Origin: Phycisphaeraceae bacterium
Lineage (GTDB): Bacteria; Planctomycetota; Phycisphaerae; Phycisphaerales; UBA1924
Direction of reading: 5' to 3'
Length of the DNA: 64,000 nt
Assembly: GCA_021299385.1 (NCBI GenBank)
Contig: JAJTGZ010000001.1
Location: 1 to 64,000 of the forward strand
Numbering within the stretch: the stretch's first letter is position 1; every line of letters starts with the position of its first letter. This document shows, piece after piece, positions 1-64,000 of this stretch. The notes below the pieces were generated by a model. It saw only the letters and a program-made list of their open reading frames with translations. It had not been told where the DNA came from and did no database searches. A program made the translations under genes and the position numbers.

Positions 1-157
1 GCGGTGGTTTATGACCTTGGACGGGCTGAAGGGCACCGACTGGGGTGGGACAGAGCCGCGCAGGCCTGTGCCTTGACTCAAAAACGCCGGTTGTTGCGGC
101 GTGAGTTTGGTTTGGCTGGCTGTTTACTTTGCTGTTTTGGGCGACGATCGTGCTTTT

Positions 158-877
158 CTACCGGGGCATCTTCTTCGCCTCGTGGCGGACGATGTTACCC
201 GACTGGAGATAGATCAAATCCTCGGCGATGTTCTTCATCAGGTCGCCGACGCGTTCGAGTTCGCGGCCGCAGCGGTGGATGAGCAGGCAGGCGGCCTTGC
301 TCTGGCGGTCGGTGGTCATGATGTTGACGCACTCTTCGAAGAGTTGCTTTTCCAGTGAGTCGATCGCCTTGTCGCGGAGCACCAGGTCGCGGGCCTGCTC
401 GGCGCTCTCGCTGGCGAGGGTGCCGAGCAGGGCGTGGCACATCATCGGGACGCGGTGGGCAAGCTCGATGAGGGGCGTGGGGTAGGGTGGGGAGTTGAGT
501 TTTTTCAGTTTGATCGCTTGCTTGGCGATGCTGGTGGCGTGGTCGGCGACGCGCTCGATATCGCTGTTGACCTTGACGAGCGTGGTGATGTGCCGAAAGT
601 CCTTGGCGAAGGGCTGGAAGAGGGCCAGGACGCGGAAGCACTCTTCCTCGATGCGGACCTCGTTGCGGTCGATCTCGTCGTCGTGCGAGATGACGATGCG
701 TGCGAGGGTTTCGTCGCGGTTGAGGAGGGCCTCGGAGGCCTGCTCGATCATGCCGACGGCGGCGGCGGCCTCGGCCATGACCATCGCCTTGAGGGCCTTG
801 ATCTCGCGCTCGATGCCCACCTCGTTGACGCTGCGTGGGGCCGAGGGGCCCAGGGGTGGGGTGTCGTCGGTGTTCAT
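158..877 (-). CDS. phoU: PhoU-like phosphate signalling/transport regulator
   Basis: ORF protein contains VNEVGIEREIKALKAMVMAEAAAAVGMIEQA and VNSDIERVADHATSIAKQAIKL, matching the PhoU three-helix repeats; start chosen at MNTDDTPPL inside the longer ORF. Confidence 0.88.
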   Translation of the reverse strand: MNTDDTPPLGPSAPRSVNEVGIEREIKALKAMVMAEAAAAVGMIEQASEALLNRDETLARIVISHDDEIDRNEVRIEEECFRVLALFQPFAKDFRHITTLVKVNSDIERVADHATSIAKQAIKLKKLNSPPYPTPLIELAHRVPMMCHALLGTLASESAEQARDLVLRDKAIDSLEKQLFEECVNIMTTDRQSKAACLLIHRCGRELERVGDLMKNIAEDLIYLQSGNIVRHEAKKMPR

Positions 878-1056
878 TGGGGAAGTTCTTGTGCTCGGTG
901 TGCTGGTCTTGTCAGGGGGATCATACCGGGGGTAGGGCGTTGAGGGCGTTGTGAGCGGCAAGAGTTGCCGGGGTTTGCTCATGCGGGGGTGGGTGGTGGC
1001 AGATTTTTGCTGCTTCATTGGTTGCGGCGCGGGGTGTGGGCCGAGTATCCTTGGAT

Positions 1057-1389
1057 ATGGGTATTGGTTCATCATCAGGTTTGTCGGTTGCTGCCGGGAG
1101 CGCGGCGTACTTGGCGCGTGCGTACGGCGTCAAGTCGGCCGGGGTTGTTGCGCGGGTGGCACCCGAGCAGCCCGTGGCGCCTTTGGCGGAGGTGAAGCAG
1201 CAGGTAGCCGCAGGCTCGGGGAAGCTGGGTGAGTTGGTCGGGGCGGTGGTGCCTGGGGGTGTGGATTTTTCGGGCCAGCGGCCGGTGGTGGGGGCGGGCG
1301 CGCCGATGGCGTTTTATTCGCGGCCGAGTGAGCGGAATGAGGTGGCGACGGTGCTGAGCCTGGGCAAGCGGCTTGATGTGGTGGGTTGA
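1057..1389 (+). CDS. hypothetical small protein
   Basis: ORF with internal ATG start MGIGSSSGLSVAAGSAAYLARAYG; divergent from phoU and just upstream of the amidotransferase; no recognised domain. Confidence 0.5.
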   Translation: MGIGSSSGLSVAAGSAAYLARAYGVKSAGVVARVAPEQPVAPLAEVKQQVAAGSGKLGELVGAVVPGGVDFSGQRPVVGAGAPMAFYSRPSERNEVATVLSLGKRLDVVG

Positions 1390-1442
1390 GCGGGGGGTGG
1401 GGCGGCGTGTGCCGGGGTTGGTTGATGGTTCTACGCTTTGGT

Positions 1443-2186
1443 ATGCCGATCATTGTTCTGCAGCACGCGGCGACGGATGGTATTGGGCGTTTAGGGCCTG
1501 CTTTGCGTGATTATGCGCACCGGTTGGATATCCGCCGGCTTGACCTGCCGGCGACGCAGGGTGGGCGTGGGGTGCCGGTGGACTTTGATGATGTGGACGC
1601 GGTGATCTCACTGGGTGGTCCGATGAACGTGGGGGATGATGTGCCGTGGATGAACGCGGAGCTGGCGTACCTGCGTGAGGCGCACGCCCGTCAGTTGCCG
1701 GTGCTGGGGATATGCCTGGGTGCGCAGATGATTGCAGCGGCACTGGGTGGTGAGGTGGGGGCGATGACAAGCCCGCCTGGGGAGTTTGGTTTGTGTGCCG
1801 TGGAGCAGACGCCGGCGGGGAACACGGACCGGATTTTGGCGGGGATTCCGTGGACGAGCTGGCAGTTTCAGGCGCACGGGCAGATGGTTACCAAGTTGCC
1901 CGAGGGGGCGACGCTCTTGCAGACGAGCAAAGCGTGCAAGGTGCAGGCGTTTAGCGTTGGGCTGCGGACGTATGGGTTTCAGTACCACTTTGAGAGCACG
2001 CGCGCGGATATGGATGGGTTCCTGGCGGACAAGTGGTCTCAGGAACTGCTGGGCAAACTCGGCACCTCGGCGGCGGAGGTGCGCAAGGTCGCCGACGAGC
2101 GTGCGGACGCGTTCGCCCGGCTTGGGGACCGGTTGTGCGTGAACATCGCGAGTTTTATGTTCCCGATGCGGAAGATGACGGCGTAG
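1443..2186 (+). CDS. class I glutamine amidotransferase (GMP synthase-like)
   Basis: VISLGGPMNVGDD, LPVLGICLGAQMIA nucleophile elbow and FQYHFE catalytic His region. Confidence 0.88.
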   Translation: MPIIVLQHAATDGIGRLGPALRDYAHRLDIRRLDLPATQGGRGVPVDFDDVDAVISLGGPMNVGDDVPWMNAELAYLREAHARQLPVLGICLGAQMIAAALGGEVGAMTSPPGEFGLCAVEQTPAGNTDRILAGIPWTSWQFQAHGQMVTKLPEGATLLQTSKACKVQAFSVGLRTYGFQYHFESTRADMDGFLADKWSQELLGKLGTSAAEVRKVADERADAFARLGDRLCVNIASFMFPMRKMTA

Positions 2187-2195
2187 GGGGAAGAA

Positions 2196-2265
2196 GGGCC
2201 GAGGGGTGAGGGCCGAGGGCCGATGGCCGAGGGATGAGGGCCGAGGGGTGAGGGATGGGGGGGAG
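2196..2265. repeat. period-7 microsatellite array, about 10 units of GGGCCGA/GGGGTGA/GGGATGA
   Basis: direct reading: gggccga ggggtga gggccga gggccga tggccga gggatga gggccga ggggtga gggatgg ggggagg. Confidence 0.9.
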
Positions 2266-2267
2266 GA

Positions 2268-3084
2268 TTAGAAGCGTTTGTGCGTGGCGCGGGCTTCTTG
2301 TGGGCGGAGGCCCATGATGGCGCGGGCGAGGGTGATGTCGTCGGCGGTGGTGATTTTGATGTTGCGGGCGTCGCCGGGGACGACGACGACGGGGTGGCCG
2401 AGGCGTTCGACGAGTTGGGCGTCGTCGGTGCTGGTCAGGTTGGGCTGCTGGTAGGCGGCGACGAGGACCTGTCGTGCGAAGACCTGCGGCGTTTGCACGC
2501 CGACGAGGTTGGTGCGGTCGATGGTTTCTTGCACGGCACGCAGGGGGGGGGGCGTTGCGTGTGCCGAGGATCGCGTCGAGGGGGTCGGCGGGGGCTTGCT
2601 CGACGGGGTGGGTGCGGACGCGTTTGAGTGTGTCGGCAACGTCGATCGCCGGGATCACGGCGGGGTGGTGCTCGGCGGCATCGAGGACGCGCTCGATGAG
2701 GTCGGCGGGTGTGCACGGGCGGGCGGCGTCGTGCACGGCGATGTGTGTGCAGTCAGCCGGGGCGTGCGCGAGGGCGGCGGCGACGGTCTCGTGGCGGTGC
2801 GTCGCCCCGCCACGGGTGATGACAACGCCCAGGAGGGCGAGTTTGTCGGCGTAGCGGAGTTTGAAGTGGGCGAAGGGGGATTCATCGTGTGGGCCGGCGA
2901 CGATGATGCTCGAGACGCGCGGGTGGTTGGCGAAGAGCTCGATGGTGCGTTGCAGGACGGGGCGCCCGCCGAGGTCCTCGTCGAGTTTGGAGGTAATCGA
3001 GCCTGGGTCGCGCCCTTGCGCGATGGCCGAGTCGGCGTAACGCTTGCCCGAGCCGGCGGCGGGGATGATGACGCAGATGGACAT
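2268..3084 (-). CDS. ispD: 2-C-methyl-D-erythritol 4-phosphate cytidylyltransferase, interrupted by an apparent 1-nt frameshift at a C10 tract
   Basis: Frame 1: MSICVIIPAAGSGKRYADSA...IAVHDAARPCTPADLI; continues in another frame as LRAVQETIDRTNLVGVQTPQVF...NIKITTADDITLARAIMG; junction is the G10 run at 2543-2552 on the plus strand. Confidence 0.85.
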
Positions 3085-3117
3085 GCGTGCAGGGTAGTGG
3101 GGGCGGCGTAGCCGGGG

Positions 3118-4173
3118 TTATGCCCGCAGCAAGAAGCGGTTGACGAAGACTTTCGAGTCCCAGATATAGCGTTGGAGTGCGACGGCGCGACCGGCCTGGC
3201 CCATGCTTTGCCGAAGGGCGGGGTCGTTGGCGAGGGTGGTGATGTGCTGGGCGAGCTGCTCGTTTGAGCGTGAGATGAGGCCCCCGCCGGCGTCGAGTTT
3301 TTCCGTCAGCACGGGCAGGTCGTTGACGATGATCGGCAAGGCCGTGAGCATCCCCTGGACCATCGCCTGGCTGAAGGTCTCTTGGTTGTTCGTCGAGGGG
3401 ACGAGCATGACGTGCATCTGCCGCAGCAGGGGCGGGATGTCCGAGGCGGGCCGCCAGGGGTGAGCGATGACGCCCTCGGGGAGGTTGGCAGGTGGGTTGG
3501 GGTAGGAGACCAGGTGCAGCCTACAGCGTTTGCGCACGGCGGGGTCGAGGCGCGACCAGGCGTCGATCGCCTCGGGCGCGCCTTTCCAGAGGTTGTCGAG
3601 CTTGCCGACGAGGATGAAGTTGACCGGCTCGGGCGGGAGGGGTGTGGGTGGGGGGTAGAACTCTTCGGGGTTGACGATGCCGTAGTAGACGTGCATCTTG
3701 TCGCGCATCCACGCCGGTGAGCCTGTGCAGACCCCTTTGCTCAGGGCGGGGTAGACAGGCGACCACTTGGAAACCCACCTGGCAAAGCGCTCGCTCGGGG
3801 CCTTGTTGGCTTGGATCGTCAGTTTGCCGAGCATCCCGCGGCGGGCGAGGATCGAGAGGCCCGGGAGCATCCCCATGGCGGGGTTGCCCAGGTGCGTGGC
3901 GTCGAAGCGGCCGCGGAGGGCGAGGCTGGCCCAGAGCATGCACGGCAGGGGTTTGCGGAGCGGTGGGGTGTAGAGGATGGTGGGCCTTGCGCCGGCGAGG
4001 TGTTCTTCGAAGCGTGGGCGCCAGTTGGCCTCGCCGACGAGGGTTACATTGTGGCCGAGTTTGACGAGGTCGCGGACGAAGAGGAGGTCAAAGACTTGTA
4101 CGCCGCGGATGGTTTTGTGCCGGCGGTCTGCGAGGAAGGCGGGCGCGAGATAGAGGATGTTGCCGGTGGGCAT
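3118..4173 (-). CDS. glycosyltransferase family 4/GT1-like protein
   Basis: NFILVGKLDNLWKGAPEAIDAW, MLVPSTNNQETFSQAMVQGMLTALPIIVNDLPVL typical of GT-B glycosyltransferases. Confidence 0.82.
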   Translation of the reverse strand: MPTGNILYLAPAFLADRRHKTIRGVQVFDLLFVRDLVKLGHNVTLVGEANWRPRFEEHLAGARPTILYTPPLRKPLPCMLWASLALRGRFDATHLGNPAMGMLPGLSILARRGMLGKLTIQANKAPSERFARWVSKWSPVYPALSKGVCTGSPAWMRDKMHVYYGIVNPEEFYPPPTPLPPEPVNFILVGKLDNLWKGAPEAIDAWSRLDPAVRKRCRLHLVSYPNPPANLPEGVIAHPWRPASDIPPLLRQMHVMLVPSTNNQETFSQAMVQGMLTALPIIVNDLPVLTEKLDAGGGLISRSNEQLAQHITTLANDPALRQSMGQAGRAVALQRYIWDSKVFVNRFLLRA

Positions 4174-4191
4174 TGTGTAAGGGTAGGTTTG

Positions 4192-5184
4192 TTAGTGGTG
4201 GTCTTTGCGTGGGCGCAGGTCGATGGGATAGCCCGGCGTGCCGGCGTGTGTGGAGGTGATGGTGGTTGGGTCGCCGAGTGCGGCGTCGAGTTCGTCGATG
4301 GAGTGCACGACGGGGTAGCCGAGGTAGACCCACTGGAGATTGTCTTCGCTTGCGTGCGGGCCGAAGTGATAGGCGACGCCGTTGCCGAGGTAGGAGGCCA
4401 TCGCGCTGAAGGAGCTCATCGGGCCGACCACGGCGTGCATGCGTGCCATGCGGAGCAGGTCGGCGATCATGTCCCCGCCGGAGATGATGACGTCCAGGCC
4501 GGGGAACTCGCCGGGGTTACGGGGTTCGTCGGAGAAGATCACAAACTGCGGCTGGCGGTCCGCGAAGCGCTCGGCCAGGGCTCGCATCTGCTGGTGGTAG
4601 ACGCTGGCAGGGTGGAAGTGCTTCCCGCCCAGGAAGTTGCGGTAATCGCCCCGACGGACGTGCACGCCGATGTGCAGGCGGGCTGGATCGAGGGTCGCGG
4701 CAAAGTCGTCGGCGGCCTTGAATAGGTCGGGGCGGGGAGTAAGGGCGGCGACGATCTGCGCGCGGTAACGCTGGATGCCCACCGGGTTGAAGCAACGCCA
4801 CGCGGGAATCCACAGCCGACGGCGCCGGCGGAGGTTGGCTGGTGGGAAGGAGTCGTCCGTCGGCGGCAGGGCATAGGCGACAACACCTGAGGGCTTGCGC
4901 ACGACCCCTGGCAGTAGGTGCAGCTTTGCCAGCAGGCGGGTGCGGTCGATGCGCGTTTGGCGGGTGCGGTCGATGATCGCCGGGTGCAGGTCGGTTGGCA
5001 CGGGGCGCGTCGGCGAGGGCCAGAGTTGACCGGCTAGGGGTGTAAAAAACTCCGCACACCCGCCCAGCCCGGGGCAAAAGAGGTCGTGCCCCTCGTGCAA
5101 ACACCAGGCATAGACGGCGGCAAAGAACATCAGCCGATTGCCCATCTGCCCCGTTGCGCGGTTGACGAGCCAGACCTCGGCCAT
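4192..5184 (-). CDS. alpha-1,2-fucosyltransferase-like (GT11 type) glycosyltransferase
   Basis: N-terminal GQMGNRLMFFAAVYAW and HVRRGDYRNF motif; start chosen at MAEVWLVNRATGQ. Confidence 0.7.
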   Translation of the reverse strand: MAEVWLVNRATGQMGNRLMFFAAVYAWCLHEGHDLFCPGLGGCAEFFTPLAGQLWPSPTRPVPTDLHPAIIDRTRQTRIDRTRLLAKLHLLPGVVRKPSGVVAYALPPTDDSFPPANLRRRRRLWIPAWRCFNPVGIQRYRAQIVAALTPRPDLFKAADDFAATLDPARLHIGVHVRRGDYRNFLGGKHFHPASVYHQQMRALAERFADRQPQFVIFSDEPRNPGEFPGLDVIISGGDMIADLLRMARMHAVVGPMSSFSAMASYLGNGVAYHFGPHASEDNLQWVYLGYPVVHSIDELDAALGDPTTITSTHAGTPGYPIDLRPRKDHH

Positions 5185-5238
5185 GGGGCCAGCGTATGAG
5201 AGGATGGTGGCGTATACAAGTGGTAGGGGAGCGTTGAG

Positions 5239-5301
5239 GATTTGGGTGTTCTGGGGGGTTTGGGTGGTTTGCCTGATTTGAGTGGTTTGGGGTGCTTTGG
5301 T
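5239..5301. repeat. degenerate period-9 array (GGTTTGGGT-like, about 7 units)
   Basis: gatttgggt gttctgggg ggtttgggt ggtttgcct gatttgagt ggtttgggg tgctttggt. Confidence 0.6.
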
Positions 5302-5656
5302 AACGTGGGAACCTGCCAGGTTACGAACAACGCGTGCGATGGGGGATTGGGGGATTGAGATGCGGGGCCGGTTTGCGTGAAGGATGCGTGAAGAGGGCAA
5401 ATATAAGGGATTTTTCGATGGGCGGGGGGTGATTTATGCAGTATCCTGCTAGTTGGAGCAGGGGTGCTGAGGTGCGCGCGGTGCGCACCAGTGCCTGGCT
5501 GTTGTCTGTTTGTGCCGGGGGTTTGTGGCCCGGCTGTTTCTATCGGTGCCCCTGTTTGACCCGGTTTTTCTGCGGGCTGCCTGGAAGCCCGTCGCAGCAG
5601 TTTTCTAACCCAGTTCAAGAACGAGTTTCGCAACCCCTTACATGGAGCAGTAGATT

Positions 5657-8428
5657 ATGAATCGCACCAAGAGCATCCTCTCGTTTGTTACCGCCGCGGC
5701 ACTGTTTGCTGCTGCTGGTCAGGCCCAAGTTGTCATGAGCCAGGTCTATGGTGGTGGCGGCGGTTCGGGCACGTACAAGGAGGACTTTGTTGTCCTGTTT
5801 AACAAGGGGACGACGGTCCAGACGCTTACAAATGCTGCCTTGGTCTACTCGAGCGCGACAGGCAACACTTGGGGCAATCGGGTTCGCCTCCCGTCGCCGC
5901 TAACGATTCAGGCTGGCCAGTCGTACCTTGTTGTAACCGACCCGGGTGCTAGCAGCACGAGCCCGAGCATCACGACCTTGCTGATCGGCAGCAATCCCTT
6001 GGTGCCGGACTTTGTGGCTACTGCTGCTTCGGGAACCGTTTTTATGAGCCAGTCGGGCGCCAAGATCGCGCTCATCTCCGACTTCGATTTTTCGGGTACC
6101 ACGACCCCAGCGACAAACATGGTTGTCAGCACCGCCCCTACACCAGTTGCGGGCACAGTTGTAGATTGGCTCGGCTGGGGAACTGCCAACAACTCCAAAG
6201 GTGGTTCACCCGCCGCGGCTACGACCAGCGCATCGGCCCTCTTCCGCAACGGTTCGGGGTGTGATGACGCCGGCGTGAACAGCGCGGATTGGACGGTCTT
6301 TGCCGTCAACTCAGCCGTGCCCCGCACGACGCAGTCGGGTATCCAGGTCTGCGGCGCATTGGTGCCAGACATCGCGTTGAACATCGGCGGTGCCGCTTGT
6401 GGCTCGGCGACGGTCGGCTCGTCCCTGACGTTCGTTGCCGCGGCGACGAACAACGGCACGGACGTTGCGACCGGCTCGACGGTTACCTTCACGCTTTCGG
6501 GCAACCTGGGCACGATCGCGGCCCCGGGCGCGGTCGTCTCGGGCAACACCGTTACCTGGACGCTCCCCCCGCTGGCCACAGGTGGTGGCTCGGCAACGCT
6601 GAACATCACGGCGACGGCGATTGCCGGCGGCACGGTCCTCGTCAACGGCGTCGCGAGCGCTGCCGTCAACGAAACCAGCCTGAACAACAACTCGTTTGCA
6701 GTTCGCAACTTTGTCCCGTTCACAGGCCCCGCCTTCAGCACGGCTGTTACACCCCTGTTCATCGTCGTCCCGGCGGCCTATGAGAACGAGCCTACCAACG
6801 GCGGTTGGAACGCCGGCTCACTTGGTGAGTTCAATGATGGGCTTGGAACCGTCCGGGCACGCAACATCCCAGGCCGCCCGGTTGCCTCGGCTGACGGCAG
6901 CAAGATGGCCTTCTGGGTCGAGAACAACAACGGCGACGCGGGCACTACGCTTGCAAGGAACTTTGACGGCTCCCTGTTGGTGGGCCAGATCAGCGGCGGT
7001 GCCCTCACGACCACGCTCATCGCCAGCGAGGGGGTCACTGCGGTCGACCCGGATAACTCTGGCCGCGCCCTCCGTTCGGGTGTTGCCTTCCCGGCGGCCC
7101 TGACGGCGCCGGCGATCAACAACAACGGGGACTTCGTCTTCGCCACGCAGACCATCGGTGGCAGCGACACCAACCCGACCTCCGTTGTGGTCAAGGGGAA
7201 CGTCAGCAGCCCCTCGGCTTTCACGGTTGTTGCCCGCCAGGGGGACCCTGTGCCAGCCGATCTTGGTCTCGGCAACGGGATCAACTGGGGCCCGGCCACG
7301 GCCGGCGTGAACACCTCGGTCTTCAACGCCACGACCATCCAGAACAATGGCACGGTGAGCTTCACCGGGACCATCTCGGGCACGGGCGTTACGACGAGCA
7401 ACGACTTTGTCGGCGTCGCCTCCAGTGGCACGGCACTGGCCGTGCGCAAGGGTGTAACGATCCCATCAGGCCTGCTGGGAACAAACCCCGGCGCAGCGAT
7501 CACCTCGGTTGATGCCAACACGGCCGGTGTGCTCAGTTACAGCGTCAATGCCAGCGGGACCAACCGCCTGGTCTCTGGCGAGGCCAGGCTGCTGCCGGCG
7601 AACACGACCGACGACGGCTTTGTGGCCGTCAACGGCGCGACGGTGCTGCAGGAAGGGTTCCCGATCGTTGGGTCGGGCGTTACGAGCAACGTTGCGACGT
7701 TTGACTCGGCCTTCATGCAGCCCGACGGGTCTTGGTACGCCGTGGGCAACTTCGCGCCGGTCCCCCCGGCGACGGTGGGCGGGGGCTTTGTTGTCTTCAA
7801 CGGCGTGCTGCTGGCTAAGGGTGGCGACCCGATCGTGCCGGGCAGCAGCGAGTTGTGGAGCGGGTCGGTCAACAGCCGGACGTTCCAGGGCTTTGCCAGC
7901 AACGGCAACGACGTTGTGATCGCGGGCTTTACCAACAACGCCGACGCTGCGACGGACAACGTTGTGGTCTGGCGGAATGGGACCAGGGCGGAGGTCTTGC
8001 TGCGTGAGGGCCAGGCCGTGACGATCAATGGGCGTCAGTTCTTCATCGGCAACTTCGCCCCGCGCTTCCGTGGGCAGGCGTGGATCACCAGCGACCGCAA
8101 GCTGGCCCTCCTTACGTCCTTCTTCGAGGCCGGGAACGTCTGCAGCAACAACTACAGCACGCTGGTTTCGGGGATCGTTACCATCGACCTCCCCTCGGCT
8201 GGCCCGGTCTGCAACAACCCGAGCAACATCTCAGGCCCCGGTCAGAACACCACGGCGATTGATGCCGAGCTGACGGCTGACGACATCATCGTCTTCCTCA
8301 ACCGCTTCTTCGCCGGGAACCTGCTCAGCGACGTCTCTGGCCCTGGTCAGAACACCACGGCGATCGACGGTGAGCTGACGGCCGACGACATCATCGTCTT
8401 CCTGAATCGGTTCTTTGCCGGTTGCTAA
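5657..8428 (+). CDS. secreted protein with lamin-tail-like and DUF11-like regions and two C-terminal GC-type dockerin repeats
   Basis: Signal peptide MNRTKSILSFVTAAALFAAAGQAQ; QVYGGGGGSGTYKEDFVVLFNKG...YLVVTDPG (lamin-tail-like); C-terminus SGPGQNTTAIDAELTADDIIVFLNRFFAGNLLSDVSGPGQNTTAIDGELTADDIIVFLNRFFAGC. Confidence 0.85.
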   Translation: MNRTKSILSFVTAAALFAAAGQAQVVMSQVYGGGGGSGTYKEDFVVLFNKGTTVQTLTNAALVYSSATGNTWGNRVRLPSPLTIQAGQSYLVVTDPGASSTSPSITTLLIGSNPLVPDFVATAASGTVFMSQSGAKIALISDFDFSGTTTPATNMVVSTAPTPVAGTVVDWLGWGTANNSKGGSPAAATTSASALFRNGSGCDDAGVNSADWTVFAVNSAVPRTTQSGIQVCGALVPDIALNIGGAACGSATVGSSLTFVAAATNNGTDVATGSTVTFTLSGNLGTIAAPGAVVSGNTVTWTLPPLATGGGSATLNITATAIAGGTVLVNGVASAAVNETSLNNNSFAVRNFVPFTGPAFSTAVTPLFIVVPAAYENEPTNGGWNAGSLGEFNDGLGTVRARNIPGRPVASADGSKMAFWVENNNGDAGTTLARNFDGSLLVGQISGGALTTTLIASEGVTAVDPDNSGRALRSGVAFPAALTAPAINNNGDFVFATQTIGGSDTNPTSVVVKGNVSSPSAFTVVARQGDPVPADLGLGNGINWGPATAGVNTSVFNATTIQNNGTVSFTGTISGTGVTTSNDFVGVASSGTALAVRKGVTIPSGLLGTNPGAAITSVDANTAGVLSYSVNASGTNRLVSGEARLLPANTTDDGFVAVNGATVLQEGFPIVGSGVTSNVATFDSAFMQPDGSWYAVGNFAPVPPATVGGGFVVFNGVLLAKGGDPIVPGSSELWSGSVNSRTFQGFASNGNDVVIAGFTNNADAATDNVVVWRNGTRAEVLLREGQAVTINGRQFFIGNFAPRFRGQAWITSDRKLALLTSFFEAGNVCSNNYSTLVSGIVTIDLPSAGPVCNNPSNISGPGQNTTAIDAELTADDIIVFLNRFFAGNLLSDVSGPGQNTTAIDGELTADDIIVFLNRFFAGC

Positions 8429-8431
8429 GGA

Positions 8432-8466
8432 AGGTGTGAGAGGTGAGGGCCGAGTGCCGAGGGAAT
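8432..8466. repeat. degenerate period-7 array (GGGCCGA family, about 5 units)
   Basis: aggtgtg agaggtg agggccg agtgccg agggaat directly after the stop codon. Confidence 0.6.
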
Positions 8467-8470
8467 GCAA

Positions 8471-8505
8471 AGACCTCGGACCTAGAACCTAACAACTAAA
8501 ACCTA
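8471..8505. repeat. degenerate period-7 array (AACACCT family)
   Basis: agacctc ggaccta gaaccta acaacta aaaccta. Confidence 0.55.
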
Positions 8506-8515
8506 TAATCAAACC

Positions 8516-8546
8516 AACCCCGGGCCGTGCGGCTCGGGGTTTTTCA
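8516..8546 (+). terminator. Rho-independent terminator
   Basis: AACCCCGGGCC GTGC GGCTCGGGGTT followed by TTT, downstream of the 5657-8428 CDS. Confidence 0.8.
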
Positions 8547-8576
8547 CTTTGTTTCTGGGGGCTTTTGAGTGAATTG

Positions 8577-8615
8577 AACCCCACCCCTGCCCCTCCCCTC
8601 GGGGGAGGGGTTCTG
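8577..8615 (+). repeat. dispersed palindromic repeat AACCCCACCCCTGCCCCTCCCCTCGGGGGAGGGGTTCTG (copy 1)
   Basis: hairpin CCCCTCCCC-TCG-GGGGAGGGG; related copies at 16741, 33125, 38587(-), 42561 and 63115(-). Confidence 0.9.
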
Positions 8616-8640
8616 CATAAACAACATCCGCCGTTGTGTG

Positions 8641-10218
<1,578 letters not shown>

Positions 10219-10270
10219 GGGGTAGGTTAGCCGGGGGTGAGGGGGAGGGGTGGGGGGTGTGGTGGAAGGA

Positions 10271-10302
10271 AAGAGGCCGCCGCGTGTGTGCGGCGGCCTC
10301 TT
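10271..10302 (-). terminator. Rho-independent terminator (minus-strand orientation)
   Basis: AAGAGGCCGCCGC-GTGTGT-GCGGCGGCCTCTT perfect 13-bp stem downstream of the 10348-11529 minus-strand gene. Confidence 0.85.
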
Positions 10303-10347
10303 GGGGTTTGGCGATTGAGTTGGTGTTGGGTGTGAGGTTGGCCGGTG

Positions 10348-11529
10348 TTACTTGTCGGCGGCGATGCGTTTGAGCTGGCGGTCCATTTCAGCAAACCATT
10401 CGTCGGTGAGTTCCTGACCCCCGAATTCGCCCCTTTTCATGGGGAGATGGAAGCGGAAGTTGGGGTTGAGTTTGACCTGGGCCTGCAACTTTGTCAGCGC
10501 GGCCCGGCACTTGCCCACCTCGACGGTGCGCATCTCACGGTTGTTCTCGCCCCGCAGGGAGTTTGCCGCGGTGTAAGAGAGCCAGAACTGTGTGGCGAGC
10601 TCGCCGACCTGGTTGTCAATATTGTGAGCGCGGCGCATGAAATCCTGGACTTGCTTGGTGGCTTTTTCACCGACGATTTCATACTCGGTAATGTTCATCG
10701 CCTTCATGAGTTCGGGGACGTTGTCTGCGATCCCGCGGGAGAACTTGATCCTTGCCGCGTCAATGGCGTTGAGGGTGAGGACCGCGCCGTCGGGGTTGAT
10801 CAGGATTTTACCGCTGGTGGAATCCTGGAAGAGTTCAACATTGCCGAACTCGTCGATGTTGGCCGAGAGGGGTGCCTGCTCCTGCATGGAGCGCATGATT
10901 TTGGGGTCGTGCCCGCCCATCACGCTCGCGTCTTTCATGTGCTCAAGGATGCTGACAAGATCAACGCCTTTGCTGGCATCTCCACCACCTCTAAACTCAA
11001 CACAGGCACCGATGCGACCGCCGGTTTCCATATAGAACTCATCGATCACCCAGGGCCCCATCGCCGCGGCCGACATCGAGAAGTGCACCCAGGCCACGGT
11101 ACGGAACTTCGGCTCAAACTCGTTCTGCAAGGCCTCCTGAAGTCTCTTCATCTCGAGGGAGTACCCACCGCCGGAGTTAATGCGGAAGACCACAACATCG
11201 GTCTTCTCGGCCTCCAGGATCGGGATCACATCCTTCAGCGCCTTGGCGGAGATGGTGATGCCAACCATGCTGCCGACGAGGCCTTTCCATGACGGCGGGG
11301 GGCCGAAATCCAGGAACGCCACGCGGGTCGCCCGGCCTGTGATGGCGCGGTTGGCAAGCGTATCTTTTTTCTTGTCTGGTGCTTTTTCGGCCGGGTTTGC
11401 TTTGGTGTCTGCCGGTGGAGCGGCAGGGCCTGGAGCGGGCTGGCCTAGCCCGGCGGGCGCGAGCAGGAAGGCACCCGCCAGGAGTGATGCCAGGGTTGGG
11501 AAGCGGGGGGAGAGAAGCGGGCAGTTCAT
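10348..11529 (-). CDS. secreted ClpP/SppA/NfeD-like (crotonase-fold) protease-like protein
   Basis: signal peptide MNCPLLSPRFPTLASLLAGAFLLAPAGLGQ; VVVFRINSGGGYSLEM and VHFSMSAAAMGPWVIDEFYM resemble the S14/S49 oxyanion and nucleophile regions. Confidence 0.65.
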   Translation of the reverse strand: MNCPLLSPRFPTLASLLAGAFLLAPAGLGQPAPGPAAPPADTKANPAEKAPDKKKDTLANRAITGRATRVAFLDFGPPPSWKGLVGSMVGITISAKALKDVIPILEAEKTDVVVFRINSGGGYSLEMKRLQEALQNEFEPKFRTVAWVHFSMSAAAMGPWVIDEFYMETGGRIGACVEFRGGGDASKGVDLVSILEHMKDASVMGGHDPKIMRSMQEQAPLSANIDEFGNVELFQDSTSGKILINPDGAVLTLNAIDAARIKFSRGIADNVPELMKAMNITEYEIVGEKATKQVQDFMRRAHNIDNQVGELATQFWLSYTAANSLRGENNREMRTVEVGKCRAALTKLQAQVKLNPNFRFHLPMKRGEFGGQELTDEWFAEMDRQLKRIAADK

Positions 11530-11667
11530 GTGGAGACTCCGGCGAGGGATGTGGTTTGCCATACGCTAGAACGTTGGTTGGTTTATGGTGTTTGATGCGG
11601 GCACGATCTATGGGAGCTGGTGCGGGGGTATGAAACTAAGTGTGGCATCCGGAACTTGCGGGCCGAT

Positions 11668-12978
11668 CTACCGTTTATCGTCCCGGTCAAGGCGGATTTC
11701 CTGGTCGATCCGTACGATCTCTTGACGGAGCCGGTCGGCCATTCCGTCGGGAGACCCAAAGCTCCGTGTGGCCAAGGTAATTTCAGAGTTTCGGAGCAGC
11801 AGATCGATCATTTTCTGGACAATGCGCTTGCGTTTCATTCTCGACTGGTTGCGCTGCTCAGAGTTCTCACCTTCCAGACGCCATTCCCTCAGATCTCGCT
11901 GCAGGTCCTCGAATGTCGGGAGAACCTTGTCAACCTGCGCGGTCCATTCGGCCAGGATTCGCTCTGATCGCCGACCATAGACCTTGTAGGCACGCTCGAC
12001 CCCGAGCAGGAAGGCTAGGTCGTCTAGGGTCGGGGCTTCGCCGTCGATAAAACCGATCCGCTTGGCAACATCGGTTGTCAGGCTGAGCACGTCGTTACCT
12101 GTGCCGCGCACGACTTCTTCAGCCGTGTTAGCGCGCCCGGCTCTCGGGTCCCCGTCGTCGGTTAGGATGGTGTCGCCGGACATATCTTCGTGGAACTCGG
12201 GCTTGCCACCGACCATGGTGTAACTGAGCACATAATCCTCCCGGCACATGGCGCGGACCACGCGGTAATCATGCCCACCCTTGTTGGCGAGGCCCTCGGC
12301 CTGCGCAAGGTAGTTGCCACGCCACTTCTGACGGACAACCTCGTCGGCGTCGCCGTCGGTGTACATGAGATCTAAATACCCGCAATCACCCATCCTGGCC
12401 TTGGGGGTGAAGTAGATTTCACGCGTAACCAAGGGGAGGAAGGCAGCTGGGCCGGTTGCTTTTTTAACCCACGAAACGATCCTGGGCTTCTTGACCCAGG
12501 ATGGATCGTCCCGGATGCGGTCGATCAGTTCGGTCGCAACCCCTTGGATGTTGCTTAGGCGGTAGAACGCCTCGTACAGCATGATGGGACGACCGTCGGG
12601 ACTGGGGCGAAAGGCTGAATCGATATCAAGGATGATGATGTCGGCCTTGACACGCTTGGCATCTTCGAGGATCCTGCGCAGCGGTGTTGCGGTGAAGTCC
12701 GTGCCCACCTCGCCGCGCACCTTGATCAGGTAGACGACCGCGGCGTTCGGGTCGCTCTGGTTGGTGCCCATGTTGTCGAAGGGGAGGTCCATCTTGTTGA
12801 CCTTCGCGCCGGTTGCCGGGGTTTCGGGCTTGGATTCGGGTGCGTCCGGTGCCTTGTCCGGTGCTGGTGCTTGGGCCAGCGTGGCCGACATCGGGGCCAA
12901 TGTCGCAAGGGCGAGTGCCAGCAGCATCGGTGCGGCCAGGAGCGGGCGGATGGGCGAGTTGTTCTTGGTGGTGTTCAT
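11668..12978 (-). CDS. secreted paralogue of the upstream ClpP/NfeD-like protein with altered active-site region
   Basis: signal peptide MNTTKNNSPIRPLLAAPMLLALALATLAPMSATLAQ; IIILDIDSAFRPSPDG ... IVSWVKKATGPAAFLPLVTREIYFTPKARMG. Confidence 0.6.
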   Translation of the reverse strand: MNTTKNNSPIRPLLAAPMLLALALATLAPMSATLAQAPAPDKAPDAPESKPETPATGAKVNKMDLPFDNMGTNQSDPNAAVVYLIKVRGEVGTDFTATPLRRILEDAKRVKADIIILDIDSAFRPSPDGRPIMLYEAFYRLSNIQGVATELIDRIRDDPSWVKKPRIVSWVKKATGPAAFLPLVTREIYFTPKARMGDCGYLDLMYTDGDADEVVRQKWRGNYLAQAEGLANKGGHDYRVVRAMCREDYVLSYTMVGGKPEFHEDMSGDTILTDDGDPRAGRANTAEEVVRGTGNDVLSLTTDVAKRIGFIDGEAPTLDDLAFLLGVERAYKVYGRRSERILAEWTAQVDKVLPTFEDLQRDLREWRLEGENSEQRNQSRMKRKRIVQKMIDLLLRNSEITLATRSFGSPDGMADRLRQEIVRIDQEIRLDRDDKR

Positions 12979-13161
12979 GGTTTGCTCGCGTATGGATTGC
13001 AGTGCGGTCGTCGTCGGTGCTCGGAACAGAAGCGTGCGGCACATGATGCTTGCCCGCACCCAAGATCAGGGCCCGGCGTCTGACTGCTTTGGACGCACAA
13101 ACCCCCGATCGGTTCCGTTTTACGGGCCTCCGTCGCTCAGGTTCGTTGATCTGAAATCTGT

Positions 13162-14451
13162 TTATATTTTGTTTGGTTTGGTTTGGGGTGTTGCTGGCCG
13201 GCCTTCTAGTTGGGCGTCGTAGGCGGCGTCGAGGATTTGCTTGAACTGAGGCCCCGGCTTGTGCCCTTGGGCGATGAGTTGGTCCCCCGTCAGCAGGGGT
13301 GGGGGTGCCAGGCCGGGGGGCTGGTGCGCAAGATGCTGGATTTGCCCTTCGATCCGGGCGGCCAGGGGCGGGTTGAGGGTGCGCAGGGCCAGGATCGCTC
13401 CGACGAATCCTGGGCGCACGGCGGCCCGTTTTCGCCCGGCTAGACCGAGCTTTTCCCACTGCTGCTGCAAGAGGGCCGTGCAGGTCAGGACCGCGTCGAG
13501 CATCTCCGCCTCGTCGTTGGTAAGGCAGAGGGAGGCGCGTGTGCGTGCGGCCAGGCGCGGATCGGGTTGGGCCTGGCGGTCAAGGAGCCACGCGGCCAGT
13601 GGTGCCGCGATGGTTGCGCCGGGCCAGAGCATGGGTGGGAGGCCGGCGAGGGCGGGTGAGAGTTGTCGGGCGCGGCCGGGGTCGGGTTGGTCTGGATCGG
13701 GTTGGTCTGGGTCGGGTGTGGTGGAGGGTGGTTGGGCATCGGTGCCGAGGGTTGGCTTGTCGAGGTGGAGCCAGGTGAGCAAGGCCGCTGCGATTGCGCG
13801 TGTGGGGTGCAGGAGCACGCGCCTGAGTTCGTCTCCGATGCGTTCGCGTGAGACGCCTGCGAGTTCGCTGGCGTGTGTGCGGATCGCTCGGGCGGTGGCC
13901 GGGTCGATCGCCAGGGCCATGCGGGCGGCAAAGCGCACGGCCCGTAAGGCCCGCAGGTGGTCCTCGGCGAGGCGGTCGTCGGGGTTGCCGACGGCGCGGA
14001 GGAGGCGGTTTTCGAGGTCTGCCTGCCCGTTGACGTAATCGATGATGGAGCCGTCAACCAGGGGGTTTGGGCCTGGTTTGAGGGGGTCGAGGAAGAGGGC
14101 GTTGATGGTGAAGTCGCGGCGTTGTGCGTCGGCCTTGGCGTCGGCGAAGTGGACGGAGTCTGGCCGGCGTTTGTCGGAGTAAGGCCCCTCGGTGCGGAAG
14201 GTGGCGACCTCGACATGCGATTTGATGGGTTCCTTGGTGAGGGTGTTGACGGCGTTGATGGGGACGAGGACGACGCCGAAGCTGGCCCCAACGTGGTGCG
14301 TGCCGGGGAAGGTGTTGCGGACCTGATTGGGTGTGGCGCTGGTGGCGATGTCAAAGTCGGTCGGGTGCAGGCCCAGGAGCTCGTCGCGGACGCACCCGCC
14401 GGCGAAATAGGCCTCGAAGCCCTGCTTGCGCAAGGCGGCGACGATGCGCAC
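13162..14451 (-). CDS. CCA tRNA nucleotidyltransferase / poly(A) polymerase family protein
   Basis: FEAYFAGGCVRDELLGLHPTDFDIATSATPNQVRNTFPGT class II nucleotidyltransferase motif; RRDFTINALFLDP. Confidence 0.9.
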   Translation of the reverse strand: MRIVAALRKQGFEAYFAGGCVRDELLGLHPTDFDIATSATPNQVRNTFPGTHHVGASFGVVLVPINAVNTLTKEPIKSHVEVATFRTEGPYSDKRRPDSVHFADAKADAQRRDFTINALFLDPLKPGPNPLVDGSIIDYVNGQADLENRLLRAVGNPDDRLAEDHLRALRAVRFAARMALAIDPATARAIRTHASELAGVSRERIGDELRRVLLHPTRAIAAALLTWLHLDKPTLGTDAQPPSTTPDPDQPDPDQPDPGRARQLSPALAGLPPMLWPGATIAAPLAAWLLDRQAQPDPRLAARTRASLCLTNDEAEMLDAVLTCTALLQQQWEKLGLAGRKRAAVRPGFVGAILALRTLNPPLAARIEGQIQHLAHQPPGLAPPPLLTGDQLIAQGHKPGPQFKQILDAAYDAQLEGRPATPQTKPNKI

Positions 14452-14630
14452 GGCGGCAGCGCGGGCGGCGGCGTGATCGGTCGCGTTGGAGGGTGAAGGG
14501 TGCAGGGTTAGTCGGTCTTTGTTAGTAAGGTGTGGTCAGGGGTGTGTCTGGGATTATTGTCGTGCTTGGGTGGGCGGTACACTGTGGGTACCTCCGGGCC
14601 TGTGGTTGGTTGTCGGGTGTTGGGGGCACT

Positions 14631-16544
14631 ATGGCCGGGATTGTTACAGGTGCAAAGCGGCCGAGGAACCTTTCGCACTGGCATGCCGGGCCATTGTTGT
14701 TTGGGGATTGGGGTACGAGCCGTCTGTATGTGCTGGGGTTGGCGGCGGTGGGGTTGGGGCTGGCCGCGCCGTACTACTTGCTTGCGTTGTCGGTGCTCAT
14801 GGTGCTGGTGGCGTGGGCGTACACGATTGTTTGCCGATCTTTTCAGGATGGTGGGGGTGTGTATTCGGCGGCGAGGCAGTTGTCCCCTTTGTTGTCGGTC
14901 ATCGGGGCGACGCTGTTGCTGGCCGACTACATCGTTACCGCGTCGCTGTCGCTGGTGGAGGCGTTTGCGTATTTTGGGGTGCCCGGTGGGAACAAGTGGT
15001 TGATCGTCGGTTTGTGCGGGGGGACGGTTGCGGTGCTGGGGTTGATTAATTGGTTTGGGGCACGGTCGGCGGGGGAGCTGGCCAAGTGGATCGCGGTTGC
15101 GTCGATTGCGTTGTCGGCGGTGGTTGCGGTGTTGGTGCTGCCTTGGGTGCCCGAGGGGTTGCGCTTGATGCGGATGGACAACGACCCGATGCTGACGCGG
15201 TGGGTGCATTTTACGGGGATCATCCTTGCGTTGTCGGGTGTTGAGGCCGTGGCGAACATGACGGGGATCATGAAGGAGCCGGTGCCCAGGACGGCGAACA
15301 AGACGATCTGGCCCGTGCTGGGCGAGGTGGCGGTGCTGAACCTGGTCTTTGGGGTGGCACTGCTTGGTCTGGTGGGGTTGAGTGCGGCGAACCTGCCCGT
15401 GATGGCCGGGGGGGACGCGGTTGGATCCATTGGGTGGGAAAGGGACGAGATCAAGACGCACGCGATGAAGGTGCTGGCGATCGAGGGTGGTCAGCACTGG
15501 TTCGGGCAGACGGCGGGGTTTGTCTTCGGGAAGGCGACGGCGATTGTCTTTGGGCTGCTGTTGATCTCGGCGGCGAACACGGTAATCGGGGGTATGGTCA
15601 GCGTGATGTATGCGTTGGGGCGCGACGACGAGTTGCCCAAGGGGCTGACGGGGCTGAACTATTCGGGGATGCCCAAGTGGCCGTTGCTTGTTGCGTGCGT
15701 TGCGCCGGTGGTGCTGCTTTGTTTCTACTACGAACTTGAGCCGCTCAGCCACCTGTACGCGATTGGGGTAACGGGTGCGATAGCGTTGAACCTGTCGTGC
15801 TGCGCGGTCAACCGGCGCTTGGTGGTAACGCGGTGGGAGCGTGCGGGGCTGTGGTGCGTAGCGGGGATCATCTCGGCGGTGTTTTTGACAATCGCGGCGA
15901 CGAAGCACGAGGCGGCGATCTTCTGCGGGGGGTTGATCGTGATCGTGCTGTGCATCCGGCTGGGGGTCAAGCACGTGCAGGCGCGGAAGGCGGCGCGGGC
16001 GTTGCCCGAGCCTGAGATCGGTTGGCTGGCCGAGTTGCAGCGGACGCCGCTGGAGATTGATGCGGGCAAGCCGAGGGTGATGCTGGCGGCGCGTGGGCGG
16101 TATCAGGCGGAGTTTGCGGTGGACATGGCGCGGCGTCGTGGGGCGACGCTGTTTGCGATCTATGTGCGGACGCTGCGGATCGTGAGCGTGGGTGCGGGCG
16201 CGGTGCCGAGGATCGAGGAGGATGCGGGTGCGCAGGAGGCGTTGGGTACGGTGGCGGTGCTGGCGAGGCAGTACCGGGTGCCGTTTGTGCCGATCTATGT
16301 CATCAGCCCGGACATTGCCGAGGACATTGTCGATTACACGGTAACGTTCGGTTGCGACACGCTGATCATGGGCAAGAGCCGGCGGTCGAGCATGGCGCGG
16401 TCGCTGGAGGGGGATGTTGTCGGGAAGATCGCGGCGTTGCTGCCTGAGGGGGTTTCGCTGATCACTCGGGATGCCAGCCCGCACCCGATGGGTCCGGTGC
16501 CGGGGTCGGAGGTGGTGGTCAAGGGTGGTGGGGAAAGGTTCTGA
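14631..16544 (+). CDS. APC superfamily amino acid permease with C-terminal cytoplasmic (universal-stress-like) domain
   Basis: multiple TM helices; QDGGGVYSAARQLSPLLSVIGATLLLADYIVTASLSLVEAF; C-terminal soluble region with GCDTLIMGKSRRSSMAR. Confidence 0.82.
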   Translation: MAGIVTGAKRPRNLSHWHAGPLLFGDWGTSRLYVLGLAAVGLGLAAPYYLLALSVLMVLVAWAYTIVCRSFQDGGGVYSAARQLSPLLSVIGATLLLADYIVTASLSLVEAFAYFGVPGGNKWLIVGLCGGTVAVLGLINWFGARSAGELAKWIAVASIALSAVVAVLVLPWVPEGLRLMRMDNDPMLTRWVHFTGIILALSGVEAVANMTGIMKEPVPRTANKTIWPVLGEVAVLNLVFGVALLGLVGLSAANLPVMAGGDAVGSIGWERDEIKTHAMKVLAIEGGQHWFGQTAGFVFGKATAIVFGLLLISAANTVIGGMVSVMYALGRDDELPKGLTGLNYSGMPKWPLLVACVAPVVLLCFYYELEPLSHLYAIGVTGAIALNLSCCAVNRRLVVTRWERAGLWCVAGIISAVFLTIAATKHEAAIFCGGLIVIVLCIRLGVKHVQARKAARALPEPEIGWLAELQRTPLEIDAGKPRVMLAARGRYQAEFAVDMARRRGATLFAIYVRTLRIVSVGAGAVPRIEEDAGAQEALGTVAVLARQYRVPFVPIYVISPDIAEDIVDYTVTFGCDTLIMGKSRRSSMARSLEGDVVGKIAALLPEGVSLITRDASPHPMGPVPGSEVVVKGGGERF

Positions 16545-16681
16545 TTTGGTGGCACGGATAAATGGTGGCAGGGATTTCAAGCCCGTGCGGTAGGTAGAGC
16601 TACTCCACCACAAGGACGCCGGGCTACAGAGCAAAGCGGGGATGATGCAGGAAGCGGAGACTCTCTTGGGGGAGGGGTTAT

Positions 16682-16776
16682 GGGTAGATCGGCTCTCCGA
16701 GCTGAGCCTCTTTGTCCTGGCTGGTCTATTTGCTAGAGCCAACCCCACCCCTGCCCCTCCCCTGCGGGGAGGGGTT
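16682..16776 (+). repeat. composite repeat: GTAG + TCGGCTCTCCGAGCTGA hairpin + AACCCCACCCCTGCCCCTCCCC hairpin
   Basis: same two modules in the same order and spacing as 42502-42600. Confidence 0.85.
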
Positions 16777-17661
16777 GATTGGGAGTGTGCCGCAGAAGGA
16801 TTCGACGGCTGGGCCTGTCATCAGCACGTTGTTGCTGCGCTGATCCCACTTGATGGCGAGCCTGCCGCCCGGCAGGTCGATGCGTGCGGCACGGCCGAGG
16901 TGGTCGGTGAGGACGCCGGCGACGAGGACGGCACACGCGCCGCTGCCACAGGCCTGGGTGGGGCCTGAGCCGCGTTCCCAGGTGTGCATCGCGGCATGGT
17001 TGCGTGCGAGCGCGAAGACGAAGTGGGCGTTGACACGCTGGGGGAAGGCGGGGTGGTTCTCGATCCGCGGGCCGAGGGTGTGCAGGAGGTTGTCGATGCC
17101 GGCGAGGTTGGCCTTGGTGGGCTCGACGAAGATGACCGCGTGGGGGTTGCCCATGCCGACGAAGGTGGCAGGGAAGGTGAAAGCGTCGATGGTCAGGGTG
17201 CTTGTGTAAGGGTGATCGGTGGGTGTGGTATTGCGGGCGTTGACGGGGATGTCTTTGAGCGTGAGTGTGGGTGGGCCCATGTTGACCGTTGCGCTGGTGA
17301 GTTTGCCGTTGGTGGTTTTGTAGTGGATCGAGAGTGTGCCTGCGCCGGTCTGGATGAGGATGGGGTTGGGGGTGATGGCGAGGTGGTCGTGGGCGAGTTT
17401 GGCGACGCAGCGGACGCCGTTGCCACACATGGGGGATTCTGAGCCGTCGGCGTTGAACATGCGCATGCGTGCGTGGGCGTGGGAGTCGGGCGTGGGTTTG
17501 CACAGGAGGATGAGGCCGTCGCTGCCGATGCCTGTGTGGCGGTTGCTGACTTGGCGTGCGAGTTTGGGGAGGTTGAGTGTGCGTTCCAGTGAGGGCGTGG
17601 TGATGGCGTCGAGGTAGACGTAGTCGTTGCCGAGGCCGTGGAGTTTGTAAAATGGGAGCAT
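16726..17661 (-). CDS. dapF: diaminopimelate epimerase
   Basis: MLPFYKLHGLGNDYVYLD, NADGSESPMCGNGVRCVAK, GSGPTQACGSGACAVLVAG. Confidence 0.93.
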   Translation of the reverse strand: MLPFYKLHGLGNDYVYLDAITTPSLERTLNLPKLARQVSNRHTGIGSDGLILLCKPTPDSHAHARMRMFNADGSESPMCGNGVRCVAKLAHDHLAITPNPILIQTGAGTLSIHYKTTNGKLTSATVNMGPPTLTLKDIPVNARNTTPTDHPYTSTLTIDAFTFPATFVGMGNPHAVIFVEPTKANLAGIDNLLHTLGPRIENHPAFPQRVNAHFVFALARNHAAMHTWERGSGPTQACGSGACAVLVAGVLTDHLGRAARIDLPGGRLAIKWDQRSNNVLMTGPAVESFCGTLPINPSPQGRGRGGVGSSK

Positions 17662-17678
17662 GGGGGAGCGAGAGTAGT

Positions 17679-17713
17679 GATGAGCGATGAGCGACGAGCG
17701 ATGAGCGATGAGA
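17679..17713. repeat. period-7 array (GATGAGC)x5
   Basis: gatgagc gatgagc gacgagc gatgagc gatgaga. Confidence 0.92.
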
Positions 17714-18263
17714 GGGTGGCTGGGTCGAGGTGGAGGCGTTCGTTGATGGCGGCGTCGTCGATATAGACGTGGACGACCTGGCCGAGGACGATGTTGCCCC
17801 CGGCGGGCTGGCCTGGGTTGGTGCGGATGACCTGGAGGGTCTGGCACTCGAAGGCGACGGGTGAGATTGCGACGCGCGGCGGTTTGACGACAACGCTCGG
17901 AGCCGGCTTGAGTGAGGCGAGGTCAAACTCGGACTCATCCGGTGGGAGGGGTGCCGAGCAGGCGGACATCTGTCTGCCGAGCGCGTGCGGGACGACGTTG
18001 ACAACGAACTGCCCGGTGCCACCCTCGGCGGTGGGCTTGGCGTTTCGGAGGGTGTCCTTCTCGCGCCCGTCGTCGTGCAGGGCGGGGCAGAACAGCAGGG
18101 TCATCGGGTTGCTGCCGACGCCGGCGAAGAAGGAGAAGGGGGCCAGGTTGGTCTGGCCGGCGGGGGAGATCGTCGAGACAAAGGCGATGGGGCGCGGGAG
18201 GATGGCACCGATGAGGAGTTTGTAACGGTCGGCTTGGGAAAGGGCCAGTGGGTCAAGGTGCAT
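17712..18263 (-). CDS. flavin reductase-like (DIM6/NTAB type) protein, apparently 3'-truncated at the heptamer array; formal ORF runs to 17193
   Basis: LLIGAILPRPIAFVSTISPAGQTNLAPFSFFAGVGSNPMTLLF; INERLHLDPATL and then translation of the heptamer array and out-of-frame dapF. Confidence 0.75.
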
Positions 18264-18283
18264 GCCGGATTGTTGGCTGGGGA

Positions 18284-18601
18284 TTACTCAGAGGACGGAG
18301 GTACAGAGAAGAAGATGCGGAGTGGTGCAGGGGAAGATTTACTCAAGAGATGCAGGACGAGCTTTACTCCAGAGGCCCAGAGGGCCCAGAGATGATTCAT
18401 TTGGGGCAAATGCATAGAGGTCAAGATGCAGAGCAGAGAGTTGGCCGTGAGCGAGTTCAGTACAGAACTATTCACATCTACACCAACTCTTCCTGCATAT
18501 TCCAAATTCTCAACCTCTGTATCTTCTTCTCTGTACCTCTGTCCTCTGAGTGATGCCTCTTAGTCTTCTTCTCTGGGCCCTTTGGGCCTCTGGAGTAAAA
18601 C
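18284..18601. repeat. non-coding element with two interleaved inverted-repeat pairs (A-B-A'-B')
   Basis: 18284-18322 pairs with 18515-18553 (about 35/39), 18361-18392 pairs with 18570-18601 (about 30/32). Confidence 0.85.
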
Positions 18602-18607
18602 TTCTCT

Positions 18608-20836
18608 TCACTCCACGTTCAGGCTGCGGAAGTAGTCGTCGCGTTCGGTGCGGAGCTCGTCGAGTTTGGCCGTCAGGGTGGTGCGGTCTTTTTCGAGTGT
18701 TTCGAGCAGTTTGAGGCTGTTGCCCAGGCGTTCGGAGATGCTGGCGTAGTTGGCGTTCTGGCGGTCCAGGCGGCCCATCATCTCGGTGAGTTGGGCCTGG
18801 TCGCGCTTGGCGGTGTCGATGTTCTGGGTGTTGTCGGCGAGTTGCTGTTGCGCCTGGTTGACGCCGGCATTCTTCTTGGCCCCGGTGCGCACGGCATCGA
18901 GCACGGCCTGGGAGATGACCCCGTCTTTCTGGAAGGCGATGATCTGGGGCATGCTGTAGGTTTCGATGCTCACGCGGCTGCTGTTGATGCGCTCTTGGAC
19001 GACTTTGAGTTTGCTCTGTTTGCCGGGCTCGAGGGTGAGGTTGAAGCGGAGGAGGGCCTGTGTGGTCTCGGCGGGGGTGCCACCCTCGGCGATGGTGAAA
19101 CCTTCGAGTTTGGGGTGCTCGACCATGAGGTTTCGGCCACGCTTGAGGTCCTTGTTGTCGAAGGTGTAGGTGGTGCCGGCGCGGGTGCGGGCGGTCTGCT
19201 CGAAGAGGCCGTCGATGATGCGGAGTTTGGTAAACTTGTTATCGCTGACAGGCTCTGTCTGGACGGCGATGTCGGTGTCGAGCGCATAGGCGAGCAGGCG
19301 TTTGTCGCCGATGGAGACCTGGCCGACCTGCGCGTCGCCGGCGTATGCCGCGCCGTCATAGACGGAGATGGGGCCGGGGAGGAGTTGGAGGCCGGAGGTG
19401 TTGACGATCTCGACGCCGCGCAGGGGGTGGTCGGGGCGATCGGCCATGTTATAGATGCTGACGCGTCGGCCTTGGATGTTGGCGTCGATGATGGGGATCA
19501 TGGCCGAGCGTTGGCGCTCGATGGTTACGGGTGTGCTGACCTCATACTGGAACTGCTCGCCAACTTCCATACCTTTGGCGCGGCTGGGCATGCCGTAGTC
19601 GGCCATTTGGGTGGCGGTGAGGGAGGAGGGGGCTGAAGCCGGGACTGGTAAGTTGGTCATGTCTTGGAAAGTCGATTCGCGGGACTTTGCCGACTGGCTG
19701 GTAGCGACCCGACGGAAGGATTCGCTCTGTCCTGCAAGGTTCATCATCCCCTGCGCCTCGGCGGAGGAGACTCGTTTGCCGTTGATGATCGCGTCGGTGC
19801 TGCCCGGTTTGCTCCCCCCTTCATACTCGCGTGGCATGACGCCGGCGACGGTGGGGACTGGGACCTCGGGGCGGAAGACGTACATCGGTTCGGAGAGGTC
19901 CATGGCGAAACTGACAGGGCGCCCGCTGACGAGGGCGAGTTTGACGCCGGTCCAGTCGCTGTCGGTGGTGTTCTCGACGAGTGCCCACCCTTTGAGGACG
20001 GGGCCGATGTTGGCCGGGTCGGCCTTGGCCGGGTCGGGGGCCTCGGGCAGGATCAGGCGGTAACTGGTCTTCCAGACGGGCGTCTCGTGTACGTACGCCG
20101 CGGCAACGCGACGTTGGCCCTCGCCCGAGAGGGCCAGGTCAACAGACTTGATCCGCTCGGCACGGCTCTCGGCGATCGCGGCTAGGGCCTTGCTCATCTC
20201 GTCGGCTAGGCGCGCGTCCTCGATCGAGAAGGTCGCGATGGTGGGGATGGGGATCGAGCGGATGCCGCCGGCGCCCTCGCCTGGTGCGAGGATGATGTTG
20301 ACGACCGGCGTGTCGACGATCGGCGCGTCTTTGGTCGAGCCCGAGGGGATTCGGCGGCTCTCGACAGAGAGGACCGTGCCGGTGGCCGTGCCGTCGGCGA
20401 AGGTTTTGATCTTGACCGGCGAGCCGCGAAGACGCTCAAAGAGCGTCGGCAGCGCGGGGTTGTCGGCCAGGTTCAGCGAGAAGCTCGAAAGCCGGCGTGC
20501 GAGCGGGTCCTTGCTGGCGTAGGTAACCGAATCGACGCGACCGTTGTCCAGGTCGAGGATTTGCAGGCTCTTGAGCACGTCGTTGATCTGGTTGACGTCA
20601 AACTTGAGGGAGACCTTGGTGCTCCCCTCGACAACGCCCGAGCGGATGAATGAGCCGACGCCCGAGCGGTAGAGGGTGATGCCGGTGATGGGCATGGAAT
20701 CCGCCTGGGCCTTGGCCGCGGCAGGGGAGGGGGTTGGTGCGGTTTGCTTGGCGTGGGCTGTGGGGGTGGTGGGTGCGAGCAGGGTGCAGGTGCCTGCCAA
20801 GAGTGCGACGGCCAGGGGGCGGGTGAGGTGGCGCAT
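18608..20836 (-). CDS. secreted DUF4139-like protein
   Basis: signal peptide; ITLYRSGVGSFIRSGVVEG...RRVAAAYVHETPVWKTSYRLILPE resembles the DUF4139 family. Confidence 0.65.
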   Translation of the reverse strand: MRHLTRPLAVALLAGTCTLLAPTTPTAHAKQTAPTPSPAAAKAQADSMPITGITLYRSGVGSFIRSGVVEGSTKVSLKFDVNQINDVLKSLQILDLDNGRVDSVTYASKDPLARRLSSFSLNLADNPALPTLFERLRGSPVKIKTFADGTATGTVLSVESRRIPSGSTKDAPIVDTPVVNIILAPGEGAGGIRSIPIPTIATFSIEDARLADEMSKALAAIAESRAERIKSVDLALSGEGQRRVAAAYVHETPVWKTSYRLILPEAPDPAKADPANIGPVLKGWALVENTTDSDWTGVKLALVSGRPVSFAMDLSEPMYVFRPEVPVPTVAGVMPREYEGGSKPGSTDAIINGKRVSSAEAQGMMNLAGQSESFRRVATSQSAKSRESTFQDMTNLPVPASAPSSLTATQMADYGMPSRAKGMEVGEQFQYEVSTPVTIERQRSAMIPIIDANIQGRRVSIYNMADRPDHPLRGVEIVNTSGLQLLPGPISVYDGAAYAGDAQVGQVSIGDKRLLAYALDTDIAVQTEPVSDNKFTKLRIIDGLFEQTARTRAGTTYTFDNKDLKRGRNLMVEHPKLEGFTIAEGGTPAETTQALLRFNLTLEPGKQSKLKVVQERINSSRVSIETYSMPQIIAFQKDGVISQAVLDAVRTGAKKNAGVNQAQQQLADNTQNIDTAKRDQAQLTEMMGRLDRQNANYASISERLGNSLKLLETLEKDRTTLTAKLDELRTERDDYFRSLNVE

Positions 20837-20935
20837 GGGGGGCTCCAGTTCGTTGGGTTGAACACTCAGCGTGATCGTTTGGACGCGGGGGGTTTGTTGT
20901 GGTTCGCCCGGATCGGGGTTATCGTTGCAAACGAA

Positions 20936-21268
20936 TCAAGTTTTTTCCCCGGCAACGCCCTTGACCGTGTATTTCTCCAGGGCCTTGGCCAGATCAACGT
21001 TGTTGATATTCGCCAGCGTGCAGAGCCAGGCGATGACGTCGGCAAACTCCTCGTCGAGGTTGGCACGCTCGGCCGGGGTAGGCGACTTGCCCGGCGCGTT
21101 GTTGGCCAGGGCGGTCGAAAGCTCGCCGACTTCTTCGATGAACCACATAAACGTTGCCGGCGTGCCGCGTGCCGAGTCGGTGGCGTAGTAGCGGTCGCGG
21201 ATGAGCCTTTGCAGGTCGGCAAAGGTCAGGGGGGTTGGGTGAGCGGGGTTGGTTTGTGCATCGGGCAT
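20936..21268 (-). CDS. MazG-like nucleotide pyrophosphohydrolase
   Basis: FMWFIEEVGELSTALANN...NLDEEFADVIAWLCTLANI matches the MazG EExxE/ExxD metal-binding pattern. Confidence 0.85.
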   Translation of the reverse strand: MPDAQTNPAHPTPLTFADLQRLIRDRYYATDSARGTPATFMWFIEEVGELSTALANNAPGKSPTPAERANLDEEFADVIAWLCTLANINNVDLAKALEKYTVKGVAGEKT

Positions 21269-21326
21269 GGTGTTGTATCCGAAGCCAGCAGCGTACCCTC
21301 GGTGCCACGGGGGCTGTTGGAGTGAT

Positions 21327-22796
21327 ATGCCCGGTCTGAGGCCAGAGCGCGTGCGGAGTCAAACCAGCCTAGAAGGGTGTTGGGCCGTGGTGTTGTTCGC
21401 CTTGCCAGCGGGCTGGTTGCGTTTTAGCGCGCTGCTGGCGCTGACATTTGGCCTGAGCCTTGTGGCCGGGGGGTGTCAGTTCCAGCACCACCGCGAGCAG
21501 CTCGCGGCATTGCACGCGCAGGGGGCGTTTACGCAAGCCCTGGCGGAGCTCAACGACCCGAAGGTCAAGTCTCTCTACGAAGAGCGCGACCGGTTGGTCT
21601 ACGACCTGGACCGGGGGATTCTCAACTTTTACACCGGGCAAGACGCCCCGGCGATAGTGGACCTAGAGCGGGCCGAGGCGTTGATGGACCGCCAGCGCGA
21701 GCCGAGCGCGGCAGACACCGCCGCGCAGTGGCTCCTCAACGACACGGCCAGCACCTATGTCGGCGAGCCTTATGAAGACGTCTACGTCAACGTCTTCAAG
21801 CTGCTCGCGCAGTTGCGTCAGGGACGCGTTGAGGGTGGCGCAACAGTCGAGGCCCGGCGCATCGCCGGCAAAACCACCTGGTTGCGTGATCGGTACCAGG
21901 TAAGCCAGGGTGAGGTGCGCAGCGCGGCTGGGCAAAGGGGTGTGCAGGTCGATGGCAAGCCCGCAGGGCCGTATGGGGACGCCGCGACGGGTGGGCAGTT
22001 CATCGATAGCCCGCTGGGGACGTACCTGGCGGCGGTGGTGTTTATGAAGACGGGCGAGGCGCAGATGCAGGGCGTCGCGGCACGCAGGCTGGCCGACGCA
22101 ATCGCCCGGCAGCAGGAGATCATCGGACCCGTGCGGGCCGAGGCGTTTGCGGGCTTAGAACAGATCGAGGCCAGCGAGGCGAACGTGCTGCTTGTCGCCC
22201 TGAGCGGGCGCGGGCCGACGAAGGTCGCACGCCGGGTCGGGCCGATCCCCGTCGGGACGGTGCCGGTGTATTTCGAACTGCCCGAACTTGTGAGCACGCC
22301 GAGCGAGGTGGTGGGCGTGCGGGCAACGCTGACGGCGATCGGTGAGAATGCTGCTGCATTGCCGGTGCAGGTGTTGAACCTGAACCTGGTCGAGAACCTG
22401 GGGATGGTGGCGACGGAGAACCACCGCCGGCAGATGCCGTTGATCTATGCGCGGACGCTCATCCGTGCGGCAGCCAAGAGCACGGCCAGTTACGTTGCCA
22501 CCGAGGCGATCCGCCGAGGGCAGCCGGGGGGGCGGCGCGAGGCCGATGGTGAGGCGGTCCTGGCGGTTCTGGCGGGCCTTGCACTCATCACCGCAACCGA
22601 GCGTGCAGACGTTCGCTGCTGGGCGTTCTTGCCCGGCCAGGCGCACGTGGGGCTGGCGAGCGTGCCGACGGGGAGGTACGTGGTGAAGATGGAGTTCCTC
22701 GTCCCAGGCGGTGTGGGGTTTACGCAGACGCAGGAGATCACAGTGGGCCAGGGCGATGGTGCGCTGGGTGTTGGGATCGGGCACTGGTGGAAGTGA
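21327..22796 (+). CDS. putative lipoprotein, repeat-rich periplasmic protein of unknown function
   Basis: LALTFGLSLVAGGCQF lipobox; FYTGQDAPAIVDLERAEALMDRQREPSAADTAAQWLLNDTAS; resembles COG3014-type lipoproteins. Confidence 0.65.
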   Translation: MPGLRPERVRSQTSLEGCWAVVLFALPAGWLRFSALLALTFGLSLVAGGCQFQHHREQLAALHAQGAFTQALAELNDPKVKSLYEERDRLVYDLDRGILNFYTGQDAPAIVDLERAEALMDRQREPSAADTAAQWLLNDTASTYVGEPYEDVYVNVFKLLAQLRQGRVEGGATVEARRIAGKTTWLRDRYQVSQGEVRSAAGQRGVQVDGKPAGPYGDAATGGQFIDSPLGTYLAAVVFMKTGEAQMQGVAARRLADAIARQQEIIGPVRAEAFAGLEQIEASEANVLLVALSGRGPTKVARRVGPIPVGTVPVYFELPELVSTPSEVVGVRATLTAIGENAAALPVQVLNLNLVENLGMVATENHRRQMPLIYARTLIRAAAKSTASYVATEAIRRGQPGGRREADGEAVLAVLAGLALITATERADVRCWAFLPGQAHVGLASVPTGRYVVKMEFLVPGGVGFTQTQEITVGQGDGALGVGIGHWWK

Positions 22797-22810
22797 AGGG
22801 GGAGGAGAAT

Positions 22811-22892
22811 CCCCACGCCGAGCGTGGGGGTACCCAAGGCGCCGAGCGTGGGGGTACCCAATGCATCGGGTACCCCCACGCTCCGCGTGGGG
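22811..22892. repeat. palindromic repeat cluster including 30-mer GCATCGGGTACCCCCACGCTCCGCGTGGGG (22863-22892)
   Basis: three iterations of the CCCACGC/GCGTGGGGGTACCC core; contains perfect 16-bp IR GAGCGTGGGGGTACCC / GGGTACCCCCACGCTC. Confidence 0.92.
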
Positions 22893-22902
22893 CCGCTTGG
22901 AT

Positions 22903-24057
22903 TTAGTCCAGCCAATCTTTTTTCGCAAGGCGTTCGGGGAGGTACTCCTCGGTTACATAACTAATGTCGCGTTTGGTGAGGGACTCGACCTCCATCTTAA
23001 AGCCGTTGTCCAAAAGCCCTTGGATCTCGCGCTGCCAACCCTTGTGGTTCTCAAACCACGGGTACGCGGCGATCTGCTTGGCCCGGCTGATGTCGTTGTC
23101 GTTGAGTGCGATCTGCACGTCGTCGGGCAGTTCGCAGCGGGTGTAGTCGATGGCGCGGATGCCCAGGAACTTGGCGTCGGGTATCGCCAGGCGGTTGCTC
23201 TCGAAGGCCAGGCTGATCGACCCCTGCTTGATGACGCTGAAGATGTAGTGCCCCCACGGGTCGTTGTCCAGCAGGCAGTAGATCGGCAGGCCGAGCTCTT
23301 TGTTGAGCCGGCGGAGCAGGCGTCGCATGCCGCGCGTCGGTTGGCCACTGCCCTCGGTGAGGATGCAGTTGTGCTTCTGCCAGAACTTGTCCTCGTTGAA
23401 GCGCCCCCAGACGGTGTCCTTCTCGACGTGCAGGACGAACTTGGCCTCGCACTTCTTGAACTGGATCACGTCCGGCTCGGTGATCCCCGGCACCGAATAC
23501 CCCCCCGAGCCCAGGCGCCGGCAGTCGATCTCGTCGCCGGTGTCGATGATGGTGATGTTCCCGGCCATGGTGCCACGCTTCTTGGCGTAGATGTGCAGTT
23601 CCTCGCGGAGCGCACCGAGGGAGACCTCCAGGTCTTCGAGGATGCCGTCGGACTCCTCCTGGTCGGCGAAGGTTTTTTCCTTGGTCCCCGCGATGGTGTG
23701 CAGCCCGGCATAGAACATCGCGCGCAGGCTGGTGGTCTTCTGCTGGTTGATCAGGTCCTTGGTCCCGGCCGAGTGCAGCAGCATCTGCATGAACTTCTTA
23801 GCCTGGCTGACGTTAAAGAGCGTGCGGTCCTGCTTGGCGTCGCCCATCGTCAGCACGCGGGACTTTTTGTCCCAGATCGTGTTGCTGAGTGTGCGCGTGG
23901 GCACCTCGATCATCGGTTCGCGCTGCTTGAGGCTGGCGGTAACGACGCCGCCGGCAAAGTCGTCGATGTGCTTGATCGTCTGCGCATCGCGCGGGCTGGT
24001 GCGCCCGGCTTTGCTGGATTCTTTGGGCTTGACTTGGGTGGTGGGCTTTCTGGCCAT
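22903..24057 (-). CDS. top6A: DNA topoisomerase VI subunit A / Spo11-like protein
   Basis: TTSLRAMFYAGLH (candidate catalytic Tyr), TOPRIM: KFVLHVEKDTVWGRFNEDKFWQKHNCILTEGSGQPTRGMRRLLRRL and LPIYCLLDNDPWGHYIFSVIKQGS. Confidence 0.85.
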   Translation of the reverse strand: MARKPTTQVKPKESSKAGRTSPRDAQTIKHIDDFAGGVVTASLKQREPMIEVPTRTLSNTIWDKKSRVLTMGDAKQDRTLFNVSQAKKFMQMLLHSAGTKDLINQQKTTSLRAMFYAGLHTIAGTKEKTFADQEESDGILEDLEVSLGALREELHIYAKKRGTMAGNITIIDTGDEIDCRRLGSGGYSVPGITEPDVIQFKKCEAKFVLHVEKDTVWGRFNEDKFWQKHNCILTEGSGQPTRGMRRLLRRLNKELGLPIYCLLDNDPWGHYIFSVIKQGSISLAFESNRLAIPDAKFLGIRAIDYTRCELPDDVQIALNDNDISRAKQIAAYPWFENHKGWQREIQGLLDNGFKMEVESLTKRDISYVTEEYLPERLAKKDWLD

Positions 24058-24072
24058 GGGTGCTCTGTTGAT

Positions 24073-24112
24073 AAATGGTCAAATGGTCAAATTGCCAAAT
24101 GGCCAAATGTGG
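24073..24112. repeat. period-8 array (AAATGGTC-like, 5 units) in the top6A leader
   Basis: aaatggtc aaatggtc aaattgcc aaatggcc aaatgtgg. Confidence 0.8.
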
Positions 24113-24199
24113 GTGGGTTTGGAAACTGGCCGAGTGTATCCGGCGGGGCGGGCGTGGCGTCCTCACCCGCACGCTCGCGCTCGGCGATAGACTTTCGGC

Positions 24200-24436
24200 G
24201 TGAGCACCAAGCCCCCCGCCGTCAAACCCGCCGCACCGATCGACGCCTCGATGACCTTCGAGCAGGCCCAGGCCGAGCTTGAAACACTCATCACACGCAT
24301 CGAGGGCGGGCAGGTCGGGCTGGAAGAATCAATGGTCGCCTACGAACGCGGCGTCGCCCTGCTCAAGCACTGCCGAGGGATTTTGGAGAAGGCGGAACAG
24401 ACGTTCACGGATTTGAGTGAGAAGGTCAAGGGGTAG
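24200..24436 (+). CDS. xseB: exodeoxyribonuclease VII small subunit
   Basis: MTFEQAQAELETLITRIEGGQVGLEESMVAYERGVALLKHCRGILEKAEQTF; GTG start. Confidence 0.92.
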   Translation: MSTKPPAVKPAAPIDASMTFEQAQAELETLITRIEGGQVGLEESMVAYERGVALLKHCRGILEKAEQTFTDLSEKVKG

Positions 24437-24445
24437 GGGGGAAAT

Positions 24446-24665
24446 AGGTTTTAGGTGTTCGGTGTTAGGTTTTAGGGGTGGAAACATTTGCGCTCAGTGC
24501 ATCGGGTACCCCCACGCTCCGCGTGGGGATTGATGTGCCTTTGGGGAGCGAAGGAGTGCCCGTGCCCGGCCCCACGCGGAGCGTGGGGGTACCCGATGCG
24601 CGGAGCGTCGGTGATACGACCCTCAAACCCAACATCTAACACCTAACACCTAACACCTAACCCCT
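24446..24665. repeat. symmetrical composite: heptamer array / 30-mer palindrome / spacer / inverted 30-mer / inverted heptamer array
   Basis: 24446-24480 AGGTGTT-type; 24499-24528 30-mer; 24570-24599 exact reverse complement; 24624-24665 AACACCT-type. Confidence 0.9.
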
Positions 24666-24672
24666 TCACCAC

Positions 24673-25602
24673 CTACACCGCCACTACCGCCCCTGCCGAG
24701 TACGTAACCGCGTGCCCGGCGATGTATACCCGTTCGCCCTCCAGTGTGCACCAGAGTTCCCCGCCGCGCTGGCTGACCTGGTGGGCGCGGAGTTTGGCCT
24801 TGCCCAACACACTTGACCAATATGGCGTGAGCGTGCAGTGGGCCGAGCCGGTTACGGGGTCCTCGTTGACGCCGAGTTTGGGGTAAAAGCACCGGCTGAC
24901 AAAGTCGTGCCCGCTCCCCGGTGCCGTGACGATGACGCCGCGCCCTTCTAGACCCAGCATGAGCCTGTAGTCCGGCAGCAGTTGATAGACATCCCGGCGG
25001 TTCTCGAGTACGAGCATGAGGTCCTCGCTCAGGTACGCCGCGCTTGGCATGCGACCGATCGCGGCGGACATCTCCGGCGTGATGGGCACGGCCTCGCCCG
25101 GCTGGGCGGGGAAGTCCAGCTCGTAGAGGTCCTCGCCGTGCCGGGCGACGTTCAGTTTCCCCGCCCGGCTGGCAAACGTCAGGTCAATGTCCGGCACGCC
25201 GATGTGCTGCCACAGCACGTGCGCCGCGGCGAGCGTCGCGTGCCCGCACAGGTTCACCTCCACCTTGGGCGTGAACCAGCGGATCCGCAGACCGCTCTTA
25301 GAGAGTGTTACAAACGCCGTCTCCGAGAGGTTGTTCTCCGCGGCGATCTGCTGCATCGTCTCGTCGCTCGGCGCGTGCTCGGCAACAACAACCGCCGCCG
25401 GGTTGCCGTGGAAGGGCCGCGTCGTGAAGGCATCGACGACAAAAATCGGCAGCGAGCCGCTCGTAGCGGCAACGCTCTTACTGGTCCCGCGCGAGGGCGC
25501 ACGCTTGCGGCCCACCTTGGGCGTGGGCTTGGCTGGTTTGGGCTTGACCTTAACCTTCTGCAGTGCGGGGCGTGTCTGTTTACCGGCGGGTTTCTTGGCC
25601 AT
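24673..25602 (-). CDS. PhzF-family isomerase/epimerase-like protein with basic N-terminal extension
   Basis: FVVDAFTTRPFHGNPAAVVV, AAENNLSETAFV, RIRWFTPKVEVNLCGHATLAAAHVL, NEDPVTGSAHCTLTPYW. Confidence 0.9.
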   Translation of the reverse strand: MAKKPAGKQTRPALQKVKVKPKPAKPTPKVGRKRAPSRGTSKSVAATSGSLPIFVVDAFTTRPFHGNPAAVVVAEHAPSDETMQQIAAENNLSETAFVTLSKSGLRIRWFTPKVEVNLCGHATLAAAHVLWQHIGVPDIDLTFASRAGKLNVARHGEDLYELDFPAQPGEAVPITPEMSAAIGRMPSAAYLSEDLMLVLENRRDVYQLLPDYRLMLGLEGRGVIVTAPGSGHDFVSRCFYPKLGVNEDPVTGSAHCTLTPYWSSVLGKAKLRAHQVSQRGGELWCTLEGERVYIAGHAVTYSAGAVVAV

Positions 25603-25795
25603 GCGTAGTCCGTTGCCAGTGGTGCCCAGAGACTTCGTCTAGAGCATACCAGTTCGACACCCACTTTGTTACTCCAGAACGCAAAGATACTGTCTGGTAA
25701 TGCTGCCGGGGTTGGAGCCATCCACATCTGCCTCACCCCAGGCTCACCTACCCTTGCCGATCAACACCGCACTGCCGAGCACGCAGGAATCACTG

Positions 25796-26239
25796 ATGCA
25801 CAAGGCCGCGCCCCCGGCACGCGCGGAGTTGGCGGTGCGGGTCGCCGCGGGCGTCTTTGCCGCCATGTGCCTGCTGTTGCTGGTCTTGTCGGCATCCCTG
25901 CGTGCCGACGCCCGCGGCCACGGCACGCACCAGCAACTCGGGCTCCCCCCGTGCGGGTGGGTGGTCGCGTTCAAAAAACCCTGCATGACGTGCGGGATGA
26001 CCACGGCGTTCGCCTTTGTGGCGACCGGGGAGGTCCGCCGGGGGTTTGTCGTGCAACCGGCCGGGGCATTGCTGGCCGTGGGAGTCGCCGGTTTGTTCTG
26101 GGTTTGTCTGTATGTCGCGGCGACCGGCTCGCGGGTGCTTGAAGTGGGGGGTACCCTTTTGCGACTGCGGTGGTTGTTGGTCTTTGCGGGGATCATCTTG
26201 GCCGCGTGGGCGTACAAGTGGGCGGTCTGGACCGGGTAG
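25796..26239 (+). CDS. DUF2752 family membrane protein
   Basis: CGWVVAFKKPCMTCGMTTAFAFVATGEVRRGF. Confidence 0.8.
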   Translation: MHKAAPPARAELAVRVAAGVFAAMCLLLLVLSASLRADARGHGTHQQLGLPPCGWVVAFKKPCMTCGMTTAFAFVATGEVRRGFVVQPAGALLAVGVAGLFWVCLYVAATGSRVLEVGGTLLRLRWLLVFAGIILAAWAYKWAVWTG

Positions 26240-26268
26240 CCCAGGTGGCGTTGGTGTAAGGAGGCGTT

Positions 26269-26952
26269 GTGCGTAAGCGTCTGTTCAACAAGGCAAATGC
26301 GTCGGCGTGCTTGGGGTTGTTGCTCTGCTTCCCCTCGGTGCTCCCTTTGAGCGGGTGTGCCGTCGGGCAACTGATCGGCGCGATGGAAGAGAGCCGCCGG
26401 CGCAACAGCAAAAAGCCGGTCGAGGCGGAGTATAAAGGAATAGAAGGCAAGTCGTTCGCGGTCCTTGTTGCCGCGCCCCCGGTGCTGCAGGCTGAATATC
26501 CCGCCTTGGTCTCCAGGTTGACCTTCGAGGTTACCTTGCGACTGGCCAGGGAGGCCGGCGCCAGCGGCGTCGTCCCTGCCGAGCGCGTCATCGACTGGAC
26601 CTACAACCGCCCCAACTGGGTCGCCAAGCCCCTGGGCGAGGTCGCCAAGGAGATGGGCGTGCAGCGGATTGTCTACATCGATGTTACTGAGTACCGCCTC
26701 AACGACAAGGGGAACAGTTACCTCTGGGACGGCGTCGCCGGGGCGACGGTCTCGGTTGTCGAGGCCGACGGCGTGCTGGCCGACGACTTCGCTTTCACCA
26801 AAGCACTGAGCGTCAAGTTCCCCGATCAGGGAGGCTTCACGCAGGCGGACATCTCCGGCCCGGCAGTTAACTCAGTGCTGACCAGCCGGCTCTCTGACCG
26901 CATCGCCTGGCTCTTCTTCCTGCATGAAGAGGACTATTACCCCAAGTATTGA
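26269..26952 (+). CDS. putative lipoprotein
   Basis: LLLCFPSVLPLSGCAVG lipobox; operon-like spacing with the next gene. Confidence 0.65.
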   Translation: MRKRLFNKANASACLGLLLCFPSVLPLSGCAVGQLIGAMEESRRRNSKKPVEAEYKGIEGKSFAVLVAAPPVLQAEYPALVSRLTFEVTLRLAREAGASGVVPAERVIDWTYNRPNWVAKPLGEVAKEMGVQRIVYIDVTEYRLNDKGNSYLWDGVAGATVSVVEADGVLADDFAFTKALSVKFPDQGGFTQADISGPAVNSVLTSRLSDRIAWLFFLHEEDYYPKY

Positions 26953-27734
26953 GCCTGCTAGCCACCAGTGTGGCAAAGGCCGACCTGTCTGCTGAGCGAA
27001 CCATGAGCCGAACCTGCCGGATGCTGCCGAAGTGTCAAGATCAACCCGTGCGAGCGGGGGGGTGGTGGCTGCTCCCACGCCGGGCCTGTTCCCTGCTGCT
27101 GGCCGGTGCGTTCGCGGCGGCGGTGGTCCTGCCCGGGTGCAACATCCTCGGCCCGGCCGGGTACTTCATCCTCGGCCCTGAGAAACAGCCCGCCGCGTAC
27201 ACCCTTGACCGCGAGCAGGTCGGCGTGATCGTCATTGACGACAAGGCGAACGTCGTCCCGCACCGGTCGCTGCGCGAACTCATCGGGCGCACGGCCGAGG
27301 AAGAAATCCTCGCCCAGAAGTTGATGAAGGACATGGTCAAGAGCAGCCTCGCCCTGGCCGTGCTCTCGCGCGAGCGGTTTGGCGAGAAGCAGACGATCGC
27401 CGAGATCGGCCAGGCCCTCAAGGCCGATGTCGTCATCTACGCGACGGTCGATGACTTCTCGTTGACGCAGGACCAGCAGAGCGTCACCCCGATGGCCAAA
27501 ATGCGCGTCAAGGTCGTCAGCGTCAAGACCGGCGAGCGCCTCTTCCCCGACAAAGACCAGACCGAACCCTTCCCACTGTCCATCCGACTGCCCGCGCAGG
27601 CGATGGACAAGCCCACAGGCGCGGCGATCCTCCAGAACCAGCAGGAACTCGCCCGCCTCACAGGCCTGGCCCTGGCACGCATGTTCTACGAGCACATCCC
27701 AAGCAAGCCGGGCCGGCTGAAAGAAATCCGGTGA
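26949..27734 (+). CDS. putative lipoprotein
   Basis: LLLAGAFAAAVVLPGCNILG lipobox; overlaps preceding stop. Confidence 0.65.
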   Translation: MSLLATSVAKADLSAERTMSRTCRMLPKCQDQPVRAGGWWLLPRRACSLLLAGAFAAAVVLPGCNILGPAGYFILGPEKQPAAYTLDREQVGVIVIDDKANVVPHRSLRELIGRTAEEEILAQKLMKDMVKSSLALAVLSRERFGEKQTIAEIGQALKADVVIYATVDDFSLTQDQQSVTPMAKMRVKVVSVKTGERLFPDKDQTEPFPLSIRLPAQAMDKPTGAAILQNQQELARLTGLALARMFYEHIPSKPGRLKEIR

Positions 27735-28906
27735 GCGAGAGTCAGCACCCAGACCGCAACGGCGAGCGCGTGCTGCACATCGCCACTTTTCCTGATGGTG
27801 GGTGGGACCAGGCCCTCGCCTTCGCCGCCATCTTGGCAAGCCAGCCCGGCCGGCACGACCTGCTGGCCATCGGCCCCAGCGGCACGCGGCAGGCCCTGCT
27901 GGCGATGGGTGTGAAGCCTGTGCAGGTCCTCGCCCCGCTGCTGGGCCAACTGCTCGGGCGCGGCACGCTGGCCAGCTCCGCGGTGCGGGCCTTTCTGCGC
28001 GACCGCCCCGGCGTGCAATACGCACTCATCCACGCCTGGTCGATCGATGCTGCCGACCTCGCCCGGCGGGCCTTGGGAAAGTTGAGAACGCCGGTCCTGT
28101 GTACCCCGGTCCGCGGGCCGCGCGCCCAGGCTGATCTTGCCGCGGTCGTCGATGCAACACTGGCACCACTTGCCCATGCGTGGTCGCTGCAGGGGAACAC
28201 ACCTTCGGCGATCCCGCTGCCCGGGCTTCCCGCAGGGTTTGAGCAGGCGTTCGCCCAGGCCCGGTCGAGGTTGCGCAACGAACTGGAGATCGGCCCAGAT
28301 GAACTCTGCGTGCTCCTTCTGGCCGACCCACCCGCCGAGGCCTCGGCACGGACGTTTGCCAGCCAGGTTGGGGTGATGCGCCTGGCAGATCTTGCTGCCG
28401 TGGGACTTGTCCCGGCCGGGGTCGGCGAGGCCCGGCGCGGTGCCCGGCACACGGCCCGGCATGACTATGTCTGGGACTTGATCCACGCACGCTGGCCCGC
28501 CCAGGCCCTCCTCCCCGCGGCGGACATCCTCGTCTGGCCCCGGCCAGCCTTGCACCCCGACGCCGGGCTAGGGGCGGATGCCCGGGCCGGGGGTGTGCTC
28601 GCGGCGCACCACGCGGCGTTGTGCGGCATCCCGATCGTCGCCCACGATGCCCTGGCCGAGCGGCTCGTCGCCAGCGCGGGGGGGACGCTCACACGCGACT
28701 GGACCCTACCGATCGTTGCCGGTGCGCTGGTGGGGTTAACTGAGCACACCGAGGATGGGCAGACCAAACTCGCCCGTGCCGGGGTGGCCCTGCGGTCGGC
28801 CGCCCAGGCCAACACGGGGGACTTTGCAGGGTGCGTGGCGAGGATGCAGGCCGCGGCGCTGGGTGGGCGGAGCGTCTCGCTGCGGGGAACCCCCGTGCCG
28901 ATCTGA
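27731..28906 (+). CDS. glycosyltransferase-like protein
   Basis: VLHIATFPDGGWDQALAFAAILASQPGRHDLLAIGP; ALCGIPIVAHDALAERL GT-B-like C-terminal half; overlaps preceding gene. Confidence 0.55.
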   Translation: MSESQHPDRNGERVLHIATFPDGGWDQALAFAAILASQPGRHDLLAIGPSGTRQALLAMGVKPVQVLAPLLGQLLGRGTLASSAVRAFLRDRPGVQYALIHAWSIDAADLARRALGKLRTPVLCTPVRGPRAQADLAAVVDATLAPLAHAWSLQGNTPSAIPLPGLPAGFEQAFAQARSRLRNELEIGPDELCVLLLADPPAEASARTFASQVGVMRLADLAAVGLVPAGVGEARRGARHTARHDYVWDLIHARWPAQALLPAADILVWPRPALHPDAGLGADARAGGVLAAHHAALCGIPIVAHDALAERLVASAGGTLTRDWTLPIVAGALVGLTEHTEDGQTKLARAGVALRSAAQANTGDFAGCVARMQAAALGGRSVSLRGTPVPI

Positions 28907-28915
28907 GCCAATGAT

Positions 28916-29743
28916 TTGCACTCTGTGGGCAAGGAGTGTTTGGTGTTGCCGTGTGCGTTCACTACAAGTCGGCGTAGCCGGGCGTTTACGCTCATCGAAC
29001 TGCTCGTGGTCATCGCGATCATCGCGCTGCTCGTCGGGTTGCTGCTCCCCGCGCTCGCTTCGGCCAGGCAGTCGGCCCGCAGCGTCGCCTGCTCGGGCCG
29101 TTTGCAGCAGCTCGGCGTGGCGGTGCAGCTCTACTTCAACGACTACGACAACACCCTGCCCCAGTACCGCGTCCCCGTCGGCGGCGGGCAGACGGCCAAC
29201 ATCGGCGCGCTCTTTGGGGGCAAGAAGGGGACCCTCCCCGCCTACTCAATCAACACCGTCGGTGCCGAGCGCAGGCCCCTAAATAGGTACCTCGAACTCG
29301 GGCCAGTCCCGACGGACGTCGACCCGGGCACCTTCGAGCTCGAGGCCTTCAAGTCCCCCGCCGACGCCGGCGGGGATATCCCCGGCATCGGGCGCGTCCA
29401 GAGCATGTACGACCTGCTCGGCTCCAGTTACACACTCAACGACCACGACCTGCGCGGCGAGCAATATTGGACGCTCATCCCCACCCGCGGCGGGCGCATG
29501 CCGACGCTCTTCGAGCCGACCCGCACCTGGCTGCTCGGCAGCCACCCGATCTACAACCACCAGGCCAACGGGGCCGGGCCTGGGGACCGGGGCCAACGCT
29601 GGTACGGGCGCAAGACTGCAGGTGCAAACCTGCTCTTTGGGGACCTGCACGTGGGCGGCGTCTTTGCCGTGCCGAGCGCTGTGGAGAACACGACGGCGGA
29701 TTACACCTTCCTGCCGCAGGCGGGTTGGACGCGAACGGACTGA
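28916..29743 (+). CDS. type II secretion/prepilin-like protein with N-terminal methylation motif
   Basis: [46 protein letters not shown]; planctomycete prepilin-type architecture. Confidence 0.82.
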
Positions 29744-29780
29744 CGCCACGCGGGCGCGCAATCTCCGTACGCTTGCGCCG

Positions 29781-30689
29781 ATGCCGGTCATCACCCTTGC
29801 GCATTCTGCCGACGCCGACGATGTCTACATGTGGTGGCCGATCACCGGCAAGTTGCGCCCCGAGCAGCCGTATGACGTGCTCGAACCACCCGTGATCGAC
29901 ACCGGGGACCTGCGGTTTGTGGCCCGGCCTGGGGATATCGCGCAGTTCAACCGCGAGGCGATCGCCGGTGCCGGGCCGGAGGTGGTGGCGATCTCGTTTG
30001 CCGCCCTGGCGCAGTGCGGCGGGCGTTACCGTGCGACGACCTTTGGCTCATCCTTTGGCGATGGGTACGGCCCGAGCCTGATCACACGCCCGGAGCTGGC
30101 CTCACGGGGGATTAAGCCGCTGCTGGGCGCGCGCGTGGCGGTGCCTGGGGTTGCCACAAGCGCGGCGATCACGCTGCGGCTGGTGCTGCCGTGGGCGGGG
30201 TTTGAACTTGTCGAGGTCCCGTTTGACCAGGTCTCCGCCCGCTTGCGCGGCGGGGAGGTGGATGCGGGTGTGATCATCCACGAAGAGAAGTTGACCTTCG
30301 CGGCCACGGGGCTAGTGGAGGTGCTGGACCTGGGCCTGGCGTGGAAGGTGCTCACGGGCCTGCCTTTGCCGCTAGGGGCCAACGCCGTGCGCATGGACCT
30401 GGATGAGTTACACGGGCCAGGGACGCTCGGGCGTGTGGTGGGGTTGCTGCACCAGTCGCTGTTGCACGCGCGGAAGGAGCACGCACAGAGCGCCGAGTAT
30501 GCCTGGACGTGGGCGCGCAAAAAGTTGGCGATGCGGTCGCAGGGGGATGCGTACCTGGGCATGTACGTCAGCGCGTTGACGGATGACTGCGGCCAGGCCG
30601 GGCTGCACGCGATCCACGCCTTCCACAAGCGGGCGGCGGGGATAGGTGTTTTACCCGAGATCACACCTGTTGAACTATTGACCCCATAA
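29781..30689 (+). CDS. mqnD: MqnD-like 1,4-dihydroxy-6-naphthoate synthase (futalosine menaquinone pathway)
   Basis: ITLAHSADADDVYMWWPITG; GDVDAGVIIHE-like segment GEVDAGVIIHEEKLTF; GDAYLGMYVSALTDDCGQAGLHAI. Confidence 0.78.
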   Translation: MPVITLAHSADADDVYMWWPITGKLRPEQPYDVLEPPVIDTGDLRFVARPGDIAQFNREAIAGAGPEVVAISFAALAQCGGRYRATTFGSSFGDGYGPSLITRPELASRGIKPLLGARVAVPGVATSAAITLRLVLPWAGFELVEVPFDQVSARLRGGEVDAGVIIHEEKLTFAATGLVEVLDLGLAWKVLTGLPLPLGANAVRMDLDELHGPGTLGRVVGLLHQSLLHARKEHAQSAEYAWTWARKKLAMRSQGDAYLGMYVSALTDDCGQAGLHAIHAFHKRAAGIGVLPEITPVELLTP

Positions 30690-30892
30690 CGCGGGTTTGG
30701 GATGGGCGATGGTGGCGGTGGGGGGGTTGGGAAGTGCGCATGGGGTCAAAGCCCTAGGGGGCGCGGGGTGGGGTGCAACCGAGGGTAAAAAGTGGTCGAA
30801 TATCCTTGCGTGCGAAGCGATTCTGCCGCATGCTTTGGCGTTGCCGGTTCTCGGCGGTCGCTCGGGGTGGGCCTGTTGCCAGGAGATGCGGG

Positions 30893-32947
30893 ATGTGGAT
30901 GGATAAGCGTGCCGGGGTTGCTTTGGTGCTCGCTGGGTTGGTGGCAGCGTGTGCGGCGGTGGCGTTCGCGCAGCCGTTGGTGCCGTCGGGGGTGCAGGAT
31001 TTTTACTTCCGGGGGTCGCAGCCTTTGACGCCTGGCGCGCCGTTGCCCCCGCCGCTGGAGGGTGAAGCGGAGGGGTTGGTTGAGGCGGGGTCGTGCAAGT
31101 TGTGCCACGGGAACCAGGGGTTTGAGGAGCAGTGGCCCGACTCCAACAGCCCGTACGAGCGTTGGCGTTATTCGATGATGGCGCAGGCGTATCGCGACCC
31201 GGTCTTTCAGGCGCAGCTGCACATTGCGGAGAAGGATGCGGTGGGGTCGTCGGATGCGTGTCTGCGTTGCCACGCGCCGGTGGCGTGGCAGTCCAACCGC
31301 GTTGCGCCGCCGTATGACCCGGCGGACTTGTTCCCGACCGACACCGACGGGGTCTCGTGCTCGATCTGCCACCGCTCGGTGGACCCTGACAACAAGCCCG
31401 GCGCGCCGGTGCCGGATTTGGAGATTCTTCAGGCCCTGGGCAGCAACCGGCCTGTGGCCAGCGGGGCTTTGGGGCCTGCGGGGAAGGCAGCTTCGCAGGG
31501 GCACTTGGTGATTGACCCGAAGGACCGCCGGCGTGGGCCGTTTGATTTAGGGCCGGCGTTCGGGTATCACCAGTGGGAGCAGAGCCAGTGGCACCGCGAG
31601 AGCGGGCTGTGCATTACTTGCCACGATATCTCCAATCCGGTTTTCAGTAAGCAGGTGGACGGGTCGTACACGCTCAACGCGCCCAACCAGCCGCACCCGA
31701 CGGGGAACAAGTATGACATGTACCCGCTGGACCGGCTGGGGAGCGAGTGGATGGCGTCGGCGTTTGCGAGCGGGCCTGTTACGCAGACGATCCCTGGCCC
31801 GGGTGGCACCCTTGTGGGTCGTTTTGGGGGCGTTGACCGTGTGAGTTACGCGAGCTGCCAGGACTGCCACATGCCGACGCTGGTCAACACCGGGTGCCTG
31901 CCGATCTTCGGGCAGCCGATCCGGCAGGATTATCCGCAGCACAACTTCCAGGGTGGGAACACGTGGGTGATCCGTGCGGTGGGGGACCTGTTTGACCCGC
32001 TGGACTCGAACCTGGATGACTATGCCGGGAACCTGGATGTGCAGGGTATCGACGAGGCGGTGGAGCGGAACAAGGAGATGCTCCGCCGGGCGAGCGACCT
32101 GGAGGTGAAGGTGATCGGCTCGCGTCTGCGGGCGCGGATCATCAACGAGTCTGGGCACCGCCTGCCCGGCGGGTTCAGCGAGGGCACGGCGATGTGGGTT
32201 AACGTCAAGTTCTTTGGCCCCGGCAACACGCTGGTGCAGGAGCGCGGTGCGTACAACCCGGCGACGGCTGAGCTCACGCGCGACTCGAAGGTCTACGAGG
32301 CCAAGCAGGGTGTGGACGCGACGATGGCGTTGCTGACGGGGCTGCCGGTTGGCCCGAGTTTTCACCTTGATGTGAACAACAAGATGTTCTTTGACAACCG
32401 GATTCCGCCCAGGGGCTTTAGCAACGCGGGGTTTGCGCAGGTGCAGGCCGCGCCGGTGGGGTATGTGTACGCCGACGGGCAGCACTGGGATGACACGCTC
32501 TTTGACATCCCGGCCGGGACGGTGCGTGCGGAGGTGCGGGTCTTCTATCAGACGACGACCAAGGAATACATCGAGTGGCTTCGCGACAACGCCGACAAGC
32601 CGGCCAACAGCACGACGTACATCAAGCCCCCTGCCGGGAGCTCGGCGACGACGCTGGGCCAGGTCGTCCATGAGCAGTGGGTCAAGTGGGGGCGGAGCAC
32701 GCCGGTGGAGATGGACGTGGCGTTGACGGCGGCGCGGCGGTGTGCCGCTGATATGGCCGGGCCTGGTCAGTCGCTGGGGGCGGATGGTGAGTTGACGGCC
32801 GACGACATCATCGTCTTCTTGAACTTCTTCTTTGCCAGCGGTGCGTTGGCGGACATCGCCGGGCCTGGTCAGACGACGGTGCCGGATGGTGAGTTCACGG
32901 CCGACGACATCATCGTCTTCTTGAATGGGTTCTTTGCGGGGTGCTGA
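30893..32947 (+). CDS. secreted pentaheme c-type cytochrome-like protein with two C-terminal GC-type dockerin repeats
   Basis: signal peptide; CKLCH, CLRCH, CSICH, CITCH, CQDCH; C-terminus AGPGQSLGADGELTADDIIVFLNFFFASGALADIAGPGQTTVPDGEFTADDIIVFLNGFFAGC. Confidence 0.85.
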   Translation: MWMDKRAGVALVLAGLVAACAAVAFAQPLVPSGVQDFYFRGSQPLTPGAPLPPPLEGEAEGLVEAGSCKLCHGNQGFEEQWPDSNSPYERWRYSMMAQAYRDPVFQAQLHIAEKDAVGSSDACLRCHAPVAWQSNRVAPPYDPADLFPTDTDGVSCSICHRSVDPDNKPGAPVPDLEILQALGSNRPVASGALGPAGKAASQGHLVIDPKDRRRGPFDLGPAFGYHQWEQSQWHRESGLCITCHDISNPVFSKQVDGSYTLNAPNQPHPTGNKYDMYPLDRLGSEWMASAFASGPVTQTIPGPGGTLVGRFGGVDRVSYASCQDCHMPTLVNTGCLPIFGQPIRQDYPQHNFQGGNTWVIRAVGDLFDPLDSNLDDYAGNLDVQGIDEAVERNKEMLRRASDLEVKVIGSRLRARIINESGHRLPGGFSEGTAMWVNVKFFGPGNTLVQERGAYNPATAELTRDSKVYEAKQGVDATMALLTGLPVGPSFHLDVNNKMFFDNRIPPRGFSNAGFAQVQAAPVGYVYADGQHWDDTLFDIPAGTVRAEVRVFYQTTTKEYIEWLRDNADKPANSTTYIKPPAGSSATTLGQVVHEQWVKWGRSTPVEMDVALTAARRCAADMAGPGQSLGADGELTADDIIVFLNFFFASGALADIAGPGQTTVPDGEFTADDIIVFLNGFFAGC

Positions 32948-32951
32948 TAGA

Positions 32952-32979
32952 AGTTGTTAGGTATTAGGTTTTGGGTTTT
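32952..32979. repeat. period-7 array (AGGTATT/AGGTTTT, 4 units)
   Basis: agttgtt aggtatt aggtttt gggtttt. Confidence 0.65.
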
Positions 32980-33124
32980 AGGGAGAGGGATTGCGGCCGC
33001 ACGGGCTGGAAGCACGTCTACGTGGTGGTGAGATCGCCGGTCATATGAGCCTGGGGAAGGTGTGCGGGAAGGCCGGGCGCGTTCTTGCACGGATCACCAA
33101 AGAATGTCTTGCGTCCGAATGGTC

Positions 33125-33162
33125 AACCCCACCCCTGCCCCTCCCCACGGGGGAGGAGTTCC
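33125..33162 (+). repeat. dispersed palindromic repeat (copy 3)
   Basis: aaccccacccctgcccctccccacgggggaggagttcc. Confidence 0.85.
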
Positions 33163-33201
33163 AGAGAAGCAAACTCGGCGACGCTTGTAACTTGCGTTGA
33201 A

Positions 33202-34884
33202 CTACTGCTTGGCCGCTGGTTGCTCGGCTTCCTCGTAGAACCGCACGACCTGGCGGTAGTTGTTCTGGAAGAAGCGTGTGTATGCGATTTTGGCAGCTGC
33301 GCCGGCTTCGGGGTCGCGCCAGCGGCCGGTGGCTTCGCTGATTCGTTTGTAGGTCTGCTCGCTGAGGGTGAGCGTCTCGGTCGTGCCGTCTTTGTTGGTG
33401 ATGGTCTGGGTGGGCATGGCGTAGAAGAGTGCTTCCATGCGTGCGAGGGTTTCGGGTGAGAAGGTCGGGTCGTTGCTGGCGACGCGGGCGCGGGCGGCGA
33501 TGAGGGCCTCCCACGCCGGGCGCAGGTCGGCGCGGACATCAACGGCAAAGGCCCCCATCAGCGGTCCGATCAGGTCGCGCCAGCCGCGAAGGGGGGTTTT
33601 GCTGGCGATCTCGAAGGGGTTGGTCTTGTCGGTGAATTGCGCGAGGTGGTGGGTATACATGCCGCGTTTGGCGGGCATCCGGCGGAGGGCGTATTCCTGC
33701 GGGCCAAGGGGCCTGCTGGCCTCGGTCGCGCCCTTTTGGGGCGGCCCGGTTGGGGCAAACTGCCAGAGGGCCTGGGCCTCGTCAGTCATCAGGAACTCCA
33801 TGAACCGCTTTGCGATCTCGGCGTTGGGCGCGCCGTTGACGATCGAGGCCGGGTCGGCGTCGATGTAGGTTGCGCCCGGAGGGTCGATGTACCCGACGCG
33901 CCCAGTGGCAGGGTCTTGCCCTTTGGCGAGCACGGCCTGGCTCTGCCCGCGGCCATAGAAGTCGATCGCCACGCCCATGACGCACTCACCCTGCGAGACG
34001 TCCTGCGGTGGCTGGGTGCTGCTGGCGGTGAAGTAGCGTGCGTTGGCGGACATGTCGCGGAGGGTGCGCCAGCCGCGGTCCCAACCCTGGGCGTTGAGGA
34101 TCGAGTCGTAGAGCGTCGCGACGCTGCCGGACTGGCGGGCATCGCTCATGGCGACGCGCCCGAGGAGTTTGGGGTGGCCCATATCGGCAAAGCCTGTCGG
34201 CTCGGGCAGGCCGAGCCGGCGGAGTTGGTCGCGGTTGTAGACGATGCCGAAGCCCGACAGTGCGGCACCGAACCAGTATTGGTCGGGGTCATAGAGTTTT
34301 TCGATCCCGATGACGTTTTCGCCGTAGTTCTCGTCGAGGTTGTCTTGTGCAAAGGGTGCGGGGGTGGGTGGGGATGTAAGCCGTACGCGGACGCGCTCGC
34401 GCTGGCCGGTCTGGGGGTTGAGGACCTCGGTGATGATCCCGGCCTTGAGTGCGGTGTGCTCGAAGCTGCCGCCGCCGAAGATGATGTCGGGCAGGTCGGC
34501 CTTGTTGGCATCGATGACGGCCTCGGGGAGTTGTTTTTTGTCCCTGTCGGGTGCTTTGAGCGTGCTGGGTGGGCGCAGTGAAAAGTGCCCGGCGGCGACG
34601 GCGGCCTGGAGTTGGCTTTCGAGTTGCTTGCGGATTTCGGTGGTGCCGCCGGGGGAGCGCCAGTCGATGCGGACGGGGGTGCCGTGGTGCCGGGCGTGCC
34701 AGTCGCTAAACGCACGGGCGAACTCGAAGCGGATCTGCTCGACGTGCGGGGTTACGACCACAAGGGTGGGGATGTCGGTGGTGGTTCTGGCCGGGGCTGT
34801 GGCGCGGGTGCCGATGCGTGCGGCGACTGGTATCCCGATGAGCACGGCCAGCAAGACCACAATTACAATCTGTACTGCACGCAT
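33202..34884 (-). CDS. ABC transporter extracellular solute-binding protein-like
   Basis: N-terminal TM/signal MRAVQIVIVVLLAVLIGIPVAARIG; LPDIIFGGGSFEHTALKAGIITEVL; AMSDARQSGSVATLYDSIL; NAEIAKRFMEFLMTDEAQALW. Confidence 0.75.
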   Translation of the reverse strand: MRAVQIVIVVLLAVLIGIPVAARIGTRATAPARTTTDIPTLVVVTPHVEQIRFEFARAFSDWHARHHGTPVRIDWRSPGGTTEIRKQLESQLQAAVAAGHFSLRPPSTLKAPDRDKKQLPEAVIDANKADLPDIIFGGGSFEHTALKAGIITEVLNPQTGQRERVRVRLTSPPTPAPFAQDNLDENYGENVIGIEKLYDPDQYWFGAALSGFGIVYNRDQLRRLGLPEPTGFADMGHPKLLGRVAMSDARQSGSVATLYDSILNAQGWDRGWRTLRDMSANARYFTASSTQPPQDVSQGECVMGVAIDFYGRGQSQAVLAKGQDPATGRVGYIDPPGATYIDADPASIVNGAPNAEIAKRFMEFLMTDEAQALWQFAPTGPPQKGATEASRPLGPQEYALRRMPAKRGMYTHHLAQFTDKTNPFEIASKTPLRGWRDLIGPLMGAFAVDVRADLRPAWEALIAARARVASNDPTFSPETLARMEALFYAMPTQTITNKDGTTETLTLSEQTYKRISEATGRWRDPEAGAAAKIAYTRFFQNNYRQVVRFYEEAEQPAAKQ

Positions 34885-34947
34885 ACAGAAGGATAGTGGC
34901 ACCGGGGCAGACTGGCCAAGCATGGCGATGACCCTTACGCTCTGCCT

Positions 34948-35481
34948 ATGCCCAACGCCGACTTGGCCGGTCCACAACCTCCCGTGCTGCTGGCGTTGGA
35001 CGTCGACGGCGTGCTGACGGACGGGGGTATTTTCATCGACCACGCGGGCAACGAGATCAAGCGCTATCACGCCGCAGATGGGATCGCCCTGCGGACGTGG
35101 ACGCGGCTGGGGCTGCAAGCGGCGGTGATCACTGGGCGGCGCGGCTCGGCGATCGGGCATCGCCTGGCCGACCTTGGCGTGCCCAACGTAATCCAGGGGA
35201 GCGCTGACAAGGGCAAGGACCTTGACGAACTCATCCGCATCACGGGCGTGCCTGTGGGGCGGATTGCGTATATGGGCGATGATTGGCCCGACCTGCCGGT
35301 GCTTCGGCGTGTGGGGTACCCGATGGCCCCGGCCAACGCCGCCGCGGCGTGCAAGGCGGTGGCGAAGTTCACCAGCGAGCGGCCGGGCGGGAGTGGGGCG
35401 GTGCGTGAGGGGGTGGAGTGGCTGCTGGGTATCTTGGGCCGGCTCGATGAGGCCGTGCGCTTGTATGACCGCCAAGGGTGA
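34948..35481 (+). CDS. kdsC: HAD phosphatase of the KdsC type (KDO 8-P phosphatase)
   Basis: LALDVDGVLTDGGIFIDHAGNEIKRYHAADGIALRTW; AVITGRRGSAIGHRLADLGV; IAYMGDDWPDLPVL. Confidence 0.85.
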   Translation: MPNADLAGPQPPVLLALDVDGVLTDGGIFIDHAGNEIKRYHAADGIALRTWTRLGLQAAVITGRRGSAIGHRLADLGVPNVIQGSADKGKDLDELIRITGVPVGRIAYMGDDWPDLPVLRRVGYPMAPANAAAACKAVAKFTSERPGGSGAVREGVEWLLGILGRLDEAVRLYDRQG

Positions 35482-38400
35482 TGGGCGTGTGGGCGCTGGT
35501 CTCACTACGATGGCCGATGCACGAGCACGGCCAGCGGCCCGGTGAGGAAGTTGATGCAAGCACCGTTCGGAAGCCGACGGCGGTGGATATACGCCGGGCT
35601 GGGATGCTGCTGGCGGTGGCCGTCGGGGTCTTTTTGGTCGTGGTTTTTACGCTGGTGCTGGTGGCGCGCAAGTACGCCGGGGGCTTGGCCAAGGGGCCGG
35701 CTGGGCCGGCTATCAACCTGCCGAGCGTTGGCGGCAACGAACCGGCGCCGACGATTGGCGAAGCATCGCCTGGTGCGAGCACGGGGCAGGCGCGCGTTCG
35801 CTTTATGGACAAGGCCGACCCTGGGCGTGAGGCCTCACGCTTGGAGTGGGAGAAACTCCAGCCCGGTGCCGACGGGCAGGCCTTGGTCGAGCGGCCGCGC
35901 GGGTTTATTTATCTCAAGGACGGCTCGATGGCCGTGATCTCGGCCAAGCAGGGGACGTTTTATACACCCAAGGGGCGCAGTGAGCCTGAGAGCGGGCGGT
36001 TTGAGGGTGGTGTGAAGGTTGAACTGTTCGATGCGGTGCAGGGGCGGCCCGGTGAGCCTGCGCGAGGCATTGATATTCAGAACGATGTGCCGACGATCAT
36101 CGCAACGACGCGGACGCTGCTGTTTAACGCGCCCGAGTCGGAGATGTCCACTACGGATGCGTTCGTGATCGAGACGGATAAGCTCAGCATCACCGGCGCG
36201 GGTGCGCTGGTGGTCTTTGACCAGGTTGAGGAGGGGATCAGCCGGGCGGAGTTTGCGAAGGTCGATGACGTGCGGATCTGGCCTGCGGGCAGGCCTGGGT
36301 TGAAGCCGAGCACCACGGCCCGGTCGTTGGCCGGGCCGGGCGGGGGAAGGGATGGTGCGGGCCAGGTGAAGGTCGAGAGCCGGCGTGTCTATCGCCTGGT
36401 GCTCGACGAGGATGTATCGCTGTTGCAGGGGCTTCGCAAGTTGCTGGCCGCGCGGGTGGAGGCGTGGGTAACGCTGGTCAACAACCAGTTGCCCGACGGG
36501 GCGATCGGGGCATTTGGGAGGGTCGATGCAAGCGGTCAATCGGGGGCTGCTGCTGCGGGCGGCGAGCCGAGCGTGGCGGAGAACCAGGTGATCATCGCTT
36601 CGTGGAAGGGTCGTGCCGTACTTACGCCCGCGCGGGCCACGCCCGATGAGATGGCCGGGAATCTCGTTGCGCTGCGCCTGATGGGTGGCGCGGGTGGCCC
36701 GGTGCGCGTCATCGACGGCCCGGCGAAGCTTGCCGGCGAGGCGCCGATCGTCGAGTATGGCGCAACAACACGCACCCTGGCGATGCGCGGCAGCACCGGG
36801 CGCAACGTCGTCCTGACGGCCGGGGGCACGGGCACGCTCGTCTGCGGCAGCGTCAAGGCCGACTTGACAACGGGCATCGTCCAGATCGACGGCAGCGGGG
36901 AGATTGACAGCGCCAAGGCCGACGGCGGGCCCGCGTTCTCGGCAACATGGAGCGAGGCCTTTAGACTCAGGCTCAAGCAGGAGAACGGGTCCATCGAGCC
37001 TTGGCCACTGTCGGCAATGGCACGCGGGAACGTCCAGGCGCGCAGCGGGGATGTTGTTGCCACTGGGCAGATGGCCGAGCTTGAGTTTGCACGGCCGGCG
37101 CAGGGGCAAACCCGTTCGGCGCTTCGGCAGTTGGTCCTGACAGGCGCGGCGAAGGTCGTTACGCCACGCACAGATGGGCAGCCCGGCAGCGACGAGGTCG
37201 CCGGGAACGTGCTGACGCTCTCGATGAAGCCCGGCCCGCTGGGCAGCGAGGTGGCCGAGCGTGTTGTCGTGCGTGGGGGCGCACGCGCGGCGGTGCGCAC
37301 GCTGCTCATCAAGGCCGAGGAGTTTGCCGCCGATCTGGGCATAGATGCCAACGGCCGAACTACTGCGGGCAAGATGGTCGCCACCGGCAAGCCGACGGTG
37401 AGCGATGCCAGCGGTCTGGAGGCGAGCGCCGACCGCATCGAGGCCGACGCGACGGCGGGCACGGCCGAGCTGACGGGCCAGCCCGTGGTGATCCGGCGCG
37501 ACGGGGCAACGATGACGGGCACAACAGTTCGGCTGGTGCAGCGCGAGCAGACCGCCTTGGTCCAAGGCCCGGGGCGCATCACGGCCGAGAGTGCCGACAA
37601 CGCACGCCCGAGCAAACTGCAGGCGAGCTGGCAGACGGGCGCACGCTTTGACGGCAAGGCCGGCCGCATCGAGGCCGAGGGGCAGATCGAGGCAGAAATC
37701 CGCGTCGGTGCCGACGAGGTCAACACCGCGCGCGGCCAGAGGCTGGTGCTGCTGCTGGACATGACCGAGCAGGCCAAGGCACCCGTGCCGGCATCGAGCG
37801 TTGCCGGTGGGGGGGCCAACACCCAGATCAAGAGCGTTGAGATCAGCGCAGGCAGCGCGGCCGGTGCGCCGCCGGCGCAGTTCCAGCACCGCACCTTTGC
37901 GGCGTCGGGCAACCAAGGCACGCCCGCACGGATGGTCTATCTGCAAGGCGCGACCATCGCGGCGTCTGTCCAGAATGGCACGCTCACCGTCGATGGCCCG
38001 GGCAAACTGCTCGTTGATGACCGCAGCAGCACGCCGGCACAAGCGCCCGCGCCGGGCGCTGGCCCGCTCGCAAACCTCGCAGGTGGCAAGGGGCGGAGCC
38101 TGTTTGCCTGGGGCGGCTCGATGCAGATGAACCGGGCGACGGGGCAGATGAAGATGCAAGGGCAGGTGCAGTTGACGCACCGACCGGCCGGGGTCGCCGG
38201 GAGCGAGGCCGCAACTGATCCGAGCGCCGGGCAGGTGCTGCTGGACTGCAATGAGCTGCAGGCGACGCTGCGTGGCGTTGATGCCGCGGCGGGGGGCGCA
38301 CTCAAGGCCGACCTCTCGCGTGTCGAGGCGCTCGGCAGCGTGCGTGCGGCCAGCGAGGGGCGCGAGCTCCTGGCCGAGCGTTTGATGTTCGACGCGCAGG

Positions 38401-38558
38401 CGGAGTTGATGCAGGCGGTGGGGACAGATGAGCAGCTGGTAACCTTTGTCGACCCGGCCCAACCCGCGCCGGTGCGGGCAAGGTTCATCGAGTGGAACCT
38501 GCGCGAGAAACGGATCAACACCGAGGGTGTCGCGCCGATCATGATCGTGCCGAAGTGA
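35478..38558 (+). CDS. large LptC/OstA(LptA)-like protein
   Basis: single N-terminal TM; AVISAKQGTFYTPKGRSEPESGRFEGGVKVELFD; long repetitive beta-rich region; overlaps the kdsC stop. Confidence 0.65.
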   Translation: MMGVWALVSLRWPMHEHGQRPGEEVDASTVRKPTAVDIRRAGMLLAVAVGVFLVVVFTLVLVARKYAGGLAKGPAGPAINLPSVGGNEPAPTIGEASPGASTGQARVRFMDKADPGREASRLEWEKLQPGADGQALVERPRGFIYLKDGSMAVISAKQGTFYTPKGRSEPESGRFEGGVKVELFDAVQGRPGEPARGIDIQNDVPTIIATTRTLLFNAPESEMSTTDAFVIETDKLSITGAGALVVFDQVEEGISRAEFAKVDDVRIWPAGRPGLKPSTTARSLAGPGGGRDGAGQVKVESRRVYRLVLDEDVSLLQGLRKLLAARVEAWVTLVNNQLPDGAIGAFGRVDASGQSGAAAAGGEPSVAENQVIIASWKGRAVLTPARATPDEMAGNLVALRLMGGAGGPVRVIDGPAKLAGEAPIVEYGATTRTLAMRGSTGRNVVLTAGGTGTLVCGSVKADLTTGIVQIDGSGEIDSAKADGGPAFSATWSEAFRLRLKQENGSIEPWPLSAMARGNVQARSGDVVATGQMAELEFARPAQGQTRSALRQLVLTGAAKVVTPRTDGQPGSDEVAGNVLTLSMKPGPLGSEVAERVVVRGGARAAVRTLLIKAEEFAADLGIDANGRTTAGKMVATGKPTVSDASGLEASADRIEADATAGTAELTGQPVVIRRDGATMTGTTVRLVQREQTALVQGPGRITAESADNARPSKLQASWQTGARFDGKAGRIEAEGQIEAEIRVGADEVNTARGQRLVLLLDMTEQAKAPVPASSVAGGGANTQIKSVEISAGSAAGAPPAQFQHRTFAASGNQGTPARMVYLQGATIAASVQNGTLTVDGPGKLLVDDRSSTPAQAPAPGAGPLANLAGGKGRSLFAWGGSMQMNRATGQMKMQGQVQLTHRPAGVAGSEAATDPSAGQVLLDCNELQATLRGVDAAAGGALKADLSRVEALGSVRAASEGRELLAERLMFDAQAELMQAVGTDEQLVTFVDPAQPAPVRARFIEWNLREKRINTEGVAPIMIVPK

Positions 38559-38586
38559 TCGCAGTGGCTGGGAGGCTCAGGACCAG

Positions 38587-38624
38587 AACCCCTCCCGCCA
38601 GGGGATGGGCATGGGTGGGGTTGG
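38587..38624 (-). repeat. dispersed palindromic repeat (inverted, diverged copy)
   Basis: aacccctcccgccaggggatgggcatgggtggggttgg. Confidence 0.7.
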
Positions 38625-38633
38625 CTCTCAGTG

Positions 38634-38654
38634 GTGCAGGCTTCCAGCCTGCAC
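38634..38654. repeat. perfect hairpin GTGCAGGCT-TCC-AGCCTGCAC
   Basis: direct reading, 9-bp stem and 3-nt TCC loop. Confidence 0.9.
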
Positions 38655-38778
38655 AGCAAAGTTCATTTCACCACCGAGGCACAGGGGCACTGAGAAGTGA
38701 GAGGGCTGGATTTTCCGCTTGCAGACTGATGTCTGTTCGCTCTGCGACTTTGAGGCTGTGTGGTCAAGGCCTCTGCAT

Positions 38779-38893
38779 CGCGGGCGGGACGCCCGCGCCA
38801 CCAGACGCCCGCGCCACCGGGGACGCCCGCGCCACCGGGGACGCCCACGCCACCGGGGACGCCCGCGCCACCGATAGCTTACGCCACCGGGGG
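38779..38893. repeat. 18-bp minisatellite (GACGCCCGCGCCACCGGG)n led by CGCGGGCG-GGA-CGCCCGCG hairpin
   Basis: units at 38788, 38804, 38822, 38840, 38858 with few substitutions. Confidence 0.9.
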
Positions 38894-38903
38894 CTTTAAA
38901 GTC

Positions 38904-40790
38904 CTACTTGCGTGCTTCTAGTTCCTGCCAGCGCTGGTAGAGCGTTGCCACGCGGCCCTGCGCGTCGGCCATCGCCTGCCCAAGCTCGGCCATCTTCCGG
39001 TGGTCGCTGAGCACGTTTGGTGCCGAGAGCCTCTCGGTTGCCAAGCCGAGTTCACCCTCGGCTATCTCTATCGCGCGCTCGATGCCCGCCAGTTCCTGCT
39101 GCTCTTTGTACGTCAGTTTTTTCTTCACCGGCGTAACGACGGCCGGGGCCTTGGCCTTTGCCCCTTGCGTCCCCTCACCTTCGAGCACCTTGTGCAGGCG
39201 TTGCCACTGCGGGTAATCGGCAAAGTACCGCGCGCCCCCCTTGCCGTCCAGGGCCAGCACGCGTGTGGCCAGGCGGTCGAGCATCGCCCGGTCGTGCGTA
39301 ACGAGCACCACCGCGCCGGGAAACTCTTCGAGGCTCTCTTCGAGCACATCCAGGCTTGCAAGGTCCAGGTCGTTGGTCGGCTCGTCGAGGATCAGCACAT
39401 CGGCCGGTTCAAGCATCAGGCGCGCAATGTGCACGCGCGCCTGCTCACCACCCGAGAGCGAGCGCACCCGCCCCCGCAACTGGTCCTTGCCAAAGAGGAA
39501 CATCCCGGCCCAGGTAGCGATGTGGATCGTCTGCCCGCGGTAGACGACCGCATCGGCGGGGCTGAGCGCCTCGCCGAGGGTTGCGTCGGGGTCAAGCTCG
39601 GTGCGGTGCTGGCTAAAGAGGACCACGCGGAGTTTGTCGGCACGCTTGATCGTCCCCAGCGCGGGCGTGCCGTGGGGGAGTTGATCGGCGATGGTTTTCT
39701 CCTCTGCCAGCATCGCCGGCGTCGGCGAGTCGCTGAGCAGTTCGCCCGTGAGGAGTTTGATGAGCGTGGTCTTGCCCGCGCCGTTGGGGCCCATCAGGCC
39801 GAGCTTGCTGCCGGGGGTAAGGGCGATGTCGAGGTTCTCAAAGAGTTTCCGCCCGCCGAGGGTCTTGCCCAGGCCGCGCCCGACGAGGAGTTTTTGCGTC
39901 TGGCGGTCGGTGGCTGAGAAGTCGATTTGTGCCGCACGTGCGGGGGCGTTGCGGGCCTTGAGCACTTCCAGTTCGTCCATGCGTTCGTACGACGCGTCGA
40001 TACGGCTCTTGCTCTTGGTCCGCCTGGCCTTGGCCCCGCGTGAGAGCCACCGCAGGTCTTCTTTGACCTGTGCCGAGAGGGCCTGCTGCTGCTTGGCCTG
40101 CCCTTCGAGGAACTCGCTTTTGCGGCGCAGGAACTCGCCGTAGGCGCCCGCGACGGAGAATGTGCCGTCGGGGTACGCCCCGCTGAGTTCGACGATGCGC
40201 GTGGCTGTCTGCTCTAAGAATGCCCGGTCGTGCGTAACGACGATCGAGGCGAACTGGTTGCCCGAGAGGGTTTCTTCCAGCCAGTCGATTCCTTCAACAT
40301 CCAGGTGGTTTGTCGGCTCGTCGAGCAGGAGCAGGTCGGGCTCCTGGGCCAGTGCGCGGGCGATGGAGACGCGCTTGCGCTGCCCGCCGGAGAGGCCCTC
40401 GCACAGCGCGTCCATGTCTTCGATGCCGACGCGGGCCAGGGTCATCTCCGCGGCCAGTTCGAGCTCGTGGTGGTCGTGCAGGTGGGGGAGTTTGCCGGCC
40501 TTGGCCAGCTCTTCCAGTGCGCCGACGACCGCTGATTTGATCGTCGCGCCGGGTGCGAAGGCGTCGGCCTGTGCGACGTACGCCGAGCGCAGGCCGCGCC
40601 GCAGCGAGATCGTCCCCCCGTCGGCGTCCTCAAGGCCGGCGAGTATCTTCAGCAGCGTGCTCTTGCCCGCGCCGTTGGGCCCGATCAGCCCCACACGCTC
40701 GCGCTCCTGGATGCTCAGCGACACGGCAGTAAAGAGCGTCCGGTCGGCAAAGTGCTTGGCAATCGCCCGTGCTGTCAAGATCGCGGCCAT
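38904..40790 (-). CDS. ABC-F family ATPase (Uup/EttA-like)
   Basis: two ABC domains: GPNGAGKSTLLKILAG/LSGGQRKRVSIARAL and GPNGAGKTTLIKLLTG/LSGGEQARVHIARL; no TM region. Confidence 0.93.
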   Translation of the reverse strand: MAAILTARAIAKHFADRTLFTAVSLSIQERERVGLIGPNGAGKSTLLKILAGLEDADGGTISLRRGLRSAYVAQADAFAPGATIKSAVVGALEELAKAGKLPHLHDHHELELAAEMTLARVGIEDMDALCEGLSGGQRKRVSIARALAQEPDLLLLDEPTNHLDVEGIDWLEETLSGNQFASIVVTHDRAFLEQTATRIVELSGAYPDGTFSVAGAYGEFLRRKSEFLEGQAKQQQALSAQVKEDLRWLSRGAKARRTKSKSRIDASYERMDELEVLKARNAPARAAQIDFSATDRQTQKLLVGRGLGKTLGGRKLFENLDIALTPGSKLGLMGPNGAGKTTLIKLLTGELLSDSPTPAMLAEEKTIADQLPHGTPALGTIKRADKLRVVLFSQHRTELDPDATLGEALSPADAVVYRGQTIHIATWAGMFLFGKDQLRGRVRSLSGGEQARVHIARLMLEPADVLILDEPTNDLDLASLDVLEESLEEFPGAVVLVTHDRAMLDRLATRVLALDGKGGARYFADYPQWQRLHKVLEGEGTQGAKAKAPAVVTPVKKKLTYKEQQELAGIERAIEIAEGELGLATERLSAPNVLSDHRKMAELGQAMADAQGRVATLYQRWQELEARK

Positions 40791-41026
40791 AGGTCAACGC
40801 TCACAAGTCCATCCACACACACGACACAAGCACGCGCGACAAGCACGGGGCCAAAGGTAGGTGCCCACACGCCGCTGCACGCCGGAGATGCCCGTAATGA
40901 AAATGAGCCGCCGGTCGGCGGACCTTGTAAGACACGCAGACTGGCCCGCTCACTTCTTGTTCTTGAACATCCCACGCAGCGAGGTGCCGTGAAACTGGAT
41001 CAACAGCCGCCAGCAAAGCACGCCCC

Positions 41027-41362
41027 TTACTTCGCCCCCGGATCAATCTCCCGCAAATACGGCCAGGAGTAAATCCCCGTGTCGTGCCCGTCGCTAAAGC
41101 GGATGCGGATGGCATAGTTGCCGACCAGTTCCGCAGACTCGGCCACCAGCACCCCGCTGCCCAGTGCCCGCACCGCCGAGGCCGGCAGGATCGCCAGCGG
41201 GTTCTTTGCCTGCTCCTGGCGTAACTCCTTCATCTCCGCGCTGGGGGACATCTTCCGCAGGTAGGCGATGGAGTAGTACGACGTACCCCCGTCGGCCCAC
41301 TGCACTGTCAGGCCCTTGTCTTTTTTTAGGTCGATAGCCGTCGGAGGTGGTTCCACGGGCAA
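41027..41362 (-). CDS. DUF971 family protein
   Basis: KDKGLTVQWADGGTSYYSIAYLRKMSP...NYAIRIRFSDGHDTGIYSWPYLREI. Confidence 0.85.
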   Translation of the reverse strand: MPVEPPPTAIDLKKDKGLTVQWADGGTSYYSIAYLRKMSPSAEMKELRQEQAKNPLAILPASAVRALGSGVLVAESAELVGNYAIRIRFSDGHDTGIYSWPYLREIDPGAK

Positions 41363-41662
41363 ACCTTAGCCAAGGACCACCCCCACCCACACCTACACCC
41401 CCACCCCGTCCACCCCCGCCGATAACCACTGTTGCCCACCGGGCGACGCGCAAAGAGCGCGTCGTTTACTCCCGCTTTTGCGCGTCGATCTTGCGCTGTG
41501 CACTCCCAGGACCCTCAACCTGGCTCGCCCGGGGCCGGAATTGCGATGACTGCACCTCGCCAAGAGCCGGCGGAGGCCTGCTCCAGTTTGTTCAACGCCG
41601 ACTGCGGGGACCGCACCACCGGCAAACCAAAACGCCCTTCACACCTTTGTCAGGAGCCTCCC

Positions 41663-42412
41663 ATGCAGAACGATCAGATCGTCGAAAAGTTTTTCGAGAC
41701 CCTCATCACCGGCAACCGGCCCCAGGCCAGGCAACTGGCCAACGGGCTGCACGCCAACTGCGGCTGGACGAGCACTAGGCTCATCACCGACCTTTTCTGG
41801 CCCACATATGAGCTTCTGGATCGCCTCTACCGCGCCGATCAGCTGGGCAAGCTTGCGCACCACACGGCTACGCGCCTGTTACGGGTGCTGGTAGACCAGA
41901 ACTCGATCGACCTGCCCAAGGCCCCGAGCAACAGCCGGACGGTGATGGCCTTCTGCGGCCCGGCCGAGGGTGATGAGATGGGCGCACAAATGGCCGTCGA
42001 TCTGCTGGAGGCCTCGGGTTTTGCCGTGACGTTCTCGGGTGGTGGGATTGCCAACGACGAGATCATGGCGCAGGTCAACGAGCTCAAGCCCGACGTGCTG
42101 TTGATGTTTGCGAGCGCACCGGGGGACCTGCCCAATATCCGTTCGCTGATCGACAATGTCCGTGAGATCGACGCTTGCCCGAACATGCAGTTTGCGGTGG
42201 GGGCGGGGGTCTTTAACCGTGCCGAGGGCCTGGCCGAGGAGATCGGTGCGGATCTGTGGGCGAGTTCGCCGCTGGAGATGGTCGACGTGCTGATCACGCA
42301 GCCGGCCCGTCGGGCTGGGAGCGAGCAGCGGACAGTCGGCAAGCGTGCCCGCAAGCCTGCGCAAGGGAAGCAGGGTGAGGTTCGGCAGGAGGTCCGGGCT
42401 GAGGCGGCGTAA
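41663..42412 (+). CDS. cobalamin-binding-fold (B12-binding domain) protein
   Basis: N-terminal helical cap-like region, then TVMAFCGPAEGDEMGAQMAVDLLEASGFAVTFSGGGIANDEIMAQVNELKPDVLLMFAS. Confidence 0.7.
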   Translation: MQNDQIVEKFFETLITGNRPQARQLANGLHANCGWTSTRLITDLFWPTYELLDRLYRADQLGKLAHHTATRLLRVLVDQNSIDLPKAPSNSRTVMAFCGPAEGDEMGAQMAVDLLEASGFAVTFSGGGIANDEIMAQVNELKPDVLLMFASAPGDLPNIRSLIDNVREIDACPNMQFAVGAGVFNRAEGLAEEIGADLWASSPLEMVDVLITQPARRAGSEQRTVGKRARKPAQGKQGEVRQEVRAEAA

Positions 42413-42448
42413 GGAGCATATCCAAATAGGATGCTAACGTAAGTCTTT

Positions 42449-42485
42449 GACGCCGGGCAGTCCGATAATCGGATTGCCCGGCGTC
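42449..42485 (+). terminator. Rho-independent terminator
   Basis: GACGCCGGGCAGTCCGAT-A-ATCGGATTGCCCGGCGTC followed by GTATTTGGGTTTT. Confidence 0.85.
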
Positions 42486-42501
42486 GTATTTGGGTTTTGA
42501 T

Positions 42502-42600
42502 GGGTAGGTCGGCTCTCCGAGCCGAGCGTATTGGACTTTTCGTCGCCAACATCGTTGACCAACCCCACCCCTGCCGCTCCCCTCGGGGGAGGGGTTCTGA
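42502..42600 (+). repeat. composite repeat: GTAG + TCGGCTC-TCC-GAGCCGA hairpin + dispersed CCCCTCCCC hairpin
   Basis: second copy of the 16682-16776 element. Confidence 0.88.
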
Positions 42601-42664
42601 GTTAGACATGGGCAAGATTTGGGGAGTTTGCAACCTTGGGTGGGATTGTGAGGTACACTCTATC

Positions 42665-43258
42665 GTGCTCACAGCTGTGCAAGAGCGTGGGTTGATCCGG
42701 CGTGCCCTTGAGGGGGATAGGTCGTCTGCGGAGGCGTTGGTCAAGGCGCATCAGGGGCCGTTGTATGGGTACATGCTTCGTCTGACGGGCCGGCCTGAGG
42801 TGGCCGAGGATGTTGTGCAGGAGGCGTTTGTGCGGGCGCTCACGCACCTGCACCGGTATGACGAGCGTTTCCGGTTTAGCACGTGGTTGTTTACGATTGC
42901 CAAGAGGTTGCACGTCAACGCGCGGACGAAGTTGGCGCCGGTCTTTGATAGTGAGTCGGCGGCGATCGCGGCCGATGACCGTGCTGAGCGAGCGAGGCCT
43001 GGCGTGGGTGGGGGGAGCGAGTCGAGCGATATGGCCGGCGCGTCGCTGCGTGAGGCGCTCGGGGCGTTGACGGCGGATCAGCGCGAGGTGGTGCTGCTAT
43101 ATTACCAGTTGCAGTGGCCAGTCGAGCAGATCGGGGAGTATCTTGATCTGCCTGTGGGGACAGTGAAGAGTCATCTCTTCCGAGCCCGGGCCAGGCTGCG
43201 TAGTGCGCTGGCCGAGGACCGTGCGGTGCAGGCCTGGTTGGCGGAGGTGCCCGCATGA
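42665..43258 (+). CDS. ECF-type RNA polymerase sigma factor
   Basis: LVKAHQGPLYGYMLRLTGRPEVAEDVVQEAFVRAL (region 2), ALTADQREVVLLYYQLQWPVEQIGEYLDLPVGTVKSHLFRARARLR (region 4); GTG start assumed. Confidence 0.9.
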   Translation: MLTAVQERGLIRRALEGDRSSAEALVKAHQGPLYGYMLRLTGRPEVAEDVVQEAFVRALTHLHRYDERFRFSTWLFTIAKRLHVNARTKLAPVFDSESAAIAADDRAERARPGVGGGSESSDMAGASLREALGALTADQREVVLLYYQLQWPVEQIGEYLDLPVGTVKSHLFRARARLRSALAEDRAVQAWLAEVPA

Positions 43259-43983
43259 GCGGCTGGCGTGATGATTCATTCCGTCTGCCTGGCCCGAGTG
43301 GTGAGGACTTGGCGGAGCGGTTGTCGGCGACGGGATCGTCGCCTGATTTTTCGTCGGCGATATTGTGCCGGGTTGGGCAGGAGCGGCCGTTTGCCTGCGG
43401 TCGTGTGCAGAGGGTTCGGCGGTGGGTGCGTGTGGGGGTTGGGGCTGCGGGCATTGGCGGCGCGTGCGTGCTTGCGATCGCGGCGATCTGGATGCCCGAG
43501 ATCATGCCGTGGTCGCGGGATGTGCAGCGGCCTGTTACGAGGTTGATGAGCGACGCGGGTGAGTCGGCGCGTGCGTCGATGCGGGCGATCCGAGAGGTGC
43601 CTGGGCGGATTGAGCGGCTGGCTGTTGGTGTGCCTGCGGCCCAGCCGGTGCAGGTGGCCGAGGGTGCCGAGCCGAGCGTTGCGGCGGCGATGATGGACAA
43701 GACGTTGCCGGTGTTTTCGGCGTTGAGTGATTCGCCGTCGATCAGGCTGGCGGCGTCGATTGATTGGGCGAGGCCCGGGGTGGCGAAGGGGTCTGTTGCT
43801 GGTGAGGGGGCGCTGGCGCAGGTTGCGGGGATGCTGCGGCGTGCGGAGCAGAGCGTGGGGCGTGGTGTTGGTGGTGGGCGTGGTGTTGTTGGTGGTGGTG
43901 GGGAGAACCATTTGCTGTTTGGGGGTGATGGGGGCGCGTGGTCGGGGCCGGCGTTTGGGCAACCGATGAACGGGCCGCAGTGA
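43255..43983 (+). CDS. single-TM protein coupled to the ECF sigma factor (candidate regulator)
   Basis: ATGA overlap with ECF stop; one TM segment VRVGVGAAGIGGACVLAIAAIWM. Confidence 0.6.
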   Translation: MSGWRDDSFRLPGPSGEDLAERLSATGSSPDFSSAILCRVGQERPFACGRVQRVRRWVRVGVGAAGIGGACVLAIAAIWMPEIMPWSRDVQRPVTRLMSDAGESARASMRAIREVPGRIERLAVGVPAAQPVQVAEGAEPSVAAAMMDKTLPVFSALSDSPSIRLAASIDWARPGVAKGSVAGEGALAQVAGMLRRAEQSVGRGVGGGRGVVGGGGENHLLFGGDGGAWSGPAFGQPMNGPQ

Positions 43984-43985
43984 GG

Positions 43986-45566
43986 ATGCCGGTGGCGCGC
44001 TGGTTGGGTGGATTGATCTTGCTCTTGGCCGTGCGTGTTGCGTTGGCCGATGAGGCGGGCATCGCTGGCGTGGTGAGCCGGTTGCCCGATGAGGTTCGTG
44101 GCGTTGTGGTGATCCGGGACCCGATGGGTTTACGGGCGCGATTGGTGCCCAGCGAGCCGGCGGCTGTGTTTACACGGCTTGGGATGCTCCCCGGGATCGA
44201 CCGCCCGTGGCAGGCTCTGGCCCAGGCGCTTGAACTGCCAAGCCAGCAGGCGATGGAAGATTTATTGGGTGGTGGGGTTGCGGTCATCGCGACGGATGTG
44301 GTGGTCCGGCAGGGGCAGCCGAAGGTGCAGTATGCGATCGTGGGCCTGGTTTCCGAGGCGACGGCCGATCGGGTGCGGGAGAAACTGCGGGCGATCCCGG
44401 CGATGGTGGTGGGTGGGCAACCTGTGTATGCGATCGAGAACGGGTCGTTGTGGATGCTGCTGCGTCCGATGCCGGGGTTGGTTGGGGTCAGGACGCACGC
44501 GGTGGTTGTAACGGCCAGCAGCGCCGATGCGAAGGGGCTTGAGCCGCTGGCGGAGATGCTCGGGCGGGTGCCCGGTGAGCAGGCTGGTGGTGCGGGCCGT
44601 CTGGTGGGGACGGCGGCGTGGGAGGGTGCGTTTAGCGATGTGCCCGGGGTGTGGGGGCAGGGGAGGCCTGCGCGTGGGGATGTGGTGGTTGTTTGGCGCG
44701 CGGGGGTGGAGAGATCGGGGTGGTCTGTTGCGCGCGTGCAGGTGGAGGGTGCGCGTTGGGCGTGCTCAGCGTTTTCGACGGATGGGGCGTTGTTTGGGCG
44801 TTTTGGGGAGCCGGCTGGTGAGCGTGGCGTGATGGGTGGGATGGATGGTGGTCTGATCGAGCGTTTGCCGGGCGGGTCGGTGCTGGTGCTGCACGACTGC
44901 ACGGGGGTGGTGCAGATGGATGCGAAGGAGGGGGTGAAATATGGGGTTGGGGGTGGTAAGGGGGGGCAAGCGAGGGAGATGTTGGTGGTGGTTCGGCGGG
45001 GCGCGTTGGCGCACCTGGATGTGGCTGTAGCCGAGCGGTCGGGTGGGCTGGAGGAGGGTGCGGCGCGTCTGGACACGGTGGCGATGGGGATGCTTGCGCG
45101 GGTGCGCAAGGGGGAAGGGCAGCGGGTGGGGCCGGATGCGGGGGTGCTGAAGGTGCTGGATTTTTCAACGTGGCGGCAGGTGCCGTTGCGGCTGGTGCCC
45201 GGGATGGGGTTGATGCCGCTGGTGGGCCCGCGCCCACAGATGGCCTGGCGCGGGGTGGTGGGGGCAAGGGGAGAGGTGTGGTCGTTGTGGGCGTGGTCGC
45301 CGGGTGCGGAGGGAACGCCTGGGGAGGATGTGAGCAAGGCGCTGGCTGGTGGTGGGGGGGGTGATGATGGGCGGTTGTATCTGCTGCGGCTGCGTGCGAG
45401 GCCGAACGAGGGGATGGGTGGGTTGCCGGCGGCGATTGCGCTGCCGTTTGCGGATGTTGGGGTGGTGCACGATGTGGTGCTGGATGTGTGGCGAGAGGGT
45501 GGGCGCGCGCGTGCGGAGTGTGTGGTGGAGTGGGGAAGGCCCGGTGAGGAGGTTGAGGGCAAGTGA
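43986..45566 (+). CDS. secreted protein of unknown function in ECF operon
   Basis: signal peptide MPVARWLGGLILLLAVRVALA; immediately downstream of 43255-43983. Confidence 0.6.
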   Translation: MPVARWLGGLILLLAVRVALADEAGIAGVVSRLPDEVRGVVVIRDPMGLRARLVPSEPAAVFTRLGMLPGIDRPWQALAQALELPSQQAMEDLLGGGVAVIATDVVVRQGQPKVQYAIVGLVSEATADRVREKLRAIPAMVVGGQPVYAIENGSLWMLLRPMPGLVGVRTHAVVVTASSADAKGLEPLAEMLGRVPGEQAGGAGRLVGTAAWEGAFSDVPGVWGQGRPARGDVVVVWRAGVERSGWSVARVQVEGARWACSAFSTDGALFGRFGEPAGERGVMGGMDGGLIERLPGGSVLVLHDCTGVVQMDAKEGVKYGVGGGKGGQAREMLVVVRRGALAHLDVAVAERSGGLEEGAARLDTVAMGMLARVRKGEGQRVGPDAGVLKVLDFSTWRQVPLRLVPGMGLMPLVGPRPQMAWRGVVGARGEVWSLWAWSPGAEGTPGEDVSKALAGGGGGDDGRLYLLRLRARPNEGMGGLPAAIALPFADVGVVHDVVLDVWREGGRARAECVVEWGRPGEEVEGK

Positions 45567-46348
45567 GCTACGCTGGGCCTATGCCCGGCACGCTCCCGCT
45601 GCGTCAATACGACCTGGTGATCTGCGACATCGATGGGTGCCTGGTCAGCGAGGGGCAGGAGTCCTTTGACGTAGAGGCATTGTCGAAGGTCGCGGCGTAC
45701 AACCGCCTTGCTGTGGAGCGTGGGGATAGGCCTTTGATAACGCTGTGCACGGGGAGGCCGCAGCCGTTTGCGGAGGCTGTGTGTCGGTTGATTGGGAATG
45801 TGCACGTGCCGTGTGTGTGTGAGATGGGGGTGTGGTTGTATGACCCGGGTACGAACGAGTATGAGATGGACCCTGGGATCACGGGTGGGGACTTGTCGGC
45901 GGTGCGTGCGTTGAGCGCGTGGTGCGAGCAGGAGTGGGGGCGTGGGGTGGGCGGTGGTGTGAGCCAGCAGCCGGGGAAGAACGCGAGCGTAACGCTGTGG
46001 CACCGGGACACGGCGTATCTGCGGACGCTGGTGCCGAGGGTGGAGGGCAAGTGCCGGGAGATGGGGTGGCCGTTCCGGGTGAGCATGACGTGGTTTTACA
46101 TCAACTGTGATTTGAGGCATGTGAGCAAGGGGACGGGGCTGGACCGCCTGAGCGCGAGGCTACGGATACCGAAGGAGCGATTGGCGGGGATCGGGGACAC
46201 GGCCAGCGACAAGTGCATCGCCGAGCGTGTGGGGTTCTTCGCATGCCCGAGCAACGCGGCGGCAGCGATCAAGGAGCATGCGCACTATGTTGCGAAGGGG
46301 GCGGAGGCGGTGGGGGTGGTGGAGATTTTGGAGAGGTTGGTGGGGTGA
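45563..46348 (+). CDS. HAD-superfamily hydrolase (Cof/sucrose-phosphatase-like)
   Basis: YDLVICDIDGCLVSEGQESFD, LITLCTGRPQPFAEAV, LAGIGDTASDKCIAERVGFFACPSNA. Confidence 0.82.
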   Translation: MSYAGPMPGTLPLRQYDLVICDIDGCLVSEGQESFDVEALSKVAAYNRLAVERGDRPLITLCTGRPQPFAEAVCRLIGNVHVPCVCEMGVWLYDPGTNEYEMDPGITGGDLSAVRALSAWCEQEWGRGVGGGVSQQPGKNASVTLWHRDTAYLRTLVPRVEGKCREMGWPFRVSMTWFYINCDLRHVSKGTGLDRLSARLRIPKERLAGIGDTASDKCIAERVGFFACPSNAAAAIKEHAHYVAKGAEAVGVVEILERLVG

Positions 46349-46378
46349 TGTGGGTTCCAAAGTTACCGAGTAAACGCC

Positions 46379-46384
46379 TATAAT
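46379..46384 (+). promoter_or_regulatory. consensus -10 hexamer TATAAT upstream of the AAA ATPase gene
   Basis: TATAAT about 39 bp before the TTG start; -35 match is weak. Confidence 0.4.
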
Positions 46385-46422
46385 GACGGTCTGCGCTTGC
46401 TTTAGTCGGTATCCTGTCAGTA

Positions 46423-48435
46423 TTGCCGCGTGGTTTCGGGGCTTTATGTAGTAGGAGTAGTACTTTCGCTACCACCACCAGTAAAACAAAGTATCCTGAT
46501 CGGGAAAAGTCTCTTGTGCTTGCACTTCTCGCCAGCACCGAGTTGCCCCGCGATGCCCTTCCCTATACAGCTGAGTTTGACAAGCTGAAAGCCGAGTTTG
46601 AGAAGAAGCAGCAGACCACGATTAAGGATGTGGACTTCTGGCGGATGATGTCGAGCATCGGCAAGGGAGGCGGGCTTGCCAAGAAGGGCGGCAAGAAGAA
46701 AGCGCCGCGTACGCCAACCCTGACCGACGATGAGCAGTTGGAAATCCTGCGACTCTTGCCCGACGGCATCGGCAACCGTGACCACCTGCCCTACACGGCG
46801 AAGTTCGACGAGATGCACAAGCGTTTCGCCAAGCTCACCGGGAAGAAGCTGGATAAGCACCAGTTCTGGCGGGGGGTGTCTCGGGTCGCCAGGAACGCGC
46901 GGCAACCGAAGCCTGTCTACGAAACCGCCCCGCTTGGCGATCTTGATGCCACACTTGTGGCGTTCCTTGAAGATCGCAACCCCTGGTGGGTTGTCAAACC
47001 CAAGTTCCCCACCGAGCGGTACCGTCGGTGGGCCTATTGCGAGGTTGTCAAGCGGTTGTGCACCAAACTAGCACCGATCGTCGCCGTCCGCGGCTCTCGG
47101 CGTGTTGGCAAGAGCGTCCTACAGGCGCAACTCATCGAGGAACTCCTCCTACTCGGGCGGTTTGATCCAACGAACAGATCGGTCGATCCGTCCCGCATTC
47201 TCAGCGTGCAGTTCGATGCTGCCCCAACGCTCGGCGGCCTATCGATGCCGATACAGTCGATCGTCCGCTGGTTTGAGGCCAATATCCTGAAACGAACTCT
47301 GAACGAAGCGTCCAGGGCTGGTGAACCGGCGTACCTGTTCTTCGACGAGGTGCAGGACCTACCCGACTGGTCCGTGCAGCTCAAGATTCTCGCCGACCAC
47401 TCCGACGCCCGGATAGTGGTGACGGGCAGTTCCGCCCTCCGTATCGCGGCGGGCCAAGACAATCTCGCCGGTCGCATGACGACGATCGAACTCGGGCCGC
47501 TGCGGCTGGCCGAAGTGGCGGGTATTCGGGAGTTGCCTGACCTGCCGGTCTATGCGCCCGACGCGCCGCTCGAAGATTGGAAGAAGAAGGATTTTTGGCT
47601 CGGGCTGATCGCGCACGGCAAGAAGCACGCGAAACTGCGGGACGAGGCATTTCGGTTCTTTTCGGAGTTCGGTGGGTATCCCATGTGCCACAACAAGGCG
47701 GGTATCGACGCGAACACGCTCCGGCAGCAGGTCATCAACGAGGTCATCACCAAGACCATCCAGCATGATCCAGGACACCGCCCGCACGCCCCTGCACTGG
47801 ACTCGGCATTGATCGCCGAGGTATTCAAGATCGCCTGCCGATACGCAGGGCGTTCTGTTCTGCCCAAACGGTTCGCGGAGGAAATCCAGATGGTTCTGGG
47901 CAGCCCGGTGCCGGACAAAAAGATCACCGATGCGCTATCGTTCCTCGCTGATTCGTTACTGCTCTACCGCGTCCAGCCGCTCGAAATGCAGGGCAAGAAG
48001 CAGGCGCACCCGCCCAAGCTTTGCATCTGCGACCATTTCGTCCGCAACGGTGTCTTGCAAGAAACCGTGCCCCTCGACCCGATCGCGCTCAAAGGCTGTG
48101 ACGAGGCGGTGTCGGGCCAGGTTGGCTTTGTGATCGAAAGCGTGTTGGGATACTTCCTAAAAGGTATCCCCGGTGTCGAGTTGTCTTGGTTTCCTGAGCG
48201 TGCCAACGAGCCGGAGGTGGATTTCATCCTCACGATTGGCACTAACAGGATACCGCTGGAGGTCAAGTACCGCCGAAGTGTTCCGGGCAAGGCCGAGGTA
48301 GCGGGGATTGATGCATTCTGTGGCAAGCAAGCCTACTCGGCACCGTTTGGGTTGATCATCACGCAAGGGGCTGAGGGGCCGGTCGGAGAACGTGCAATCG
48401 CTCTGCCAGCTTCCACTTTTTTGCTCATAAAATGA
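46423..48435 (+). CDS. AAA ATPase with DUF4143/PD-(D/E)XK-like C-terminus and duplicated N-terminal module
   Basis: Walker A GSRRVGKSVLQAQL, Walker B AYLFFDEVQDL, C-terminal EPEVDFILTIGTNRIPLEVKYR; N-terminal repeats LPYTAEFDKLKAEFEKK..DVDFWRMMS and LPYTAKFDEMHKRFAKL..KHQFWRGVS; TTG start. Confidence 0.8.
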   Translation: MPRGFGALCSRSSTFATTTSKTKYPDREKSLVLALLASTELPRDALPYTAEFDKLKAEFEKKQQTTIKDVDFWRMMSSIGKGGGLAKKGGKKKAPRTPTLTDDEQLEILRLLPDGIGNRDHLPYTAKFDEMHKRFAKLTGKKLDKHQFWRGVSRVARNARQPKPVYETAPLGDLDATLVAFLEDRNPWWVVKPKFPTERYRRWAYCEVVKRLCTKLAPIVAVRGSRRVGKSVLQAQLIEELLLLGRFDPTNRSVDPSRILSVQFDAAPTLGGLSMPIQSIVRWFEANILKRTLNEASRAGEPAYLFFDEVQDLPDWSVQLKILADHSDARIVVTGSSALRIAAGQDNLAGRMTTIELGPLRLAEVAGIRELPDLPVYAPDAPLEDWKKKDFWLGLIAHGKKHAKLRDEAFRFFSEFGGYPMCHNKAGIDANTLRQQVINEVITKTIQHDPGHRPHAPALDSALIAEVFKIACRYAGRSVLPKRFAEEIQMVLGSPVPDKKITDALSFLADSLLLYRVQPLEMQGKKQAHPPKLCICDHFVRNGVLQETVPLDPIALKGCDEAVSGQVGFVIESVLGYFLKGIPGVELSWFPERANEPEVDFILTIGTNRIPLEVKYRRSVPGKAEVAGIDAFCGKQAYSAPFGLIITQGAEGPVGERAIALPASTFLLIK

Positions 48436-48679
48436 AGCGCAGTCGAAAATGGCAAGGAATCGGGGCACTGGACCGTGTTACCCGATCACGATGCGAACGG
48501 ATCAAATTTGTCCACGCAGCCCTTGCCCAGTCCTTGGGGCGTGCCTAACATCTTGACCTAACCCAAGCCGTCGGGGGGCGTAACCCCGGCACCGAGTTTA
48601 CCACTTCCCTGTCTGGGGCACCCTTCCAAGGCCCCGGATCGCGGCTGACGCCGTCGGGGTCGTGGGAGGTGGAGCCCAC

Positions 48680-49108
48680 ATGGCAAAGAAGGAAGTCAAA
48701 GAGATATTCAAGATGATGGCGCCCGGTGGCACGGCTACGCCTGCGCCGCCGTTGGGCCCGGTGCTGGGTGCGAAGGGTGTCAACCCCGGGCAGTTCATCC
48801 AGCAGTTCAACGCCAAGACCGCGGCCCTGAAGGGCAAGGTGGTGGGTGTTGTTGTTACGGTCTTTACCGACAAGAGCTTTACCTTTGAGATCAAGGCCTC
48901 GCCGGCGAGCGTGCTGATCAAGGAGAAGGCGAAGGTTGAGAAGGGTTCGGGGGAGCCGAACAAGAAGAAGGTTGGCAAGATCAAGAAGGCTGATTTGGAA
49001 GCTATCGCCAAGGAAAAGATGGCTGACCTGAACGCCGGGTCTATGGAAGCGGCAATCCGGATCATCGAAGGTCAGGCGCGCTCGATGGGCGTCGTGGTGG
49101 AGGGCTAA
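48680..49108 (+). CDS. rplK: 50S ribosomal protein L11
   Basis: GTATPAPPLGPVLGAKGVNPGQFIQQFNAKT; SMEAAIRIIEGQARSMGV. Confidence 0.97.
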   Translation: MAKKEVKEIFKMMAPGGTATPAPPLGPVLGAKGVNPGQFIQQFNAKTAALKGKVVGVVVTVFTDKSFTFEIKASPASVLIKEKAKVEKGSGEPNKKKVGKIKKADLEAIAKEKMADLNAGSMEAAIRIIEGQARSMGVVVEG

Positions 49109-49112
49109 AGCA

Positions 49113-49817
49113 ATGGCAAGCAAACTCTCAAAGCGCATGAAAGCGAACGTTGAGGCGCAGCCGGTCGAGGCGTTGGAGCCCGCGGCGGCGATCTCGGCGA
49201 TCAAGAAGTTCAAGGGCCCCAAGTTTGACCAGACGGTCAACATCGCGTTGCTGCTGAACATGGACCCGGCACAGACCGAGCAGGGGATCCGTGGATCGGT
49301 CTCGCTGCCCAAGGGGATCGGCAAGAGCAAGAAGGTGGTGGCGTTCTGCTCGGCTGATAAGGTGGCCGAGGCAAAGGCGGCGGGGGCGATCGAGGCCGGC
49401 GGGGATGACCTGGTGGCCAAGATCGAGGGTGGGTGGATGGAGTTTGATGTAGCGGTGGCAACGCCGGACATGATGCGGATCATCGCCAAGCTTGGCAAGG
49501 TGCTCGGGCCCAAGGGTTTGATGCCCTCGCCCAAGACCGGGGCGGTTACGCCCAAGGTGATCGACGCGGTGCGTGAGTTTTCGGCCGGTAAGGTTGAGTT
49601 CCGCAACGACAAGGCCGGGAACGTGCACGCGATCTTGGGGAAGATGAGCTTTGCCGAGGGGGACCTAGCGGCGAACCTCAGCGCGTTCATTGATGCGATT
49701 GAGAAGTTGCGTCCGAGCACGACCAAGGGTGGGTTTATCAAGAAGGTCGTCATCAGCGGTTGCATGACGCCGGGGGTTATTGTGAAGTACACGTCAGAGT
49801 TGCCCGAGGCGAAGTAA
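49113..49817 (+). CDS. rplA: 50S ribosomal protein L1
   Basis: KFDQTVNIALLLNMDPAQTEQGIRGSVSLPKGIGK; LGKVLGPKGLMPSPKTGAVT. Confidence 0.97.
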   Translation: MASKLSKRMKANVEAQPVEALEPAAAISAIKKFKGPKFDQTVNIALLLNMDPAQTEQGIRGSVSLPKGIGKSKKVVAFCSADKVAEAKAAGAIEAGGDDLVAKIEGGWMEFDVAVATPDMMRIIAKLGKVLGPKGLMPSPKTGAVTPKVIDAVREFSAGKVEFRNDKAGNVHAILGKMSFAEGDLAANLSAFIDAIEKLRPSTTKGGFIKKVVISGCMTPGVIVKYTSELPEAK

Positions 49818-49881
49818 GCCCGCAGAGAAAGCATGAACGCGCCGGCCCGGCAGGGGCGCGAGGCGTGTTGAGAGGACAGCC

Positions 49882-50424
49882 ATGTCAAAGACAGTCAAAT
49901 CGATGATCATGCGGGACTACACCACCCGCGTCGGGGACGTCAAGGACGGGATGCTCATCAGCATCCGCGGCCTTAAGGCGATCGACACGACCAAGCTGCG
50001 CAACAACCTGGCCAAGCACAAGGTCAAGGTAACCGTCATCCGCAACAGCCTGGCCAAGAAGCAGTTCAAGGGGACGAGTTTCGAGAAGCTTGAAACCCTC
50101 CTGACGGGTCCCTCGGCACTGGTGCTGAGCCAGACGAGCGTGGTCGAGGCGGCGCGGAGCATCGTCGGGATGCTCAAGGACTTCCCGACGCTCGAACTCA
50201 AGGGCGCGATCCTGGACGGGACGCTCTTTGAGGGGAAGAAGGGTGTTGAGGAACTGAGCAAATACCCGACGCGCGAGGAGGCGATCGGCCAGGCTGTTAC
50301 GCTGATCGTGTCGCCTGGCAAGAAGTTGCTGGCGCAGGTCAAGGGTCCTGGGTCGAACGTGGCGGGGATCATCAAGGCGATTGAGGCGAAACTGGAGAAG
50401 GGTGAGGCGATCGCGAAGGTGTAA
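49882..50424 (+). CDS. rplJ: 50S ribosomal protein L10
   Basis: position between L1 and L7/L12; VKVTVIRNSLAKKQFKGTSFEKLETLLTGPSALVLS. Confidence 0.94.
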   Translation: MSKTVKSMIMRDYTTRVGDVKDGMLISIRGLKAIDTTKLRNNLAKHKVKVTVIRNSLAKKQFKGTSFEKLETLLTGPSALVLSQTSVVEAARSIVGMLKDFPTLELKGAILDGTLFEGKKGVEELSKYPTREEAIGQAVTLIVSPGKKLLAQVKGPGSNVAGIIKAIEAKLEKGEAIAKV

Positions 50425-50623
50425 GTTTGGATCGGGGTGGCGAGGGCCACCCGGCGTAGTTCACCGGCCGTGATGGACGTGTGGGCTGCGTAAGCAAATG
50501 GATACTTGGCCGGCCACTGGCCCTTGGGCGTAAGCCTGGGTTAAAGAGCAGGATGTCCTGCCCCTCTGGCCGGAAGTTTAGGGACCCGCGTGTGCGGGTA
50601 CCGGTTTGAGAATGGAAGTATTT

Positions 50624-51001
50624 ATGTCGAACATTGCAGAACTCGGCGACAAGTTGGCAGCGTTGACCCTGAAGGATGCTGTTGAGCTTGGCAAGTACAT
50701 GAAGGAAACCTACGGCATCGAGGCCGCCGCGGGCGGTGGTGTCGCGGTGGCGGCTGCCCCGGCAGCGGCCGCGGCCCCGGCGGAGGAGAAGACGAGCTTT
50801 GACGTTACGCTCAAGGCAGCGGGCGAGAAGAAGATCGACGTCATCAAGGTGGTGCGCGAGGTTACGGGCCTGGGGCTGAAGGAAGCCAAGGACCTTGTCG
50901 ACGGCGCACCGAAGAAGGTCAAGGAGGGCCTGCCCAAGGCCGACGCCGAGGCTCTCAAGAAGAAGCTCGAGGCCGTCGGGGCGCAGGTTGTTTTGGACTA
51001 A
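50624..51001 (+). CDS. rplL: 50S ribosomal protein L7/L12
   Basis: [50 protein letters not shown]. Confidence 0.97.
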
Positions 51002-51235
51002 GGCAGATCGGGCGTGCGGGCAGGGGTTCCTGCTGGCACGTCCGTCAAGAGATTTGCCGAGCGCTGGCCCAGCGGCCCGCGCCCGGCCTTATTGACGCCC
51101 TGCATGCCCGCGGCTGACCGGACCAGTCGCGTGGCGAAAGGGCTGTACGCCTTTGTCCGGGTTGCCTATGATGTTTGTATCGTCGTCCCCGCGTACATGA
51201 ACACCCAAGCGTAAAGACGCCCTGAGCGATGGCCA

Positions 51236-51266
51236 GACCGCCCCTGCGCGGTCCTTCTTTGCTTTT
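51236..51266 (+). terminator. candidate attenuator hairpin in the rplL-rpoB intergenic region
   Basis: GACCGC-CCCTGC-GCGGTC followed by CTTCTTTGCTTTT. Confidence 0.5.
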
Positions 51267-51348
51267 GCAACTGATTTGCGTTCTGGCCCAGTAGATACTC
51301 CGCCCGCCTGGTTCACGCAAAGTGAAAAAAAAATAGAGGTCAATACCC

Positions 51349-54300
51349 ATGGCAGATACCAAGACGACCATCGAGAACAAGGCCGCACCGCACGGGGCAT
51401 TTGCCGCCCACGGCTCTGCTGAGAACCGCCCCGTCCGCGACTATGCCAAGCGTGGCGACGGGATGAGCGTGCCGGACTTGACGAAGATTCAGTCCGACTC
51501 GTATGAGCGGTTTTTGCAGTTGACCAAAGGGCCTCAGGAGCGCGACAAGATGCTCGGCCTTGAGGCGTTGATGCGTGAGGTCTTCCCGATCGAGAGTTAC
51601 GACGGGACGATGGCTCTGGAATACCTGCACTATCAACTCGAGGACCCGCGGTACACCAGCGACGAGTGCCGGGAGTTGCGTTTGACGTTTGGGATGCCGT
51701 TCAAGGTCGGCGTGCGTCTTCGGCGTGAGGGGCAGACGGAGGTTGCCGAGGAGGAGATTTATCTCGGCGAGTTTCCCAAGATGATCGGCGGCGGTGAGTT
51801 CATCGTCAACGGTGCCGAGCGTGTGATCGTCAGCCAGTTGCACCGCTCGCCGGGGGTGGACTTTTCGATCACCAGCAGCGAGGCCGACCGCCCGCTGCAC
51901 TCGGCACGGATCATCCCCGAGCGCGGCTCGTGGATCGAGCTGGAGGTGACCAAGAAGGACGTGCTGGCGATGCGGATCGACCAGAGCACCAAGCTCGCGG
52001 CGACAACGTTCCTGCGGTGTCTGGACGAGAGCATCAGCACCACCGAGCGGCTTCTGGGGCTGTTCTATGAGATCAGCGAGGTCAAGGGTGAGGCCGTGCG
52101 TGCGGACATGTACGCCGCGGCGGCGATTGTGGATACCGAGAGCGGCGAGGAGCTCGTGGGCGTCGGGCGGATCATCGGCGAGGAGGCCGCGGCTGCGATC
52201 GTCGCCAGCAAGCTCAAGAGCGTGCGCGTGATCATCAACCCGAGCGATACGCTGATCCTCAACACGGTGGCCGAGGAGAAGCTTGACCAGTTTGCGGAGT
52301 TTGCGGGCACCGAGTATGAGCGTGCGCTGCTGAAGGTGTATAGCAAGCTGCGCCCGGGCAACCCGCCGCAGATCGAGAAGGCCAAGGCGTTGTTCGTTGA
52401 GAAGTTCTTTGACGACAACCGCTACCGCCTGGGGCGTGTGGGTCGCTTCCGGATCAACCGCAAGTTTGACCTGAAGGTGCCCGAGGACCAGATGTTCATC
52501 CGTGCCGAGGATTTTCTGAAGGTTGTTAGCTACCTGCTGGACCTGCGGAGCAAGCGGATCGACGCCGACACGGGTGCCCCGGCGGCGCACGTTGACGACA
52601 TCGACCACCTGGGCAACCGCCGGCTGCGGACGCTGGATGAGTTGGCGGTCGAGGAGTTGCGGAAGGGGTTTTTGAAGTTGCGTCGGACGGTTCAGGAGCG
52701 GATGAGCGTCAAGGACCCGACCGAGACGCTCAAGATCGCCGACCTGGTCAACAGCAAGAGCATCAGCAGCGCGATCGACTTTTTCTTTGGCCGTAGCGAA
52801 CTGAGCCAGGTTGTCGACCAGACGAACCCTTTGAGCAGCCAGGTGCACGAGCGGCGTCTGTCGGCGCTCGGGCCCGGCGGTCTCAACCGCAAGCGTGCAG
52901 GCTTTGAGGTGCGCGACGTGCACATCAGCCACTACGGGCGTATCTGCCCGATCGAGACGCCCGAGGGTACCAACATCGGCCTGATCGCCTCGATGGGGAT
53001 TTACAGCACCATCGACGACTACGGGTTCATCCGGACGCCCTATCGCGTGGTCAAGGACGGCAGGGTTACCGACAAGATCATCCACCTGCGTGCCGATGAG
53101 GAGATGAAGGCCGTGCTCGCGCCGACGGACGCGATGGACCTGGTCGGCAAGCTCAAGGAGGGTGCGATCTTGGCGCGGGTGAACGGCGAGCTGGCGGAGG
53201 TTTCCAGCGACCTGGTGAACTTCCTGGATATTGCCCCCAAGCAGGTGGTGGGCATCTCGGCGGCGTTGATCCCGTTCCTGGAGCACGACGACGCCAACCG
53301 CGCGTTGATGGGCAGCAACATGCAGCGGCAGGCGGTGCCGCTGGTGAAGGTTGACCCGCCGATCATCGCCACGGGTTTGGAGAAGGACTGCGGGCGCAAC
53401 TCGGGGATGATCGTCCGCGCCAAGAACAGCGGCACGGTAACAGCGGTTGACGCCAGCAAGATCATCATCGACAACAGTGATGAGTATGCCCTGCGCAAGT
53501 TCGTTGGCCTCAACGAGCGGACGTGCCAGAACCAGCGGCCGATCGTCAAGCTCGGGCAGAAGATCAAGAAGGGGGACGTTTTGGCCGACGGTGCCAGCAC
53601 CCGCAATGGTGAGCTGGCCATCGGCAAGAACGTGCTCGTCGCGTTCAACACCTTCGACGGGTACAACTTCGAGGACGCCATTGTCATCAACGAGCGGATC
53701 GTCAAGGAGGACGTTTTTACGTCCATCCACATCGACGCCTATGAGGTCGAGGTGCGTGAGACGAAGCTCGGGCGTGAGGAGTTCACTCGCGACATCCCCA
53801 ACGTCAGCGAGAAGATGCTGCGGAACCTTGACGACAACGGCGTCATCCGCCTTGGCGCACGCGTTGGGCCTGGGGACATCCTGGTGGGCAAGGTGAGCCC
53901 TAAGAGCAAGACGGAGCTGACACCCGAGGAAAAACTGCTGCACGCGATCTTCGGTCGTGCGGGCGAGGACGTCAAGAATGATTCATTGGAGGTGCCGGCC
54001 GGGGTCGAGGGGATCGTCATCGGTGCCAAGCGGTTCAGCCGGCGTCTGCACATGAGCGAGGAGCAGAAGCGTCAGCTCAAGCAGCAGCTGGACGAATACT
54101 CCGCGCGGATGGACGCCGAGGCTATCGGAATCTTCAAGCAGATGGTCTCGCAGATCAACGAGATTCTTGGCACGCCGATGGTTGACCCGACGACTCGTCA
54201 GAAGGTGGGCGCGTCGGACATCACCGAGGTGCTCATCGAGCAGATCGCGGGTTTTAGCGACAAGTGGATGAAGGGGAGCAAAGAGGCCAAGGACAAGGCC

Positions 54301-55233
54301 GAGGTTGTGTATCGGCAGTTCTGGCCGCGTGTGCAGGGTGTGCAGAAGGAGAAGGAGCGCAAGGTCGGGCACATGAAGCGTGGGGATGAGTTGCCGACGG
54401 GCGTGCTGGAGATGGTGAAGGTCTACATCGCCACCAAGCGGACGCTGAGCGTCGGCGACAAGATGGCCGGCCGCCACGGCAACAAGGGTGTGATCGCCCG
54501 GATTGTCCCCGAGCAGGACATGCCGTTCATGTCCGACGGGAGCACGGTGGACATCCTGCTCAACCCGCTGGGGGTGCCCTCGCGGATGAACGTGGGGCAG
54601 ATTCTTGAGACGCACCTTGGGTGGGCCGCACGGGTGCTGGGCTTCCAGGCCGTGACGCCCGTCTTCGACGGCGCGACGGAGGATGAGATTCACCGCGCGA
54701 TCGAGGAGGCCAACACCCACGTAACCAAGCGCAGCGACGAGATCGAAAAGAGCGGCATCGCGCCGCACTGGAAAGAGGTGCTCGTCAAGATGCCACGCGG
54801 CGGCAAGATACAGCTCCACGACGGCCGCACGGGCGAACCGTTCGGGCAGAAGACCACCGTCGGGGTTATGTACCTGCTCAAGCTGCACCACCTTGTCGAT
54901 GACAAGATCCACGCACGCGCCACCGGCCCCTACAGCCTCATCACGCAGCAGCCCCTGGGCGGCAAGGCCCGCACCGGCGGCCAGCGGTTCGGCGAGATGG
55001 AGGTCTGGGCGCTTGAGGCCTATGGCGCGGCATACATCCTGCAGGAACTCCTGACCGTCAAGAGCGACGACGTCGAGGGGCGCACCAAGATTTACGAGAG
55101 CATGGTCAAGGGGACCAACACCCTCGAAGCGGGCATGCCCGTCGCGTTCGATGTTCTCTGCTCTGAGCTTAAGGGCCTGGGCATGAACGTGAGCCTTGAG
55201 AAAAAGGCGACGGCCGCGGGGAGCCTGCTCTAA
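51349..55233 (+). CDS. rpoB: DNA-directed RNA polymerase subunit beta
   Basis: full-length ORF with [62 protein letters not shown]. Confidence 0.99.
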
Positions 55234-55382
55234 ACCCCCACGTATCGCCGCTGATACCGCTTTGTTTGCCCCGTCTTTGTTCGACCCGTCCTCTTCCCTG
55301 ATCGACTCGAAACAACCCTGCCCGCACCCGCGAGCAGCCCACTGAGCACCGGTTTGACCACCCACCGCTCCCGGAGATTACC

Positions 55383-59768
<4,386 letters not shown>

Positions 59769-60143
59769 TAACTACAGACGCCCACTCACCCGGCGACATC
59801 TTCTACCCCCTCCCCTAGAACAATCTGGCGGGAGGGCACGGATGCGGTTCGCCCACAAAGCACGCACCAAGGAACACCCACCAAACCACACCTTCAACGC
59901 ATACAACAGACCAGATACACAAACCTCCATCCTACCTTTGCCCCTCCAGCCTCTGAGTAATCCCCCCTCCACTAGGCCCCGCACACCGCCGCACAGGAAC
60001 ACCCAAACACAATCCTGCGGATAGATCAGACCCCCACGACCCACCCCCACGACCCACCACCAGACCGATCACCGAAGCTTTGCAACACGACGCTTTCCCT
60101 CATCGACACGACCCGCAACCGGGGTTACGCTTCTCTCCCACGC

Positions 60144-61859
60144 ATGGCACGCTCACGCAAGAAACTCGGCGAGATCCTCATCGGCTGGGGGACCATCAAC
60201 GCCGGGCAGGTCGATAACGCCGTCGCCAAGGCGAAAACCTCCGGCAAGCGCATCGGCGACACCCTCGTCGAGCTCGGCTTCGCCACCGAAGAGATGATCG
60301 CCAAGGCGTTGGCCAACCAGTTCAGCATCGAGTATGTGGACCTTGAGGCCAGCGGTATCGCCGCGCAGGTCGATACCAAGCTCATCCCCGACGAGCTGAT
60401 CAAAAAGCACCTCGTCCTGCCCCTGGCCCGCTCCAACGGGCGCCTGACGCTGATCATCCACGACCCGCTGAACCTGGAGCTGCAAGACATGCTCCGCTTC
60501 CGCCTCAACGCCGAGATCGACCCGCGCATCGCCCCCCGCGCGCAGATCAAAAAGTTCATCGAGGGGAAGCTCGCCGCCCCCAAGGAAGCCAACCCCAACG
60601 CGACGCTCGTAACCGCCTCGATCGACAAGTCCGTCGACCGCTCGGTCGACCGCTCGGTTGACAAGTCCATCGACATCACCGGCGAGGACGCACCGATCGT
60701 CCGCCTCGTGCACCGCATGCTCTCTGAGGCCGTCAACATGCGGGCCAGCGATATCCACATGGAGCCCTTCGGCGACCGCGTCCGCCTCCGCTACCGCATC
60801 GACGGCGTCTGCTCCCTGCGCGACAACCTCCCCAAGCGCATGCAGAACGCCATCCTCAGCCGGCTCAAGCTCATGAGCGGGATGAACATCGCCGAGAAAC
60901 GCATCCCCCAGGACGGGCGCATCAAGCTCAACATGACCGACAAGACGGTCGACTTCCGCGTCTCGGCCTGCCCCTGTTACCACGGCGAGAGCGTCGTCCT
61001 GCGCATCCTCCGCCCCGACTCCGTCAAGATCGGGCTGATGAACCTGGGCTTCGAGGAAGACAACTTCATCATCTTCAACAAGATCATCCGCCGGCCCAAC
61101 GGCATCTTCCTTGTAACCGGCCCGACCGGGTCCGGCAAAACCACCACACTCTATTCTGCGCTGGAGGTCCTCAACCGGCCCGACAAGAAGATCATCACCG
61201 CCGAGGACCCCATCGAATACAACTTCCGCGGCATCAACCAGTGCCAGGTGCGCGACAAGATCGGCTTTTCGTTTGCCACGATCCTCAAAACGATGCTCCG
61301 GCAAGCGCCCAACATCATCCTCATCGGTGAGATCCGCGACCGCGAGGTCGCCGAGATTGCCATCCAGGCCGCCCTTACGGGCCACCTTGTCTTTAGCACC
61401 CTGCACACCAACGACGCGCCCAGCGCGATCACCCGGCTCAACGACATGGGCGTCAAGCCCTTCCTGGTCGCCAGCGCGATCCAGGCCGTCATGGCCCAGC
61501 GCCTTGCCCGCGTTCTCTGCCCGCAGTGCAAGCGCGTGGCCGAGAACCCCGACCACAAGTACCTCAAGCTCTGCAACATCACACCCGAGGAGGCCGTCGG
61601 CAAGGTCCACGAGCCTGTCGGGTGCGACAACTGCAACAAGACCGGCTATCGAGGCCGCAAGGCGCTCTTTGAGATGATGCTCATGAACTCGCAGATCCGT
61701 GAGATGGCCTTTGCGATGGAGCCGGTGAGCAAGATCCGCGTCGCCGCGTTGGCCGCGGGCATGCGCCCGCTCGTGGAGGATGGGAAGATCAAGGTCCTTA
61801 AAGGGATCACCACCCCCGACGAGGTCGCACGGATGACGCAGGTCGAAGGGGTCGAGTAA
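60144..61859 (+). CDS. type IV pilus / type II secretion assembly ATPase (PilB/GspE)
   Basis: LVTGPTGSGKTTTLYSALEVLN, ITAEDPIEYNFRGINQCQV, HLVFSTLHTNDAPSAITRL, CPQCKR..CDNCNKTGYRGRKALFEM. Confidence 0.93.
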   Translation: MARSRKKLGEILIGWGTINAGQVDNAVAKAKTSGKRIGDTLVELGFATEEMIAKALANQFSIEYVDLEASGIAAQVDTKLIPDELIKKHLVLPLARSNGRLTLIIHDPLNLELQDMLRFRLNAEIDPRIAPRAQIKKFIEGKLAAPKEANPNATLVTASIDKSVDRSVDRSVDKSIDITGEDAPIVRLVHRMLSEAVNMRASDIHMEPFGDRVRLRYRIDGVCSLRDNLPKRMQNAILSRLKLMSGMNIAEKRIPQDGRIKLNMTDKTVDFRVSACPCYHGESVVLRILRPDSVKIGLMNLGFEEDNFIIFNKIIRRPNGIFLVTGPTGSGKTTTLYSALEVLNRPDKKIITAEDPIEYNFRGINQCQVRDKIGFSFATILKTMLRQAPNIILIGEIRDREVAEIAIQAALTGHLVFSTLHTNDAPSAITRLNDMGVKPFLVASAIQAVMAQRLARVLCPQCKRVAENPDHKYLKLCNITPEEAVGKVHEPVGCDNCNKTGYRGRKALFEMMLMNSQIREMAFAMEPVSKIRVAALAAGMRPLVEDGKIKVLKGITTPDEVARMTQVEGVE

Positions 61860-61871
61860 GGGGTAGGTTTC

Positions 61872-61927
61872 AGGTATTAGGTATTAGGTGTTAGGTGTTA
61901 GGTGTTAGGTGTTAGATATTAGGTTGT
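61872..61927. repeat. period-7 array (AGGTGTT), 8 units
   Basis: aggtatt aggtatt aggtgtt aggtgtt aggtgtt aggtgtt agatatt aggttgt. Confidence 0.92.
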
Positions 61928-61966
61928 AAGTTCGAGTTCTCAGGCCGCACACACCGGAGTTGACCC

Positions 61967-63082
61967 ATGCAGATGGACCGTTTGCTCGACACCATCGTCC
62001 AGACCGGCGCAAGCGACCTGCACCTGACCGTCGGCCGCCCCCCGACGGTGCGTCTGCACGGGCACCTGCAGAACCTCAAGACCAAGGACCTCGAGAGCGA
62101 CGACATGGTCGCCCTTATGAAGGCCATCACGCCTGAGAACAAGCAGGCCGAGCTCTCCGAGCAGGGGGGCACCGACTTCGGCTTCTCCTACGGCGACCGG
62201 GCCCGCTTCCGCGTCTCGATCTTCAAGCAGCGTGCCGACATCGCCATGGTCCTCCGCCTCATCCCCAGCAGGCTTCTCTCCTTCGAGCAGATCGGCCTGC
62301 CGGAGATCGTCAAGGAACTCATCCGCGCCCCCCGCGGCATGTTCCTCATCACCGGCCCCACCGGCTCTGGCAAAACCACGTCGCTGGCGACGATGATTGA
62401 TTACGTCAACATGAACTACGACCGGCACATCGTCACGATGGAAGACCCGATCGAGTACCATCACAAGCACAAAAAGTCGATCATTAACCAGCGTGAGATC
62501 GGCACGGACGTCAAGACCTTCGCCGAGGCCCTCCGCCGCGTTCTGCGCTCGGACCCCGACGTCATCCTCGTCGGTGAAATGCGCGACCTGGAGACGATGG
62601 AAGCCGCCATCCGCGCCGCCGAGACGGGCCACCTGGTCTTCGGCACGCTCCACACCACCGGTGCGGCCAAAACGATCGACCGTATCGTCGACGCCTTCCC
62701 CGTCAGCCAGCAGAACCAGATCCGCGTCCAGCTGAGCACCGTCCTTATCGCCGTGCTCAGCCAGGCGTTGCTGCCCCGCGTGGACCAGAAGGGCGTCATC
62801 GCCGCCTACGAGTTCCTGGTCATGACCCCCGCCATCAGCAACCTCATCCGCGAGGGGAAGACCTTCCGCATCGACTCGATGATCCAGACCGGCCGCAAGT
62901 GGGGGATGCAGCTGCTCGACGACCACCTCTGGCAGCACTACATGAACGGCAAAATCTCCGCCGAGGAGATGGTCGACAGGGCCAAAAATCGCGGCGAACT
63001 CCGCGACAAGGTCCACAAGATGGGACGCTCCGTCGGCCGGGCAGACCTGGATATCGAAGACGGCGACCGCAGCGGCGGCTGA
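61967..63082 (+). CDS. pilT: twitching motility ATPase PilT
   Basis: DRLLDTIVQTGASDLHLTVGRPPTVRLHG; LITGPTGSGKTTSLATMIDYVN; IILVGEMRDLETMEAAIRAAETGHLVFGTLHT-type motif. Confidence 0.93.
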   Translation: MQMDRLLDTIVQTGASDLHLTVGRPPTVRLHGHLQNLKTKDLESDDMVALMKAITPENKQAELSEQGGTDFGFSYGDRARFRVSIFKQRADIAMVLRLIPSRLLSFEQIGLPEIVKELIRAPRGMFLITGPTGSGKTTSLATMIDYVNMNYDRHIVTMEDPIEYHHKHKKSIINQREIGTDVKTFAEALRRVLRSDPDVILVGEMRDLETMEAAIRAAETGHLVFGTLHTTGAAKTIDRIVDAFPVSQQNQIRVQLSTVLIAVLSQALLPRVDQKGVIAAYEFLVMTPAISNLIREGKTFRIDSMIQTGRKWGMQLLDDHLWQHYMNGKISAEEMVDRAKNRGELRDKVHKMGRSVGRADLDIEDGDRSGG

Positions 63083-63114
63083 TACCTCACACGCCTCGCC
63101 GAGGTTTCTCTTCC

Positions 63115-63152
63115 TGAACCCCTCCCCCGAGGTGAGGGGTAGGGGTGGGGTT
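63115..63152 (-). repeat. dispersed palindromic repeat (inverted copy)
   Basis: tgaacccctcccccgaggtgaggggtaggggtggggtt. Confidence 0.85.
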
Positions 63153-63259
63153 GATCACTTCGGACACACCACATTCGGCGGTGATCCACATAACAGGATG
63201 TTTCAGAAATCCAAAGCACTGGCTGGAAGCCCCTGCCACCGCTCTCAAGCCGCTCGGGC

Positions 63260-63724
63260 CTACAAAATCTCCATGATCTCAAACCGCGTGCTCCCACGCG
63301 GCGTGCGCACCGTGATCGTCTCACCCACCCGCGCTTTCATCATCGCCTCGCCCATAGGGCTTGAGGCGGTAACCTCAAAGACGTCCCCCGCCACGCTCCC
63401 GGTCGCCTCGCCGACAAGCTTGAACAGCTCATCCTCCTTGGTCCCCACCTCGCGCATCCGCACCGTCGCGCCCAAGAAGATGATGCCCGACGCCTTGTTC
63501 CCATCGTCGACCACCGACGCACCGGCCAGACGCTCGCTCAGCCGGCGTATCTCCGCCTCCTCCATCCCCTGCTGCTCCCGTGCGGCGTGGTAATCCCCGT
63601 TCTCACGCAGGTCCCCCAACTCCCGCGCCTCGGCGATCCGCTTGCTCATCACCGGACGGTTGGCGATCAGTGCGTTCAGCCGCGCCTCGATCCCGTCCCG
63701 CTCGGCCTGTGTGAACATCTCCAT
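63260..63724 (-). CDS. greA: transcription elongation factor GreA/GreB family
   Basis: RIAEARELGDLRENGDYHAAREQQGMEEAEIRRL; ASPMGEAMMKARVGETITV. Confidence 0.92.
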   Translation of the reverse strand: MEMFTQAERDGIEARLNALIANRPVMSKRIAEARELGDLRENGDYHAAREQQGMEEAEIRRLSERLAGASVVDDGNKASGIIFLGATVRMREVGTKEDELFKLVGEATGSVAGDVFEVTASSPMGEAMMKARVGETITVRTPRGSTRFEIMEIL

Positions 63725-63944
63725 ACTGCGATCCTCCGAACAACCCCGCAAGCCCACCCCGCCTCGCCCCGACCCCACCCCGGCCCCTGTTTGTTGAGTT
63801 GGCCAGCCGACCGGCATCTACCCCGCTTTCCAGGGCACCTCCACCCCGCGAGGGCAGGAGTGTAGCCGCCGCCCCGCCCACTCCCCCGGCACGCCCGTTG
63901 CGACGCTCCCCCGACGGGTAGACCCCCAGGCAGGAGGCCGCGCA

Positions 63945-64000
63945 GTGATCGCACGCTTGACCATGATGATGCTGCTGGTTGCTGCGCTGCTGGCGCAAAC
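63945..64000 (+). CDS. start of a secreted protein (partial at window edge)
   Basis: GTG start followed by signal-like MIARLTMMMLLVAALLAQ; continues past the window. Confidence 0.35.
   Translation, partial: MIARLTMMMLLVAALLAQ

Follow-up and report, generated by a model that had tools for sequence, protein, structure and literature searches.

A complete topoisomerase VI with separated subunit genes, probable in a planctomycete of the Phycisphaerales type

We found that a Phycisphaerales-type planctomycete encodes both subunits of DNA topoisomerase VI (Topo VI), with their domains and catalytic residues, together with a single gyrase and no Topo IV, and that top6A and top6B, which are usually adjacent, lie apart. 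The top6A gene probably supplies one half, the A subunit, of a canonical and complete type IIB enzyme that would act as a stand-in for Topo IV. Top6A and Top6B would most likely assemble as an A2B2 topoisomerase, which would mainly serve to unlink replicated daughter chromosomes, a task of the Topo IV that is missing here. The enzyme would most likely relax positive supercoils as well, with labour divided between it and gyrase.

The top6A open reading frame begins with ATG and lies on the minus strand of the window, i.e. the whole 64-kb stretch of DNA that was analysed (Table 1). Its 384-residue product matched the Pfam Top6A domains with scores far beyond chance, the third of them being Topo_VI_alpha (E 1.1e-7), and scored 514.8 bits against the NCBIfam equivalog NF003333 (cut-off 465). 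In a search of PDB sequences, the best solved relative was Saccharolobus shibatae Top6A (2zbk_A, E 7.1e-77). The first-pass annotation had read the gene as a bona fide bacterial Top6A from its TOPRIM signature and from a candidate catalytic tyrosine in SLRAMFYAG, and both features were borne out. The motifs HVEKD (residues 210–214), SGQPTRG (237–243) and LLDNDPWG (262–269) are all present, and Tyr116, the last residue of SLRAMFY (110–116), aligns with the S. shibatae tyrosine. Tyr116, E212, D264 and D266 were all invariant in alignments of 16 class members and of 18 near relatives. Assignment to a non-Top6A family, an outcome that the annotation had allowed for, was not what we found, as only Top6A models matched in Pfam. 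This and the neighbouring genes (xseB and unrelated genes) also led us to reject a JetD/MksG-type TOPRIM nuclease. Judged by its sequence, the open reading frame is a genuine Top6A.

An AlphaFold model of Top6A alone, built from 18 sequences, was of modest quality (mean pLDDT 66). Of its nine significant Foldseek matches, eight were A chains of Topo VI; the ninth and weakest was a Spo11 (8urq_A). The structure prediction suggested by the annotation thus agrees with the family assignment; it adds little beyond the sequence evidence.

We noted that the title of NF003333 reads ‘DNA topoisomerase IV subunit A’. The model sits in the PRK04342 series, one model of which carries the title ‘DNA topoisomerase VI subunit A’, and haloarchaeal records also bear the ‘IV’ name. 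Such titles on Top6A models (PRK04342.1 series) can mislead counts of Topo IV.

Table 1. Positions of top6A, its functional sites, its surroundings and the top6B gene (window coordinates unless a contig is named)
Feature	Position	Strand	Remarks
top6A, DNA topoisomerase VI subunit A	22903..24057	-	384 aa; Pfam, NCBIfam and PDB matches
TP6A_N winged-helix (DNA-cutting) domain	23590..23799	-	residues 87-156; E 8.8e-14 to 9.9e-14
TOPRIM domain	22927..23439	-	residues 207-377; PF21180 TOP6A-Spo11_Toprim, E 1.3e-57
Catalytic Tyr116 codon (SLRAMFY)	23710..23712	-	aligned to Tyr of S. shibatae TIRDLYY; invariant in relatives
Metal ligand codons	E212 23422-23424, D264 23266-23268, D266 23260-23262	-	invariant columns
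Presumed xseB, exonuclease VII small subunit	24200..24439	+	divergent 5′ neighbour of top6A; read from sequence
REP-like palindromic repeats, downstream of top6A	22811-22835, 22868-22892	.	repeat search
REP-like palindromic repeats, beyond xseB	24504-24528, 24570-24594	.	repeat search
top6B, full-length Top6B (GHKL ATPase and transducer)	C72:1297-3507		736 aa

The genome (labelled G000) is a 2.63-Mb draft in 111 contigs, 95% complete and with a contamination estimate of 0.43%. A profile search of its contigs for the Top6B transducer domain gave a single match (E 5.1e-59), on a separate contig of 28.7 kb (C72). As this is the only such match in the genome, Top6B is absent from the window, in keeping with the first-pass annotation. 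The 736-residue product exceeded the cut-offs of both TIGR01052 and NF003218 and matched Methanosarcina mazei Top6B (2q2e_B) with E 2e-132. It contains the N box VKEAVDNSLDA (residues 61–71), DNGPGI (107–112), RGQQGIGIS (137–145) and the switch-lysine loop SESKEAIA (546–553). The M. mazei protein aligns piecewise over residues 5–501, a span that should cover the H2TH region; none of the matching domain models was specific to that region.

In total, the genome has one Top6A, one Top6B, one GyrA and one GyrB. The sole GyrA has a GyrA box and exceeds the gyrA cut-off, and a search of the contigs for GyrA/ParC and GyrB found no second type IIA enzyme. Therefore, this is a genome with gyrase and Topo VI, and without Topo IV. 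Since a complete Top6B is encoded on the other contig, Topo VI is complete and the solo Spo11-like or nuclease role that the annotation had offered is unlikely; its other suggestion, pairing with a distant Top6B, is the one that the genome search upheld. The word ‘orphan’ describes the window correctly, and does not hold for the genome.

Among relatives, top6B is usually the immediate upstream neighbour of top6A and shares its strand. Of the 65 named near-relative loci that offered 2.5 kb or more of flank, 45 had a Top6B match ending no more than 1 kb upstream of top6A, and in members of the family such as G090 (locus L066) the two open reading frames are 31 bases apart. In the present genome, this normally adjacent pair has become separated, and we counted the lack of adjacency against the reading of a complete Topo VI. 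The 5′ neighbour of top6A (24200–24439), which we take to be a member of the xseB family, is divergent; top6A is therefore monocistronic, as first described, and xseB is not part of the system. The top6A contig continues for more than 20 kb on either side without top6B, so the split is not a contig-edge effect. The two genes were also on different contigs in one relative (G119). Our genome pairs with this relative on the GyrA tree and on the Top6B tree, where their Top6B proteins are sisters, and thus the split may be common to both.

A palindromic repeat, GGGTACCCCCACGCTCCGCGTGGGG, occurs on both flanks of the top6A–xseB region. It has 65 genome-wide copies at up to two mismatches, compared with none for a reversed control, and the copies show compensatory stem variants. 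The repeat looks like a REP/BIME-type element; that it was involved in parting top6A from top6B is speculation.

The nearest named relatives are metagenome-assembled genomes of Phycisphaerales and Phycisphaeraceae. In a sample of 150 genomes from the class, Top6A exceeded the family cut-off in 92 and Top6B in 92. The two disagreed in just two genomes: G027, which is 73% complete, had A without B, and G110 had B without A. Their co-occurrence in the class is thus near-perfect. Across the phylum, 189 of the 392 sampled genomes had a Top6A match, and 63 exceeded the cut-off of the NCBIfam model matched by the window's protein. With Top6A in about half of the sampled genomes, Topo VI is commonplace in this phylum. 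The annotation's phrase ‘only sporadic in bacteria’ is correct for bacteria at large (Allen & Maxwell 2024, PMC11302465) and does not apply here.

Two genomes without Topo VI bear on its loss. One, from the same class, retains a short piece of a Top6A TOPRIM domain that contains an in-frame stop (G005:C35:156272-156367, E 4.6e-4), perhaps a recent loss. The other, G046, is of the same family as our genome, 98% complete and congeneric with carriers of Topo VI; it has neither Top6A nor Top6B and one GyrA, and is a recent loss without replacement. A mobile origin of top6A was considered and rejected: a phage search gave no match, and haloarchaeal plasmids gave three matches at 34–37%. An IMG/VR contig labelled viral (IMGVR_UViG_3300037657_000197, L150) contains both Topo VI subunits, with an A subunit 65% identical to that of the window; the contig may be bacterial and wrongly assigned.

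A second, ParC-like type IIA subunit was present in 15 of the 57 class genomes lacking Topo VI and in none of the 93 with Topo VI (Fisher p 1.4e-7, uncorrected for relatedness), and a decatenase role in place of Topo IV fits these counts. Every class genome with Topo VI had just one GyrA/ParC gene; in G019 and G141, which seem to depart from this, the pieces look like those of one gene split across contig ends. The second copies came from three families: f3 (seven, i.e. all its genomes), f10 (seven) and f15 (one). Those examined lacked the GyrA box. Thirteen grouped as a single clade with the f10 copies nested among those of f3, the pattern expected had the ParC-like gene moved between families; outside this clade, the G021 copy was divergent and the G127 copy fragmented. 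ParE was sought by motif only, and a second ParE was found beside ParC in G072. The GyrA tree offered just two supported independent pairs that were informative for the exclusion (sign test p 0.5). The exclusion is therefore strong as a count but weak as independent evidence, because there were few independent switches. In addition, ∼42 of the 57 genomes without Topo VI also had no second type IIA enzyme, the same-family G046 among them, and so Topo VI is not indispensable.

We also noted that one GyrA in the class survey (G080:C31:17514-18833) fell outside those of other class members in the tree, with fragmented GyrA pieces on contig C16; the bin is possibly a mixed one.

Three other explanations were weighed against a complete Topo VI standing in for Topo IV. 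The monocistronic arrangement of top6A, away from top6B, would suit a Top6A that makes Spo11-like breaks or serves as a nuclease, either on its own or with a partner that is not a topoisomerase, and a passage of PMC13040014 describes Top6 homologues as the nuclease part of the MksBEFG, Wadjet and Gabija defence systems. We consider this very unlikely, as the Top6B of the genome is complete with intact GHKL and transducer motifs, the A and B subunits are gained and lost jointly across the class, and the family match is to a Top6A equivalog. The split itself could be an artefact of assembly or binning, with the Top6B contig coming from another organism, as might occur in a draft of 111 contigs with Top6B on a contig of its own. 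The long flanks of top6A, the low contamination estimate, the split in G119 and the pairing of the same two genomes by Top6B and by GyrA make this, too, highly improbable.

A more serious alternative, although still an unlikely one, is that Topo VI is complete and has an auxiliary role, for example the relaxation of positive supercoils in front of forks, while gyrase suffices for segregation by itself. Many relatives, including the one from the same family, have only gyrase, and some other bacteria retain Topo VI alongside Topo IV (PMC11302465). Set against this are the distribution of the second type IIA enzyme, never found with Topo VI in the sampled genomes of the class, and the properties of purified Topo VI, a preferential decatenase and slow relaxer (McKie et al. 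2022, PMC8837201). Replacement of Topo IV as the main job of Topo VI is the reading that we prefer, and a stand-in decatenase has already been proposed (Allen & Maxwell 2024, PMC11302465). The same authors mention unpublished success of M. mazei Topo VI in complementing E. coli with temperature-sensitive parC or parE.

The class holds two kinds of Top6A: type I, which includes that of the window and has S. shibatae as its nearest solved relative; and type II, which is ∼33% identical to that of the window and has Methanocaldococcus jannaschii (1d3y, 394.8 bits) as its nearest solved relative. In Top6A trees, type II grouped with M. jannaschii, M. mazei and one haloarchaeon, apart from type I, and a single bacterial origin of Top6A was rejected (AU p 0.011). 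On this sequence evidence, the Top6A proteins of the class fall into two lineages, each with its own archaeal affinity. The Top6B proteins that accompany either kind clustered together, apart from the three archaeal Top6B sequences in the tree. With these three sequences, an A-like topology for Top6B was not rejected (AU p 0.18), and exchange of the A subunit is therefore possible only. We tentatively suggest, as a less than even prospect, a mosaic in which, on one or more occasions, a Top6A from another archaeal source took the place of the existing one and the bacterial Top6B line stayed, with repeated mutual replacement of Topo VI and the Topo IV-like enzyme in the class.

The families Anaerohalosphaeraceae and Sedimentisphaeraceae belong to the class Phycisphaerae. 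Topo VI has been reported in 17 bacterial families, five of them planctomycete (genera Pirellula, Thermogutta, Lacipirellula, Anaerohalosphaera and Sedimentisphaera), in a survey that sampled one species per family and gave no within-phylum frequency (PMC11302465). Bacterial Top6A formed two clusters in that survey, one near Methanococcales and the other near some DPANN and Euryarchaeota, which are probably the two kinds found here; Topo IV was absent outside Pseudomonadota and Terrabacteria. The present gene belongs to this known bacterial kind. Like the known planctomycete examples, the genome combines a complete Topo VI and gyrase with absence of Topo IV; unlike them, it represents a further order and family. 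Beyond that survey, our analysis adds how frequent Topo VI is in the phylum, the exclusion within the class, the separation of the gene pair and a possible mosaic of A and B.

The archaeal enzymes of S. shibatae (2zbk), M. mazei (2q2e) and M. jannaschii (1d3y) have the same subunits, catalytic tyrosine, TOPRIM ligands and GHKL motifs, and the same domains, the H2TH domain of Top6B presumably among them, whereas here the host is a bacterium with gyrase and the two genes are unlinked. Top6A shares its fold and catalytic residues with Spo11; unlike Spo11, it occurs in a bacterium with a full GHKL-ATPase Top6B and without meiotic partners. Spo11-type cleavage without a GHKL-competent Top6B was rejected, since an intact Top6B is present. 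In Topo VIII, B-like and A-like parts are fused in one chain, and Mini-A is a type IIB relative in bacteria and archaea. Topo VIII is likewise a type IIB relative found in both domains (PMC11302465). In this genome, the two subunits are full-length proteins in their own right and encoded on different contigs, neither a fusion nor a lone A, and on this gene structure we rejected both identities.

An apparently orphan Spo11-like gene in a bacterium is thus corrected to part of an ordinary, complete enzyme, and a false lead is spared. If the mosaic is true, the two halves of planctomycete topoisomerase VI would have different histories. Topo VI and the ParC-like subunit are distributed over different lineages of the class, without overlap in the 150 sampled genomes; this provides a natural experiment on the substitution of Topo IV by Topo VI, and the survey makes the question of the job of Topo VI in bacteria testable.
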